A stretch of DNA of 52,282 nt from a virus. Shown in pieces: positions 1 to 52,282 of the stretch (positions are counted from its first letter, which is position 1; each line of letters starts with the position of its first letter). The stretch covers positions 1 through 52,282 of the IMG/VR virus record IMGVR_UViG_3300006789_000002. One strand, 5' to 3'. Position numbers and translations under genes: made by a program. The notes beneath the pieces were generated by a model. The model ran no database searches, had not been told where the DNA came from, and was given only the letters and a program-made list of their open reading frames with translations.

Positions 1-112
1 AATACGAATCCAACAACAAAACCAATTACTAATATTGAAAGAAGGGTGTTGGATGACCAAATAGAAGACTGGCATGGAACCACAGGAACTAATGTTGAGC
101 ACTATGCTTATG
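1..112. repeat. Terminal direct repeat (copy 1), circular contig closure
   Basis: Bases 1-112 are identical to 52171-52282. The reading frame that starts at 51937 runs through the second copy and continues in frame from base 1 to the stop at 430-432. The simplest reading is that a circular or circularly permuted molecule of 52,170 bp was cut open at an arbitrary point, since the overlap falls inside a gene. It could also be a true short terminal redundancy, but a break inside a coding region makes that less likely. Confidence 0.95.
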
Positions 113-432
113 ATCCATTAGACCCAAAAGTGTTTTATGTTTATCCTGGATCAGCAGCATCAGACGCAACAATAGATATTGTTTACAGCTCATCCCCAAC
201 AGATATAACGATAGCTAACTTCACATCAACAGCTACTACAATATCTTTGGACGATGTTTACGCCAACTCTATACTTGACTATATGTTATATAGGGCATAT
301 CAAAAAGATACTGAGTATGCTGGAGATATGAATAAGTCAGGTGTATATATGCAATTATTCCAGCAGTCTTTAGGAATTAAAAACCAAGTTGACGCAGGAT
401 CTACTCCTAAGCCGTCAACACCAGCACAATAG
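1..432 (+). CDS. Head-tail connector/adaptor-like protein (3' part)
   Basis: This is the C-terminal 143 residues of a protein whose first 78 codons lie at 51937-52170 at the other end of the window; joined, it is 221 residues. It follows the coat gene and a small acidic/basic protein and precedes another connector-sized protein. That position and the size are those of the adaptor proteins that seal the portal to the tail in podovirus-like phages. The N-terminal part is helical and the visible part is mixed strand and helix, which fits the DUF6682-type phage proteins as I remember them. The exact role is inferred from position. Confidence 0.6.
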   Translation, partial: NTNPTTKPITNIERRVLDDQIEDWHGTTGTNVEHYAYDPLDPKVFYVYPGSAASDATIDIVYSSSPTDITIANFTSTATTISLDDVYANSILDYMLYRAYQKDTEYAGDMNKSGVYMQLFQQSLGIKNQVDAGSTPKPSTPAQ

Positions 433-438
433 TGATTT

Positions 439-1116
439 ATGGCAGTAGCAAAAAAGATAGAGTCTTTAGCACCTAGGGTAAAGAGAGAAGCCCCAAGCTG
501 CCCTTCATTTATTGTTGTAGACGAACTAAGAAACGCAATAATAGATTTCTGTGTTAATACAGATATATATCTATCTGAGCTTACACTCTTTCAAACAGTT
601 AATGGTATTAATGAATACGAGTCTGGAGATCTTGATATCCCCAACGGAGCAGAGTTAAATCATATTATAGATATCTTCTCGGAGTTCGGCGAATCAACCA
701 CGCAGGTATCAGAGAAAAGTTTAACAAGACTTACACCAAAACCCTTGATTGGATCACCATCTCTTTTTGATGCTTACGGAAAGGGAAGACCTAAATACTA
801 TAGTCAGAAGGATCAAGAGACTATTTTGTTTGCACCAACACCAGATAAGAACTATCAACTCTATGCACTCTATAGTCTTAAGCCTACAGCAACTGCGACC
901 ACGGTTCCAAGTATCATAATAAACGAATACCAAGAAGCAATTGTTCATGGTGCACTTTATAGATTACAAATGATGAAAGACAGTCCTTGGTCTGATATTC
1001 AGGCGGCAGACCTCAATAAAAAAATGTATGATAAGGCAGAAGCAGTCGCGGTAAGAAAATCTAAATACGGCGGTGTTGGGGCACCACTGACTGTTAAGTA
1101 TCAGGAGTTTGTATAA
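439..1116 (+). CDS. Putative head-tail connector / tail tube-like structural protein
   Basis: A 225-residue protein directly after the adaptor gene (6-base gap) whose stop overlaps the next start (TAATG). It has no signal peptide or membrane segment. The N-terminal half reads as helices (VDELRNAIIDFCVNTDIYLSE), followed by strand-rich sequence and a C-terminal helical region with many Lys and Asp. Proteins of this size and place in podovirus-like phages form the tail tube or gatekeeper ring, binding the adaptor. I recognise the type from position and general character only, not from a diagnostic motif. Confidence 0.55.
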   Translation: MAVAKKIESLAPRVKREAPSCPSFIVVDELRNAIIDFCVNTDIYLSELTLFQTVNGINEYESGDLDIPNGAELNHIIDIFSEFGESTTQVSEKSLTRLTPKPLIGSPSLFDAYGKGRPKYYSQKDQETILFAPTPDKNYQLYALYSLKPTATATTVPSIIINEYQEAIVHGALYRLQMMKDSPWSDIQAADLNKKMYDKAEAVAVRKSKYGGVGAPLTVKYQEFV

Positions 1117-1490
1117 TGGCTTATTCAGAAACAATTAAATTAGTTAAGGGAGACACTCTTCCAGAATTGACTATTACCCTAAGAGATAGCAATACGGCTG
1201 CATCGGGCAAGACCCTGGATCAAGAAGATCCATCAACCTTTGCACCTATAGATATTACAGGCGGAACTGTAAGGGTAAGAATTAGAAAGATAGGATCTAC
1301 TACAATACTAAAAACAATAGTAGCAACGATAACAGCCGCATCGGACGGCAAGGTTAGTATGTTATTTCCAGCAGACACATTCGCTGACGCTGGATTTTTT
1401 GAGGCAGAGGTTGAGTACACGACATCTGGCGGAAACATACAAACTGTTAATGACTTAATAAAATTAAGTGTGAGAGATGATTTTGACTAA
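1116..1490 (+). CDS. BppU-like N-terminal domain protein (baseplate/tail)
   Basis: A 124-residue protein that is one all-beta domain. The opening (LVKGDTLPELTITLRD), a central strand (GGTVRVRIRK) and the closing pattern (GFFEAEVEYTTSGG ... TVNDLIKLSVRDDF) are the signature of the immunoglobulin-like domain found at the N-terminus of lactococcal phage upper baseplate protein BppU. Alone, it probably forms an adaptor ring or a small virion decoration at the tail. It starts on the stop of the previous gene and its own stop overlaps the next start, so translation is likely coupled. Confidence 0.6.
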   Translation: MAYSETIKLVKGDTLPELTITLRDSNTAASGKTLDQEDPSTFAPIDITGGTVRVRIRKIGSTTILKTIVATITAASDGKVSMLFPADTFADAGFFEAEVEYTTSGGNIQTVNDLIKLSVRDDFD

Positions 1491-2488
1491 TGGCTATAAA
1501 GTTACTAGTAGAATACTCTTCTCTACATCTTACAGCCACAAGACAGAAACTAGCCTCTCTATCATTATCTAGCGAGCCATCTGCCCTTTTACAATTTGTA
1601 GATTTAACCAGCTCACAAAGCTATGTAAGTCTTGACGCAGATCTTTTCTTAGACGCAGAAACTAAAAACCTTTACTTCTCTTCTCAGTATGACTCACCAC
1701 AGGTGCAGGTTATATCCATGTCAGAGGACTCAGCATTTGATTTCGGCAAGGTTCTAGGAGACAGCCTTGCGTTTGATGACAGTCAGTTAGTTAAGAGTAT
1801 TAATAAGTCCGTTGACGAAAGTATAAGTCTTACAGAGGACGTGGTTATAGTTAAGATATACTTCAGGGACTTTGCCGACAACTTCTCATTTGCCGATACA
1901 CAGTCGTTACTGTCTGGTCTAGGCAAGCAGGATGTAACAACAATAACAGAGAGTCTTGTTTTAAATTCTTCATTATCGAAGTCGGATACCTTAACGATGT
2001 CGGAGGAATCTGTCATAGCCACAGATATAAACAAGGGTGACTCAGTTGCTATCTCAGAATCGTTTGATAGGGTTGTTTCTTATATAAGAGCATTCACAGA
2101 CGCAGTAACGCTGGACGATCTTGCTAGTGCACAGGACCCTTTACAAACAGATAATGTTTTAAACAAAGATAACTTTACTACAGTAACCGATGAGCTTGCT
2201 TATTCAATAGCCTTTCCAAAATCAGACTCCATATCTTTTACGGATGATCCTGAGATATCTTTTACAACAAGCAGGACAGATTCCCTTACTTTATCAGAAA
2301 GTCTTGCCCTTAACTTACAATCAATAGCTTCCGATAGCACTTCACTATCTGATGCAGAAGTGATATCTTTTGCAAAGAGTTTATCTGATTCATTAAGCAT
2401 CACCGAATCTATTAATATTTCATTAATAACAGGTGCTCAAGGCTTAGTATTGAATGATGCTAGACTCAACACTAATGTATTAAATTAG
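1490..2488 (+). CDS. Ser/Asp-rich repetitive virion protein
   Basis: A 332-residue protein made almost wholly of about ten imperfect repeats of 20-28 residues built on the pattern S-D-S-(L/I)-(S/T)-(L/F)-(S/T)-(E/D), clearest at the C-terminus (SDSLSITESINISL). It has almost no Cys or Trp and is strongly acidic. Such repeat proteins sit among tail genes of many marine phages and are presumed fibrous virion components. The first 80 residues are less repetitive and may be the attachment part. The gene is translationally linked to the BppU-like gene and is followed by a 9-base gap. Function is inferred from location. Confidence 0.55.
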   Translation: MAIKLLVEYSSLHLTATRQKLASLSLSSEPSALLQFVDLTSSQSYVSLDADLFLDAETKNLYFSSQYDSPQVQVISMSEDSAFDFGKVLGDSLAFDDSQLVKSINKSVDESISLTEDVVIVKIYFRDFADNFSFADTQSLLSGLGKQDVTTITESLVLNSSLSKSDTLTMSEESVIATDINKGDSVAISESFDRVVSYIRAFTDAVTLDDLASAQDPLQTDNVLNKDNFTTVTDELAYSIAFPKSDSISFTDDPEISFTTSRTDSLTLSESLALNLQSIASDSTSLSDAEVISFAKSLSDSLSITESINISLITGAQGLVLNDARLNTNVLN

Positions 2489-2497
2489 GAGATTTAA

Positions 2498-2923
2498 ATG
2501 TTAAATGATGGATTAAAACTTACAGGTAAGTTAAGCATTGCAATCAATAATGAGGTTGTGCAAGAAATACCAAACCTAGTGGTTACTGCTGGAAAAGGAT
2601 ACGTTGCTTCAAGAATGAAGGACGCTACTGCTACAGCTATGTCACACATGGCAATAGGTACTGGAACTACTGCGGCGGCTGCATCCGACACACAACTAGT
2701 AACTGAATCAGGAAGAGTGACCTTAACGTCAACAACTGTTTCAGCTAATGAGGTTGAATATGTTGCATCTTTTGGAGCAGGCACAGGAACAGGAGCTATA
2801 ACAGAGGCAGGTATATTAAATGCTTCTTCTTCTGGAACTCTTCTTTGTAGAACAGTATTTTCTGTTGTAAACAAAGGTGCTGCTGACGCAATGACTATTA
2901 CTTGGACTGTTACAGTAAGTTAA
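2498..2923 (+). CDS. Small tail-fibre-associated structural protein
   Basis: A 141-residue beta-rich protein with an AGGAG-type ribosome site before the ATG. It has the layout of phage tail proteins that carry a pattern such as HMAIGTGTTAAAASDTQLVTE followed by alternating strands and an 'AGILNASSSGTLLCRTVF' segment, a type commonly encoded just upstream of long tail fibres. It could be a fibre connector or a minor tail protein. Low Cys, no membrane segment. Identification rests on pattern memory and position. Confidence 0.5.
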   Translation: MLNDGLKLTGKLSIAINNEVVQEIPNLVVTAGKGYVASRMKDATATAMSHMAIGTGTTAAAASDTQLVTESGRVTLTSTTVSANEVEYVASFGAGTGTGAITEAGILNASSSGTLLCRTVFSVVNKGAADAMTITWTVTVS

Positions 2924-2941
2924 TTTTAAGGAGTTATAAAT

Positions 2942-5900
2942 ATGGCTGTTAAGTTTACTAACAACGCCAGAACAACTCTTGCTGCTGACATATCAAATAG
3001 TGCAACCACAGCAACAGTTACTAGTGGTTCTGTATTCCCAGTATTAAATGCTGGAGAATATTTCTATTGCACATTTGATAATGGAACAAATAACGAAATT
3101 GTTAAGGTTACTGCAAGGAGTGGCAACACCCTTACCATAGTTCGTGGTGTAGATAACACGACAGCTAGAGCCTTCTCAACAGACGATGCTGCGGAGCTAA
3201 GAGCTACCGCTGGTCTTCTAACAGACATACAAGAAAACATTGCAGCTAAGTCTGCAAACCAAACAGTATATAACGCAACCACTGCATCAAGTGCAACAGA
3301 CTATGACATAGGTATAGATCCTGGTCTTGAAAGCAACGCAATGGTATTTCTCAATGGTGTAATGCAACACCATGACACTTTTTCATTTAGTGGATCCACA
3401 TTAACATTTGATACTGCTCCATCAAACGGACTGGCTTTAGAGGTTATTGTCGATAACTTAATTAACCTTCAGTCGTCTAACTTAACGGTAGACACATTTA
3501 CCGCAGCGGACGTTGGCGGCAATCCACAGGTTGACTTTGTTCTATCAGATGCCCCTGCGGGAGAAACAAATCTGATTGTATTTGTGGATGGAGTATTCCA
3601 GGCTAACGACACTTACACGATTTCAAGCACAACACTAAGCATGACTGATGGGGTTACTGCTGACATGACTGTAACAGTTTATGTAATGAACCCAGTTAAC
3701 ATAGGTGCTCCTAGCGATAATACAGTCACTAGCTCCAAGCTATCTGGCAACATAACCATGCCCGCCGATCTTACGGTAACAGGTGACGTTGCATTCGATT
3801 CCCCAACATTTGTAGTAGACAACGCTAATTCAAGAGTAGGTATAGGCACCGCATCACCCTCAACGCTTTTAGATATAGTTGGCGATGTAAAAATGTCTGC
3901 AAACCTAACAGTAGATACAGATACTCTACACGTTGATGCTACAAATAATAGAGTTGGAATTGGGACAACAAATCCACAAGGAACATTCGTAGTATCTAAT
4001 TCGGGAGCAGGTGGTTTTGAATTTACGCCTGACACCACATCTTTTAGTGTTGCTAATTCAAACTATATAGCTTCATATGATAGAAGTGCTTCTGCTTATA
4101 GAGATATAGTAGTTGATTTAGGTGGTGCAGAATCACAAGCAGTTAGATTTAAAGCAGGAGGCTCGGTTGGTATTGGAACGAGTGCACCTCTCGCTAAATT
4201 AGATGTTCGTATGTCTGACTCTAATGGTGACTATGGTCGTGGACGTGATGGTAATTTAAATTTAGAAAATACAAATACATCAGTTACTGAAGGCGGATGG
4301 TTGTCAATATCTGGTTATATGGGAAATTCAGCTTCTAACGGACAATATCAGATGGGTTATATAAGCGGTGGGAAACAGACAACTGCAGCTGATGGAGACT
4401 ATGGCGGCTACTTAACTTTTTGGACTACATCGAGTGGAGCAAATGGCGAAGCTAATAGTGGTGGCTATGAACGCATGAGAATAGACTCATCAGGACAATT
4501 ATTATTAGGAACTACTACTAGTGATTCTTTGTTATCAGTTGATATACAAAATACTTCTGCAAGTTCAAACAATACTTTAGTAAGAATTAAAAATACTATT
4601 GGAAGTGAAGATGCAGGTTTAATTATTGATGGTAATAATAGTGGTCAAAACGAATATAGAATAGGTGTAAATACTGTAGCTGATACTTCTGATTTAACTT
4701 TTAGTGGTGGTACAGGATATAGATTTTATACAGGTTCTACAGAAGCCATGAGAATATCCAGCAATGGTCAAGTACTTTTAACAGCAGCACATCCCTCTAT
4801 CCAATTTACAGATTCAAGCGATAATAGTGATGCGTATATACAAGCTGATGGTGGAACACTAAGATTTTTTGCTGATGATAATAATGAAGTAGGCAGTTCA
4901 TTCCAATCTTTTCATGTTGATGGAAGTGAAAAAATGAGAATAGACCAATCAGGCAGCCTGTTGGTGGGTAAAACAGAAGATGGAGGATCTAACCCTGGTC
5001 ATGTCTTTTTTGGTGCTGGTGCAGCTTATCATATACGTGATGGTGGTTTCACTAACTACTTTAATCGTAAATCTTCAGATGGTGAAATACTTAGGTTTGC
5101 AAAAGATGGCTCAACAGTTGGAAGTATTGGTGCTAGTGTTGGCGATTTAACAATTTACAGCAGCTCAAACAATCATTGTGGCTTGAGATTTACTTCAGGT
5201 GGACTAGCACCTGTAGATGATGATGGTGCTTTAGTAGCTGATACTGTAGATATAGGGCAAAGTAGTTGGAAGTTTAAAGATTTACATCTTTCAGGCGGTG
5301 CTTATGTATACGAAGTTCAGACTCAAACATTAGGATTAGGAAGTACTGTAGCTGGTGCATCTGTGGGTACTAACTACTCTGAGCCTAAAGGAGTTTTTTG
5401 GCATAACGGTGGGGGTATGACTGATTATGCAATCTATAGAACACCAGGGGCTTGGTCAGGTAATTACCAACAATTAAAACTTGACTGGGACACTGGGATT
5501 ATTATAGACGGAGGTACTGCTTACGGTAAATCAGGTGTACATATCCATGGAAATATTAGTATGGGAGATAGTACTTATAGTAATTTTACTTCTCCAAACT
5601 ATCCTGTTCATATTTGTGCAGATAATTATGGATTGATGATTGAAAGTGCTACAGGGTATGGTCATCTTGGTTCAAATAATACGTCATATTTTCATTTCGG
5701 AGGAAATAGAAATTTTTACTTTGACAATCGTTGTGAAGCCTCAGGGGGCTTTCATACATATTCAGATGAAAATTTAAAGAAAGAAATAACTGTAATACCC
5801 TCAGCACTTAATAAAGTAGCAAAAATGAATGGTGTGACCTTTAAATGGAAAGACGCAGCAAAAAGAGGCGGTGGAGATGCTGGGAAACAATTTGGTGTTA

Positions 5901-6109
5901 CAGCTCAAAATATGTTAGAAGTAGATTCTGAATTACCCACAAAAAATATAGACCCACTTTATAATGTAGAAGATGGCGTTAGTGCTGATGATGAATATTA
6001 CACAATGGATTATAATAGAATTACGCCATTCTTAATTGAAGCAGTAAAAGAATTAAAAACAAAACTAGAAGCAGCAGAAGCTAGAATAGCAACATTGGAG
6101 AGTGAATAA
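2942..6109 (+). CDS. Long tail fibre with C-terminal S74 (endosialidase-type) intramolecular chaperone
   Basis: A 1055-residue tail fibre. The first about 250 residues contain two repeats of a phage fibre attachment domain (NLIVFVDGVFQ-type strands). The middle is beta-rich with recurrent VGIGT boxes and MRI(D/S)SSG segments typical of trimeric beta-helix fibres. The C-terminal about 115 residues are a peptidase S74 domain: the Ser-Asp-Glu-Asn-Leu-Lys-Lys motif begins at Ser941, followed by FGVTAQNM and a terminal coiled coil (LIEAVKELKTKLEAAEARIATLE). In this family the domain trimerises and folds the fibre, then cuts itself off before the Ser. From about base 4000 the sequence becomes more AT-rich than the start of the gene, which suggests a swapped receptor-binding module. 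The stop overlaps the next start (TAATG). Confidence 0.85.
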   Translation: MAVKFTNNARTTLAADISNSATTATVTSGSVFPVLNAGEYFYCTFDNGTNNEIVKVTARSGNTLTIVRGVDNTTARAFSTDDAAELRATAGLLTDIQENIAAKSANQTVYNATTASSATDYDIGIDPGLESNAMVFLNGVMQHHDTFSFSGSTLTFDTAPSNGLALEVIVDNLINLQSSNLTVDTFTAADVGGNPQVDFVLSDAPAGETNLIVFVDGVFQANDTYTISSTTLSMTDGVTADMTVTVYVMNPVNIGAPSDNTVTSSKLSGNITMPADLTVTGDVAFDSPTFVVDNANSRVGIGTASPSTLLDIVGDVKMSANLTVDTDTLHVDATNNRVGIGTTNPQGTFVVSNSGAGGFEFTPDTTSFSVANSNYIASYDRSASAYRDIVVDLGGAESQAVRFKAGGSVGIGTSAPLAKLDVRMSDSNGDYGRGRDGNLNLENTNTSVTEGGWLSISGYMGNSASNGQYQMGYISGGKQTTAADGDYGGYLTFWTTSSGANGEANSGGYERMRIDSSGQLLLGTTTSDSLLSVDIQNTSASSNNTLVRIKNTIGSEDAGLIIDGNNSGQNEYRIGVNTVADTSDLTFSGGTGYRFYTGSTEAMRISSNGQVLLTAAHPSIQFTDSSDNSDAYIQADGGTLRFFADDNNEVGSSFQSFHVDGSEKMRIDQSGSLLVGKTEDGGSNPGHVFFGAGAAYHIRDGGFTNYFNRKSSDGEILRFAKDGSTVGSIGASVGDLTIYSSSNNHCGLRFTSGGLAPVDDDGALVADTVDIGQSSWKFKDLHLSGGAYVYEVQTQTLGLGSTVAGASVGTNYSEPKGVFWHNGGGMTDYAIYRTPGAWSGNYQQLKLDWDTGIIIDGGTAYGKSGVHIHGNISMGDSTYSNFTSPNYPVHICADNYGLMIESATGYGHLGSNNTSYFHFGGNRNFYFDNRCEASGGFHTYSDENLKKEITVIPSALNKVAKMNGVTFKWKDAAKRGGGDAGKQFGVTAQNMLEVDSELPTKNIDPLYNVEDGVSADDEYYTMDYNRITPFLIEAVKELKTKLEAAEARIATLESE

Positions 6110-7638
6110 TGGCTAATACCAAGATCACAACAGACGTAATAGCAGACGGAGCTATAACAAGTGCCAAGCTAGACACTAACATAACTATATCTGGAGATAT
6201 CACAGGTACACTTGCTACAGCAGCACAGCCTAATATTACAAGTCTTGGAACTCTTACAGCTCTTACAGGTGGTACAGGAGATTTAAACTGGGATAGTGGA
6301 ACTTTATTTGTAGATTCTTCTGCTAATTCTGTTGGAATTGGAACTAGTAGTCCTTCAACAACTCTGCATGTAACAAGTCCAGCAGGCTCTAATAAATCAG
6401 CAATAATTACTAGGACTTCAGGTGCAGAAGCAATTAATTTAAGCGAAATGCAAGATTATAATGCCTTGCAAATACTAAACAAAAATAGTGGCTCATATTT
6501 AAACTTTGCAGGTAATGCTTCACATAGTTCAATACAAGCACAATCTAATGGTAGTACAGCAGAGGATATAGCCTTAAATCCTTATGGTGGCAATGTTGGA
6601 ATTGGAATGACACCAGCACCAGTTGGTTCTGATACAGTATTAGCATTATATAACTCTGCAACACCTAGAATAAAATTACATAATGCAGCAACTGGAACCG
6701 CAGGTACAGATGGTGGCGAAATTAACATGAGTTCAACTAATTTAATAATAGAAAATAGAGAAGCAGCTAATATTAAATTTTATAATAATGGTTCACAGAG
6801 ATTTAATATTGATAATAGAGGAAATTTATCTTTTGGTAGTCAAACATCAGACCCAGTATGGTCACAGTTTTTTAATGCAATATCTTCTAATCATGGTGGA
6901 CATGTATCTTTTCAAAGTAATAGTTTCCCTAATACTTCTTTAGGTAATAATTTTTATATTAATAATTCAACTCAAAATCAAAGAGTATTAGGATATCCTA
7001 CACAACAGTTTAAATTAGACCATCAGGGGAATTTCTTATTTGAAAGTGCAGCTAGTGGCACAGCAGGTGCAACTTTTAGTTTTACTGAGAAGATGAGACT
7101 AACTAATGAAGGTGCTTTAGGTATTAATAGTACATCAGATTCATTTAATGTAATGTCAACTGGAAGGGGACATATATTCAGACCTAATGGTGAGTCATTT
7201 CATAGCACAAATGATGCTGGTTCTCAAAATACACTTCATGTTTATGATTATGCAGATTCAACTTACAGGTTTTATGTTAGAGCATCAGGAAGTTCTGCTG
7301 GTAATATTTATGCAACTAATACTTCAATTACTGGACTATCAGACAAAAGATTAAAAGAAAACATTGTAGATTTAGAAACTGGTCTTACCGAAGTAATGGC
7401 ATTACAACCAAGAAGATTTGATTGGAAAAATGGGGATGCACAAAATGTAGCAGGTTTTATAGCACAAGAAGTAGAAAGTGTTTTACCTGAATTAGTTGGA
7501 GATTATAAACACGAGGAGCTTGAAGATTGTAAATCTTTAAAAATGGGAGATATTGTTCCAACACTTGTCAAAGCTATACAAGAACAACAAACAATAATAG
7601 ACGATTTAAAAACTAGAATAGAAACATTAGAAGGATAA
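6109..7638 (+). CDS. Second tail fibre with S74 intramolecular chaperone
   Basis: A 509-residue fibre with the same plan as its upstream neighbour: a short N-terminal attachment part (ITSAKLDTNITISGDITGT), VGIGT boxes in the shaft and a C-terminal S74 chaperone starting at Ser411 (LSDKRLKENIVDLETG), with FIAQEVESVLPELV and a terminal helical stalk. Family knowledge predicts self-cleavage before Ser411 after trimer folding. The body is AT-rich and is likely the variable receptor-binding region. It begins on the stop of the first fibre gene and ends one base before the third. Confidence 0.82.
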   Translation: MANTKITTDVIADGAITSAKLDTNITISGDITGTLATAAQPNITSLGTLTALTGGTGDLNWDSGTLFVDSSANSVGIGTSSPSTTLHVTSPAGSNKSAIITRTSGAEAINLSEMQDYNALQILNKNSGSYLNFAGNASHSSIQAQSNGSTAEDIALNPYGGNVGIGMTPAPVGSDTVLALYNSATPRIKLHNAATGTAGTDGGEINMSSTNLIIENREAANIKFYNNGSQRFNIDNRGNLSFGSQTSDPVWSQFFNAISSNHGGHVSFQSNSFPNTSLGNNFYINNSTQNQRVLGYPTQQFKLDHQGNFLFESAASGTAGATFSFTEKMRLTNEGALGINSTSDSFNVMSTGRGHIFRPNGESFHSTNDAGSQNTLHVYDYADSTYRFYVRASGSSAGNIYATNTSITGLSDKRLKENIVDLETGLTEVMALQPRRFDWKNGDAQNVAGFIAQEVESVLPELVGDYKHEELEDCKSLKMGDIVPTLVKAIQEQQTIIDDLKTRIETLEG

Positions 7639-7639
7639 G

Positions 7640-9670
7640 ATGGCAAAGACAAAGATACCAGGTGAATATTTAAAAGACTCAGTAGTACGCTTCACGGCTA
7701 AGGCGGGGGAAAATATAACCAAGGGACAAGCTGTATATATCTCAGGCATATCAGGAGAAGTCCCAGTAGTATCTTTAGCAGACGCAGATGATACAAATAA
7801 AATGCCAGCCTTCGGTCTTGCCGAATCAACCGTCTCAACAAACGCATCAGTAGAAGTAACAAGCAACGGAACTCTAGCAGGAATAGACACGTCCTCTTAT
7901 GCACTCGGAGATATACTGTATATATCTACAACAGCAGGATCTTTAACAAACGATCCCTCTGGACTAGAGGCAAGCAAAGTACAGAACATTGGTATGGTGC
8001 AAAGGGTTCATGCCAACAACGGATCTATCAAGGTGGGCGGAGCGGGGAGAACAAATGCAACCCCAAATCTTAATGACGGAAACATATTCGTAGGTAACTC
8101 CAGTAACAAGTCCGTAGCAGATTCATTCACAGATGTATTAAACGATCAGGCTGGAATTAACTCCAGTGCTAACGCCACAGCTATAACTATTGATAGTAGT
8201 GAGAATGTTGGAATTGGGGTTACGCCAAAAGCATATCATTCAGACTATAAAGCTATAGACATCAATAATAGTGCTAGTGTCATGGGTTATACAGGTAACA
8301 ATGGTGCTTGGCTAATGGAGAACTTATATTATGATGGTAACTGGAAACATAAAAATAGTGATTTTTCAGCCTTGGTTGAAATGTATGATGGTGTTTTTAA
8401 TTTCTATAATACTGTTTCAGGAACAGCAGGAGCAACAGCAACTTTACAAAATCGTTTAAAAATTGACCAATCAGGCAATGTTGGAATTGGAGCTGATAGT
8501 CCTACAAGTTATTATTCAAGAAGTTTAGTAGTTTCTGCTACTGCTGAACAAGGTATTACTATAGCTGCAACTGGAACTAGCATGTCAAACTATCTTATGT
8601 TTGCAGACGGTACTACAGGAAATGAAGCATATCGTGGTTACATAGCTTATAGTCATACGAATGATAAAATGGCATTTGCTGCTGGTGGTGAAGAAAAAAT
8701 GTATATTGACTCATCAGGCAATGTTGGAATTGGAATTAGTAATCCAGCAGACTACAATTTTGATACTGGTGTAAATTTAGTTGTTGGAAGCTCTAGCACA
8801 AATGGTCAAATACAAGTTTTATCAGGAACAAGCGGTATAGGTTATTTAGCTTTTGCTGATGGAGTAACTGGAGCAGAAAACTACAGAGGTCTTATTCAGT
8901 ATCATCATGGAAGTAATTACATGGGTTTAAGAACCAATGGCAATGAACGCATGAGAATTACCTCAACAGGTAATTTAGAATTTAAGAGTACAACAACCAC
9001 TTTTACTGGTGCTTCATCTTTTACAAATCATTCAAATGGAGTTTTATATTTAAGAGGTGGAACTTCAGGACTAAGGCTTGATGATAACGATAGTCATAAC
9101 ACAATTCACGTTAGTGGTGCGGGTAACTATATTGCTTTTGAAACTTTAAGTGGAGTAGAACGCTGGAGATTTAACTCAACAGGACACTTCACACCTGCTC
9201 AACAACATACATATGATATAGGCGGAGTTAATGCGGAAGTTAGAAATATTTATGCACAAGGATTATATGTAGGTGGTTCAGCAGCAGCAAACAAACTTGA
9301 CGATTATGAAGAAGGTACTTGGACTCCAGTTCTATCAGGTTCAGGATATGCTTTTGGCACAAATAGTGGAGTATATGTAAAAGTAGGAAGAATGGTAATT
9401 GCAACAGCAAAACTAATTATAACCTCAGTAGGTAGTAATACTTCAGTCATTAGTATATCTGGATATCCATTTACATCATATAGTGCAAATAATAATCACC
9501 AAGTTGGTACTGTTAGAGAAAGTGCAACAACAGGTAAATTTTATGTTTGTCAAATTAATGTGAATAACACTATTGGTAGTATGAATTCAATGGATGGTAT
9601 TAGTAGTGGTAGTAATGAAATATTTACAACAGGTACATACTCTTTATCTATAACTTACATGACAGCATAA
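7640..9670 (+). CDS. Third tail fibre (no S74 domain)
   Basis: A 676-residue fibre. The N-terminal about 140 residues (FTAKAGENITKGQAVYISG ...) form a domain often fused to fibres, followed by shaft repeats with VGIG boxes. The C-terminus is not S74 but a 'DDYEEGTWTPVLSG' domain of about 120 residues seen at the ends of many marine phage fibres, probably an alternative receptor-binding or trimerisation tip. The phage thus encodes three fibres in tandem, two with cleavable chaperones. Short near-identical DNA blocks around GGCAATGTTGGAATTGGA recur in fibres two and three. Confidence 0.78.
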   Translation: MAKTKIPGEYLKDSVVRFTAKAGENITKGQAVYISGISGEVPVVSLADADDTNKMPAFGLAESTVSTNASVEVTSNGTLAGIDTSSYALGDILYISTTAGSLTNDPSGLEASKVQNIGMVQRVHANNGSIKVGGAGRTNATPNLNDGNIFVGNSSNKSVADSFTDVLNDQAGINSSANATAITIDSSENVGIGVTPKAYHSDYKAIDINNSASVMGYTGNNGAWLMENLYYDGNWKHKNSDFSALVEMYDGVFNFYNTVSGTAGATATLQNRLKIDQSGNVGIGADSPTSYYSRSLVVSATAEQGITIAATGTSMSNYLMFADGTTGNEAYRGYIAYSHTNDKMAFAAGGEEKMYIDSSGNVGIGISNPADYNFDTGVNLVVGSSSTNGQIQVLSGTSGIGYLAFADGVTGAENYRGLIQYHHGSNYMGLRTNGNERMRITSTGNLEFKSTTTTFTGASSFTNHSNGVLYLRGGTSGLRLDDNDSHNTIHVSGAGNYIAFETLSGVERWRFNSTGHFTPAQQHTYDIGGVNAEVRNIYAQGLYVGGSAAANKLDDYEEGTWTPVLSGSGYAFGTNSGVYVKVGRMVIATAKLIITSVGSNTSVISISGYPFTSYSANNNHQVGTVRESATTGKFYVCQINVNNTIGSMNSMDGISSGSNEIFTTGTYSLSITYMTA

Positions 9671-9684
9671 CAATTTAACTAATA

Positions 9685-9704
9685 TACCTAGTGGATTCTA
9701 GGTA
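9685..9704. terminator. Perfect 7-bp inverted repeat after the tail-fibre genes
   Basis: TACCTAG, a six-base loop and CTAGGTA form a perfect 7-bp stem 15 bases after the third fibre stop and 19 bases before the next start. There is no run of T after it, so it is not a strong intrinsic terminator. It may be a transcript-stabilising or processing hairpin that separates fibre expression from the lysis/curli region, or an operator. Confidence 0.4.
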
Positions 9705-9722
9705 CGGACATAGGAGAAAAAA

Positions 9723-10016
9723 ATGTCAATAACAAAAGAAACAGTCGAAGACAAAATAGAAGTTGTCGGAGACTATAAAACAATACAAGTAAGAACAGCT
9801 ACAGTCATAAAAGAAGATGGTGTAGAGCTTAGTAGGTCTTTTCATAGACACACATTAGAATGTGTAAGCTCTGTACAAAACGATGACGATAGTTGGACTC
9901 ATACAGATACTGATGTATCAGGTGAGTCTACAGAGGTTCAGGGCATAGCTTCAGCCGTTTGGACAGACGCAGTGAAGACTGCAAAACAGAACGCTAACGA
10001 AGCAAACTCAATATAG
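9723..10016 (+). CDS. Hypothetical phage protein, 97 aa
   Basis: Starts at an ATG 7 bases after TAGGAG. The protein is hydrophilic and beta-rich (TIQVRTATVIKEDGVELSRSF) and ends in a helix rich in Ala, Gln and Asn. I know similar short proteins that follow tail fibres in marine phages and describe how a fibre or receptor binding gene is flanked, but I assign no function. A 52-residue membrane protein gene follows 8 bases later. Confidence 0.6.
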   Translation: MSITKETVEDKIEVVGDYKTIQVRTATVIKEDGVELSRSFHRHTLECVSSVQNDDDSWTHTDTDVSGESTEVQGIASAVWTDAVKTAKQNANEANSI

Positions 10017-10024
10017 GAGATATT

Positions 10025-10183
10025 ATGGATATAATGAGTATGGTTACTTGGATAACCACTATTGTGACTGTTGCATCAATTGTTGCAGCATCCACGCCAA
10101 CACCTAAAGACGATGAGTGGATCGGTAAACTTTATAAGTTTGTAGATCTTCTTGCTCTTAATATAGGCAAAGCTAAACAATAG
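10025..10183 (+). CDS. Small membrane protein, 52 aa
   Basis: ATG follows TAGGAGATATT (strong ribosome site). The peptide has one hydrophobic segment at about residues 5-25 (MVTWITTIVTVASIVAAS) and a short charged tail (WIGKLYKFVDLLALNIGKAKQ). The gene sits immediately before a holin-like gene, so a lysis accessory or second small holin is possible. Marine phages often carry a similar 50-residue protein at this position. Confidence 0.6.
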   Translation: MDIMSMVTWITTIVTVASIVAASTPTPKDDEWIGKLYKFVDLLALNIGKAKQ

Positions 10184-10188
10184 AATAA

Positions 10189-10539
10189 ATGTCTGAAGCT
10201 GTTTCAATAATAACCGAACTAGGGTTTCCCATTGCAGCAGCTTTAGGATTAGGTGTTTTTGTTTGGAAACTAATCAATAGAATTATTGACGGGATGGAAA
10301 CCAAACTTGACACCATGGACGATAAAGTTCAAACAAGTCTTAACACCATGGAGGAGAGAGTCTCCACAAAACTTGATAGTCAGTATGGCATTATAGTAAG
10401 CTTAATAGACAGGGTAAGGGCATTAGACAATCAAAGCATAAGGCAGGATGTTCTTTTGAAGACATTGTTGGGTGTTCCAAACTTAGTTGATATTGACAAG
10501 ATAGCGAAGGCGGATAGAGATGATCAAAGAAAAGATTAA
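10189..10539 (+). CDS. Holin-like protein (BhlA/UviB type), one TM plus coiled coil
   Basis: A 116-residue protein with an N-terminal membrane segment (about residues 8-30, FPIAAALGLGVFVWKLI) followed by a long charged helix with heptad repeats (METKLDTMDDKVQTSLN; MEERVSTKLDS). This single-span-then-coiled-coil design is that of BhlA/UviB-type holins and of some phage membrane anchors. It overlaps the CsgF-like gene by 20 bases, so the two are probably made together. It marks the left border of the curli-type cassette. Confidence 0.55.
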   Translation: MSEAVSIITELGFPIAAALGLGVFVWKLINRIIDGMETKLDTMDDKVQTSLNTMEERVSTKLDSQYGIIVSLIDRVRALDNQSIRQDVLLKTLLGVPNLVDIDKIAKADRDDQRKD

Positions 10540-11017
10540 CGAAGAAAGAGAAAAGCTTTTTCTTATAAGAGTTATTTTAACCATTGGGTTATTTCTTTTC
10601 GCAGGAGTTGTTGTTCAAAACATAGAATCCGATGAGATGGTTCATAAATTTAAGTCACCGTCTTTTAGTGGCATAAACACAAGCTCACATTATCTAACAG
10701 TAGAGTCCCAAGAGAATACAAGAAAGATGAGTCTAAAGGCTGAAATAAAAGCTCTGCAAGATCAGATAGCAAGAGATGCCGAAAACACAACGCTGGCACG
10801 TTTTATTCGTAACTTAGAAAGTCGAATATATGCACAGCTTAGTAGACAGCTTGTGGATAACTTGTTTGGTGATACAGCACAAACATCTGGGGTTATAGAG
10901 CTGGAAGGTAATAGGATAGAATATACATCGGATGGAATTGTAATAACCTTAAAAATAACGGACCCAGATGGAAATATCACAGAAATTAGTTTGCCTATCG
11001 GCAGTTTTACTTTCTAG
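10520..11017 (+). CDS. csgF: CsgF-like curli assembly protein
   Basis: 165 residues. A hydrophobic N-terminal segment (about 14-33) would act as signal peptide or anchor. It is followed by FKSPSFSG at residues 44-51, matching the start of mature CsgF (FRNPNFGG in E. coli), the part that plugs into the CsgG pore. The middle is a helix with FIRNLESRIYAQLSRQLVDNLFG, and the end is the beta C-terminal domain (NRIEYTSDGIVITLKITD, then DGNITEISLP). In bacteria CsgF sits at the mouth of the CsgG channel and positions the nucleator. The long charged n-region before the hydrophobic stretch is unusual. It overlaps the CsgG gene by 50 bases. Assignment is strong because of the neighbour. Confidence 0.8.
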   Translation: MIKEKINEEREKLFLIRVILTIGLFLFAGVVVQNIESDEMVHKFKSPSFSGINTSSHYLTVESQENTRKMSLKAEIKALQDQIARDAENTTLARFIRNLESRIYAQLSRQLVDNLFGDTAQTSGVIELEGNRIEYTSDGIVITLKITDPDGNITEISLPIGSFTF

Positions 11018-11834
11018 TTGTGCATTAATAGTAGATCCACTAGAAAATAACCTACCACCTTTTCAGCACATAGAAGAAGCACAGATAGATTCTTTGGTTC
11101 TTGCCGAGCTTGCTAATATAAAATCTAATCAAGACGCAAAGCCAATCGTGGCTATATACTCTGGTGGTTTTACAGACCAGACAGGACAAAGAAGAAGTAA
11201 TAGTAACTACGCAACCTTCTCATCTGCGGTCACTCAGGCACCAGACGCATACTTAATAAGAGCACTCAAGCATGCAGGCATTAATCACAATGGGTTCTTT
11301 GAAGTAGTAGAAAGAGTTGGGTTAGACTTTGTAACCAAGGAAAGGCAAATTATTAGAAGCACCAGACAGGAGTTTGGGGAAAAAAAGAAAATGCAACCTT
11401 TAATGTTCGCTGGCTTGATAATGCAAGGCGGTGTGATATCTTATGAAAGTAATGTGAAGAGTGGTGGTGCTGGTGCAAGATATCTAGGCATCGGAATGTC
11501 TAGACAATACAAACAAGACACAGTAACCATATCACTTCGTACCGTTTCCGTAAGTACGGGAAAAGTACTACTAGAAGTATTAGTAACTAAAACAATACTA
11601 AGTGCCTCTATTGACCAAGATATATTTAGATTTATTACTGACAGTACGGAGTTAGTAGAAGTAGAAAGCGGTCTTGTAAGAAATGAATCAATTAACATAG
11701 CACTACAGACAGCAATAGAGACTGCTGTTTTGCAGACTATAAAGGAAGGTGCTCAAAACGGATACTGGAGTATTTATGAAAAGACTAAAACTATTGATTG
11801 CGATGATGCTTGTGTCTCCGCTATACGCGGCTGA
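10968..11834 (+). CDS. csgG: CsgG-like outer-membrane curli secretion lipoprotein
   Basis: 288 residues, close to E. coli CsgG (277). Lipobox LSSC gives Cys18 as the lipidated first residue. Family landmarks are all present: VAIYSGGFTDQTGQ (62-74), the constriction-loop region with conserved Phe84 (TFSSAVTQ, aligned with Phe56 of mature E. coli CsgG; the preceding Asn is Thr here), KERQIIRSTRQ, and the transmembrane hairpin block YESNVKSGGAGARYLGIG (159-176) followed by LRTVSVSTGKVL and SKTIL-like VTKTIL. CsgG forms a nonameric 36-strand outer-membrane channel that exports curli subunits. The start is placed at 10968 because it gives a full lipoprotein signal; that signal lies entirely in the overlap with the CsgF gene. 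I see no truncation or lost motif. Confidence 0.95.
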   Translation: MEISQKLVCLSAVLLSSCALIVDPLENNLPPFQHIEEAQIDSLVLAELANIKSNQDAKPIVAIYSGGFTDQTGQRRSNSNYATFSSAVTQAPDAYLIRALKHAGINHNGFFEVVERVGLDFVTKERQIIRSTRQEFGEKKKMQPLMFAGLIMQGGVISYESNVKSGGAGARYLGIGMSRQYKQDTVTISLRTVSVSTGKVLLEVLVTKTILSASIDQDIFRFITDSTELVEVESGLVRNESINIALQTAIETAVLQTIKEGAQNGYWSIYEKTKTIDCDDACVSAIRG

Positions 11835-12486
11835 TAACGAGATATACATTGATCAAAGCGGTGCAACAGCAAATATAGACCTAGAACAGTTAGGATCAGG
11901 CAACTTAATAGGAGGTCTGTTAGCAGTAGCTGGTCAGATGACCGCAGCAGATTTTGACGGAGGAAGCCTAACCTTAGATGTTAATCAAATAGGTAACACT
12001 AATAAATTTTTAGCAGATGTATATGCAGACTCACTCACAGCGTTTTTTGAGTTTGATGGTGACAGCAATACATACACTCTGACAGTAGACCCAGATAACA
12101 CATATGGTGCTGACAACTCAGACCTTAATGTGGTTGCAACAGGATCATCTAACACATTTACTTTAGATCTAGCGACAACAGGGCTTGCATCTAACACCGA
12201 TCTTGATTGGATAATAAACGGTGACAGCAATACTTTTGATTTTAATATAAACTATGATGGTGCCACCAACTATGTAGATGTGGACGGAGACAGCAACACA
12301 GTTAATTTCACAGGAAGTGGATTTGCAGGTGGTTACTTTTATTTAGATCAACAGGGCAATGGCAGAACATTTAATATCAACCAAGCATCAACTCAGGATA
12401 ACGACTGGCTTAGGATATTATCTAATGGTAATAATGGTACTATTTGTGTCATTCAAAATGACCAAGGTACAAGCACAGGCTGTTGA
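11776..12486 (+). CDS. Curlin-like (CsgA/CsgB-type) secreted repeat protein
   Basis: 236 residues from the ATG at 11776, which opens a clean signal peptide (MKRLKLLIAMMLVSPLYAA). The mature part is about eight strand-turn-strand repeats of roughly 20-30 residues built on a G-x-x-N turn flanked by alternating hydrophobic residues (IDQSGATANIDLEQLGSGN; VNQIGNTNKF; INGDSNTFDFNI; VDGDSNTVNF; DQQGNGRTFNINQ). This is the architecture of curlin subunits, with Gln mostly retained in the first, second and seventh repeats and Asp/Ser variants between. It ends with two Cys. Directly downstream of CsgG it is the expected export substrate. An in-frame ATG at 11749 exists but would add residues before the signal peptide. 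Confidence 0.8.
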   Translation: MKRLKLLIAMMLVSPLYAADNEIYIDQSGATANIDLEQLGSGNLIGGLLAVAGQMTAADFDGGSLTLDVNQIGNTNKFLADVYADSLTAFFEFDGDSNTYTLTVDPDNTYGADNSDLNVVATGSSNTFTLDLATTGLASNTDLDWIINGDSNTFDFNINYDGATNYVDVDGDSNTVNFTGSGFAGGYFYLDQQGNGRTFNINQASTQDNDWLRILSNGNNGTICVIQNDQGTSTGC

Positions 12487-13513
12487 GGTTGGAAACATAT
12501 CTGAGCTAAACGGCTCTGCACAAATACTAAGAGACAAGCCATACACGGCAGAAGAATCATTTAACATACAGCAGAACGATGAGGCTGTAACAACAAATGG
12601 TCGCATGGCTATAACATTCTTAGATGAATCCCAGGTACGATTAACCGAACATTCACAGCTTGTTGTGGATGAATTTATCTATGACCCAGATCCTAGTAAG
12701 TCAAAGATGGCTATCACCTTTGGTCTTGGTACTGCAAGGTTTATCACTGGAAGCCTTAATAAGATAGATAAAAACAACATAGATCTCAAGACACCCACGG
12801 CAAACATAGCAATCCGTGGTACTGACTTCACAGTTACAGTAGACGAGACTGGAAGATCGCTGTTGATACTTTTACCAGATGAGTTCGGTATATCTAGTGG
12901 AGAGATACTAGTAACTACAGCCATGGGAACAGTAACCCTAAATAAGCCTTACGAGGCAACAACCGTAGATGTTTTTGAAAAGGCTCCAAGCAAGCCAGTT
13001 ATATTAGATCTAACATTAGACCTTATAGATAACATGCTTATCGTCACCCCGCCGAAGGAGCAGGTAGTAGATATAGAAAGGGTTGTTGTTAAAAAAAAGA
13101 ACATACTAGATTTTGATGGATTAGATCAGGACTTCTTAGAAGAGGACTTCCTAAAAGACGATGAGCTGGAGTTTGGCGAGCTAGATATAAACTACCTGGA
13201 TGTTAATTTCTTAGAAGACTTGCTTGATGTCATTGATGCACTAGAGGAGATAAGAGAAGAAGATCAACTAGCTCAAGACGCAACATCTACTAACATAACT
13301 GGAACTAAAATGGGTCAGGATCTCAACACACAGATAACAACATTTCTTACAGGACAAACATTAACATTGTTAAGAAGCGTCAGTGATACCGCAAGGGTAG
13401 ATATAGATGGATCAGGATCCTACACAGTAATATTTATACAGGACGGAACATCTAACATTATTAAGGTTAATGGCGGCAGTGGAAGCACTATTAAAATAAC
13501 TCAGAGTAACTAA
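12425..13513 (+). CDS. FecR-domain periplasmic/secreted protein
   Basis: 362 residues. The start at 12425 is chosen because it follows TAGGA and gives a signal peptide (MVIMVLFVSFKMTKVQAQA). Residues about 20-175 are a FecR domain: VGNISELNGSAQILR, the AITFLDESQVRLTEHSQLVV strand pair, GTARFITG and TPTANIAIRGTDFTV. The middle (about 220-275) is highly acidic with repeated LD/ED (DFLEEDFLKDDELEFGELD), and the C-terminus contains two curlin-like repeats (VDIDGSGSYTVIF; INKVNGGSGSTIKI-type). Stand-alone FecR proteins are often encoded beside CHASE2 cyclases and are thought to act as their extracytoplasmic partners. Its stop overlaps the cyclase start (TAATG). Confidence 0.82.
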   Translation: MVIMVLFVSFKMTKVQAQAVEVGNISELNGSAQILRDKPYTAEESFNIQQNDEAVTTNGRMAITFLDESQVRLTEHSQLVVDEFIYDPDPSKSKMAITFGLGTARFITGSLNKIDKNNIDLKTPTANIAIRGTDFTVTVDETGRSLLILLPDEFGISSGEILVTTAMGTVTLNKPYEATTVDVFEKAPSKPVILDLTLDLIDNMLIVTPPKEQVVDIERVVVKKKNILDFDGLDQDFLEEDFLKDDELEFGELDINYLDVNFLEDLLDVIDALEEIREEDQLAQDATSTNITGTKMGQDLNTQITTFLTGQTLTLLRSVSDTARVDIDGSGSYTVIFIQDGTSNIIKVNGGSGSTIKITQSN

Positions 13514-15261
13514 TGAAAAAACTAATATTCTTACTTCTACCTATATTGTCTTTGCCATTGGTGTTTCAATCAACGCCAACAGAAATACTTAAGCTAAAAA
13601 TATTTGATAGCTTGGTTACTAAACAAGATCCTTCTGGATATTTCACAATACTAAACATAACCGAAGATGATATGGATAGAGAGGGAGGATATCCCATACC
13701 GCGTAAGAGGCTTGGCGAGATACATTCAGATATTATGGCAAGGGGAGCTTTGGGTGTTGGTTGGGTTATTTCTTTTCCCCACCCTGATCGACTCGGGGGA
13801 GATAAAGAATTTGCAGAGTCTTTACAACAAGGTACATCAATATTAGCTATGTTTGAAGCCCCAAATCAAATATACCCAAAAACTATTGGAACAGTGATAC
13901 AAGGACCAGATGTTAGTGGTATGTTATCCAAAGGTGTAGTTCAAAATACTAACAACCTTAGAAATTATATACAACAGGGTATTGCAACTGCACCTACTGA
14001 CATAGACAACCTAGTCAGAAGAATGCCCTTACTTTTAAAAACCCCAGACGGTTATGTTAGTTCGTTTGGTACTGAGGTACTCAAAAGCCTTGTTGGTGCA
14101 AAAACCTATATTATAAAAACTAATGATAATGGTATAGAGCAGATAGCAGTAAGGGGACTGCCGCCAATCAAGACAGATAGCCTTGGTCGTAAATGGATTA
14201 GTTGGGTAGATACACCACAAACCGATTTACAAGAAATGAATGTTGAAGGTAAGTTTGTTTTTGTTGGTATTACCGCACCAGGAATCATGCCACAGGTTGC
14301 AACTCCAGTTGGATTATTAGAGCCACACAAAATTCAATCAGCATTATCCGAGTCAATCCTTATAGAAAACTCTCCAATGATCCCAGACTACGCTTTGGCG
14401 TTGGAAATTTTGGTTTTCCTAATTTTTGTCTCTCTGACGTGGCTTGTAATTAACTATCTTGGTATAACCAAGGGCATAAGTATAGCTGTAGTATTGCTAT
14501 TAACCACGGGCTTCTTAGGAGCTTATAGCGTTCAGAGAGGTTATTTAATAGATTTCTCTTGGACTTTTATCTCACAACTCTTAATTTCTGGTATTGCCTT
14601 CTATTTAAACTTTAGAAAACAGTTTAAACTCCGCCAACAGGTCAAAAAACAATTTGAACATTACCTTGATCCAAGACAGGTAAGACAACTACAAAATAAT
14701 CCAGAGCTATTAAAACTAGGAGGAGAAAAAAGATACGCAACATTTCTCTTTACGGACGTAAGAGGATTTACGTCCTTGTCAGAAAAGCTAAAGCCAGAAG
14801 AAGTAACCGAGATAATGAATAAGGTTCTTACCATACAGTCAGATACTGTAAAGTTTTATGATGGAATGGTAGATAAATATATTGGTGATGCAATGATGGC
14901 AATCTTTAATGCACCCTTAGACCTAGAGGGTCATGAACAGGCTGCTGTTTTATGTGCCAAAGAGATACAGGACAAGGTACAACTATCTGGTCTAGGTCTT
15001 GAAATAGGCGTGGGCGTTGCTACAGGATTTGCGGTTATAGGTAACATGGGTAGCTCAACCAGGTTTGATTACACAGCTATCGGCGATTGCGTTAATACCG
15101 CAGCAAGGCTTGAATCTGCCACCAAAGAGGTAGGATTTGACATATTGATAGGAGAAGAGACTGCCAAAAAGTGCGGTTTTGAGTTAAAATTATTAGAACC
15201 AATTAAAGTTAAGGGAAAAGAAAAGCCCTTACAAATTTATACTATTGATTATGGCAGTTAA
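13513..15261 (+). CDS. CHASE2-domain class III adenylate cyclase
   Basis: 582 residues: N-terminal membrane segment (4-18), periplasmic CHASE2 sensor (about 25-285, with FTILNITEDDM, PIPRKRLGEIHSDI and KFVFVGITAPG), three membrane spans (about 293-365), then a class III cyclase domain (about 405-582). Catalytic residues are all present: metal-binding Asp415 (FTDVRGFT) and Asp459 (KYIGDAMMA), adenine-selecting Lys455 and Thr521 (DYTAIGD), transition-state Asn528 and Arg532 (VNTAARLES). The Lys/Thr pair predicts ATP, hence cAMP as product, not cGMP. The cyclase end faces the cytoplasm, the sensor the periplasm. The gene is overlapped by FecR upstream and by a basic peptide downstream. A full-length sensor cyclase in a phage is unusual. 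Confidence 0.92.
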   Translation: MKKLIFLLLPILSLPLVFQSTPTEILKLKIFDSLVTKQDPSGYFTILNITEDDMDREGGYPIPRKRLGEIHSDIMARGALGVGWVISFPHPDRLGGDKEFAESLQQGTSILAMFEAPNQIYPKTIGTVIQGPDVSGMLSKGVVQNTNNLRNYIQQGIATAPTDIDNLVRRMPLLLKTPDGYVSSFGTEVLKSLVGAKTYIIKTNDNGIEQIAVRGLPPIKTDSLGRKWISWVDTPQTDLQEMNVEGKFVFVGITAPGIMPQVATPVGLLEPHKIQSALSESILIENSPMIPDYALALEILVFLIFVSLTWLVINYLGITKGISIAVVLLLTTGFLGAYSVQRGYLIDFSWTFISQLLISGIAFYLNFRKQFKLRQQVKKQFEHYLDPRQVRQLQNNPELLKLGGEKRYATFLFTDVRGFTSLSEKLKPEEVTEIMNKVLTIQSDTVKFYDGMVDKYIGDAMMAIFNAPLDLEGHEQAAVLCAKEIQDKVQLSGLGLEIGVGVATGFAVIGNMGSSTRFDYTAIGDCVNTAARLESATKEVGFDILIGEETAKKCGFELKLLEPIKVKGKEKPLQIYTIDYGS

Positions 15262-15394
15262 GATAAAAGTAAAAAGTGTAGATCCACAAAGAAGAAAATC
15301 TAAACGCACTTCAATAGGAAGTTCGTTAAACACTTATCCAAGAAACAAGAATGCTAAAAATCAGTATAAAAAATATAGAGGACAGGGAAGATGA
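15251..15394 (+). CDS. Small very basic protein, 47 aa
   Basis: Begins inside the last codons of the cyclase and its TGA overlaps the next ATG (ATGA). About one third of the residues are Lys or Arg; the end, KNQYKKYRGQGR, is a pattern I associate with short basic proteins next to lysis or tail genes of marine phages. Probably nucleic-acid- or membrane-binding; no function known. Confidence 0.65.
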   Translation: MAVKIKVKSVDPQRRKSKRTSIGSSLNTYPRNKNAKNQYKKYRGQGR

Positions 15395-15876
15395 AGTTTA
15401 AGTTAATAAAAAATTTAGTAGGTGCAGTTGCTCCAACACTAGGCTCTGCATTGGGCGGACCTCTTGGAGGTCAGGCGGCATCAGTGGTAGCAAAGGTGCT
15501 TGGATGTAATGCAGATCCGAAGTCTATCAATAGTGCAATACAAAGTGCAACTCCAGAACAGATGCTGGAGCTCAAAAAGGCAGAGCAGGAATTTGAGGTG
15601 CAGATGAAGGAGCTCGATGTTGATGTTTTTAGATTAGAAGTAGCAGACGGTCAGGACGCAAGAAACAAGTTCAGCAAGGATTGGACAGCTCGTATTATGG
15701 GGGTTGCAGTGGTTGGAGGTTTTATGGGGTATATATTTCTTGTTACTCTACAACCACCAGAGCAGAACTCAGAGGCTTTAATTAATTTAGTTTTAGGATA
15801 TTTGGGTGGATTGGCTAGTGCTGTGATATCTTTTTATTTTGGTGCATCAAATACATCAAATAACGAAAAGGATTAA
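15391..15876 (+). CDS. Holin-like protein (GTA/3TM holin family)
   Basis: 161 residues. The N-terminus has a hydrophobic Gly/Ala-rich amphipathic stretch (LVGAVAPTLGSALGGPLGGQAAS), the centre a charged helix (QMLELKKAEQEFEVQMKELDVD), and the end two membrane segments (TARIMGVAVVGGFMGYIFLV; LVLGYLGGLASAVISFYFG) with the conserved DARNKF...DWTAR block between. This is the layout of the three-TM holin family first described in gene transfer agents (GTA_holin_3TM). It would perforate the inner membrane at lysis. It forms the right border of the curli/cyclase cassette. Confidence 0.75.
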   Translation: MKFKLIKNLVGAVAPTLGSALGGPLGGQAASVVAKVLGCNADPKSINSAIQSATPEQMLELKKAEQEFEVQMKELDVDVFRLEVADGQDARNKFSKDWTARIMGVAVVGGFMGYIFLVTLQPPEQNSEALINLVLGYLGGLASAVISFYFGASNTSNNEKD

Positions 15877-15878
15877 AA

Positions 15879-17561
15879 GTGGCTGGATTTAAACTAAATA
15901 CATTTGGAGGGCTAAATAAAAAAATAGCCCCAAGACTATTGCCAGAGGATGTTGCTCAAGAAACCTCTAATACATTTTTAGACAGAGGCAGACTTGAAGG
16001 ACTACCGCAGGATCTTAATGATCCATCAGAGGCAGGCTCAACACATCCAGCCTCAAACATAAGTGCCGCAACAAGCACAATATTTAAAGCAACCGACAGT
16101 GCATGGTTTACATTTAATGATGATGTAGATGTTATTAAGAGTCCAATAAGAGAGGATGCATTTAGCAGATTTTACTTTACTGGATTTTCTGGAAGCTCTG
16201 GGTTCCCAAGAATGGTTGATGCTGCAAACGGCATATCAGGAAGTGGTCCTTACCCAGTTACTAGTTATAGATTAGGTTTACCAACTCCAGGTGCATTTAC
16301 TTCTGCTCCAAGCGTTGATAATACAACTGCGGCTGATGGTGCTACAACAAGCTCAAGAGCTTATGTTTATACAGAGATAACAACATTCGGAGAAGAAGGA
16401 CCGCCAAGTCTCGTTACGGCTGCAGAGATCATTGATGCGGCTAATGGATCTACAGTTACTCTGTCACTACCAGCTGGATCAAGTGGTGCTTATTCTATAG
16501 CAAAAAGAAGAATATATAGAACAGATCTAAATGGTGTATTTAGGTTTGTTAGAGATGTTGCTGGTGTGTCATCGGGAACAACAACGGATGCTGTCTTGGA
16601 TGCCTCTCTCGGGGAAGAAATAGAATCAGCAGATAATCTAGCACCGCCAGATGATGTAACATCAGATCACCCAGACGGACCAATGTTTGGAATTACAACA
16701 ATGCCTAACGGTATAACAGCAGGTTTTAGTGGTAACACTTTACTATTTAGTGAACCATTCTTACCACACTCATATCCTTTAGCAAATCAATTAACAACAG
16801 CAACTGACGTTGTAGGTATAACAACTATAGGCTCAGGATTATTAGTTACAACAAAAGGCAAGCCAGTTATAGTTTCTGGTACAGATCCAAGGGCTATGGC
16901 TTCTTTAGAGATAGACGCCAACCTACCAAATACAAATAAAAGATCTTTGGTAGATATGGGTGAGTATGCTATTTATGCATCACCAGACGGCTTGGTATTG
17001 GCAGCAAACTCAGATGTTCAATTAATAACCCAACAAATATTTACTCGTGATCAGTGGCAGGAATATTATCCAAACAATATAGAGGCATATGAATACGAAG
17101 GAAAGTACATAGGCTTTACTTGGGATGGGTCTAACACATCAACAAAGAAGGGATTCTTATTTGATCCTAGGGGTCAGAAGAATGCGTTTATTGATTTAGA
17201 CTTTTATGCACACGCTGGATTTAATGACAGGGAGAACGATGAGCTTTACCTTGTTATTGGAGGAGTCCTTAAGAAGTTTGCTAGATCAACAAGTACAAGA
17301 TCTTACTCTTGGAAATCAAGAGAATTCTATTCAAACAAGCCAATATCCCCAGGCGTAGCAAAAATAAGTGCTGAGTCCTACAGCGATCTTACCTTTAAGT
17401 TATACGCTGATGGATCTCTTAAGCATACTCAGGTGGTCACTAATAATAATATCTTTAGATTACCTGGAGGTTATCAGGCTAAATCATTTTACATAATCAT
17501 TGAGGGTACGGATGCCGTCAATGAGGTTTGTGTATATGAAAGCCCTAGGGAGATAACTTAA
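15879..17561 (+). CDS. Large tail/virion structural protein, 560 aa
   Basis: Starts with GTG two bases after the holin stop; its own stop overlaps the next start. The N-terminus (FGGLNKKIAPRLLPEDVAQETSN) is a pattern common to podovirus tail proteins of 500-600 residues encoded ahead of the tip/fibre protein. The rest is beta-rich, with a propeller-like series of segments (GLLVTTKGKPVIVSGTD; YAIYASPDGLVLA; KYIGFTWDG). Likely a tail nozzle or needle-associated protein. Function inferred. Confidence 0.6.
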   Translation: MAGFKLNTFGGLNKKIAPRLLPEDVAQETSNTFLDRGRLEGLPQDLNDPSEAGSTHPASNISAATSTIFKATDSAWFTFNDDVDVIKSPIREDAFSRFYFTGFSGSSGFPRMVDAANGISGSGPYPVTSYRLGLPTPGAFTSAPSVDNTTAADGATTSSRAYVYTEITTFGEEGPPSLVTAAEIIDAANGSTVTLSLPAGSSGAYSIAKRRIYRTDLNGVFRFVRDVAGVSSGTTTDAVLDASLGEEIESADNLAPPDDVTSDHPDGPMFGITTMPNGITAGFSGNTLLFSEPFLPHSYPLANQLTTATDVVGITTIGSGLLVTTKGKPVIVSGTDPRAMASLEIDANLPNTNKRSLVDMGEYAIYASPDGLVLAANSDVQLITQQIFTRDQWQEYYPNNIEAYEYEGKYIGFTWDGSNTSTKKGFLFDPRGQKNAFIDLDFYAHAGFNDRENDELYLVIGGVLKKFARSTSTRSYSWKSREFYSNKPISPGVAKISAESYSDLTFKLYADGSLKHTQVVTNNNIFRLPGGYQAKSFYIIIEGTDAVNEVCVYESPREIT

Positions 17562-19765
17562 TGGGTAAGCCAAAAGGCACATTCTCAGTACCAAGAAGCT
17601 TTGACTCTGAGCAGAAAAGATTTGCTCAACTGCTTAACGAATCCGTGGCTGTTCTTAAGGGAGAGCTTGGAGATCCTTTAGACGCTGCTGTAACCTATAA
17701 TGATTTAATAAATTCTGGAATTGCAAAGAGAGATCTTCGGATTGGAAGCAATGGATTTATAGGCGGTGGGGGTGGTGGTATTATTCCTGGTGACGGACCT
17801 GTATTAGATATACCGCCAGCACCAACTGGAGTTCAGGTAAACGGAGCATTTCAAAACATACTTATTCAATGGGATAAGCCAACATTTTTTGGATTTTCAT
17901 ACGCTGAAGTATGGGCAGCAACATCTAACACCTTTGCAGATAGAGTTCTCGTTGGAACATCTACAGCGTCTTTATTTTCACATCAGGTGGGTAACGGACA
18001 AACTCGATATTATTGGGTTAGGTTTGTAAATACACAGGATGTGGCAGGACCGTTCAACTCAACAACAGGAATAGGTGATAGTACTGTTATTGATATTGGT
18101 GCACAAATGTCTTTGCTTTCAGAGCAACTTCAAAATCTTCCTGGATATACAGCACTAACAACTTTAATTACTAATGGAGATGTGGCAACTGCTGCGGTTG
18201 CGGCGGTGGTAATTAAGTCAACATCATCTCCAACAACACGAGATAATGGAGACTCATTATCTGCCAATGACATATGGATAGATACCAACGACAATAATCA
18301 GGCTTATTTTAGAAATGCTTCTAATAATTCTTGGGTTGCAGCAAGAGATTCTAATCTTATTAGTTTATACAATAGTTTAAGCTCAACTGTTACTACAAAC
18401 ACTAGCAATATTTCCACTGCTCAATCAGATATAGTAACACTTACAAGCGATACAACCGCAAATGCTTCCGCAATTACAAGTCTAACTTCTACAGTAAATT
18501 CTAATACTTCTGCTATAGCAACCGAGCAAACCACAAGAGCCAATGCGGATACAGCACTTGCAACAGATATAACTAATTTGACATCTACCGTTAGCGGAAA
18601 CACATCTGCTATATCTACAGAAGCAACAACAAGAGCAAACGCAGACTCAGCGTTAGCTACCGATATAACCAACTTAACATCTACTGTAAACTCAAATACA
18701 TCTGCTATATCTACAGAAGCCACAACAAGGGCTAATGCAGATACAGCTAACGCCACGGCTATAAGTAACCTTAGCTCAACAGTTGGAACAACTAATTCCA
18801 ACGTATCTACATTACAAACATCTGTATCTAACTTAGAAGGTGATGCTGATGCAATGTTTGTTATACAAGTCGCCACTGAATCTAATGGCAGTAAGTCAGC
18901 AGCAGGTATGGTTATTGGGTCTAATGCAAGTAGCGGTAGTGGTGCACAGTCATATGTACAGTTCCAGGCTGATAAGTTTGCAATATGGAGTGGATCTACA
19001 AACGTAGCTCCGTTCATTGTTAACAGTGGAACTGTTTTCATAAAAGATGCCATGATTGAAAACGGTGCTATAACAAATGCAAAAATACAAGACGCAACCA
19101 TAGATAATGCGAAAATAACTGCTACATTAGACGCTGCAAAAATAACAGCTGGAACCCTTTCCGCAGATAGACTAGATGCCTCTGTGATACTTTCAACAGA
19201 CTTGGCAACAAACACATCTACTTCTATACACGGTGGTAATATAATTACCAATACTTTAAATGCAGACAAAATAGTAACAAACTCTATTACTGGTACACAG
19301 ATAAATGTTGATACTCTTAATGTAAGACACTTCGATAATGTAAGCTCTGATATAAAAAGTCATACAGGTGCCTTTGTTCCTTTGGGGGTATTTGGTAGTT
19401 CATTTCAAAGAGGATCAACAAACTTTACAACACAAACATCAACAACAGGTACTTACTTATCTACAACTATAGGCGATGTCAGAAATAATGCTAAGTATCA
19501 GGCAATATGGACGGGGGTTTATGGGGACTGCACAAATGGCGTATTAGAATATAGTGTAAATGGCTCGACCTGGGTTCAGGCTGGTGGAGGTATACAAAAT
19601 GTAACTTTTTCAGCAGGAACCTTTAGGACATATGTCTTTGCATACTCAGGAGATATAACTGGTCTATCTGGTAGCTCAACAACTGTTTACTGGCGTGTTA
19701 GATGGATAACTAAACTTAGAAGCACATATCAATCTTTGTATGTGTTTATAGACAATACACAATAA
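17561..19765 (+). CDS. Tail tip / host-specificity protein (J-like)
   Basis: 734 residues. Order of parts: a short N-terminal segment with a Gly run (GGGGGGIIPGDG, about 68-79), a fibronectin-III-like domain (about 87-165), a linker, three 32-residue repeats with coiled-coil character (residues about 315-410, TTRANADTALATDITNL), a DUF1983-like region as in lambda gpJ (MFVIQVATESNGSKSAAGMV ... FQADKFAIWSG), then repeats NAKIQDATIDNAKI and a beta C-terminal tip. Lambda gpJ is the receptor-contacting tip, and this is a plausible equivalent. The tail-fibre assembly chaperone gene follows, which supports the fibre role of the C-terminus. Confidence 0.7.
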   Translation: MGKPKGTFSVPRSFDSEQKRFAQLLNESVAVLKGELGDPLDAAVTYNDLINSGIAKRDLRIGSNGFIGGGGGGIIPGDGPVLDIPPAPTGVQVNGAFQNILIQWDKPTFFGFSYAEVWAATSNTFADRVLVGTSTASLFSHQVGNGQTRYYWVRFVNTQDVAGPFNSTTGIGDSTVIDIGAQMSLLSEQLQNLPGYTALTTLITNGDVATAAVAAVVIKSTSSPTTRDNGDSLSANDIWIDTNDNNQAYFRNASNNSWVAARDSNLISLYNSLSSTVTTNTSNISTAQSDIVTLTSDTTANASAITSLTSTVNSNTSAIATEQTTRANADTALATDITNLTSTVSGNTSAISTEATTRANADSALATDITNLTSTVNSNTSAISTEATTRANADTANATAISNLSSTVGTTNSNVSTLQTSVSNLEGDADAMFVIQVATESNGSKSAAGMVIGSNASSGSGAQSYVQFQADKFAIWSGSTNVAPFIVNSGTVFIKDAMIENGAITNAKIQDATIDNAKITATLDAAKITAGTLSADRLDASVILSTDLATNTSTSIHGGNIITNTLNADKIVTNSITGTQINVDTLNVRHFDNVSSDIKSHTGAFVPLGVFGSSFQRGSTNFTTQTSTTGTYLSTTIGDVRNNAKYQAIWTGVYGDCTNGVLEYSVNGSTWVQAGGGIQNVTFSAGTFRTYVFAYSGDITGLSGSSTTVYWRVRWITKLRSTYQSLYVFIDNTQ
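18503..18790 (+). repeat. Three 96-bp tandem repeats in the tail tip gene
   Basis: Copies begin at 18503, 18599 and 18695, each encoding 32 residues starting Asn-Thr-Ser-Ala-Ile and containing TTRANAD and TSTV. The spacing is exactly 96 bases. They form a coiled-coil shaft; copy number could change by recombination and so alter fibre length. Confidence 0.8.
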
Positions 19766-19766
19766 A

Positions 19767-20135
19767 ATGACAGAATATACTATATACAAAACAACAACAG
19801 GAGACATAACAACCTGTGGGACTACCAATCTTACTGTTGATGATATTTTTTTAGAAAGCGATCAGTCAATAATAGAAGGACTATATGAGGCAGAAGCTTA
19901 TAAAATAATTGAAGGAAAGGCTGTTCAACAAAACATTTCAATATGGAACTCAATAAGACCAATAAGAAATACAATGTTGTCTGAATCAGATTGGACACAA
20001 TTTCCAGATAGCCCTTTGACAGATAATAAAAAAACAGAATGGTCAACTTATAGACAAGCATTAAGGGATCTGCCATCTAATAATTCAGATGCGACTTCTA
20101 TAGATGATGTAACATTCCCTACAGAACCAGCTTAA
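19767..20135 (+). CDS. Tail fibre assembly chaperone
   Basis: 122 residues. The C-terminal region has the family signature: IRNTMLSESDWTQFPDSPLT followed by TYRQALRDLPSN, as in the phage tail-fibre assembly/XkdW-type chaperones that bind the tip of the fibre. It is placed one base after the J-like gene, as expected. The N-terminal 60 residues are specific to this phage and may contact the fibre. Cytoplasmic, not expected in the virion. Confidence 0.8.
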   Translation: MTEYTIYKTTTGDITTCGTTNLTVDDIFLESDQSIIEGLYEAEAYKIIEGKAVQQNISIWNSIRPIRNTMLSESDWTQFPDSPLTDNKKTEWSTYRQALRDLPSNNSDATSIDDVTFPTEPA

Positions 20136-20165
20136 TTAGTAATATAATGGTACATAATTATGCAA

Positions 20166-20188
20166 TTTAATGATATCTTACAAGAGAA
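20166..20188 (+). promoter_or_regulatory. Leader element shared with the replication operon
   Basis: The stretch from TTTAATG through ATCTTAC to the ribosome site matches 35706-35729 at 20 of 24 positions. It sits just ahead of the GNAT-like gene in a 53-base gap, and a TATAAT box lies at 20143-20148. It may be a phage promoter or translation leader; no clear -35 box is visible at the right spacing here. Confidence 0.4.
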
Positions 20189-20593
20189 ATGTTAACCCAA
20201 GTTGATATAAGAGTTTACTGGGATTCCGTCAAGCGTGGCTTGCGGGAAATAAAAAAAGAAGCAAACCCAGATTGGCGACCAGAGGACATATATACTGCTA
20301 TAGTGAACGGAGTAGCAGAGCTTTATATAGATATAGAGCAAGAACCGTGTGAGAGCTTTATTATTTTACAAGAAAAGCCAGCAATGTTCAGTCCAACAAA
20401 GTCGTTACTTATTTGGGTGGCTTACGATAGAAGAGGAGATGCTAACGAGATGTACATGGAATACATAGAAGAAATGGCAAGAGAGAGAGGATGTAACAGA
20501 GTTGAACTCTGGACTCCATGGAGAGGTCTAGCTCAAGCATTATCTCACAAGGATTATAAAACGAAATTATACATAGTGGAAAAGGAGTTATAA
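20189..20593 (+). CDS. GNAT-fold protein (T7 gp13-like internal/core position)
   Basis: 134 residues. The C-terminal half (LLIWVAYDRRGDANEMYMEYIEEMARERGCNRVELWTPWRG) has the strand-helix-strand pattern of a GNAT acetyltransferase core, and the gene stands at the head of the internal virion protein block as gp13 does in T7-like phages, which also has a GNAT-like fold. No clear acetyl-CoA P-loop is visible, so catalysis is doubtful. Its stop overlaps the next ATG. Confidence 0.6.
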   Translation: MLTQVDIRVYWDSVKRGLREIKKEANPDWRPEDIYTAIVNGVAELYIDIEQEPCESFIILQEKPAMFSPTKSLLIWVAYDRRGDANEMYMEYIEEMARERGCNRVELWTPWRGLAQALSHKDYKTKLYIVEKEL

Positions 20594-21183
20594 TGAGTGG
20601 AGGCGGCGGATCAACAACAATAAAAGATACAAAATCACAGAAGGCTTTAGCCTCTATTGCTGCACAAAGGTTTAATCTTTATCAACAATACTACGTCCCT
20701 TTCGAGAATCAGTATATGTCTGATATTTTTTCAATGAAGAGCCCAACTGCTTTTGAGAATGTAGAAAGCTTTGTTACTTCTGTTCAACAACCAGAATTTC
20801 AGGCTGCAAGAAGAAATATGCAGGAAAGAGCATTTGCAATGGGAGCAGACCCAACCAGTGGTCAGTACCAGGCAGCAGCAGCTCAAGCACAACAAGCACA
20901 GGCAGCTGGCATGGGAAGGGGAGGAGCTGAGGCTCTATCAGGTCAGGTCGACAGATACTACCAAGGAATGGAAAACATAATAGCCATGGGTCAAGGACAG
21001 GCTGGTCAGGCTATGTCTGGTCTTGGTGATGTTGCAAATATTGCACAGAAGAGGGGAAGGGCGGTAGCCCAGGAATCAATGGGAGACTATACATCAGCTC
21101 TTGGTGCCGCGGGTACAGCAGCTGGTCTTGGTTATGGCTACTACTCAGGAAGATCACCTGGTAAAAATAAAGGAATCGGATAA
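20593..21183 (+). CDS. Internal virion protein-like, Gln/Ala-rich, 196 aa
   Basis: Starts MSGGGGSTT and contains a long Gln/Ala-rich helix (QYQAAAAQAQQAQAAGMG) and Gly-rich C-terminus. In podovirus-like phages a protein of this composition follows the gp13-like gene and is packed with the ejection machinery. Assigned by position and composition only. Confidence 0.55.
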   Translation: MSGGGGSTTIKDTKSQKALASIAAQRFNLYQQYYVPFENQYMSDIFSMKSPTAFENVESFVTSVQQPEFQAARRNMQERAFAMGADPTSGQYQAAAAQAQQAQAAGMGRGGAEALSGQVDRYYQGMENIIAMGQGQAGQAMSGLGDVANIAQKRGRAVAQESMGDYTSALGAAGTAAGLGYGYYSGRSPGKNKGIG

Positions 21184-21185
21184 TA

Positions 21186-21653
21186 ATGGCATTTTTTATG
21201 CAAAATGATGGGTATGATGATCCCTACAACCCTAATGACGGTAGCTTATATGTAAATCCATATAGAAAAGGTGATCAATCTGCACAAGACACATTAGCAA
21301 AACTATATGAGTCAGAGTTTCAAGATTATTTAAATAGGTTCTTTCCTGTAGAGCAGGACCTAATAGCCCAAATGACAACGGGATTTGAACAACTACAACA
21401 AGAAGAGATAGGAAGAGCACAATCAGCAGTTGCAAGACAGTATGCTAATACCAGGGGTCAGGAAACAAGAAGAAGAGCTGGCTTTGGGTTGACTAGAGGA
21501 CTAACACCAGAAGCAGATTATCAAAGATCGGAAACATCTTCGTTGGTTGCGGCAAGAAACTTTGCAAGAATGAGATCAGAAGAAAGACGAAGTCAGATAA
21601 TGTCTGGCGGTCTAGGAAGTGCAATGACACAAAGGAGTGCGTTAAGTGGCTAA
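21186..21653 (+). CDS. Internal virion protein-like, 155 aa
   Basis: Hydrophilic helical protein with Gln and Arg-rich segments (GQETRRRAGFGLTRGLTP). Located between two other small core-type proteins and overlapping the next gene by 8 bases. No recognised domain. Likely part of the ejected internal core. Confidence 0.5.
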   Translation: MAFFMQNDGYDDPYNPNDGSLYVNPYRKGDQSAQDTLAKLYESEFQDYLNRFFPVEQDLIAQMTTGFEQLQQEEIGRAQSAVARQYANTRGQETRRRAGFGLTRGLTPEADYQRSETSSLVAARNFARMRSEERRSQIMSGGLGSAMTQRSALSG

Positions 21654-22137
21654 AGGATTAATAGGAATAGGAAGAGAGCAAAAGAGGCAGGCGTTGGCGG
21701 GTCTTACAAGATCTGCTGAGTTAGAAGCACAGCAAGATATAGCAAATATGCAGCTTAGTGCACAGAAGAAGGCTGCTCAAATGAATGTTGTTGGAACCGC
21801 TGGAGGTATTACAGCCGCATCCTTATTAGCAAAGCGTGGTGCTTCAAAAGTATTAAGTGGTGCATTAATGTCACCAATTCCAGGAGGCACGGCAGCCGCA
21901 ACAGCAGCAGCAAATCCAATAGCAGCACAGCTAGGTTTATTGGGAGGCAAGGCGGCGGCTGGAACTGCGGCAGGAAGTGCAGCAGCAACCACAGCAGCAG
22001 GAAGTGCAGGGGCAGCAACGGCGGCAGCTGGAGGTGCAGCGGCGTCAGGTGGGGCAATGGCTGCATTAGCAGCAGCAGCACCATGGGCAGCATTAATTAT
22101 AGGCGGAGGGTATCTTCTTAAGAAGTTATTTGATTAA
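21646..22137 (+). CDS. Ala/Gly-rich putative internal virion or membrane-active protein, 163 aa
   Basis: GTG start at 21646 preceded by AAGGAG. The N-terminal half is charged and helical; residues about 50-160 are an Ala/Gly-rich hydrophobic stretch (TAAGSAGAATAAAGGAAASG) ending in a membrane-like segment (AAPWAALIIGGGYLLKKLF). Such proteins in the core block are thought to help form the DNA ejection conduit through the envelope. Inferred. Confidence 0.5.
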   Translation: MAKGLIGIGREQKRQALAGLTRSAELEAQQDIANMQLSAQKKAAQMNVVGTAGGITAASLLAKRGASKVLSGALMSPIPGGTAAATAAANPIAAQLGLLGGKAAAGTAAGSAAATTAAGSAGAATAAAGGAAASGGAMAALAAAAPWAALIIGGGYLLKKLFD

Positions 22138-22139
22138 AA

Positions 22140-23720
22140 ATGGCAAATGAATTTGGAACAGGTTTCAGTCAGGGATTAAACTATTATACAAAGTTTGCAG
22201 AAATGCAGCAGAATAAACTTCTGGACGAGGAAAGATTAAAAACAGAAAAGCTTAGACAAGAAAGCTATCAGTTTGAATTGGAAGAAAAAAAATCTACTCA
22301 AGATGTAAGAATGGAAGGCATTAAATCTGAAACAGATTTCAGAACCGCAAGAGCAGAAAAAACAAGGGTTGAAACAGATGAATTTATTGCACAAGCAAAG
22401 AACAGAAAAGAAAATGCAGAATTGCTTCTTGAAACAAACAAAAAGAATTTAGAGATTGCAGACTATAAACTAACAGCAGAGGCAATAAAAACGGATGATG
22501 TTGTAAGGGGTAGAGCCTTCGAAAGCCTAATGAATGCATATGCAATTGCTGGAGATGCATCAATAGATATTGACGTAAGGGCAAGTAATGTTGAGGAGGC
22601 GTTAACACAAGTAAGACCATACATCGACTGGACAAAATACTTAGATGATAGTTACTGGCAGGGCTGGGAAAAAATTACCCCACAACTTGAGTCTGGTGAC
22701 TTTGAGGGCATAGCAAGAGATCATTCAGATGTTCTTTCCGTTATATACAAGGATAGTCTAGACACATTTAAGGGAAAAGATTTTGTTGCAAAAGACGGAA
22801 GAAAGGGAGTGATACAGGGAGTAAAACTTTCAGGGGACTTTAATCCCATACCCGAATCTGCAAACTCCTTGGTTGGGGGAACCTATTCTGTACTTTTTGA
22901 AGGGCAAACAGAGCCAGAAGACGTATTTACTTTTATGCCAGACAAGGCACAGTATGCAAAAACTATAAAAGAAGACCAGGAAGGCACCGATGCCAAGGTT
23001 GTTTCTATTGCAGATATGGTGGACAAGGTTTCAGCAGAGAAAGACTTCGCTATGTATTTAATACAGAGTCCTGAAACATTTAACTCCTTAATGAAAGCAT
23101 CTAAAGGCAGTATTAGTCTTACTGGTTCGCCTACCGACAAGAAAAATAAAGTAGACATCTATAATAGTCAAAAAGATAAAAGAACAAAAATATTGGGTGA
23201 TGCACTTAAAAAAGCCAATGATCTTGCTGACGAGGAATATTCGGATCCAGAAAGTGTATACCTTCAATCTCTTTACAACAGCTTGCCATTTTCAATAACA
23301 ACATCAAACATTCAAAAGACAACAGATGGTTATGGTGGCGTAAAATATGAATATAAGGATGGAAAAAGCTCAGACACCTTAGTCGCACAATACCATAAAG
23401 AGTATTTAAACTTAGAGAAACTCTCGGGTGAGGTAGAAAACTCATATGCTGCTTTTGAACAACTTGAAAAAAGACTACCAGGACAAAAGGCAATGTATGG
23501 CTTTGGACCAGTCTCCATATCATTTGATAAAACAAAATCCTATGTGGATGCAATTCTTGAGGATAGCTACGGTGCAGATGTCTATAATAAATACAAGCAA
23601 GACGCATCTATTCAATACGAAAGAGCTTATAATGGAAGAAGTCTTGAAGATGCAACCGATGCAAAGTATCTTGCATTCATGGAAGCCTTTATAGAAAGAA
23701 ACTCAACTATAGGAAACTAA
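22140..23720 (+). CDS. Internal virion protein, coiled-coil, 526 aa
   Basis: The first about 120 residues are a long charged coiled coil (LLDEERLKTEKLRQESYQFE, continuing to LLLETNKKNLEIADYK), the rest globular and mixed. Position between the small core proteins and the giant protein matches T7 gp15-type ejection proteins. It is followed 3 bases later by the giant gene. Confidence 0.55.
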   Translation: MANEFGTGFSQGLNYYTKFAEMQQNKLLDEERLKTEKLRQESYQFELEEKKSTQDVRMEGIKSETDFRTARAEKTRVETDEFIAQAKNRKENAELLLETNKKNLEIADYKLTAEAIKTDDVVRGRAFESLMNAYAIAGDASIDIDVRASNVEEALTQVRPYIDWTKYLDDSYWQGWEKITPQLESGDFEGIARDHSDVLSVIYKDSLDTFKGKDFVAKDGRKGVIQGVKLSGDFNPIPESANSLVGGTYSVLFEGQTEPEDVFTFMPDKAQYAKTIKEDQEGTDAKVVSIADMVDKVSAEKDFAMYLIQSPETFNSLMKASKGSISLTGSPTDKKNKVDIYNSQKDKRTKILGDALKKANDLADEEYSDPESVYLQSLYNSLPFSITTSNIQKTTDGYGGVKYEYKDGKSSDTLVAQYHKEYLNLEKLSGEVENSYAAFEQLEKRLPGQKAMYGFGPVSISFDKTKSYVDAILEDSYGADVYNKYKQDASIQYERAYNGRSLEDATDAKYLAFMEAFIERNSTIGN

Positions 23721-23723
23721 GGT

Positions 23724-26700
23724 GTGGCAGATACATTTGACTTCAACAACCCTCTCGGACTTGACGAGGAGCTAGAAAAAGAAAACTCTTTATTGGGATC
23801 TCCTGATATTGAAAAACCGCAAGAAGAACAGAATTTTGATTCTGTGTTTGAAAAAAACAAAAATAAAAAATTTGTTGATAGGATTATAAATCCAGAAAAC
23901 TATCCCGCTCCAACACTTACTGATTCACAAGGAAGAAAACAAACTCACCTTATGAGTGCAGACCTTGATCAAAATAATGACTGGGTAGTATATCCAAAAA
24001 TTATATTAGAAAATAACAAATATAAAAGAGTCAATATGGAAGAAGCGATTTCTTCTGGAAACTCCATAAACTTCGGAAAAAATCAAGATCTTGCACAGGG
24101 ATTTTCGCAAAACTACAAAACAAAAAAGTTTAAAGAATTTTATAATGAAGATAAGGAGTCTTTTAACTTTGAAGATCCCTTAAGACAAGAATACCTAAGA
24201 AAAACAGCAACGGGTCCAGTTCCTTCTGACTTTGATGGAACTCCAATAGGTTCTGCTGTAAGTTTTATAAACAAGGTTTTTGTAAAACCTTTCGTAACTC
24301 TTTCAGAAGAAGCAGAAGAAAGATATCCAGAATCACCCATTGAAAATTTGCTTTATGCAGGAGATATAACAAAAAGTCTTGCATTTAAAGAAAGAACCGA
24401 GCAGGCTCTTTTTGCCGCAGGTCTGGTAAATGAAGAAGAAACAGCAAAGTACAAAAAGGGCGAGGCTCAATTTGGGGTTGGGGATTATGGTGCGGGGGCA
24501 TATGCAGAATTTTACAACGCGAAACTGCAAATAAGAGCCAAAGATAGATATAAAAATGATGCAAAGTACAAAAAATCTGTAGATGATAATCTTGCAATAG
24601 CACAAAAAGAGTCTATTAAAGAGTTTGCAAAGATTGATAAGGCTATACAAAAAAAGAGGTCTGATAACAACCTTGGACCCTACGGGAGCTCTGTATCTAG
24701 TGCAGTAGAAAGTATTGCTGTTATAGGTACTGGAATGGCTGTAAATTATCTTTCTGGTGGCAGAGCAACCCCAGCTATAACAGGAGGAACGCTTACATAC
24801 TTTGGTTTGCAAACAGCGGCAGCATCTTATTCTGAGGCAAGACAGCAAGGAATACCTCACGAACAAGCCTTTGGTTATGCAAGCATAAATGGAATATTAG
24901 AGGCTGGAACGGAAATGGTTCCAGTTATGAGATTCCTTTCTCCGAGGAGTAAAGGAACAATAAAAGATATATTAAAATTTGACTTAGCGACAGTAGCGGC
25001 TGATGTTACCTTGGAAAATGTTAACAGCTTATTACAAGAACATAACTCGGTCTGGTTTGATTTGGAGTCAGAACTAAAAACCGCATACGATAATCAAAAC
25101 AATCCTCTATATGAAGGAAGGTCTGTATCAGAGGTCTTGGTTGATATTGCTGGGCACACAACTCTTTCATCTATTATTGCGGCTGGATCTATATCTGCGT
25201 TTAGAAGCACTGGGGGTATTATATACAGTGATGAGGTTAAAACGCTTATAAGGAATCAAAAAGATAATCCCGAGCTTGAGTTGTTTATTGAAAACTTTTC
25301 AAATAATGTTAACAACTTACAATTAAACTACAACGCAATTGATAGTGCATCAAGAATACTTTTAGATCCAAACACCAACGGCAAGGGGTGGACGGCAGAT
25401 GAGGTGATCGCATTAGAATACTTTAACCAGCCATTTATAGATTTTAGAAAGCCTTTGGTAGTTGGAGAAGAGGGTGAAGTTTCTCAGCCAGATGACTATG
25501 TAGAATCCCTTGAGTTAAAGTTTCCAGCAAAAAAACAAGAAGAGTTTAATTTTGAAGACCCTCTATCAGGCGGATTGAAAAAGAAGGTTGCAGGACCCTT
25601 AACTTCTGAAATAGATTTAGACCTGTCTCCAATAATAACTCAAAGACTTGACGCAAACATAAACCTTCTTGAGGCAGACTTGCCGACTAACCCAACTTTA
25701 AATATAGACCAGATAAGAAATGACTCATATGATCAAAAGGAATTAGATCTAACAAAAAGTTTAATTATAGATACAAGAACCTTTGAAGAAAAATTCCTAG
25801 AAGAGCCATCTGGAGAACAAAAGTATTACAGGTTCAGGGACTTAAACAACGAAGAGGGTATAAATGCCTCTAAAGGAATTATAGATCTAACCAAATCAGG
25901 AATGCCACTGGATATATTTACAGATCTTGACTTTCTTGGTGCTCATACCAAAGACAATAGATATAAAACATTCGATGCCTCATATGGTATCTATATGCCA
26001 ACACTTAGGGGTGTATCTTTCTCACCTATTTCTGGAATATCAGAATTAAACTTTACAAATAAGCTAGGGTCTAAACTAAATTTAAGATCAACCATAGCCC
26101 ATGAAATGGGACATCATATAGACTTTACAATTGGAAGATCTCCTAGCGATAATCTTAATGTACTTCAGCCAGCAACAGCAGAATCTCCTTTATTTAATTT
26201 ACCAAACTTTAGCTACAACGAAAGTACGGGAGCTCTAGATATTGCAGATAATTCTGGTGGAGAAGTAATGAGAGAGGCTCTTAGAATGTTTAATGAGGGT
26301 CAGAAGGGCAAATACTATGACGGCAACATGCTTAGATATCCATTCAATGAAATGATTGCAATGAATGGAAGTATGACTCCAGCCCAAGAAAGAATGATTA
26401 AGGCGGAGGTATTTGGTCAACTTCATGAATTATATTATACTAATAGATCACTGCTAGAAGAGAAGGCTCCAACAGCACTAAAATTAATAGAGGAACTGAA
26501 CGATGCAATTTCAATTGACGGAACTACAAAGAAAGCTCAGAGAGTACAACTTGCTTTTCAAACACCCAGTGCCCAGCGAAGTGTTGAGGTTTCAGACAGA
26601 AGAACAGACGCTGAAAATGATAGATCAGGCGATAGCGTCCCAGAAGCCAGTGCAAGATTGGTTGGACAGGAAGAATCTACAGACGGGGACCGTGTTCGAC

Positions 26701-29700
26701 CTGAAATACCAGAACTAGAACAGGTAAAAACAACAGGTCAAGTAAAGGGAGCTCCAGAAGGAATGGACTCCAAACAAAAGGTAGGGGCACTCAGACGAAA
26801 AATGAGAGGTCTTGCAGAGCAAGGAGTCTCTCAAAGATTCTGGTATGAGCAAAGCGGTCAAGCTCTACTGGATATAACAAACAACAATAAAGAAGACGCA
26901 GATAAACTTGCACAAGTTATTGCAATAACATCACCAGGAAATAAAGTAGAAACAAACTTCAACTACGCATTACAAGCTTATTATCAATATATTGCTGGAG
27001 AAAAAGTAAAGACTGGAAGATTCCCTCAAACGGCGAGCAAAAAAATAGCTAATGTTTTTGAGGGCAAGGACTGGAGCGGAAGAAAAACCAACGAATTTTA
27101 TAACAACATTATGAGGGTCATAGATCCTTCTAGAATACAGGGAGTAACTGTAGATGTTTGGATGGTGAGAGCATTTGGCTTTGACACTGACGCCCCAACA
27201 CCTGCACAATACACGTTTGTAGAAAACGAAGTGCAAAAAATATCCAACCAACTTGGTTGGGAACCTCAACAGGTACAGGCTGCTATATGGACGGCACAAA
27301 AAGCTATTGGTGATAAGACCGATGTAAATGCCGCTGGGTTTAATTATGCCAGTGCACTAGACAAGTCACTAGGTCAAATAAGCTGGGAGTCTATACCAGG
27401 AAGAACATCAGGGCATATGCCTGAGATGTTTAATGTGCCATACGAGCAGTTACAGGAATACCATGTTGCAATATCAAAAGCCCTGCAAGATGAAAACGGA
27501 TCGGATTTTATTGCCAACACCCTGGGAATACTGTCGCCTGGAATAGTTGAGGCACCAGGGTTCTTTGAGGGCAAGGTAAGCCCAGGATCACAAACACAGA
27601 TAGCCCTAACAAAAATATACAAGGCAGATCCTAAAACTGAATTTGCAAAACTAGAACCTGCGGCAGAGGACCTAGCAAAAGCATACTCAGCAGCCATTGG
27701 AATACTTTTAAAGCAGGACGGTATTGGGTATCACAAACCATTCTTCCAAAAGGGAATAGCCAAGACTAAGTTAAATGGAATGGATATTAATATAGGAAGA
27801 CCATTAACTGAAAACGAAACACAGATGATTGCAGAGGCAATGGAAAAAGAGTCAGGAATTAAGGACTATAATCCTATAGGGACAGCAAATGGTGCGAGGC
27901 TAATTAACTTCTCATACCTTGACATACCAAACTTAAAATTCAAAAAGATTGTAACCAATGTTTTAGATGGTGTACAATTTGAAAATAACGAAGATGTTGA
28001 CCTTGGACAATTTGCGTCCAGCGAAGGATATCTTTCTAACGACTGGAGTAAAAATAAAAATGGCGAAAGTTACATTGAGAGTATTAGAGGAATCTCACCC
28101 GATCTTCAAAGAAGGGTTGAGAATATCGTCAGGGACCTCAAACAGAGAATTGATGAAGTCGACCAAACCTTCTCAGAAAAATACGGATGGACAAGAGATG
28201 AATCAATCAACTCAAACTACACAGGACAAGCAGACCTAACTCCACCAACCTTATCTAAAAAGGTTCTACCAGAAGAAGAATCTCAATTCGATATTTACGA
28301 GACAATGACATCTAACGATGCATCTCAACTATTTCAAGCATTTTCTTTTTTTCAGGAGCAGGCTGTAGATAAACTAGACAGGCTAAAAGCTTTTGAAGAA
28401 AAGCTAGGAAAATTAGTTAGTCCAAAAGAAATGAGAAGACTATCTGTTGTAAGAAAAACAGATGTGTATCATGGAAAGGTTAAGTACGGAATGGACAAGG
28501 CTGTTGAGGCAACCACAGAAATATCTGAGTTCTTAAATAGCGTCAATATAACAAGAGAAGAGTTCAACGATTTTCTCAAAAACCTGCACGCCCCAGAAAG
28601 AAATAAAAAGATCAATGAAAAATACAACAAAGAAATACCCGAGCTTGAGGCTGAGCTTCTTGCTGAAACAGAAAAGGGAAAAAGAACTGTTCTTAAAGGA
28701 AAGATTACTAAAAGAAAAAATGTATTAGCAAAATATCAGGACAGCGGATCTGGAATAAAAACAGATAAAGCGATTGAGACTCTTGAGTCTCTTGGAATTA
28801 AGTTTAATGAAAAGACAAACAAGGCAAGTGCAAGCAATGAAAAGGGCAAGAACCTCTTAGATGCATTCAAGCTATTTGAATCGTATCAGCAGGACACATT
28901 AAACATATACAGAGATCAGGATCTTGTAGACGAACAAACCCTAGAGGACTGGGATAGCTCATATAGATACTATGTACCACTAGTTGGATTCTCTGTTGAA
29001 ACTATTGAAGACAACTCACCAAGAGCAACTGGTGGTGGAATAAGTGTCTTTGGAAGAGAGGTGATGGAAGCTAAAGGAAGGACCTCTGAGTCAGGACCAC
29101 CTCTAGAACAGGCTGTTATAAGAAGGCAGTCGGCTGTGGTTCGGGGAGAAAAGAATTTCATAGACAAATCCTTGGCTGAGCTTGTTAATACATTCCCAGA
29201 TAAAAAGCTATGGCAGGTTAGGGGTGTAAAAAGAAACGAAAGACCTCATAAATGGGATGGAAGGGAATCTAAGATAGGATTTAAAGAAAACGGCAAACAA
29301 AAGTTTATTGTTATAAGAGACGAGAGACTGGCGAAGGGATTAGATGCTTGGGGAAATAACAGCATGCATTGGTCAATTGGCGTTATGAGAGGGCTAACAG
29401 GAACGCTGTCAAGCCTATATACATCCCTTGCCCCAGAATTTATTGTTGGAAACTTCTTTAGGGATTACCAAACTGGGTACTTTAATCTACTAAAAGAACA
29501 AGAGATAGAGGGCGGGCGAGCACAGAACCTAGATCTAGCAAAGGCGTTTAAGCCAAACAATATAGCCAAGACAATGAGGCAACTTAAGGATGGCTATGTA
29601 ACCAAAAGCCTACAAGAAAAAGATCCAGAAACATTTGCACTCTTTGATGCGTTCCAGAAGTTTGGAGGTCAGACTGGTTATGTGAATGCCAAAGACATAG

Positions 29701-31175
29701 ATCAAATAGCAAAAGCCATGGAGGAGCTTTCTTTAGTTCACTCTGGAAAGAGAAAGGTAAATGCTAAGAAGGTTTATAACTCAACATTTAAAATGGTTGA
29801 GAACATAAACAATGCTATTGAAAATACTGCAAGGTTTGCTGTCTTTAAAGAATACATTAACGCCGCTGGCGGTACAAAGAAAGCATCCAAACAAGACTTC
29901 GATGATGCCGCGGTTCTGGCAAAGAACCTAACTATAAACTTTAATAGATCTGGAAAACTTGGACCTGTAGTTAACGCACTTTATATTTTTGCAAACGCAT
30001 CTGTTCAGGGTTCTGTAAACATGTTTAGAGGAATGAACCCAATAGGATTTGAGGATGGAAAAGTTGTTTGGAGCGGGGTTTCAAAGTCTGCAAAAAATAT
30101 AATGGGCGGTCTTACTGGTCTTGGTGCACTTGTGCAAATGTACTCAATGTTGGTATCAGATGAGGACGAGGATGGAAGACTCCTTATTGACAAGATACCA
30201 GATCACGAAAAAGAAAGATTCATGGTTATACCAATACCTGGCGTAAAGTTTCAGGATGGCGAGGTTAAATTTAATAAATACAGCAGAAGATATACCGTTA
30301 ATGGCAAGCCATTTGCGTTAGCTATTCCTTTGCCATATGGATATAACATATTCTATAATCTAGGAAGAATGGGAACCGAGGTGGCAAGCAAACCAATACT
30401 TGGATACCAAAAAAGAACGCCAGTAGAAATGAGCAAGGATATGGCTGGAATAATATCTGGAGCATTCTCCCCAGTAGGCATAGGTTATTCTCAAGATCAG
30501 GGAATAGATTATTTAAAAACAGCAGTCCCATCGATAGCTAAGCCATTCTATGAATCCAGAGTAAATGAAAAGTGGACGGGAGCACCAGTCTACAAAGAAC
30601 AGTACCCAGGAACTGCGGAAATTCCCAAGTCATCAAGAAAACTTAGAAACACCAATGAGTTCTATAGAGAATTTACAATGATGATTAACAGTGCTACTGG
30701 TGGCGGTAAGTTCGATAAAGGAATGGCTGACTTCAGCCCAGACAAAATGAAGTTCTACTTGCAGTCCTATCTCGGTGGTATGTATACCATGGCTGAAAGA
30801 ACAGCATCAATATCAGGAAAGATATACAACAACCTCACAAAAGGAACAAACGAAAGCATTGAGCTAAATGAGGTTCCATTTATCAGGGTTCTTACGGCAG
30901 ATCCAATGGACTATGTTGATGCAGGCAACTTTTACAAAAAGAAAGAACTTATATCTCAAAAAGCTAGTGAATATATAAGCTATAAGAAAGATAGCAACAA
31001 GGCTGCATTAAGAGACTATGTAGAAAGAACAGGGTTTGATTCAGAATATCTTAAGCTAGACAAAGCTGTAAAAGGAGCAGACAAAGAACTTAGAAAATTA
31101 AATCAGAAAGAAAAGACAATTATGAATTTAAGAGAAAGGATTACGCAAGGTATTCAAGATTGTCAGATCAGATAG
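23724..31175 (+). CDS. Giant polyvalent internal virion protein (2483 aa) with HExxH and LPD38-like region
   Basis: GTG start at 23724. Visible parts: FDFNNPL at 5-11 and FNFEDPL at 147-153 and 608-614 (recurring linker motif); a hydrophobic stretch around 320-380; a zinc-metalloprotease motif HEMGHH at 793-798, with EVFGQLHEL about 110 residues later as possible third ligand; a conserved block WMVRAFGFDTDAPTPAQY with AAIWTAQKAIG (about 1150-1200); and a C-terminal LPD38-type region (VNALYIFANASVQGSVNMFRG; LPYGYNIFYNLGRMG). Such polyvalent proteins are injected with the DNA. The C-terminus ends abruptly in ITQGIQDCQIR, while the -1 frame continues as good helix for 35 more residues, suggesting a one-base loss at the A run 31135-31137. 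Confidence 0.8.
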   Translation: MADTFDFNNPLGLDEELEKENSLLGSPDIEKPQEEQNFDSVFEKNKNKKFVDRIINPENYPAPTLTDSQGRKQTHLMSADLDQNNDWVVYPKIILENNKYKRVNMEEAISSGNSINFGKNQDLAQGFSQNYKTKKFKEFYNEDKESFNFEDPLRQEYLRKTATGPVPSDFDGTPIGSAVSFINKVFVKPFVTLSEEAEERYPESPIENLLYAGDITKSLAFKERTEQALFAAGLVNEEETAKYKKGEAQFGVGDYGAGAYAEFYNAKLQIRAKDRYKNDAKYKKSVDDNLAIAQKESIKEFAKIDKAIQKKRSDNNLGPYGSSVSSAVESIAVIGTGMAVNYLSGGRATPAITGGTLTYFGLQTAAASYSEARQQGIPHEQAFGYASINGILEAGTEMVPVMRFLSPRSKGTIKDILKFDLATVAADVTLENVNSLLQEHNSVWFDLESELKTAYDNQNNPLYEGRSVSEVLVDIAGHTTLSSIIAAGSISAFRSTGGIIYSDEVKTLIRNQKDNPELELFIENFSNNVNNLQLNYNAIDSASRILLDPNTNGKGWTADEVIALEYFNQPFIDFRKPLVVGEEGEVSQPDDYVESLELKFPAKKQEEFNFEDPLSGGLKKKVAGPLTSEIDLDLSPIITQRLDANINLLEADLPTNPTLNIDQIRNDSYDQKELDLTKSLIIDTRTFEEKFLEEPSGEQKYYRFRDLNNEEGINASKGIIDLTKSGMPLDIFTDLDFLGAHTKDNRYKTFDASYGIYMPTLRGVSFSPISGISELNFTNKLGSKLNLRSTIAHEMGHHIDFTIGRSPSDNLNVLQPATAESPLFNLPNFSYNESTGALDIADNSGGEVMREALRMFNEGQKGKYYDGNMLRYPFNEMIAMNGSMTPAQERMIKAEVFGQLHELYYTNRSLLEEKAPTALKLIEELNDAISIDGTTKKAQRVQLAFQTPSAQRSVEVSDRRTDAENDRSGDSVPEASARLVGQEESTDGDRVRPEIPELEQVKTTGQVKGAPEGMDSKQKVGALRRKMRGLAEQGVSQRFWYEQSGQALLDITNNNKEDADKLAQVIAITSPGNKVETNFNYALQAYYQYIAGEKVKTGRFPQTASKKIANVFEGKDWSGRKTNEFYNNIMRVIDPSRIQGVTVDVWMVRAFGFDTDAPTPAQYTFVENEVQKISNQLGWEPQQVQAAIWTAQKAIGDKTDVNAAGFNYASALDKSLGQISWESIPGRTSGHMPEMFNVPYEQLQEYHVAISKALQDENGSDFIANTLGILSPGIVEAPGFFEGKVSPGSQTQIALTKIYKADPKTEFAKLEPAAEDLAKAYSAAIGILLKQDGIGYHKPFFQKGIAKTKLNGMDINIGRPLTENETQMIAEAMEKESGIKDYNPIGTANGARLINFSYLDIPNLKFKKIVTNVLDGVQFENNEDVDLGQFASSEGYLSNDWSKNKNGESYIESIRGISPDLQRRVENIVRDLKQRIDEVDQTFSEKYGWTRDESINSNYTGQADLTPPTLSKKVLPEEESQFDIYETMTSNDASQLFQAFSFFQEQAVDKLDRLKAFEEKLGKLVSPKEMRRLSVVRKTDVYHGKVKYGMDKAVEATTEISEFLNSVNITREEFNDFLKNLHAPERNKKINEKYNKEIPELEAELLAETEKGKRTVLKGKITKRKNVLAKYQDSGSGIKTDKAIETLESLGIKFNEKTNKASASNEKGKNLLDAFKLFESYQQDTLNIYRDQDLVDEQTLEDWDSSYRYYVPLVGFSVETIEDNSPRATGGGISVFGREVMEAKGRTSESGPPLEQAVIRRQSAVVRGEKNFIDKSLAELVNTFPDKKLWQVRGVKRNERPHKWDGRESKIGFKENGKQKFIVIRDERLAKGLDAWGNNSMHWSIGVMRGLTGTLSSLYTSLAPEFIVGNFFRDYQTGYFNLLKEQEIEGGRAQNLDLAKAFKPNNIAKTMRQLKDGYVTKSLQEKDPETFALFDAFQKFGGQTGYVNAKDIDQIAKAMEELSLVHSGKRKVNAKKVYNSTFKMVENINNAIENTARFAVFKEYINAAGGTKKASKQDFDDAAVLAKNLTINFNRSGKLGPVVNALYIFANASVQGSVNMFRGMNPIGFEDGKVVWSGVSKSAKNIMGGLTGLGALVQMYSMLVSDEDEDGRLLIDKIPDHEKERFMVIPIPGVKFQDGEVKFNKYSRRYTVNGKPFALAIPLPYGYNIFYNLGRMGTEVASKPILGYQKRTPVEMSKDMAGIISGAFSPVGIGYSQDQGIDYLKTAVPSIAKPFYESRVNEKWTGAPVYKEQYPGTAEIPKSSRKLRNTNEFYREFTMMINSATGGGKFDKGMADFSPDKMKFYLQSYLGGMYTMAERTASISGKIYNNLTKGTNESIELNEVPFIRVLTADPMDYVDAGNFYKKKELISQKASEYISYKKDSNKAALRDYVERTGFDSEYLKLDKAVKGADKELRKLNQKEKTIMNLRERITQGIQDCQIR

Positions 31176-31267
31176 ATGAAGATAAGCACAAAATACATCT
31201 CAGATATAATAAGATACTGCAAGATGGTTTAGATAGAATTGAGAAAAGGAAAAAGAAGCGGGACTAA
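31160..31267 (+). pseudogene. Out-of-frame tail of the giant gene (or 35-aa overlapping ORF)
   Basis: In the -1 frame relative to the giant gene, the sequence encodes a charged helix (LSDQIDEDKHKIHLRYNK ... KKKRD) and stops at 31265-31267. If one more A were present at 31135-31137, the giant protein would read NLREKDYARYSRLSDQID and join it smoothly. Alternatively a TTG at 31160 could start a short separate protein. A sequencing indel, a real mutation or programmed slippage are all possible. Confidence 0.5.
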
Positions 31268-31318
31268 TAAGTACATATACTAGTAGGGGGAAATATGACA
31301 AAGATTATTAACCCCGCT
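31257..31318. repeat. Imperfect inverted repeat next to integrase 3' end
   Basis: Arms 31257-31270 (AGCGGGACTAATAA) and 31305-31318 (TTATTAACCCCGCT) pair at 12 of 14 positions around a 34-base loop. The element spans the junction between the rightward virion operon and the convergent integrase. It may be a bidirectional terminator or part of the phage attachment site. The long loop and missing T run weaken the terminator reading. Confidence 0.4.
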
Positions 31319-31324
31319 GTAAAA

Positions 31325-32125
31325 CTAAGATATCAGAGTATTACTTACCTCACAAGCATCGCTCAAATAATCTTTTGACAAATGTGCATACCTGTTGACG
31401 ATGTTAAAGTCTGACCAACCACCAAGATGTTGTAATGTGTGAAGCGGTGTTCCGTTCTGCACATGGTGAGTAGCCCAAGTATGCCTTATATCATGCCACC
31501 TAAAACCTTCTAGGTTGGACTTCTTTAATGCGTTATACCAGCCAGTGTTAGAGGCTCTGTTCATTTTTCTTCCTGAGTAGGTGAAAACATAAGGACCCTG
31601 TTGTTTAATTGATCCTAGGAGCTCTCTGCATTTGTTGTTTAATGGAACGCAGAGACTCTTTCCGTTCTTTGTTTCACTACCATCTATAGCTATCTGGTCT
31701 TTTTTTATGTCATCCCATTTAAGATTAAAGCAGTTGGACATCCTCACCCCAGTTAGGAGGCTAAATATAAAAGGCTTTTGCAAGTGAGAGGGGAGCTCCC
31801 TTTGCAGTCTTTTTATATCATCAATGGTAAAGTATTTAATTCTTTTAGAATCTTCCTTTACTCTCTTGATTATGGGCTTGGTATCCAACCACCCTAACTC
31901 TTCGTAGGCGTACATAAGCACAGCCCTGAAGTAGTTTAAATATCTGTTAACGGTACCAGGACTTTTCTTTATTCCCGATCTCGCCTTCACGATATGTTCT
32001 TTAGTAATATCCTTAAGATCAACTCCATCGAAGAGTGGATCAAAATATTTTCGATAGGTAAAGTCATTCTTACCCATCTTATTGAACCTATAGTATTCAG
32101 TAACTGCTTCTTTCCATGTATTCAT
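31325..32125 (-). CDS. int: Tyrosine-family integrase
   Basis: 266 residues from the ATG at 32125, chosen because AAGGA lies six bases upstream; an in-frame ATG at 32146 adds seven residues. N-terminal SAM-like core-binding domain (about 1-90), catalytic domain after it. Active-site residues: Arg128 (TGVRMSN), Lys153, His211 and Arg214 (HDIRHTW), Trp237 in the usual His/Trp position (LGGWSD) and nucleophile Tyr246 (NRYAHLS). All are intact, so the enzyme should integrate the phage at a specific host site. It is the last gene of a leftward operon driven by the promoter at 32637-32665. It implies a temperate life style. Confidence 0.95.
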   Translation of the reverse strand: MNTWKEAVTEYYRFNKMGKNDFTYRKYFDPLFDGVDLKDITKEHIVKARSGIKKSPGTVNRYLNYFRAVLMYAYEELGWLDTKPIIKRVKEDSKRIKYFTIDDIKRLQRELPSHLQKPFIFSLLTGVRMSNCFNLKWDDIKKDQIAIDGSETKNGKSLCVPLNNKCRELLGSIKQQGPYVFTYSGRKMNRASNTGWYNALKKSNLEGFRWHDIRHTWATHHVQNGTPLHTLQHLGGWSDFNIVNRYAHLSKDYLSDACEVSNTLIS

Positions 32126-32252
32126 TCTGAATCCTTTTTGGTCCATTTAATAATTCTCTTAGTTTCAAAGCCCAAAGTTTTTTAAACTCTGGATCTTTAG
32201 CTCTTTTCTTTGCTTCGTTTAAAGCAACGCACCTTCTTGTTATGTTATCCAT
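32097..32252 (-). CDS. Small basic helical protein, 51 aa (possible excisionase position)
   Basis: Opens with MDNITRRCVALNEAKKRAKD and is mainly one charged helix; its end overlaps the integrase start by 29 bases. Location directly before int is where excisionases or their regulators lie, but no winged-helix pattern is visible. No function assigned. Confidence 0.5.
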   Translation of the reverse strand: MDNITRRCVALNEAKKRAKDPEFKKLWALKLRELLNGPKRIQNEYMERSSY

Positions 32253-32325
32253 TTAACAGAACCAGTACTGCCGCACATAAAAGCATACCCATTACAGAAA
32301 TTATAATTAAAGTATCATGCTTCAT
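32245..32325 (-). CDS. Tiny membrane peptide, 26 aa
   Basis: MKHD followed by a hydrophobic span (TLIIISVMGMLLCAAVLVLL) and NG. It overlaps both neighbours by 8-11 bases, as coupled small phage genes do. Short, so moderate confidence. Confidence 0.4.
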   Translation of the reverse strand: MKHDTLIIISVMGMLLCAAVLVLLNG

Positions 32326-32605
32326 TTTTTGCCGCCTTCTTGTTATCCCTGTGTAGTTTATACAGCCTTTTAAAATACTGTATCTCTTCTTGCATGTTGC
32401 CCCAGATCTCATCTTTTGCTTCTTGCCTTTTTGGTGCATCAAGTTTTGTTAGTATTTGAAAGTCTGACTTCTTTGGTGTCCACCAACTATAGTTCAAAGA
32501 CTTGTATGCTGGTGATGGGTCCCCTTCTGTTTTCCATCTCCACTCAACAGTTCCGTGTTTAGTGTCTTCATTAAAGACCAGTAATGCGTTTGGATATATG
32601 TCCAT
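32315..32605 (-). CDS. Hypothetical protein, 96 aa
   Basis: First gene after the promoter at 32637-32665, with GGGAGA seven bases before the ATG. Trp- and Lys-rich (YSWWTPKKSDFQ; GTVEWRWKTEGD). The end is a charged helix. No known domain recognised. Confidence 0.6.
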   Translation of the reverse strand: MDIYPNALLVFNEDTKHGTVEWRWKTEGDPSPAYKSLNYSWWTPKKSDFQILTKLDAPKRQEAKDEIWGNMQEEIQYFKRLYKLHRDNKKAAKNEA

Positions 32606-32636
32606 ATTATCTCCCTATTTAATTAATAATGTAAAC

Positions 32637-32665
32637 ATTGTAATTTATTAATGCATGATTGTCAA
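32637..32665 (-). promoter_or_regulatory. Sigma-70 promoter for the integrase operon
   Basis: On the minus strand TTGACA (32660-32665), 17 bases, TACAAT (32637-32642), then a 31-base leader to the first ATG: close to consensus. It lies at the end of the nuclease gene. An 8-bp perfect inverted repeat, ATTAATAA/TTATTAAT (32622-32629 and 32645-32652), brackets the -10 box and could be an operator. Confidence 0.75.
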
Positions 32666-33090
32666 ATTGTGTATCTTTTAAAGATGTCGATAGGAATAAG
32701 ACATGCTATTTTTTCTTGATCGTCTCCTCTTCCAAGTATTGATTGAGACTTTATGTTGTTAATCATAATACACTCTATAATTTTTTTTGGCGTTATCCAA
32801 AGCATCTGGATTCCAGTTTCTATAATCCAGAAGTCCGCCTCTGTAGTAAGAAGTGCTGATGGTTTATTAAACATAAACAGTTCAATAAGAATGTTTCCAG
32901 TCTCTTGGCTCTTGTAATCAACCTTGACTTCTATCTTAAGGTCTTTTTCTGGTACAAATATATCGTAGGGTTTAAACTTTCCAGGGACAAGAACAGCCGA
33001 TGGATATTTGTTTCTTAAAGAGTTTAATATTTTGTTTTCTATCTCATGCCCAACCGCCAGATCTTTTTTAAAAGCATCTGATGATGTCAT
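32662..33090 (-). CDS. PD-(D/E)XK-type nuclease-like protein
   Basis: 142 residues. The core pattern is present: Glu in GHEIENKIL, Asp in KPYDIFVP, and E-V-K in LKIEVKVDYK, with correct spacing for a PD-(D/E)XK fold as in Holliday-junction resolvases and small restriction-like nucleases. It sits with recombination genes, so trimming or resolving DNA ends during recombination or degrading host DNA is plausible. It overlaps the upstream gene by 4 bases. Confidence 0.65.
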   Translation of the reverse strand: MTSSDAFKKDLAVGHEIENKILNSLRNKYPSAVLVPGKFKPYDIFVPEKDLKIEVKVDYKSQETGNILIELFMFNKPSALLTTEADFWIIETGIQMLWITPKKIIECIMINNIKSQSILGRGDDQEKIACLIPIDIFKRYTI

Positions 33091-33362
33091 TCTTCTTCGT
33101 CTTTTGGTTTGCTTGTAAAGGTCTGTCTTATTTCATAGCCTTGAGAAATGTTCTTCATATTTATTCCCTTTCTAACGACCTCTGATAGCTCATTCCACTC
33201 AAGGATCTCATCCTCATACCTTCCGCATGTCTTACACCTCTGATCTCCAAGGGTTGTTGTGCAAATGCCACCAGTGCACGGAGATCCAGACAGCGATCCC
33301 TTGCCTAGAATAGCCGAGAGTCTCTCAAAATTTGAAAGACCCTTGTCTATATCGTCAGTCAT
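33087..33362 (-). CDS. DUF1289-like zinc-binding protein, 91 aa
   Basis: Central part matches DUF1289: GSPCTGGICTTTLGDQRC, KTCGR, then the acidic EILEWNELSEVVRKGI. Four Cys likely bind zinc. DUF1289 proteins are small bacterial proteins of unknown role. The C-terminal 25 residues are charged and disordered. Overlaps genes on both sides by 1-4 bases. Confidence 0.7.
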   Translation of the reverse strand: MTDDIDKGLSNFERLSAILGKGSLSGSPCTGGICTTTLGDQRCKTCGRYEDEILEWNELSEVVRKGINMKNISQGYEIRQTFTSKPKDEEE

Positions 33363-33625
33363 TAGGACTCTTCTTTATCCTTAACTTCTTCTTGCTCAAT
33401 AACCTTGTAGGTTTCTGGTAGGTATGAAGTAAGGTTGGTTCTCTCAACCTCAGCACCCACTTGGATAAGTCTTACAAGCTCTCCTAGAAGTGGCTGTATT
33501 GTTTGCTGATAGAACTGTTGTGCCGCAACAGCCCTGTTAGCCTCTTCAGATAAGTCTTCTATATTATAAGACCTTACCTCTTCATCCACCTTTACTGTTA
33601 TTGTTGGTTTTTCTTTATTTTCCAT
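33362..33625 (-). CDS. Small helical protein, DUF6447-like, 87 aa
   Basis: N-terminal hairpin (TITVKVDEEVRSYNIEDLSEEA) then a long helix (RAVAAQQFYQQTIQPLLGEL) and acidic tail. The opening 'V-x-V-D-x-x-x-R-x-Y-x-I-E-D-L-S' is like DUF6447 phage proteins. Good ribosome site (AAGGAGTAACC). Function unknown. Confidence 0.6.
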   Translation of the reverse strand: MENKEKPTITVKVDEEVRSYNIEDLSEEANRAVAAQQFYQQTIQPLLGELVRLIQVGAEVERTNLTSYLPETYKVIEQEEVKDKEES

Positions 33626-33634
33626 GGTTACTCC

Positions 33635-33907
33635 TTAAAATGGAAGGTCGTCTTCTGTAATCCCAGAAGGAAAAACTTCTTCAGACTTTGGTGCTGGTGC
33701 AGTTGCTCCATAACCTTCTGTCTTTGGCATTACGCTAAAACTTAAAAGTGGTGCCTTTGGATTGGCTCCGTCTTTTCTTTTCCAGCCGTTTAGGAAGTAT
33801 TCTTTACCCTCAACATTGATACTTCCAGTAAAATCTGGTTGAGTTTCCTTTTCTTTCTTTTCGTTTTTCCATAAAGATCCACGATTGCTGTTATCATACT
33901 GTTTCAT
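33635..33907 (-). CDS. Single-stranded DNA-binding-like protein, 90 aa
   Basis: Begins MKQYDNSNRGSLWKNEKKE and TGSINVEGKEYFLNGW, a pattern of short phage OB-fold proteins, and ends in an acidic tip ITEDDLPF that resembles the SSB tail used to recruit partners. Located next to ERF and YqaJ genes, it probably covers single strands during recombination. Not a canonical Ssb in length. Confidence 0.65.
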   Translation of the reverse strand: MKQYDNSNRGSLWKNEKKEKETQPDFTGSINVEGKEYFLNGWKRKDGANPKAPLLSFSVMPKTEGYGATAPAPKSEEVFPSGITEDDLPF

Positions 33908-34066
33908 TTATTTCTCCTTTTTAGACCAGTCCTCTAGAACTTTATTTACAATATAAGCAACTTTCCGATCATTAAATCTATGACCTTCTATTTTGCTAAC
34001 TTTTACAAGCTTATCGTATATATCGCTGTCGATTCTTGAGCTAATTGATTTTTTTACATTAGCCAT
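33908..34066 (-). CDS. Ribbon-helix-helix DNA-binding protein, 52 aa
   Basis: Start set at 34066 because GGAGGAAT lies just upstream. The sequence SISSRIDSDIYDKLVKVSK followed by DRKVAYIVNKVLEDW has the strand-helix-helix plan of Arc/CopG regulators. A candidate transcription regulator of the leftward operon, and the nearest thing to a repressor in the recombination region. Confidence 0.6.
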   Translation of the reverse strand: MANVKKSISSRIDSDIYDKLVKVSKIEGHRFNDRKVAYIVNKVLEDWSKKEK

Positions 34067-34067
34067 T

Positions 34068-35015
34068 TTATTCCTCCAGTAGTTTGGTATAAACTCTAGA
34101 GTCACCCTCAGATCTGTAATTCTCCATTACGTCTACAGGTATCTCTTGATCCTTTACCAATCTGGCATAGTTTATTCTCCCTCTTGCTTGTGTCATATGA
34201 CACTTCACTTGTGAGGTACTAAAAGCTCCGCCATGCTTTGATATAAGCTTGACAGACAATTCTTTTTTCCTTTCATCAAGGATCGAAGCTTTGTCTTTGA
34301 GCTGCTTTAGTTCTGTTAAAACAGATGCTAATTCAGATGTATCATCCTCATCATCAACTGCCTTGTAATTTATTCCAGGTTCTTCTTTTTCTTGAGTCCA
34401 CCTTTCAATATAATTAGGGTCTATCTTTTTTTCGTTATACCAAACCATAAACTCTTCTGCTTTTGGTATATATGTTTCTGCCCAAGATAGATCTCTTTCA
34501 ACCCACTCTTGATAGTGCTCATCATTGCTATACCATTGAAAGAAAAGCATTTCATCTATGTCCATGCACTCCATAGCCATTTGCATTTGATGCCAGTAAT
34601 TTTTTTTTTGTTCTTTAACATTGGTACATGGTTTTCCCTGTGGGCATTTTACTTCTACAGCAGAAACCTTGCCGTTTCTTCCTTGGACCATTATTCCGTC
34701 TGGAGAAATACCCATCCAGTTATGCTTTGGATGTATAACAAAAGATGGTTGGGTTATCTTGTAGCCCATTTCTGATAGTGTTGCTAAGGCTAGTGGTTCG
34801 CTATCTGTACCGTGCTTCATGGCAAACATAGCAAATTGATTAAAGGGATCTTGAGTTAATTTATTAGACTCTCTATACATGTCTCTGCCCAAAGACTCCC
34901 ATTGATCGCCCTTTGTCCAAATACATTCCTTAGCTGTCTTGCATATTCTTGTGCCAGTAATTCTGTTTGCCCTTTGTTCATGCCACTCAGGTGTGCCTTG
35001 TTTTATTTTAGCCAT
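34068..35015 (-). CDS. YqaJ-type exonuclease (lambda Exo family)
   Basis: 315 residues. N-terminus IKQGTPEWHEQRANRITGT is the YqaJ opening. Catalytic elements: Glu in KHGTDSEPLALATL, Asp in GISPDGIMV and Glu-x-Lys in AVEVKCP. The C-terminal third is a charged helical extension with DEDDTSELASVLTEL. It degrades one strand from double-strand ends to feed the annealase. Its start codon overlaps the ERF stop, so the two are a recombination pair. Confidence 0.88.
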   Translation of the reverse strand: MAKIKQGTPEWHEQRANRITGTRICKTAKECIWTKGDQWESLGRDMYRESNKLTQDPFNQFAMFAMKHGTDSEPLALATLSEMGYKITQPSFVIHPKHNWMGISPDGIMVQGRNGKVSAVEVKCPQGKPCTNVKEQKKNYWHQMQMAMECMDIDEMLFFQWYSNDEHYQEWVERDLSWAETYIPKAEEFMVWYNEKKIDPNYIERWTQEKEEPGINYKAVDDEDDTSELASVLTELKQLKDKASILDERKKELSVKLISKHGGAFSTSQVKCHMTQARGRINYARLVKDQEIPVDVMENYRSEGDSRVYTKLLEE

Positions 35016-35629
35016 TACTTAATCACCTTGCTGTATAAAAGATTTAGCTGAACCCTTGCCTCTTTATCGCTACTAAGATCAGCAACTTTGTCATACTGTT
35101 GGAAAAGCTTGAGTGCCTCTTCTTTTGTTTTGACTTTTTTAAGCTCCTTTTTAAATTCATCTATCATTGATATTTCTTGTTGATCATTTTCTGGTTTTGA
35201 ATTTTCATCCACGCCCTCAAGCTCTGGCTCAACAACACCTTCAAACGGTACACAAAATGTTTCTAATAAGGCATTCCTGTAAGCAAATGATCTTGCCGCT
35301 TCAAGGTCCTTAGCCTGCTGTGACAAGCTATGACCAACATATGATCTGTCTACATATGATCCGTCTTCAGTACATAAAAACCTTAAAGTTCCAACAACTC
35401 TTGTAAGGGTGTTCTTTCCATCAATGAATTTTGTAGATACATTTAAGTCTGGCTGAACTATTGTAAGAATTTTATTTTCATACAGGGGTTTTGAAAAAGA
35501 TTGAATGATCTGATCGATACCTCTATATTTATATTTCTGATAGTTATTGACACCCTCTTTTGCTATTGGGTTGTGCATCATGTAATTTTGTACGTTTTGC
35601 AACGCCTCGTATATTTTTTCTTTTGCCAT
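35015..35629 (-). CDS. erf: ERF-family single-strand annealing protein
   Basis: 204 residues. Core ERF motifs are visible: YKYRGIDQIIQSFSKPL near residue 30, then VVGTLRFLC, and QAKDLEAARSFAYRNALLE followed by FCVPFEG. The C-terminal 60 residues are acidic then helical, likely for partner contacts. It anneals complementary strands during phage recombination. First gene of the leftward recombination operon, 21 bases downstream of promoter 35650-35678. Confidence 0.85.
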   Translation of the reverse strand: MAKEKIYEALQNVQNYMMHNPIAKEGVNNYQKYKYRGIDQIIQSFSKPLYENKILTIVQPDLNVSTKFIDGKNTLTRVVGTLRFLCTEDGSYVDRSYVGHSLSQQAKDLEAARSFAYRNALLETFCVPFEGVVEPELEGVDENSKPENDQQEISMIDEFKKELKKVKTKEEALKLFQQYDKVADLSSDKEARVQLNLLYSKVIK

Positions 35630-35649
35630 AATTATTTCTCCTTGGAATG

Positions 35650-35678
35650 ATTGTATTCTTTATAATATATTAAATCAA
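35650..35678 (-). promoter_or_regulatory. Sigma-70 promoter of the recombination operon
   Basis: Minus strand TTGATT (35673-35678), 17-base spacer, TACAAT (35650-35655), followed by AAGGAG and the ERF start. It is back to back with the rightward replication promoter in a 102-base intergenic region, the typical layout of an early control region. Confidence 0.7.
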
Positions 35679-35681
35679 GTA

Positions 35682-35729
35682 TTTACAATAATTATATTCT
35701 TGTGTTTTAATGTGATCTTACGAGGGAAA
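35682..35729 (+). promoter_or_regulatory. Rightward promoter and leader of the replication operon
   Basis: TTTACA (35682-35687), 18 bases, TTTAAT (35706-35711) with a TG two bases before the -10 region, then the shared ATCTTAC leader and GAGGG ribosome site. The block 35706-35729 matches 20166-20189 at 20 of 24 positions. Confidence 0.55.
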
Positions 35730-35731
35730 AT

Positions 35732-36364
35732 ATGTCATTAGAATACATCACTAAAGTCTTAAAGGTGGAGGTTAAGCCCACCCAGAAACTTATATTAATA
35801 GTCTTGGCAAACTACTCAGACGAGTTTGGACAGTCATACCCATCACACAAAAAACTTACAGAGCTAACAAATCTGTCATTGACCGCAATAAAAAGTAACT
35901 TAAAAGCACTTAAAGATATTGGTTATGTGGACTGGGAAAAAAGAAATAATACTAGCAATCTTTACAAATTAAATGTATGGGCGGGAGGCGACTACCCACG
36001 GGCGGGAGGTGACTACAATACTAAAGGTAATACTAAAAAGAAATATATACTTGATTTGAATAGAATTAATGAAATTTTTAAAGAGCAGTGCGACAAGGTA
36101 TTTTATGTGCATAGTGCGAATGCATTCAAGGCAGAGCCAAGATGGAAGGAACTGCGTGAATTGGGGAGAAAAGGAATCATCTCACCAAAGACTGGTATTG
36201 TTATTGATCTGACGCTAGAGGAGTTCTGGTATAAATATTTTGAAGTAGCAAACTCAGAAGGTCATAAGAAGTGGATTAGATCTTACTGGAGTAAGAAACC
36301 ACAACTAGTAACTATGCTAAGTGTAAATCAATTTGAAGCAATTATAGAGAGGCGATATGGATAA
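35732..36364 (+). CDS. HTH replication-initiator-like protein
   Basis: 210 residues. N-terminal winged-helix of the HTH_36 type (PTQKLILIVLANYSDEFGQS, then SLTAIKSNLKALKDIGYVDW), a Gly-rich repeat (WAGGDYPRAGGDY), and a C-terminal helical region with EEFWYKYFEVANSEGHKKWI. This arrangement is that of phage O/DnaD-like initiators that load DnaB, and the DnaB gene follows with an 8-base overlap. A transcriptional role is the alternative. Confidence 0.7.
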   Translation: MSLEYITKVLKVEVKPTQKLILIVLANYSDEFGQSYPSHKKLTELTNLSLTAIKSNLKALKDIGYVDWEKRNNTSNLYKLNVWAGGDYPRAGGDYNTKGNTKKKYILDLNRINEIFKEQCDKVFYVHSANAFKAEPRWKELRELGRKGIISPKTGIVIDLTLEEFWYKYFEVANSEGHKKWIRSYWSKKPQLVTMLSVNQFEAIIERRYG

Positions 36365-37661
36365 TATTTATGAATTAGAGGCAAACACAATTGGGTCCAT
36401 GGTGCTGGACTATGGAAAGTTTCAGGAGGCACAGGAGAAGGGATTGCTACCAGAGGACTTTGAGTTCTTATCTTATAGGCAGGCATATGAGATCATGATC
36501 GACAAGAACGCAAACGATATAGTAACAATAAGAAGCAACCTGAAAGATGACTACGCATTTAAAGAGGTGCAAGAGGCGACAGCACATTGTGTTAGTCCAG
36601 CTGGGTTTAGCAGTTGGCTAAAACTTATGCATTCCAAAACAGCAAACAACAAACTACTAAAGCTCGCAAGAGAAATACCAGTAATTGTTGAAGAGAAAAC
36701 CAGCATAGACGAAAAGGTAGATAGAGTTAATCAACTACTTATTGAAAATAAAATAACCAAAAACTCTGGTGCACCTAAAGAGGCAAGAGATATTCTTGAG
36801 ACGGTGCATGCAGAGCTAAGGAATGCTGGAACTGAGTCACAGAACATTGTCAGAACTGGTTTCCAAGGAATAGACTCGAAGATCAGAGGGTTCAAGCCTG
36901 GTGATTTGATTATTGTTGCTGGTAGACCAGGTATGGGAAAAACTACATGGGCTCTAAATATTGCATCGAACAATATATATAACGGCAAGAATGTTTTAAT
37001 CTTTAGCTTGGAAATGACCAACGAACAGTTAGTCAAGAAGATCATAAGCTCAGAGTCTGGCATATCAACAGACAAGATGTTGAGCGGAGAGCTTACAAGC
37101 TCTGACTGGAAAAACTTTGAAAGATCAAAAGAGAGATTGTCTAAGTGTGACTTATATATTTATGACAAATCTCCAATAACAATTGAAACCTTGGTGAATA
37201 AGACAAAGGCAATTCAGGCTGTAAAAGACATTGATCTTATTGTTGTGGACTACTTACAGTTACTTATGACTTCCAGCAAGGCACCTAGTACATCTGACAA
37301 CAGGACCGCATCAATGACCTACATATCAAACCTTTTAAAGGGTCTGGCAAAAGAAATAGGTTGCCCAGTGATATCTTTATCACAGCTAAACAGGGGAGTA
37401 GAATCAAGACCAGACAAAAGACCAGTGCTGTCCGACCTGCGTGACTCTGGTTCTATAGAACAAGATGCAGATATGGTTATAATGTTATATAGAGAGGATT
37501 ATTACGATGCTCTGGAAACAGGGAACTCTGAAATAATAATCAAGAAAAACAGAATGGGAGAAACAGGAACATTTGAATTAAGTTTTGATGGGGCTATGTC
37601 TAAATTTGTAGACCCAGAAGACGTTGCATTCGGGAGAAGAGAAGAATATGGGATCATCTGA
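36357..37661 (+). CDS. dnaB: DnaB-like replicative helicase
   Basis: 434 residues, similar to bacterial DnaB (about 460). N-terminal helical domain (YELEANTIGSMV), linker, RecA-fold from about 165. Walker A GRPGMGKTTW, Walker B LIVVDYLQLL, H3/arginine region VISLSQLNRGVESRPDKRP followed by LRDSGSIEQDADMVIMLYR. All ATPase motifs are intact. It unwinds DNA at the fork; as the phage shows no polymerase or primase, it would rely on host enzymes. The next gene starts 14 bases before its stop. Confidence 0.93.
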   Translation: MDNIYELEANTIGSMVLDYGKFQEAQEKGLLPEDFEFLSYRQAYEIMIDKNANDIVTIRSNLKDDYAFKEVQEATAHCVSPAGFSSWLKLMHSKTANNKLLKLAREIPVIVEEKTSIDEKVDRVNQLLIENKITKNSGAPKEARDILETVHAELRNAGTESQNIVRTGFQGIDSKIRGFKPGDLIIVAGRPGMGKTTWALNIASNNIYNGKNVLIFSLEMTNEQLVKKIISSESGISTDKMLSGELTSSDWKNFERSKERLSKCDLYIYDKSPITIETLVNKTKAIQAVKDIDLIVVDYLQLLMTSSKAPSTSDNRTASMTYISNLLKGLAKEIGCPVISLSQLNRGVESRPDKRPVLSDLRDSGSIEQDADMVIMLYREDYYDALETGNSEIIIKKNRMGETGTFELSFDGAMSKFVDPEDVAFGRREEYGII

Positions 37662-37983
37662 AAATTTTCATCAACAACTAAGAGATATAATACCAAAAAT
37701 ATCAGAGGCTAGGGTTAACGTATTGAAGGCGGACGTTGGTCTAAAGAGAGTATTCTGGAGAGAACTATGCATTGCTAAGGAAGACGGTGAGAGAAGTTAT
37801 AACTCACAGAAATCTAAAGCAGAAGCAACTGACGAATATGCACAGGCATCAATGAAAGTTGCGGTGGCTAAGGCATCACTTGACGCATTACAAACAGAGA
37901 AACTGGCGGTAGACATGCAGTTTGAAGAATGGAGAACTAAAATGGCAAACTTAAGATCAGAGAGGAATAGATATGGGGCATGA
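37648..37983 (+). CDS. Hypothetical coiled-coil protein, 111 aa
   Basis: Start chosen at 37648 after GAAGAGAAGA; an earlier in-frame ATG at 37624 lies deeper in dnaB. Entirely helical and charged (DEYAQASMKVAVAKASLDAL). Embedded between dnaB and a nuclease gene with short overlaps. No known domain. Confidence 0.6.
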   Translation: MGSSENFHQQLRDIIPKISEARVNVLKADVGLKRVFWRELCIAKEDGERSYNSQKSKAEATDEYAQASMKVAVAKASLDALQTEKLAVDMQFEEWRTKMANLRSERNRYGA

Positions 37984-38131
37984 TAATTTTAAAAGCTTTT
38001 GTAGAATGATGCATGAGGAATGCAGATCAGAAAGAAGAAGGCATAACGAAAAAGAAATTAGTTTTGAGGACTACATCAAGACTAACAACAAAATGTTATT
38101 AAAGAAGTATGCAGGGCAGATCGCCAAATAA
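37973..38131 (+). CDS. Hypothetical protein, 52 aa
   Basis: MGHDNFKSFCRMMHEECRSE then a basic stretch and KKYAGQIAK. Overlaps genes on both sides (11 and 23 bases). Charged, helical, two Cys and several His; no domain recognised. Confidence 0.5.
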   Translation: MGHDNFKSFCRMMHEECRSERRRHNEKEISFEDYIKTNNKMLLKKYAGQIAK

Positions 38132-38417
38132 AGAAGAACGTGATTGGATGGATTCTATATCTAACTTTGGATGTATAGTATGCCATCTTTTCTATGACTG
38201 CTACTCACCAGCGGAGGTTCATCATATAGATGGAAAAACAAAACCAAATGCACACTTGATGTCATTAAGTCTGTGTTACAAACATCACAGAGAAGGAATC
38301 AACAATGATCTTTATGTTTCACGGCATCCTTTCAAGCGGGAGTTTGAGAGAAGATATGGAAAGCAGACTGATCTTTTAAAGAAACTAAAGAATTTAATTA
38401 AGAGCAAAGGAGAATAA
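38109..38417 (+). CDS. Ref-like RecA-dependent HNH nuclease
   Basis: 102 residues. The pattern SPNKEERDWMDSISNFGCIV, SPAEVHHIDGK, SLCYKHHREG, HPFKREFERRYG is that of the P1 Ref family, HNH nucleases that cut DNA within RecA filaments. His-His and the downstream His pair are present, as are the two Cys of the CxxC element. It fits with the recombination genes across the control region. Confidence 0.8.
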   Translation: MQGRSPNKEERDWMDSISNFGCIVCHLFYDCYSPAEVHHIDGKTKPNAHLMSLSLCYKHHREGINNDLYVSRHPFKREFERRYGKQTDLLKKLKNLIKSKGE

Positions 38418-38418
38418 T

Positions 38419-38580
38419 ATGAAGTGTTGGCAATGTAATGAACAATTAATATGGGGTGGCGACCATACAGGAGAGGATTACGGTAATGAAGATTATCAAA
38501 TTGTAAGTAATTTATCTTGTCCTAAATGTGACGCACTGGTTCTTGTTTATCATCAAAAAAAAGAGGCTACAGATGAGTAA
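38419..38580 (+). CDS. Small zinc-ribbon protein, 53 aa
   Basis: CWQC at residues 3-6 and CPKC at 34-37 form a two-knuckle zinc ribbon; between them is an acidic/aromatic loop (IWGGDHTGEDYGNEDY). Starts 2 bases after the nuclease, after AAAGGAGAATA. Possibly nucleic-acid or protein binding. Confidence 0.65.
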   Translation: MKCWQCNEQLIWGGDHTGEDYGNEDYQIVSNLSCPKCDALVLVYHQKKEATDE

Positions 38581-38716
38581 TCATGGAGAATGGAGAGGAG
38601 GTAAGGGTTCTGTAAGAAGAAAATCTAACGATAAACTATATTCAGAAAACTGGGATAAGATTTTTAATAAAAAAAACAAGGAAGATAAATGCCAAAAAGA
38701 AAAAAAGAAAAAATAA
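38573..38716 (+). CDS. Small basic protein, 47 aa
   Basis: Start at 38573 overlaps the upstream stop. Sequence GEWRGGKGSVRRKSNDKLYS then a Lys-rich tail (KKNKEDKCQKEKKKK). A similar GKGS-x-RR pattern is frequent in short phage proteins near DUF3310 genes. Function unknown. Confidence 0.55.
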   Translation: MSNHGEWRGGKGSVRRKSNDKLYSENWDKIFNKKNKEDKCQKEKKKK

Positions 38717-38982
38717 ATTATAAGTACAACGAAGGCGAACTAATTAATGAGTTTGCAAAGTATGTAGATAAAACATATGAGCAACATTATTCCTTAAACA
38801 AGTTTCAGGCTACAGAATTTATTATGGACAGCGGTCATGGGGAGGGGTTCTGCATGGGTAATGTAATGAAATATGCACAACGCTATGGCAAAAAGGAAGG
38901 AAAGAACAGGGCTGATATACTTAAAGTAATTCATTATGGGTTCTTTGCATTGTATAACCACGACATGCAGAACAAGAAGTGA
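38689..38982 (+). CDS. DUF3310 (SaV-like) protein, 97 aa
   Basis: Core matches DUF3310: GFCMGNVMKYAQRYGKKEGK followed by RADILKVIHYGFFAL. DUF3310 proteins are widespread in phages, with no settled function. Lys-rich N-terminus overlaps the previous gene by 28 bases. Confidence 0.7.
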   Translation: MPKRKKEKINYKYNEGELINEFAKYVDKTYEQHYSLNKFQATEFIMDSGHGEGFCMGNVMKYAQRYGKKEGKNRADILKVIHYGFFALYNHDMQNKK

Positions 38983-39272
38983 AACATGTTACCGTCTTTG
39001 GAGATATAGATTTGTTGAGCTACGCAAATGCAATAGCCAACATGCCTACACATGCAGATAGAAAAAAATATTTAGAAGATGTAGATGAAAAGTTTTATGA
39101 TTTGTTGTATCTTTTATCTATGCAGATGGGAATCTGCAATACCATTGCAAGGCTTTCGACTCGGGAAAAAAGAAAGAAAGCATGGGAAGAATTACCAGAT
39201 CACACCAGATCACTTAAAAGTATGAAGGAAATGGTCTATAGTAGAGTAGTTAGAAAATTTAAAAGGAGATAA
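38979..39272 (+). CDS. Hypothetical protein, 97 aa
   Basis: Mostly helical and basic, with the opening MKHVTVFGDIDLLSYANAIA and C-terminal RRVVRKFKRR-like tail (SRVVRKFKRR). ATGA-type overlap with the DUF3310 gene. No domain recognised. Confidence 0.6.
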   Translation: MKHVTVFGDIDLLSYANAIANMPTHADRKKYLEDVDEKFYDLLYLLSMQMGICNTIARLSTREKRKKAWEELPDHTRSLKSMKEMVYSRVVRKFKRR

Positions 39273-39274
39273 TT

Positions 39275-39364
39275 ATGCCAAAAGGACCAGGAACATACGG
39301 ATCTAAAGTCGGAAGACCACCAATGAAAAAAGGTAAAAAGAAATCCGCTAAAAAGAAAAAGTAA
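39275..39364 (+). CDS. Very short basic phage protein, 29 aa
   Basis: Opens MPKGPGTYGSKVGRPP and ends in a Lys run. AAAGGAGATAATT precedes the ATG. The MPKGPGTYG opening recurs in marine phages. Its stop overlaps the next start. Confidence 0.6.
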   Translation: MPKGPGTYGSKVGRPPMKKGKKKSAKKKK

Positions 39365-39549
39365 TGGCTTCTAAAAAGAAATCCACAGTCAACTCTGCGG
39401 GTAACTATACGAAACCAACCATGCGTAAGAACCTGTTTAATCGTATAAAGGCAGGATCAAAAGGTGGTAGAGCTGGTCAGTGGTCAGCAAGGAAAGCCCA
39501 GATGTTAGCAAAAATGTATCGAGCAAAGGGCGGAGGTTATAAGAAATGA
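39364..39549 (+). CDS. DUF5872-like basic protein, 61 aa
   Basis: Contains the conserved block FNRIKAGSKGGRAGQWSARK followed by AQMLAKMYRAKGGGYK, typical of DUF5872, known from phages and large DNA viruses. Strongly basic; probably binds nucleic acid. Overlaps neighbours by 1-4 bases. Confidence 0.72.
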   Translation: MASKKKSTVNSAGNYTKPTMRKNLFNRIKAGSKGGRAGQWSARKAQMLAKMYRAKGGGYKK

Positions 39550-39677
39550 TTGGTAAATTATTTGACAGGTTTATTGAGTGGACGCTTAACAGACAAGAAC
39601 AACACTTAATGCAAAAACCCAAGCCCAAGAGAAGAGTTTCAAGGGTAAGACGTAAGGCTAACGCCAAAAAGAAATAG
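39546..39677 (+). CDS. Small basic protein, 43 aa
   Basis: Aromatic/charged N-terminus (MIGKLFDRFIEWTLNRQEQH) and Arg/Lys-rich tail (KPKRRVSRVRRKANAKKK). ATGA overlap with upstream gene. Function unknown; part of the basic block. Confidence 0.55.
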   Translation: MIGKLFDRFIEWTLNRQEQHLMQKPKPKRRVSRVRRKANAKKK

Positions 39678-39680
39678 GTT

Positions 39681-39923
39681 ATGCCGTTAAAGAAAACACA
39701 AAAGTCTTTAATTAGATGGACAAAACAAAAGTGGAGAACTGCTAGTGGTAAAAAATCTAGCAAGACTGGTGAGGTTTATGCACCAGCCAAGACCATTGCT
39801 AAGTTGAAGTCCACAGCCAAGGGTAGGAAGAAGCTATCTAAAGCAAACACAGTTAAAAGAAAAGCAACCGCAAAGGGCAAACAACATGCTAAACACGGAT
39901 TGCACAAGGGAAGAAAAAGATAA
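39681..39923 (+). CDS. Basic protein with KxWxxQKWxxxSGK motif, 80 aa
   Basis: SLIRWTKQKWRTASGKKSSK near the N-terminus and GKQHAKHGLHKGRKR at the end are the two conserved parts of a phage protein type often fused or adjacent to DUF5872. Over one third Lys/Arg. Probably DNA or RNA binding. Confidence 0.7.
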   Translation: MPLKKTQKSLIRWTKQKWRTASGKKSSKTGEVYAPAKTIAKLKSTAKGRKKLSKANTVKRKATAKGKQHAKHGLHKGRKR

Positions 39924-40258
39924 TGGCTACAGTAAAAGATACTAAGAGAGTTTCAAACGGAGTCGTTTACAGGGGTAAGAAATACCCTGGGTTTAACAAA
40001 CCAAAAAGAAACAGTGGGTCAAGCAAACACAAGATGGAGGTTCTTGCTAAGAAGGGTAATGAAATCAAGGTCGTCAGATTTGGTCACAAAGACTATGGTC
40101 ATAATTACTCTAGTAAAGCTAGGGACAACTATCTTAAACGATCCGCAGGAATCAAGAACAAATCTGGTGGGCTTACGAAGGATGATAAGTTCTCTGCAAA
40201 CCACTGGGCGAGAAAAGTATTATGGGCAGGCAAAGGCGGAAAGAAAAAGAGTCCCTAA
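39923..40258 (+). CDS. Basic DUF6321-like protein, 111 aa
   Basis: KYPGFNKPKRNSGSSKHKME, VVRFGHKDYGHNYS and SANHWARKVLWAGK match a conserved phage/virus family of about 110 residues. Starts on the previous stop. Last of the five-gene basic block; function unknown. Confidence 0.7.
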   Translation: MATVKDTKRVSNGVVYRGKKYPGFNKPKRNSGSSKHKMEVLAKKGNEIKVVRFGHKDYGHNYSSKARDNYLKRSAGIKNKSGGLTKDDKFSANHWARKVLWAGKGGKKKSP

Positions 40259-40306
40259 AACGTATCTTAGATGAATTAATTTACAATTTCGTTTATCATA
40301 ATAGGT

Positions 40307-40474
40307 GTGATCTTATATAGCGAACAGGAATTACATACTGCCTACAGGAAATATGTAGCCTCGTTTAAAGAAACCCCACATTTAATTATCCCAACCTTTA
40401 AAGAATTTAGAGAAATCTATGAAGAGTATTGGGACTGGTACTTTAGCAATGAGCAAAAAAGAAGAACTCATTAA
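40307..40474 (+). pseudogene. Possible degraded or atypically started small ORF, 55 aa
   Basis: From GTG at 40307 the frame encodes ILYSEQELHTAYRKYVASFK and a Trp/Tyr-rich end. The same frame upstream reads ATG-AAT-TAA then FTISFIIIGVILYSEQEL, i.e. a natural signal-like start broken by one stop codon (40277-40279). Either a nonsense mutation or an internal start. It overlaps the next gene by 26 bases. Confidence 0.4.
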
Positions 40475-40646
40475 TCTATTTAAAGAAAAGGGATTCGAGA
40501 GAGTTTCTCTTCGATGGATTCCAACAAACCCCTACGGCAAAAGACACAAGTTGACTGGATGGATTTACAGAATATCTGGTGACGATGAGTGGTCTGTTCT
40601 TGGGAAAAACTTTGAGGATTCATCAAGGGCTATCGATCTCTTATAA
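40449..40646 (+). CDS. Hypothetical protein, 65 aa
   Basis: Start at 40449. Helix (KKEELINLFKEKGFERVSLR) then beta strands (LTGWIYRISGDDEWSVLG). Last gene before the terminator at 40652. No domain recognised. Confidence 0.6.
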   Translation: MSKKEELINLFKEKGFERVSLRWIPTNPYGKRHKLTGWIYRISGDDEWSVLGKNFEDSSRAIDLL

Positions 40647-40651
40647 ACAAA

Positions 40652-40681
40652 AAAGCGGAGTAAGGACCCCGCTTTATTTTT
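40652..40681. terminator. Bidirectional intrinsic terminator
   Basis: AAAGCGG (40652-40658), ten-base loop, CCGCTTT (40669-40675), then ATTTTTG; the minus strand also has a T run after the stem. It separates the rightward replication operon from the convergent ribozyme-bearing operon. Confidence 0.85.
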
Positions 40682-40688
40682 GTTCGAT

Positions 40689-40838
40689 CTATTTTTTCTT
40701 TCTGTGTTCCTCCTCATAAGTAGTAAACCTTTTCTTACATCTCAGGCATTCCCTTCGTCTTTTGATGATCTCTCCATCAATGATCTTACGGACATCAACA
40801 ACCCTTGATCCTGATCCACATTCTGAACAAGTCATCAT
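40689..40838 (-). CDS. NrdR-like zinc-ribbon protein lacking the ATP-cone, 49 aa
   Basis: Residues [20 protein letters not shown], then [19 protein letters not shown], match the N-terminal zinc ribbon of NrdR (C-x2-C ... RRRREC-x2-C-x-x-RFTTYE). NrdR is normally about 150 residues with an ATP-cone that senses dATP/ATP and represses ribonucleotide reductase genes. Only the DNA-binding ribbon is here, ending in EEHRKKK. It could bind NrdR boxes in the host without nucleotide control. It starts on the stop of the upstream gene (ATGA) and ends just before the terminator. Confidence 0.75.
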
Positions 40839-41164
40839 TCCACCTCCCAAGGTTCATAGTTTTGAAGATCATCTTCGTGATAGTATTCCATGCTCCAGAT
40901 CGTTCTAGCATCCCACTTACAAGAAAAAATACCAGAGTCCTTTAGATCATAAAAAAGATTCCAAAATTTCTCACGTCTTTTTTGAACAACAGAACTTCCA
41001 AAGTCCGAACAAATCATATGTCCAATATCTCTTTTATTCTGAGCATCTAGGAACTTTGCTACTCTGTGCCTATCTTTCCAATCTATTGGAATGATCTTGT
41101 TGATAGAACTCATCCCAAACTTTGACATATCTCCAGAGACTGAAGCCAAACATAACTTAATCAT
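40835..41164 (-). CDS. Hypothetical protein, 109 aa
   Basis: Start at 41164 ([16 protein letters not shown]) follows GGAGGTG inside the end of the upstream gene. Contains [20 protein letters not shown] and a Trp-rich C-terminus. I do not recognise a domain. Confidence 0.6.
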
Positions 41165-41660
41165 TACGCACCTCCTCTGGTCTATATTCCCAAACATCGT
41201 AGTCACCAATGAGCTCACTAGTAACAACATCAAGCAGGGCTTTGGATAGCCAATAAGCGTCAGACTGCATCCAATCTTCATGCTCACATGACTGGTACAT
41301 ATAACAATTAATCATTCCGTAAAGGTCCTTAGTACTTACTCTAGGGTAGCCCTTAGTTCTTGACTGACATTGATTGACATAAAGTAGGATCATACTTTCA
41401 TCAAACTCATTGTCCTCGCCCTCAGGGTTCCATGTAAAGAAACTCTTCCAGCTATCAGGATATCTAGCCTGTAGGCTTGTAACATTAGCCCTTGCTAGTA
41501 TCTCAACCGCCTCCTGCGGGGAAGAAAAAGAAATCTTCTCCTTCGTAACCAAGTTATAGGCATGACTAACAATCTTGTCACTAGACATGGGCACACTACC
41601 GTTACCAAAGAACTTACCCATCTCACCCATATGATCAGCATTACATAAAAACGCACTCAT
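41157..41660 (-). CDS. Hypothetical conserved phage protein, 167 aa
   Basis: Cytoplasmic, rich in Tyr, Trp and Asp; the segment MINCYMYQSCEHEDW and AYWLSKALLDVVTSELIG looks helical and conserved in style. MSAFLCNADHMGEM start. Preceded by GGAGGTGAAATAATG. Role unknown; part of the early-type operon. Confidence 0.6.
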   Translation of the reverse strand: MSAFLCNADHMGEMGKFFGNGSVPMSSDKIVSHAYNLVTKEKISFSSPQEAVEILARANVTSLQARYPDSWKSFFTWNPEGEDNEFDESMILLYVNQCQSRTKGYPRVSTKDLYGMINCYMYQSCEHEDWMQSDAYWLSKALLDVVTSELIGDYDVWEYRPEEVRND

Positions 41661-41869
41661 TATTTCACCTCCTTGATTAAAACTGTTCGCATTATTTCTT
41701 CTACGCCATCAGCAATATTGCAGAACTCGTCTTGTTTCTCTTCTGTCTTGGTGCCATCATCATTATAGATTGGGTCAATTGATGAATACTCTAAGACATA
41801 GTCAGAAAGTCTAGCGTAGAGCTCAACCCACTTTTCAGCGGGTAAAGTTATTTTATTAATCCCGTCCAT
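41660..41869 (-). CDS. Hypothetical protein, 69 aa
   Basis: Acidic helical protein (KWVELYARLSDYVLEYSSID), start overlapping the upstream stop, with GGGAGGTGAAA as ribosome site. Unknown function. Confidence 0.6.
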   Translation of the reverse strand: MDGINKITLPAEKWVELYARLSDYVLEYSSIDPIYNDDGTKTEEKQDEFCNIADGVEEIMRTVLIKEVK

Positions 41870-42009
41870 TATTTCACCTCCCTTAGTGTTTCATGATCTT
41901 CTTCAGTTGATTCACCATCCAAGACTCTTGATAGAGCCTTGAGCTGGTCCGTGTTTAGATTATCCAATACATCTAAATTGAATATTCCTAAGTTATTAAA
42001 TTGGTCCAT
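41869..42009 (-). CDS. Small acidic protein, 46 aa
   Basis: MDQFNNLGIFNLDVLDNLNT and an acidic end (GESTEEDHETLREVK). Starts and stops overlap neighbours (TAATG). Acidic small proteins of early phage operons often bind host enzymes; here this is only a possibility. Confidence 0.6.
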   Translation of the reverse strand: MDQFNNLGIFNLDVLDNLNTDQLKALSRVLDGESTEEDHETLREVK

Positions 42010-42191
42010 TATTCACCTCCTAGTGTTATTAAACCTTGTTCTATTAAACCCATTGCAGTTCTACCAAACCAGCCCTGAAGTTGCCAAGCAAGACCAGTGT
42101 CAACTAAATGTTGCCATGCCTCCCTGACTTGATCCTCATGATCAGCTGGAATGAATCCCTCTGCAATACCTACAGCTGTGTAATTATCCAT
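42009..42191 (-). CDS. DUF7417-like conserved phage protein, 60 aa
   Basis: AWQHLVDTGLAWQLQGWFGR followed by TAMGLIEQGLI is a strongly conserved pattern in many unrelated phages. Start at 42191 overlaps the upstream stop. Function unknown. Confidence 0.7.
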   Translation of the reverse strand: MDNYTAVGIAEGFIPADHEDQVREAWQHLVDTGLAWQLQGWFGRTAMGLIEQGLITLGGE

Positions 42192-42298
42192 TATGATTGA
42201 CCCCCAAAAGCTAAAGCGTATGCCAGTGCAATTGATAGGGCTATTGGCGTACATATTATGATTGCGAACAACGTGTAAGTAAGTCTATCTATATCCAT
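42191..42298 (-). CDS. Small membrane protein, 35 aa
   Basis: One hydrophobic span (FAIIICTPIALSIALAYALA) after a short charged N-terminus. Overlaps its downstream neighbour by one base. Confidence 0.55.
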   Translation of the reverse strand: MDIDRLTYTLFAIIICTPIALSIALAYALAFGGQS

Positions 42299-42300
42299 TG

Positions 42301-42480
42301 TTACACCTCTCTCTTTAATGCAACCCACTCAAACTTGTAACCAAGCTTCTTGAGAAGATTTAGATCAAGATCAGAAAAGGTCTTGGTTCCCTTGAAAGAT
42401 GCAAGCATCTTGCCTTGGATACAGGCTGGATAAACAAGCTCATTTCCAAATACGTTTTTTATTATCAGTTCTATTGTCAT
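42301..42480 (-). CDS. Hypothetical protein, 59 aa, downstream of ribozyme 1
   Basis: ATG at 42480 preceded by GTAGGAGGAAAT. Strand-rich N-terminus (IELIIKNVFGNELVYPACIQ) and helical end. No domain recognised. Its ribosome site lies directly 3' of the predicted hammerhead cleavage segment. Confidence 0.6.
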   Translation of the reverse strand: MTIELIIKNVFGNELVYPACIQGKMLASFKGTKTFSDLDLNLLKKLGYKFEWVALKREV

Positions 42481-42501
42481 ATTTCCTCCTACGGTTTGTT
42501 T

Positions 42502-42569
42502 GACTAAGACCTCCTCGATTCGCGGGGAAAAGAGAAGGTTTCGACCAATCAGGTCATCATCAGTTAGCC
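42502..42569 (-). ncRNA. Type I hammerhead ribozyme, copy 1 (variant)
   Basis: Minus strand 5'-3': stem I GGCTAA, core CTGATGA, stem II GACC/GGTC with loop TGATT, GAAA, stem III CCTTCTC/GAGGAGG with a 15-base loop, then TC and closing TTAGTC. Cleavage is predicted after the C of the GTC triplet. It differs from copies 2 and 3 by a longer stem III and by one extra U between core and stem II (base 42556), which might weaken activity. It begins at the stop codon of the 42569-42952 gene. Confidence 0.8.
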
Positions 42570-42952
42570 TATGAGTGAAAGAACATATCCCAGCTACGAA
42601 CTATGTCGTATACGTTGTACTCAGAACCATTCTTGATAGCCTCAGCAAGATCATTGAAGACCGCCTTTCTATACTCATACCTGTCAGGCTTGTTGATGGT
42701 GTAGCCCTTGTCCATGAAGTAGGCATAGCTTTCTATGATCCCATAATCCTTGGACTGCTCTTTGGTGATCCATTTAGCCATGTCTTCTGCTTGATCATGA
42801 AAAGATTTTTTGAGCTCAACATATTTCAAGAAGTTGCCGTGGTTGATTAAAGACAATTCATCCTTATCAGCTGTACCCATAATCTTAGTAGCAATAGCCA
42901 TTTCTTTTTCCCAAGTTAGTTGAGCATCAGTTTTAGTATTTAGTTTTGTCAT
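42569..42952 (-). CDS. Hypothetical protein, 127 aa, between ribozymes 1 and 2
   Basis: Helical, charged (LKKSFHDQAEDMAKWITKEQ), with aromatic residues at the C-terminus. ATG after TAGGAGGTAAAT. Its stop TAG overlaps the 5' end of ribozyme 1. No known domain. Confidence 0.6.
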   Translation of the reverse strand: MTKLNTKTDAQLTWEKEMAIATKIMGTADKDELSLINHGNFLKYVELKKSFHDQAEDMAKWITKEQSKDYGIIESYAYFMDKGYTINKPDRYEYRKAVFNDLAEAIKNGSEYNVYDIVRSWDMFFHS

Positions 42953-42976
42953 ATTTACCTCCTAAGTAATTGTTTT

Positions 42977-43028
42977 GACTAAGACTCCCCGTGGGGAGTT
43001 TCGCTCACTAAGAGCTCATCAGTTAGCC
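42977..43028 (-). ncRNA. Type I hammerhead ribozyme, copy 2
   Basis: Minus strand: GGCTAA, CTGATGA, stem II GCTC/GAGC (loop TTAGT), GAAA, stem III CTCCC/GGGAG (loop CACG), TC, TTAGTC. All invariant core bases present; cleavage after GTC. It starts on the stop codon of the 43028-43516 gene and ends 25 bases before the next ATG. Confidence 0.93.
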
Positions 43029-43516
43029 TATTCTCCATCAAAGTAAGCTGTCCAAGACCTCTCCAAGTTGAAGGTAAGTGTATGAGTTTTGCCATTATTA
43101 TATGTATCGCCTTGAGACATAAAAACTGAGTCAAAATAATTTCTTTGAGAAAAGTGATCCATCGCCTGACGCTCTAAAGCCCCCATGAATCCCTCAAACC
43201 TTTCAGCGTGCTCAGATGGAATCTCACTTGTAAATCTAGCAGAATATATGTGCCTCACACAGTCATCTCCACGATTGATGTTTTGTGCTGTAAAGTTGGT
43301 CATGAAAGCCCAGTCAAGATCAACACCTCTTAGTCCAAGCTTGTTATATGCAAATTCAAATATCTCATTATGAAACCACATAAGGATGTTGTCATAGTCC
43401 TCCCATCCATCAAGTCCGCTTTTATAAAAAGCAGTTCGCCCTGCATAATGCTTATCAGTTGGATCAAGCGTTGTGCTGTTGTTTATTAGTTCTAGTTTTT
43501 TTGTTAATGTTGTCAT
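43028..43516 (-). CDS. Hypothetical protein, 162 aa, between ribozymes 2 and 3
   Basis: ATG after TAGGAGGGAAT. Rich in aromatic residues and His (NILMWFHNEIFEFAYNKLG). No membrane segment. I do not recognise a family. Confidence 0.6.
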   Translation of the reverse strand: MTTLTKKLELINNSTTLDPTDKHYAGRTAFYKSGLDGWEDYDNILMWFHNEIFEFAYNKLGLRGVDLDWAFMTNFTAQNINRGDDCVRHIYSARFTSEIPSEHAERFEGFMGALERQAMDHFSQRNYFDSVFMSQGDTYNNGKTHTLTFNLERSWTAYFDGE

Positions 43517-43537
43517 ATTCCCTCCTACGGTTTGTTT

Positions 43538-43587
43538 GACTAAGACGCCTCACGGCGTTTCGCTCATTAAGAGCTCATCAGTTAGTC
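43538..43587 (-). ncRNA. Type I hammerhead ribozyme, copy 3
   Basis: Minus strand: stem I GACTAA paired perfectly with TTAGTC, core CTGATGA, stem II GCTC/GAGC (loop TTAAT), GAAA, stem III CGCC/GGCG closed by a GTGA (GNRA) tetraloop, TC cleavage site. It begins immediately after the TAA of the 43588-44052 gene. The best match to consensus of the three. Confidence 0.95.
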
Positions 43588-44052
43588 TTATCTATAGTAA
43601 GCATCAAAGGCTGGTGATAAGTGTCTTGGAGTATTTTTTCTCTCCATAAACTTAGTGCCACAAACTTTATTAGTGCGTTCAACCATTGGTTCGTTTTCAT
43701 AAAAGTAGTCGTAAGTCACCACCTCTGAATTGCAAAGATTCTGATAGGCACTCCAGTCGCTATTCCATTGCTTCATCTCTTCGCGATGGGCATCTCTCCC
43801 TTCCTGTGTTGCATACTGGTTAGGACCATTAACCTCTTCTGTGTATCTTCCAGTTTCATAAAGATTGTTGATGTAAGAGTGAGTGTCATTAAGATCATCT
43901 TCAAACCATCCCAAATGATGTTTCTTCATTCTAGTAAGATAGCTTTTAGCTTTAGCTGGAGTATCCCACTCCTTACGCTTGCAATATCTAAACCCAGTTT
44001 TTGGGTTATATATCACGTAAGTTACTGATTTGTCGTTATTTATTGTTGTCAT
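43588..44052 (-). CDS. Hypothetical protein, 154 aa, first gene of the ribozyme operon
   Basis: Start at 44052 after AAAGGAGGCACTT. Contains YVIYNPKTGFRYCKRKEWDT and KAKSYLTRMKKHHLGWF, a region that may be a nucleic-acid or protein binding domain; the end is acidic then basic. Unknown. First gene after promoter 44093-44122. Confidence 0.62.
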   Translation of the reverse strand: MTTINNDKSVTYVIYNPKTGFRYCKRKEWDTPAKAKSYLTRMKKHHLGWFEDDLNDTHSYINNLYETGRYTEEVNGPNQYATQEGRDAHREEMKQWNSDWSAYQNLCNSEVVTYDYFYENEPMVERTNKVCGTKFMERKNTPRHLSPAFDAYYR

Positions 44053-44092
44053 AAGTGCCTCCTTTGGCTGTTTGTTTGTAAACAATGAATAC

Positions 44093-44122
44093 ATATTAAT
44101 GCCATACTATATGTAGTGTCAA
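44093..44122 (-). promoter_or_regulatory. Strong sigma-70 promoter of the ribozyme operon, with near-palindrome
   Basis: Minus strand TTGACA (44117-44122), 18 bases, TAATAT (44093-44098). The spacer holds ACTACATATAGT (44106-44117), a 12-base near-palindrome that could be an operator. About 40 bases of leader precede the first ATG. Confidence 0.7.
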
Positions 44123-44215
44123 CAAATTTCTGCAATTATTTTTTTGATCTATAGAAATGTTTGTCTTGATCCTGTATCTTTATTTCATCATCAACAGAAC
44201 TTTTATTTGAAGGCA

Positions 44216-44485
44216 ATGGATACATCAGGAATAGAAATGCGTATAGCAAACCTTGAGAAACATATGGAAGAGGTCCTTTCATTTGTAAGGCACATACCAG
44301 TGCTTGAAGAAAGAGTTGGGAGATCATTGAGTCAGTCTTCAGATCATGAGATCAGACTAAGGACTCTTGAGAAATCACAGATGAGAGATAACGTGCAATC
44401 CAAGTGGGCTGAAAGAATTATTGGCGGTGTTGCAATTGGTTCTATCATGGGTATTGGCGGAGCAATATTTACTTATGTTCTTTAA
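44216..44485 (+). CDS. XhlA-like holin/haemolysin, coiled coil plus C-terminal TM
   Basis: 89 residues from ATG 44216 (GAAGG upstream). Heptad helix (MRIANLEKHMEEVLSFVRHI) then a C-terminal membrane span (KWAERIIGGVAIGSIMGIGG). This is the XhlA design, found with endolysins. The endolysin-like gene starts 11 bases before its stop. Confidence 0.65.
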   Translation: MDTSGIEMRIANLEKHMEEVLSFVRHIPVLEERVGRSLSQSSDHEIRLRTLEKSQMRDNVQSKWAERIIGGVAIGSIMGIGGAIFTYVL

Positions 44486-44906
44486 GAAAAATGATCAAGC
44501 GGACGCAACGCTGGAGAGATTCGCATACTTGCCTGATGGAACTCTTGGCAAACTAACAATAGATGATCAAGTCTTTTGGATCGCAGAGCGTCCTTGGCGG
44601 GGAAATAAAAAAGAGATCAGCTGTATACCAACTGGCACATATACATGTAAGGCATATACATCAAAAAGATTTGGCAACACATTCGAGATCACAGACGTAG
44701 AAGACAGAACATACATACTATTCCATGTAGGAAACTTCCCTGAGAAGGACTCACACGGATGTCTTCTTGTAGGCGAGAGCTTAATGAAGGGAACCACCGC
44801 AGTATCATCAAGCAAGGTGGCAATGAAACGATTCAGGGAAACACTTAAAGATGTTGAAGAGTTCGAGATCGAAGTCAAAGACACCACACCATACGACTGG
44901 TCATAA
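44475..44906 (+). CDS. DUF5675 protein, candidate endolysin
   Basis: 143 residues from 44475. Family blocks: LPDGTLGKLTIDDQVFWIAE, RPWRGNKKEISCIPTGTYTC, RTYILFHVGNFPEKDSHGCL and AMKRFRETL. DUF5675 is common in phages beside holins; conserved His, Asp and Cys in the FHxGN...DSHGCL block suggest an L,D-transpeptidase- or peptidase-like active site, so wall cleavage is the likely job. No signal peptide, so it needs a holin. Confidence 0.7.
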   Translation: MFFKKNDQADATLERFAYLPDGTLGKLTIDDQVFWIAERPWRGNKKEISCIPTGTYTCKAYTSKRFGNTFEITDVEDRTYILFHVGNFPEKDSHGCLLVGESLMKGTTAVSSSKVAMKRFRETLKDVEEFEIEVKDTTPYDWS

Positions 44907-45363
44907 GACTAGAACGTGCAAGACTTGTTTAATCAACAAGCATATAGATGACTATGAGGTAGCTAAGGGCTACAAGAGAAGAGAATGTCGAACCTGCCGT
45001 TCCGCGGGGAAAAGAAAAAAGATCAGCAATAGTCCATATCTTTATATAAACAACCTACACGGACAACTAGCATACAGAAGGAAGAAGACACACGAGTTTA
45101 GTGTAGAGAGAGAAGACCTACATGATCTATACGATAGACAGGAAGGAAGATGCCAGTACTCAGGAGTTGCCATGACTCACATTAAGGATGGATCAGGCAA
45201 GTACCTTAGTAATATCTCTATTGAAAGAATCGATAACAGTGTTGGATATGTGAAGGAGAACATAGCACTTGTCTGTCTTGCCTGTAACATGATGAAGTAC
45301 ACCTTGGACTTAAAAGAATTGCTGAACTGGTGTAAAATGATCACACAACACAATGAGGATTAA
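44851..45363 (+). CDS. HNH endonuclease with N-terminal zinc ribbon
   Basis: 170 residues. CKTC/CRTC zinc knuckles near residues 23-49, then an HNH core: CQYSGVAM, ISIERIDNSVGYVKENIALV, CLACNMMK. It lies just before the terminase genes, where HNH proteins assist terminase cutting in many phages. The start overlaps the endolysin gene by 56 bases; no later ATG is available. Confidence 0.75.
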   Translation: MLKSSRSKSKTPHHTTGHKTRTCKTCLINKHIDDYEVAKGYKRRECRTCRSAGKRKKISNSPYLYINNLHGQLAYRRKKTHEFSVEREDLHDLYDRQEGRCQYSGVAMTHIKDGSGKYLSNISIERIDNSVGYVKENIALVCLACNMMKYTLDLKELLNWCKMITQHNED

Positions 45364-45365
45364 CT

Positions 45366-45776
45366 ATGACTATTAAAGACAAATCATTAATGCAAAGGAA
45401 GGCTGAATTTGTACAGCACTTCTTAGTAACAAAGAACGCAACTGAGTCAGCAAAGAGGACGGGATATTCTGAGGCATCTGCTTATAATCAGGGGCACAGA
45501 TTGATGAACGATGACGAGGTTCAAAAAATGCTTGCATTTGAGTTAGCTGAGTCCAAAGAACGTAACCTCAAGGATCATGACAGCATCATAGAGCGTCTTA
45601 AAGAGGAAGCCCTTGGTGATGTCAACGGTCACACAGCAGGCTCTAGAGTAAAGGCTTTAGAGCTCCTCATGAAGTATTATCAGATGATCGATTCAGCTCA
45701 GAAGGTTGAGCTTTCAATGAAGGATTCTTGGTTTGATACGTTGGATTTTGTGAAGGAAGAGGATCACCTTAATTAG
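45366..45776 (+). CDS. terS: Small terminase subunit
   Basis: 136 residues of the Terminase_2 type: QRKAEFVQHFLVTKNATESA, KRTGYSEASAYNQGHRLM and NDDEVQKML. The N-terminal helix-turn-helix recognises packaging DNA; the C-terminus binds the large subunit. Two genes upstream of terL. Confidence 0.85.
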   Translation: MTIKDKSLMQRKAEFVQHFLVTKNATESAKRTGYSEASAYNQGHRLMNDDEVQKMLAFELAESKERNLKDHDSIIERLKEEALGDVNGHTAGSRVKALELLMKYYQMIDSAQKVELSMKDSWFDTLDFVKEEDHLN

Positions 45777-45800
45777 GTGATACTTCTTTAGGATAAAAAC

Positions 45801-45908
45801 ATGTCGACATCAAGAAACCCTGTATTAATAGGGGCTGGGGGTGCTGGACAAGGTACCTCATATACATATATACCTATGTATCCCTTTGTCCTTATGGGGG
45901 GTATGTAA
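45801..45908 (+). CDS. Short Gly-rich peptide, 35 aa
   Basis: ATG after TAGGATAAAAAC, encoding LIGAGGAGQGTSYTYIPMYP and ending VLMGGM. It fills the gap between the terminase genes. Plausible but short. Confidence 0.4.
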   Translation: MSTSRNPVLIGAGGAGQGTSYTYIPMYPFVLMGGM

Positions 45909-45910
45909 TT

Positions 45911-47491
45911 TTGCAAACCGAAATCGAAAAATCAAAATATAAAAAAATTATAAATACCTTTAAAACGAATCTCAGTCTTTACGCAAAGCATTGTTTAAAA
46001 ATTATAGATAAACAGGGAAAGCTAATTTCTTTTGAATTCAACGCTGCACAACAATTACTAGACGATCAGATTAATAGACAGTATGCAGAAAGAGGCAATG
46101 TAAGAATTCTCATCTTAAAGTCTCGTCAAACGGGTATATCGACCTATTGCCAGGCACGAGGTTTCTGGAAGACGGTATCCGCACAAAATCAGAATGCCGT
46201 AGTTGTATCCCATCTTAATGAATCCACCAAAGCTATTTTCGGAATGGTGCGTAATTTCTATGATAATTTACCCAACCCCCTTGTCACACCAGAGCTCAAG
46301 GAGCATACAAACAATTCAATGGCTTTTACGCATGGTTCGCGATGGAGAATTGCGACCGCAAGAACGGGAGAGGTTGGTCGTGGATGGACAACAAACTATT
46401 TGCATGGATCTGAGGTAGCCTTCTATCCGAACTCAGATATTATTCCAGGGCTACTACAAACAGTCCCCGAAGCAGAGTCAGAGATATTGTTGGAGTCTAC
46501 CGCGAATGGAGCGGGCGGATGGTTCTATGATGCGTGTATGCGATCCTTGCGAGGAGAAGGCGAGTGGGAAATATGTTTTATACCTTGGTACATGATGCCA
46601 GACTACAAACGCAAGGTTGATCCCTACTTTGAATTAGAACGCGAGGAGGAAGATATTAAGCGTATGTTTGATCTCAGTGATGAGCAAATAATGTTTAGGC
46701 GTTTAAAGATACAGGAGCTTGGCGGCGAAGACCTGTTCAGGCAGGAGTATCCCTCTACCCCGCAAGAGGCGTTTTTGACTACAGGTAGATTATTTGTAGA
46801 GCCTAAGTTCATAGACCAGGCGGCAGTTGAATGCTATACCCCCGTTGAACGCTACGATGTTCGCGATACTGAGCTTGTCCCCCACGCGAAGGGGCTCCTA
46901 AAAATTTTCGAGAATCCAAGGGATTCTCTAAGATACTGTATTGGTGTTGATGTTGCGGAGGGGTTGGAGCATGGCGACTACTCGGTGATACAGGTATTAG
47001 ATCACTTGGGAAACCAAGTTGCGACTTGGAGTGGGCACGTTGATCCGTTCGACCTTGCGGGCATTGTTTGCAAGATTGGAATTTACTACAATAAAGCATG
47101 GACTTTAATTGAAAGAAACAATCATGGTCTAACCACCATTAGGAAAGCACAGGAACTTAACTACCCAAATCTATTTGTAGAACAAACCGTTGACGATGCC
47201 TATGTTGACAAAATGACAAGACGTGCAGGTTTCTTAACAACCAGCAAGACAAAGCCTTTAATTATTGATAACTTAGCACACTTACTTCGCCAAGGAGAAA
47301 GTGGTATAGTTGATATGGAACTTATAGACGAGCTACGGACTTATGTGGTAGACGCTAGAGGAATAACAAATGCACAGAATGGTTGTTATGATGATAGAAT
47401 AATGGCATACGCAATTGCTTTGTTTGGTTTGAACAGCATGCCAAGGAAGCACAGGCAGAATTTTAAAAGAACAAAAAAACAATATTTTTAA
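45911..47491 (+). CDS. terL: Large terminase subunit
   Basis: 526 residues; TTG start at 45911. ATPase: Walker A-like LKSRQTGIST, motor motif WRIATARTGEVGRGWTTNYL, Walker B with acidic residues in LHGSEVAFY and the C-motif LLESTANG. Nuclease domain: GVDVAEGLEHGDYSV, LIERNNHG and DDRIMAYAIALF with metal-binding acids. It cuts and pumps DNA into the head. Portal follows directly. Confidence 0.95.
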   Translation: MQTEIEKSKYKKIINTFKTNLSLYAKHCLKIIDKQGKLISFEFNAAQQLLDDQINRQYAERGNVRILILKSRQTGISTYCQARGFWKTVSAQNQNAVVVSHLNESTKAIFGMVRNFYDNLPNPLVTPELKEHTNNSMAFTHGSRWRIATARTGEVGRGWTTNYLHGSEVAFYPNSDIIPGLLQTVPEAESEILLESTANGAGGWFYDACMRSLRGEGEWEICFIPWYMMPDYKRKVDPYFELEREEEDIKRMFDLSDEQIMFRRLKIQELGGEDLFRQEYPSTPQEAFLTTGRLFVEPKFIDQAAVECYTPVERYDVRDTELVPHAKGLLKIFENPRDSLRYCIGVDVAEGLEHGDYSVIQVLDHLGNQVATWSGHVDPFDLAGIVCKIGIYYNKAWTLIERNNHGLTTIRKAQELNYPNLFVEQTVDDAYVDKMTRRAGFLTTSKTKPLIIDNLAHLLRQGESGIVDMELIDELRTYVVDARGITNAQNGCYDDRIMAYAIALFGLNSMPRKHRQNFKRTKKQYF

Positions 47492-49501
47492 ATGAAGATA
47501 AAAAACGAACTAGAACCAGGGGGGATTTCAGCAGCGGTTGATACGGATGATCAAGAGCAGACTGAATTAAACTCCCTAGGACAAATACTACAATCTAAAT
47601 ACACGGAGTACAAAGATGCCCGTGATGATATAGAGGATGATTGGATAGAAGACTTGCGAGCATTCATGGGTCAATACGATCCTGACATACTTGCGAAGAT
47701 ACAATCCAAGGGAGACAGATCCCAAGTCTATGTTGGCTTAACAAGAACCAAGGTACTTGCAGCCTTCTCAAGAATGACCGATCTTTTATTTCAACCAGGT
47801 CAAAAATTCTTTTCAATAGAAGCAACACCCATAACCAAACAACCCTTTGTCGAAAAGGAACTTACCGAACAAGCCGCGTTAGAAATAATGCAGGCTGCCG
47901 AAGTTGTAGACCCAGGACTTGTTGATGATTTAATTCAAGCAAGACTAAATGAATTAGAGACAGAGCTCGAAGAAGAAACAGAAAGAAGAGTAGAGAACAT
48001 GGAAGAGGCAATACTTGACCAAGCAATCGAAGGGAACCTAGAAGGCAAGATGAAGGATGCAATCATGGAACAGGTTATCTTTGGTACTGGAGCAATGAAG
48101 GCTGGTACTCTTAGAGTTGAGAAAGACCATAAGTGGGTTAAGACAGAAGATGGGTACGCGTTAGTATATGAGGAAAGCCCAATGCCCGAAATGGAGGCTG
48201 TGTCTATATTTGATTTATATCCAGATCCTTTCGCTACGTCCATGGAAGATATGCGAGACATATTCAGAAGACATATTATATCCCGACAGGAGTTCGTAGA
48301 CCTTAAAGATTTCCCAGGCTTCAATAAAGATATGATTGAGGAATGCCTTGAACATTACCCAGAAGGAAACCATGACGAAGAACAACATGAGAAAGACAGA
48401 AGAGACATAGCTAATGTTAATGATAGATCTACAGAAACAAACAAGTTTGAGCTTACAGAGTTCTGGGGTTCATTAAATGGTTATGACCTTGAAGAAGTAG
48501 GCATAGAGTTTGAAGGCGATGCTGATCTATCTCAAGAGTATAGTGCCAACGTGTGGACTGTAGCTGGCAAAGTAATTAAAGCACAACTCAATCCGCTTCC
48601 AGGCGGTGTTATACCTTACTTCATTTTCCCATATGAAAAGAACCCGCATGCGTTCTGGGGTACAGGAGTGCCTAGAATGATGCGTGATTCACAGACCACA
48701 ATGAATGCTGCTACAAGAATATACCTAGACAACGTGGCTCTATCATCTGGTCCTATGGTTGAAGTTAATACTGATATTATGGCTTCAGGCGAAGATCCAA
48801 CAGATCTATATCCTTGGAGAGTATTCTTGCGAGAGGGTGGGGATGGGAATCAGCCTATGGTTAGATTCTATCAACCACAGTCCAACTCGCCAGCACTGGT
48901 ATCGGTAATTGAATTATTTAGAAGGTTCGCGGATGAAACCACCGCGTTACCATCATACACACACGGACAGACGCAGAGTTCGTTAAATAGAACTGCCACA
49001 GGTATATCTATATTAATGAGTAATGCAAACATTGTTCTTAAGTCCGTTATTAAAAACATTGACGACTATTTAACCAAACCAATGATTCGATCATTGTATG
49101 ACTGGAACATGACTTGGAATGATAACGAGTTAGTTAAGTCAGACATGAGAGTTGTTGCAAAAGGATCTACTGCATTAATACAAAAAGAAGTACAGTCACA
49201 AAGACTACTACAGTTCTTATCACTAATTAATAATCCAATGGACGCTAATATGATTAAGAGAGATAAGCTCTTAACAGATATAGCTAAGTCATTAGATATT
49301 GATCCAGAAGAAGTAATTAAAAATGAAAAGGAGTTAATGGATGAGCAAGCACTACAACAAGCTATCCTTGCCAGCCAGCAAGGCGGTCAGGCAGATCAAG
49401 TCCCAAATGCCGAAGGAGTGGGCGGACCTGATGTTGGAAATGGAACGCCTCCGCCAAATGGAGCGGGACCAGTTGGAAATAACGGAGGACTACCGCTTTA
49501 G
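47492..49501 (+). CDS. Portal protein
   Basis: 669 residues, P22-like in size. N-terminal LRAFMGQYDPDILAK and acidic helix (ELEEETERRVENMEEAILDQ), wing/stem region with FGTGAMKAG, and C-terminal PNAEGVGGPDVGNG tail. Forms the dodecameric ring that binds terminase and tail adaptors. The end overlaps a second gene in another frame. Confidence 0.88.
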   Translation: MKIKNELEPGGISAAVDTDDQEQTELNSLGQILQSKYTEYKDARDDIEDDWIEDLRAFMGQYDPDILAKIQSKGDRSQVYVGLTRTKVLAAFSRMTDLLFQPGQKFFSIEATPITKQPFVEKELTEQAALEIMQAAEVVDPGLVDDLIQARLNELETELEEETERRVENMEEAILDQAIEGNLEGKMKDAIMEQVIFGTGAMKAGTLRVEKDHKWVKTEDGYALVYEESPMPEMEAVSIFDLYPDPFATSMEDMRDIFRRHIISRQEFVDLKDFPGFNKDMIEECLEHYPEGNHDEEQHEKDRRDIANVNDRSTETNKFELTEFWGSLNGYDLEEVGIEFEGDADLSQEYSANVWTVAGKVIKAQLNPLPGGVIPYFIFPYEKNPHAFWGTGVPRMMRDSQTTMNAATRIYLDNVALSSGPMVEVNTDIMASGEDPTDLYPWRVFLREGGDGNQPMVRFYQPQSNSPALVSVIELFRRFADETTALPSYTHGQTQSSLNRTATGISILMSNANIVLKSVIKNIDDYLTKPMIRSLYDWNMTWNDNELVKSDMRVVAKGSTALIQKEVQSQRLLQFLSLINNPMDANMIKRDKLLTDIAKSLDIDPEEVIKNEKELMDEQALQQAILASQQGGQADQVPNAEGVGGPDVGNGTPPPNGAGPVGNNGGLPL

Positions 49502-49610
49502 CCAAGGGCGTTGCGACATCCTAAAATTTATAGTATCTTTGGATACAATTGCCACGAAGGTAATAGAAGCGTTAGGATCCCGAAGGGACACACCTAACAT
49601 ATATAGTTAA
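49341..49610 (+). CDS. Overlapping small protein, 89 aa
   Basis: Begins 161 bases inside the portal gene in another frame. Sequence is protein-like and acidic helical (EWADLMLEMERLRQMERDQL then YRFSQGRCDILKFIVSLD). Proteins with a similar R-G-R-C-D element follow portal genes in related phages. A real overlapping gene is likely. Confidence 0.6.
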   Translation: MSKHYNKLSLPASKAVRQIKSQMPKEWADLMLEMERLRQMERDQLEITEDYRFSQGRCDILKFIVSLDTIATKVIEALGSRRDTPNIYS

Positions 49611-49641
49611 TTTTATCGACACACCCACGAGGACCGAGAAA

Positions 49642-50616
49642 ATGGAAAGAGAAAAAACTAGAGGCGAGTTAATCGCTGAAAGGCTTGAAAACGAAGCTGA
49701 TGAGATGATGAAGCAAGTTGCTGAATCTAAGACGGAATCTGAAGTTGAATCTAAAGGGTTAGCTACTCAAGAAGATGAAACCACAGACACCCCAGAAGAG
49801 ATTGAAGAGGAACTAGTAGAAACTTCACCCGATGAATCTCAGGAGACTGAAGACGCATCTGATCAGAAAGAACACGAGGTTCAGGAAGAAGATGTTAAAT
49901 CTGATAAGGGTTTACTATCTGCTGACCAATGGGAAGAAAGGTACAAGAATGCTCAGGCACGAATGACCAAGGCTACCCAGAGAGAGAAAGAACTTGAAGC
50001 CAAGATATCTGAAATGTCTAATAAGATAACAGCTATCGAAAGCATGAAGTCCGATACACGAATTGAAAGACAGAAAGAGGAAGTGAATGTTGACCTCGCT
50101 GAAATAGTCAAGGACTATCCAGAGATTGTTAAACCACTTCAGCAATACGTTGATGCTCGCATCGCGTCTGTTGATCAAAGAGTGAACCAGGCTACAGAAG
50201 AGGTCTTGAAAACTCAACGAGAGGAAGCGGATAAGAAGCATTACGGAGCTATTGCAGACGTGCATCCTGATTGGAAATCTACATCAGAGAGTGAGGACTT
50301 TGCTCTTTGGCTAGGAAGACAATCAAGAATGTGGCAGAGTGCAGCTAGCGAAGGTGATGCAGAGGATGTTATATCCCTCTTATCAAAATATAAAAAAGAT
50401 TTAGGTCTGAATCCGAAAAGTGTTTCCAAGGCGGAATTAGTGGAGAAGGCGAAGCAGAATGTTGAACCAACTTTATCTAAGGCTAGGAAACAAAATACAG
50501 GTAGTAACAAAAGAATTTGGACTGCAAGTGAAATTGGCAAACTAAACGACAAACAGTTTAGAAAGCATGAGAAAGAAATTGATCAAGCCTATGCCGATGG
50601 TAGAGTGAAGCCCTAG
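49642..50616 (+). CDS. Capsid scaffolding protein
   Basis: 324 residues, extremely acidic N-terminal half and coiled coil (AQARMTKATQREKELEAKIS), basic C-terminus (KRIWTASEIGKL), placed between portal and coat: the scaffold pattern. No protease seen, so it may be recycled or exit intact. Confidence 0.82.
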   Translation: MEREKTRGELIAERLENEADEMMKQVAESKTESEVESKGLATQEDETTDTPEEIEEELVETSPDESQETEDASDQKEHEVQEEDVKSDKGLLSADQWEERYKNAQARMTKATQREKELEAKISEMSNKITAIESMKSDTRIERQKEEVNVDLAEIVKDYPEIVKPLQQYVDARIASVDQRVNQATEEVLKTQREEADKKHYGAIADVHPDWKSTSESEDFALWLGRQSRMWQSAASEGDAEDVISLLSKYKKDLGLNPKSVSKAELVEKAKQNVEPTLSKARKQNTGSNKRIWTASEIGKLNDKQFRKHEKEIDQAYADGRVKP

Positions 50617-50663
50617 TTAGTTTGTTGCTATTAAATTAATTTTTTTAAAAAGAGGTAATTATA

Positions 50664-51530
50664 ATGGCATATTCAACATCTGGCGGAAGTTTTAGTTTCG
50701 CAAGTGGAGAAAATCATTTCATACCTGAAGTCTTCTCAAAGAAGTTACAAGCTAAGTTTTATGCTCAGACCATGTTGTCTGAAGTTACAACTAACGAGTA
50801 CGAAGGAGAGATCTCAGGGTTAGGTAATAAAGTAAACATCAGAACAGTTCCTGCTGTATCAGTAGCTGACTATTCTGGCTCTATTTCATATAGTGATGTA
50901 ACATCATCTACTATTGAATTAGATATCAACAAAGCTAAAAGCTATGCTTTTAAAGTTGACGATATCTTAAGAGAACAAGCAGATATCGACTTCATGAACG
51001 AAGCAGCTAATGACGCAGCTCAGAACATGAAAATCGCTATCGAGCAAGATGTATTCGCAAACGTAGCCGCTGGTTCGTCTTTAACAGACATCAACGGAAC
51101 ACCTGCTAACATTACATCTTCAACTGTTCTAGGGCATATTCTTGATGCTGGTCAACAGCTTGATGAAAACAACATTCCAGAAGATGGAAGGTTCATGATC
51201 ATCAACCCTGCTGTTGCAACAGTGTTAAAGCAATCAGAACTAAGACAAGCATACTTAACTGGTGATAATGTATCTCCATTAAGAAATGGCTTTATTGGTA
51301 CAGTTGATAGATTCAATATGTATGTATCTAACAACTTAAGCACAACATCTGGAGTAACATCTGGTCTGTATGGGCATCCTAAAGCTGTTGCTTACGCTTC
51401 TCAAATGACTAACACTGAAACTGTAAGACTTGAGTCTTCATTCGGTGATGGCGTTAGAGGTTTGTCTGTATATGGATACAAAGTTATCCTACCTACAGCT
51501 ATCGGCGAATTTAAGCTACAAACTGCTTAA
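50664..51530 (+). CDS. Major capsid protein (HK97 fold)
   Basis: 288 residues after GAGGTAATTATA. Opens MAYSTSGGSFSFASGENHFI; EVFSKKLQAKFYAQTMLSEV and LDINKAKSYAFKVDDILREQ are coat N-arm/E-loop-like, then a P-domain and A-domain ending VRLESSFGDGVRGLSVYGYK. Followed by an intrinsic terminator, typical of coat genes. Confidence 0.9.
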   Translation: MAYSTSGGSFSFASGENHFIPEVFSKKLQAKFYAQTMLSEVTTNEYEGEISGLGNKVNIRTVPAVSVADYSGSISYSDVTSSTIELDINKAKSYAFKVDDILREQADIDFMNEAANDAAQNMKIAIEQDVFANVAAGSSLTDINGTPANITSSTVLGHILDAGQQLDENNIPEDGRFMIINPAVATVLKQSELRQAYLTGDNVSPLRNGFIGTVDRFNMYVSNNLSTTSGVTSGLYGHPKAVAYASQMTNTETVRLESSFGDGVRGLSVYGYKVILPTAIGEFKLQTA

Positions 51531-51545
51531 TACTGGCTATTGCTT

Positions 51546-51573
51546 AAAGGGAGTTTCGGCTCCCTTTTTTTTT
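51546..51573 (+). terminator. Intrinsic terminator after the coat gene
   Basis: AAAGGGAG, TTTCGG loop, CTCCCTTT then a run of T (51565-51573): strong rho-independent form. It gives coat-proximal genes a higher transcript level than the tail genes. Confidence 0.92.
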
Positions 51574-51642
51574 AGAAAAAAATAGATAGAACACTTATAT
51601 TTATGGTATCTTTATTATGGTTAATCAAAGAAGGAACTACAC

Positions 51643-51936
51643 ATGACAAAAGACGAACTATTAAAATTAGCTAAAGAAGAACACAATGTTACTTTGAATC
51701 CAAAAGAGAAACTTGCGGACTTAGAAGATAAAGTAGCAACATTAGAAGCAAATAAAGATGTTAAGGAAGTTAAGGCTCCAAAGAAAAAAGAGCCTGTGAG
51801 TAAAGATCCTATAGCGTCAAGAAGTGAGCACGGCAAAGTTGTTCTATGGAACCCAAGACACAGAGCAGAGTTCTGGCAGTTTGTTCATGACAAGAAGCAT
51901 CTAACCGAAGAAGAAATAAAAACACTAGGACTATAA
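51643..51936 (+). CDS. Small structural/decoration protein with HeH/LEM-like N-terminus, 97 aa
   Basis: MTKDELLKLAKEEHNVTLNP resembles the short HeH/Rho-N type helical hairpin, followed by a Lys-rich linker (VKEVKAPKKKEPVSK) and a conserved VVLWNPRHRAEFWQ segment. Located after coat, before the adaptor, so likely a head-associated protein. An AAGGA site precedes the ATG. Confidence 0.6.
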   Translation: MTKDELLKLAKEEHNVTLNPKEKLADLEDKVATLEANKDVKEVKAPKKKEPVSKDPIASRSEHGKVVLWNPRHRAEFWQFVHDKKHLTEEEIKTLGL

Positions 51937-52282
51937 ATGGCAACCGTTAAAGTAATAGATTTAATTGATAGAGCTGAGGAGATCTTACAGGATACTACCA
52001 ACGTAAGATGGTCCCAACAAACTCTATTGAACTATTTAAACGATGCTCAAAGAGAGGTCGTTTTATTTAGACCAGACGCAAACCCAATTAATGAAACATT
52101 TACTCTAGCAGCAAACAGTGCAAAACAAACACTACCAAGTTCAGCACTAAGATTAATATCAATTTATAAGAATACGAATCCAACAACAAAACCAATTACT
52201 AATATTGAAAGAAGGGTGTTGGATGACCAAATAGAAGACTGGCATGGAACCACAGGAACTAATGTTGAGCACTATGCTTATG
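51937..52282 (+). CDS. Head-tail adaptor (5' part, continues at base 1)
   Basis: First 115 codons of the gene completed at 1-432. The N-terminus (VIDLIDRAEEILQDTTNVRW, NYLNDAQREVVLFRPDANP) is helical, as in podovirus adaptor proteins. The reading frame matches exactly through the 112-base terminal repeat. Confidence 0.65.
   Translation, partial: MATVKVIDLIDRAEEILQDTTNVRWSQQTLLNYLNDAQREVVLFRPDANPINETFTLAANSAKQTLPSSALRLISIYKNTNPTTKPITNIERRVLDDQIEDWHGTTGTNVEHYAY
52171..52282. repeat. Terminal direct repeat (copy 2)
   Basis: Identical to bases 1-112, as described there. Confidence 0.95.

Follow-up and report, generated by a model that had tools for sequence, protein, structure and literature searches.

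The operon considered here carries a small structured element at each of its first three gene junctions, and the question raised by this locus is what these elements are and what they might do for the phage. The window, that is, the whole stretch of DNA analysed, comprises 52,282 bases of an uncultured tailed phage. It encodes structural proteins (terminase, portal, major head protein, tail fibre proteins and internal virion protein), as well as a DnaB-like helicase, a replication initiator, an endonuclease VII and an integrase. The best named-phage matches of the portal protein reach 30–36% identity and belong mostly to Pelagibacter and marine Rhodobacteraceae phages, with some from Rhizobium phages, and no close nucleotide relative of the window was found among the named phages searched. 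Genes 1 and 3 of the operon have no match among 50,697 phage records. In addition, a RecE-like exonuclease gene adjoins a gene for an Erf-like annealing protein at 34068–35629, so that a phage with several near-identical intergenic elements also encodes a single-strand annealing system.

The operon runs on the minus strand from a putative sigma-70-like promoter to an intrinsic terminator-like hairpin (Table 1). Promoter matches of the TTGACA type number 13 in the window against 11 expected in shuffles, and the one at the operon is among the four best-scoring, so its assignment would rest on position and match quality and not on frequency above shuffles. The mechanically called reading frame of gene 1 starts at 44094, where it touches the promoter match, and the ATG at 44052 behind an AGGAGG is probably the true start. 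The spacers of genes 1 to 4 consist of a hammerhead, an A-rich leader and AGGAGG, with nothing else, while the later genes are without hammerheads.

Table 1. Features of the hammerhead-bearing operon. Family letters follow two schemes, one giving H, O, B and E for genes 1–4 and a second giving K, G and L for genes 1–3.
Feature	Position	Strand	Remarks
Putative sigma-70-like promoter, TTGACA-18-TAATAT	44093..44122	-	consensus match just upstream of gene 1
Gene 1, 154 aa	43588..44052	-	no known family; labels H / K
Hammerhead 1, type I	43538..43587	-	predicted cut between 43544 and 43543
Shine-Dalgarno AGGAGG of gene 2	43521..43526	-	starts 18 nt 3' of the predicted cut of hammerhead 1
Gene 2, 162 aa	43028..43516	-	no known family; labels O / G
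Hammerhead 2, type I	42977..43028	-	predicted cut between 42983 and 42982
Gene 3, 127 aa	42569..42952	-	no known family; labels B / L
Hammerhead 3, type I, long stem III	42502..42569	-	predicted cut between 42508 and 42507
Gene 4, 59 aa	42301..42480	-	label E; opens the hammerhead-free remainder of the operon
Intrinsic terminator-like hairpin with T tail	40652..40675	-	operon end

All three elements follow the same minus-strand order of stem I, CTGATGA, stem II, GAAA, stem III, TC and stem I closure. In hammerhead 1, for instance, stem I is GACTAA/TTAGTC, stem II with its loop is GCTC-TTAAT-GAGC and stem III with its loop is CGCC-GTGA-GGCG. The motifs CTGATGA and GAAA...TC supply the type I core (C3U4G5A6N7G8A9 and G12A13A14, with A15.1-U16.1) in each copy, the descriptor finds GTC as the NUH cleavage triplet in 3/3, and both the MFE folds and the descriptor give three helices with stem I as the open end. 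When pieces of 60–78 nt were folded alone, the MFE structure of each copy was the exact hammerhead three-way junction, with energies of -17.9, -18.9 and -22.0 kcal/mol (z -2.85, -2.68 and -2.13) for copies 1, 2 and 3, respectively. A descriptor scan of both strands found three hammerheads in the whole window and no more. Motifs and predicted folds thus support the assignment of the three elements as type I hammerhead ribozymes, one per operon junction, with a predicted cut at GUC. Descriptor, folds and the covariance scores given below agree on exactly the coordinates proposed by the first-pass annotation. The same annotation saw the complete hammerhead plan in all three copies; the full type I layout is indeed present in each, but the core of copy 3 deviates from the consensus by a single U inserted after A9, ahead of base pair 10.1/11.1 of stem II. 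It also placed each copy at or directly after a stop codon, which holds for copy 1, directly after TAA, and needs a small correction for copies 2 and 3, which include the final G of the upstream TAG.

Two covariance models were used to score the elements: R1, built from 60 hammerheads of which two are window copies, and R2, built from 48 hammerheads of other contigs, with the window and the contigs sharing its hammerhead-linked genes left out. R2 gives copies 1, 2 and 3 scores of 73.2, 72.0 and 51.9 bits, with E-values of about 1e-16, 1e-15 and 1e-10 that are rough, as are those of R1, owing to a short calibration. The next-best R2 match in the 52-kb window reaches only 14.5 bits. R1 gives 74.0, 73.5 and 52.7 bits, and in the alignment of copy 3 to this model the extra U is the sole core insertion. 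By R2, which is independent of the window's own relatives, the three elements are far beyond chance. A search with Infernal and the Rfam hammerhead models, the check suggested at first, yields nothing at default thresholds, yet the elements are real by R2 (52–73 bits). Rfam release 15 at its gathering threshold has no match in the window and none in 12 viral contigs rich in the same hammerhead subclass, which indicates that the subclass, readily detected by R1 and R2, is missed as a whole. At a lax limit, the best Rfam matches of the window copies are Hammerhead_HH9 (RF02275; 19.7 bits, E 0.086) and RAGATH-1 (RF03152; 23.2 bits, E 0.45), and the hammerhead scores of 16–23 bits compare with gathering thresholds of 52–56. 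These Rfam families share the core and the type I topology with the window copies, although HH9 has an extended stem I with an internal loop, which the window copies do not have. A score below threshold limits the Rfam label and not the membership in the hammerhead class.

The anatomy of the subclass was described from 122 hammerheads, of which 110 are unique. In 114/122 stem I is 6 bp long, in 99/122 stem II is 4 bp long, and the GUC triplet is found in 113/122. Just before stem I, 96% of the elements have an unpaired A; two As follow the stem (87% and 84%), and loop II is a U-N-A-N-U pentaloop (U 99%, A 90%, U 77%). The A before stem I persists where the stop codon sits elsewhere and is, therefore, more than part of a stop codon. 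Stem I of the window copies is without an internal loop and thus without the classical loop-loop contact, which makes the speed of cleavage at cellular Mg2+ uncertain. From the conserved unpaired A, the AA, the 6-bp stem I and the U-N-A-N-U loop, we infer that loop II could reach the foot of stem I, a contact that would take the place of the loop-loop one usual in fast hammerheads. As in the third window copy, an additional base separates A9 from stem II in 7/122 elements, among them those of L058, L089, L120 and L121.

Among 60 aligned hammerheads, the core letters are invariant and the helices are maintained by compensatory change. Standard pairs fill 98.6% of the pair cells, both sides have changed in 13/15 pairs, and the covariation score is 0.746, whereas shuffles give 0.177 and slid partners no more than 0.10; these figures are inflated because the rows were picked by a descriptor that demands pairing, though no given letters. 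The position of the elements is also characteristic. An ORF end lies upstream in 104/122 and a Shine-Dalgarno sequence with a start codon downstream in 79/122, and both flanks are present in 68/122 (56%) compared with 4% at random positions. The upstream stop codon ends at ribozyme position 0, +1, +6 or +10 in 73/104; in some of these the ribozyme itself supplies the stop, as the TAA of stem I (+6) or the TGA of the core (+10).

Hammerheads of this kind are found in many other phages. Viral contigs (at least 120 stretches) and 84,980 genomes of bacteria and archaea (at least 114 stretches) were searched for a pattern of the core letters and three forced stem I pairs. Among the matches listed, full three-helix hammerheads are present in 63/120 viral stretches and clear model matches in 3/99 genome stretches, a large contrast that compares different tests, the descriptor for viruses and the covariance model for genomes. 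The environmental contigs related to the window hold 2–6 serial hammerheads, and nine in one case. The longest array seen, in G007 (L020, IMGVR_UViG_3300006924_000032, 51,152 bases), has nine type I hammerheads on one strand within 4.3 kb (4442–8726); six occur in G008, five in G022 and 2–4 in many records. Among distantly related phages, eleven records, most of them pelagiphages or roseophages, contain no hammerhead by R1. In the family to which the Legionella genome G051 belongs, 14/37 genomes give model matches, among them G051, G064, G066, G077 and G086, the last with ten. They are presumably mobile elements, and their occurrence is in line with the Legionella cases reported in PMC3088659.

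Phage hammerhead arrays have been known, and a processing role for them proposed, since 2011, when Perreault et al. (PMC3088659) described clustered hammerheads flanking single genes or short blocks in prophages and inferred processing into single-gene messages. In that study, three tandem arrangements cleaved in vitro, one triple array, from Agrobacterium tumefaciens, also did so in E. coli, and the flanked genes were not constant. The window, whose three same-strand hammerheads flank one phage gene after another, belongs to the same group of clustered arrays and shares with the prophage clusters the close spacing of several hammerheads and the proposed role. Those clusters, however, mix hammerheads of types I, II and III, which often have pseudoknots and in many cases lie near integrases, in some near ardA, whereas the window, from an uncultured phage, holds uniform type I copies whose stem I is short and open and which occupy three junctions in succession, one apiece, and the array of nine in G007 is likewise unlike them. 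Another likeness is HHphage of haloviruses HF1 and HF2, a hammerhead just 5' of a start codon in an early operon, for which an RNA 5' end was mapped within 3 nucleotides of the cut (PMC3088659); it differs in being a single copy with a core insertion near C3. Serial use at three junctions, regarded as unusual by the first-pass annotation, is thus not exceptional among the related environmental contigs and has a published precedent, and arrays are commoner and longer in environmental phages than was assumed there. What stands of its interpretation is the identity of the elements, the predicted GUC cut and the one-per-junction layout, and single-gene processing, proposed already in PMC3088659, is the best-supported reading.

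The best explanation for the locus is, at a probability of roughly 0.77, that these cis-acting type I hammerheads serve as intergenic linkers that cut the operon transcript co-transcriptionally into single-gene messages. It is supported by the structure and R2 scores, the covariation, the viral enrichment, the placement behind stop codons and before ribosome sites, the promoter and terminator bracketing the operon, and the precedent of PMC3088659. From these we infer cleavage of all three copies, the message ends and the effects on stability and expression. Each hammerhead would fold on its own transcript during the passage of RNA polymerase and would cut 3' of GUC, ahead of the six nucleotides that make up the 3' side of stem I. 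The upstream message would retain the ribozyme as a 3' tail of two hairpins with a 2',3'-cyclic phosphate end, directly behind its stop codon, while the downstream message would open with a 5'-OH at UUAGUCAAA..., followed by the A-rich leader and AGGAGG. Genes 1, 2 and 3 would thereby be carried on single-gene messages and gene 4 and its followers on one polycistronic message. By known hammerhead chemistry, the upstream RNA would end in a 2',3'-cyclic phosphate and the downstream RNA begin with a 5'-OH. Decay from the 3' end is generally slowed by cyclic ends and hairpins, and RNAs with a 5'-OH are spared the decay pathway that depends on a 5'-monophosphate, both of which might apply here as well. 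The likely benefit would be a standard, insulated 5' leader and 3' end for each small accessory gene, regardless of its neighbours. The leader of gene 1, ACAAACAAACAGCCAAGGAGG, closely resembles the post-cleavage leaders AAACAAACCGTAGGAGG, and in L114 the same leader as gene 1's, AAACAAACAGCCAAGGAGG, stands 3' of a hammerhead. After cleavage, every gene would therefore be preceded by a leader similar to the one with which the primary transcript begins.

Three points may count against the processing reading, namely the core variant of copy 3, the competing fold of hammerhead 2 and the lack of a classical loop-loop contact. When growing transcripts were folded with 20 nt upstream and 0–22 nt downstream, hammerheads 1 and 3 were at the optimum or within 1.4 kcal/mol of it, while for hammerhead 2 a competing fold, in which the end of gene 2 pairs with stem II, was favoured by 1.9–4.1 kcal/mol, and by as much as 6.5 with longer flanks. 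In long context, ViennaRNA weakens stem I of all three, and its energies omit tertiary contacts, Mg2+ and ribosomes.

The genes next to the ribozymes suggest an extension of the processing reading. At loci sharing genes with the window, conserved flanking genes enclose a hammerhead-separated block of 2–5 mostly single genes in many orders, such as H-O-B in the window, M-B-O in L007, J-M-B in L114, H-P-B in L282, P-B in L261 and J-aa-B in L280. The gene leaders and stop flanks travel with the gene, and the hammerhead between two genes varies. For nine cassette families (M, B, O, Q, H, R, J, P and aa), a hammerhead lies 3' of the gene in 40/40 occurrences, and whether one also lies 5' varies with position. 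If every family that has a hammerhead 3' of it at least once is counted, 42/45 occurrences carry one; both counts are small and drawn from related contigs. We tentatively propose ribozyme-bounded cassettes, a possible though not the favoured elaboration, in which an accessory gene would own the hammerhead behind its stop, often supplying that stop, so that its message would be freed with a standard 3' tail wherever the gene lands, the next gene would receive a standard 5' leader, and the ribozyme DNA might act as an exchange seam. Integron gene cassettes offer an analogy only, with a structured element behind each stop codon and many cassette orders; there, however, the element is an attC site and here a ribozyme.

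The same observations could be read the other way round, with the main selection at the DNA level and cleavage secondary or permissive. The hammerheads would then be gene-attached 3' modules or recombination seams, their near-identical DNA behind accessory genes serving as short homology for single-strand annealing that swaps single-gene cassettes, and the phage does encode the RecE-like exonuclease and Erf-like annealing protein for it. Adjacency within the same region, with both genes present, is kept at 60/87 junctions with hammerheads compared with 188/247 without, which is no clear excess of breaks, and this idea is retained merely as a rival. It is the RNA structure with its covarying stems that is conserved rather than the DNA letters, which argues for selection on RNA, and a primarily DNA-level role is considered unlikely.

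Cleavage might alternatively be regulated, with terminating ribosomes at a stop in or near stem I or the core holding the ribozyme open, so that cutting would depend on upstream translation. The stop positions described above fit such coupling, as does the ability of the gene 2 end (GCUUACU) to pair with stem II at junction 2, but the stop overlap is explicable by compact phage spacing alone, and the letters that enable the competing pairing differ in the relatives L005–L007. The alternative fold at junction 2 was rejected as a control switch on the latter ground, and translation coupling in general appears distinctly improbable. That the elements are selfish repeats, or degenerate or inactive relics, and leave the transcript unaffected, as the extra U at the core boundary of copy 3 and the several copies per genome might hint, is very improbable given the invariant core, the compensatory helix changes in 60 sequences and the strict coding-strand position behind stop codons.

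What phage hammerheads are for has been an open question since 2011 (PMC3088659) and still was in a 2017 review, which noted that they flank small genes of unknown function (PMC6155905); no report of a function for phage hammerhead arrays was found in the later open-access literature searched. The uniform, compact, Rfam-missed subclass, the long arrays and the gene-attached pattern are apparently undescribed in the open literature searched, although the supplementary alignments of 2011 may list some of the elements. Added here are the 6-bp open stem I framed by unpaired As, the U-N-A-N-U pentaloop, the ribozymes that start at or supply a stop codon, and the accessory genes that retain their hammerhead as neighbours change. 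Uniform arrays, with the same gene and ribozyme beside different partners, form a clean natural series for testing single-gene messaging, and current annotation overlooks such arrays in environmental phages. Most of the 105 proteins adjoining hammerheads in diverse contigs belong to no family. The recognisable neighbours are of early type, namely two ArdC-like anti-restriction proteins, an N4-like RNA polymerase, a thymidylate synthase and MazG.
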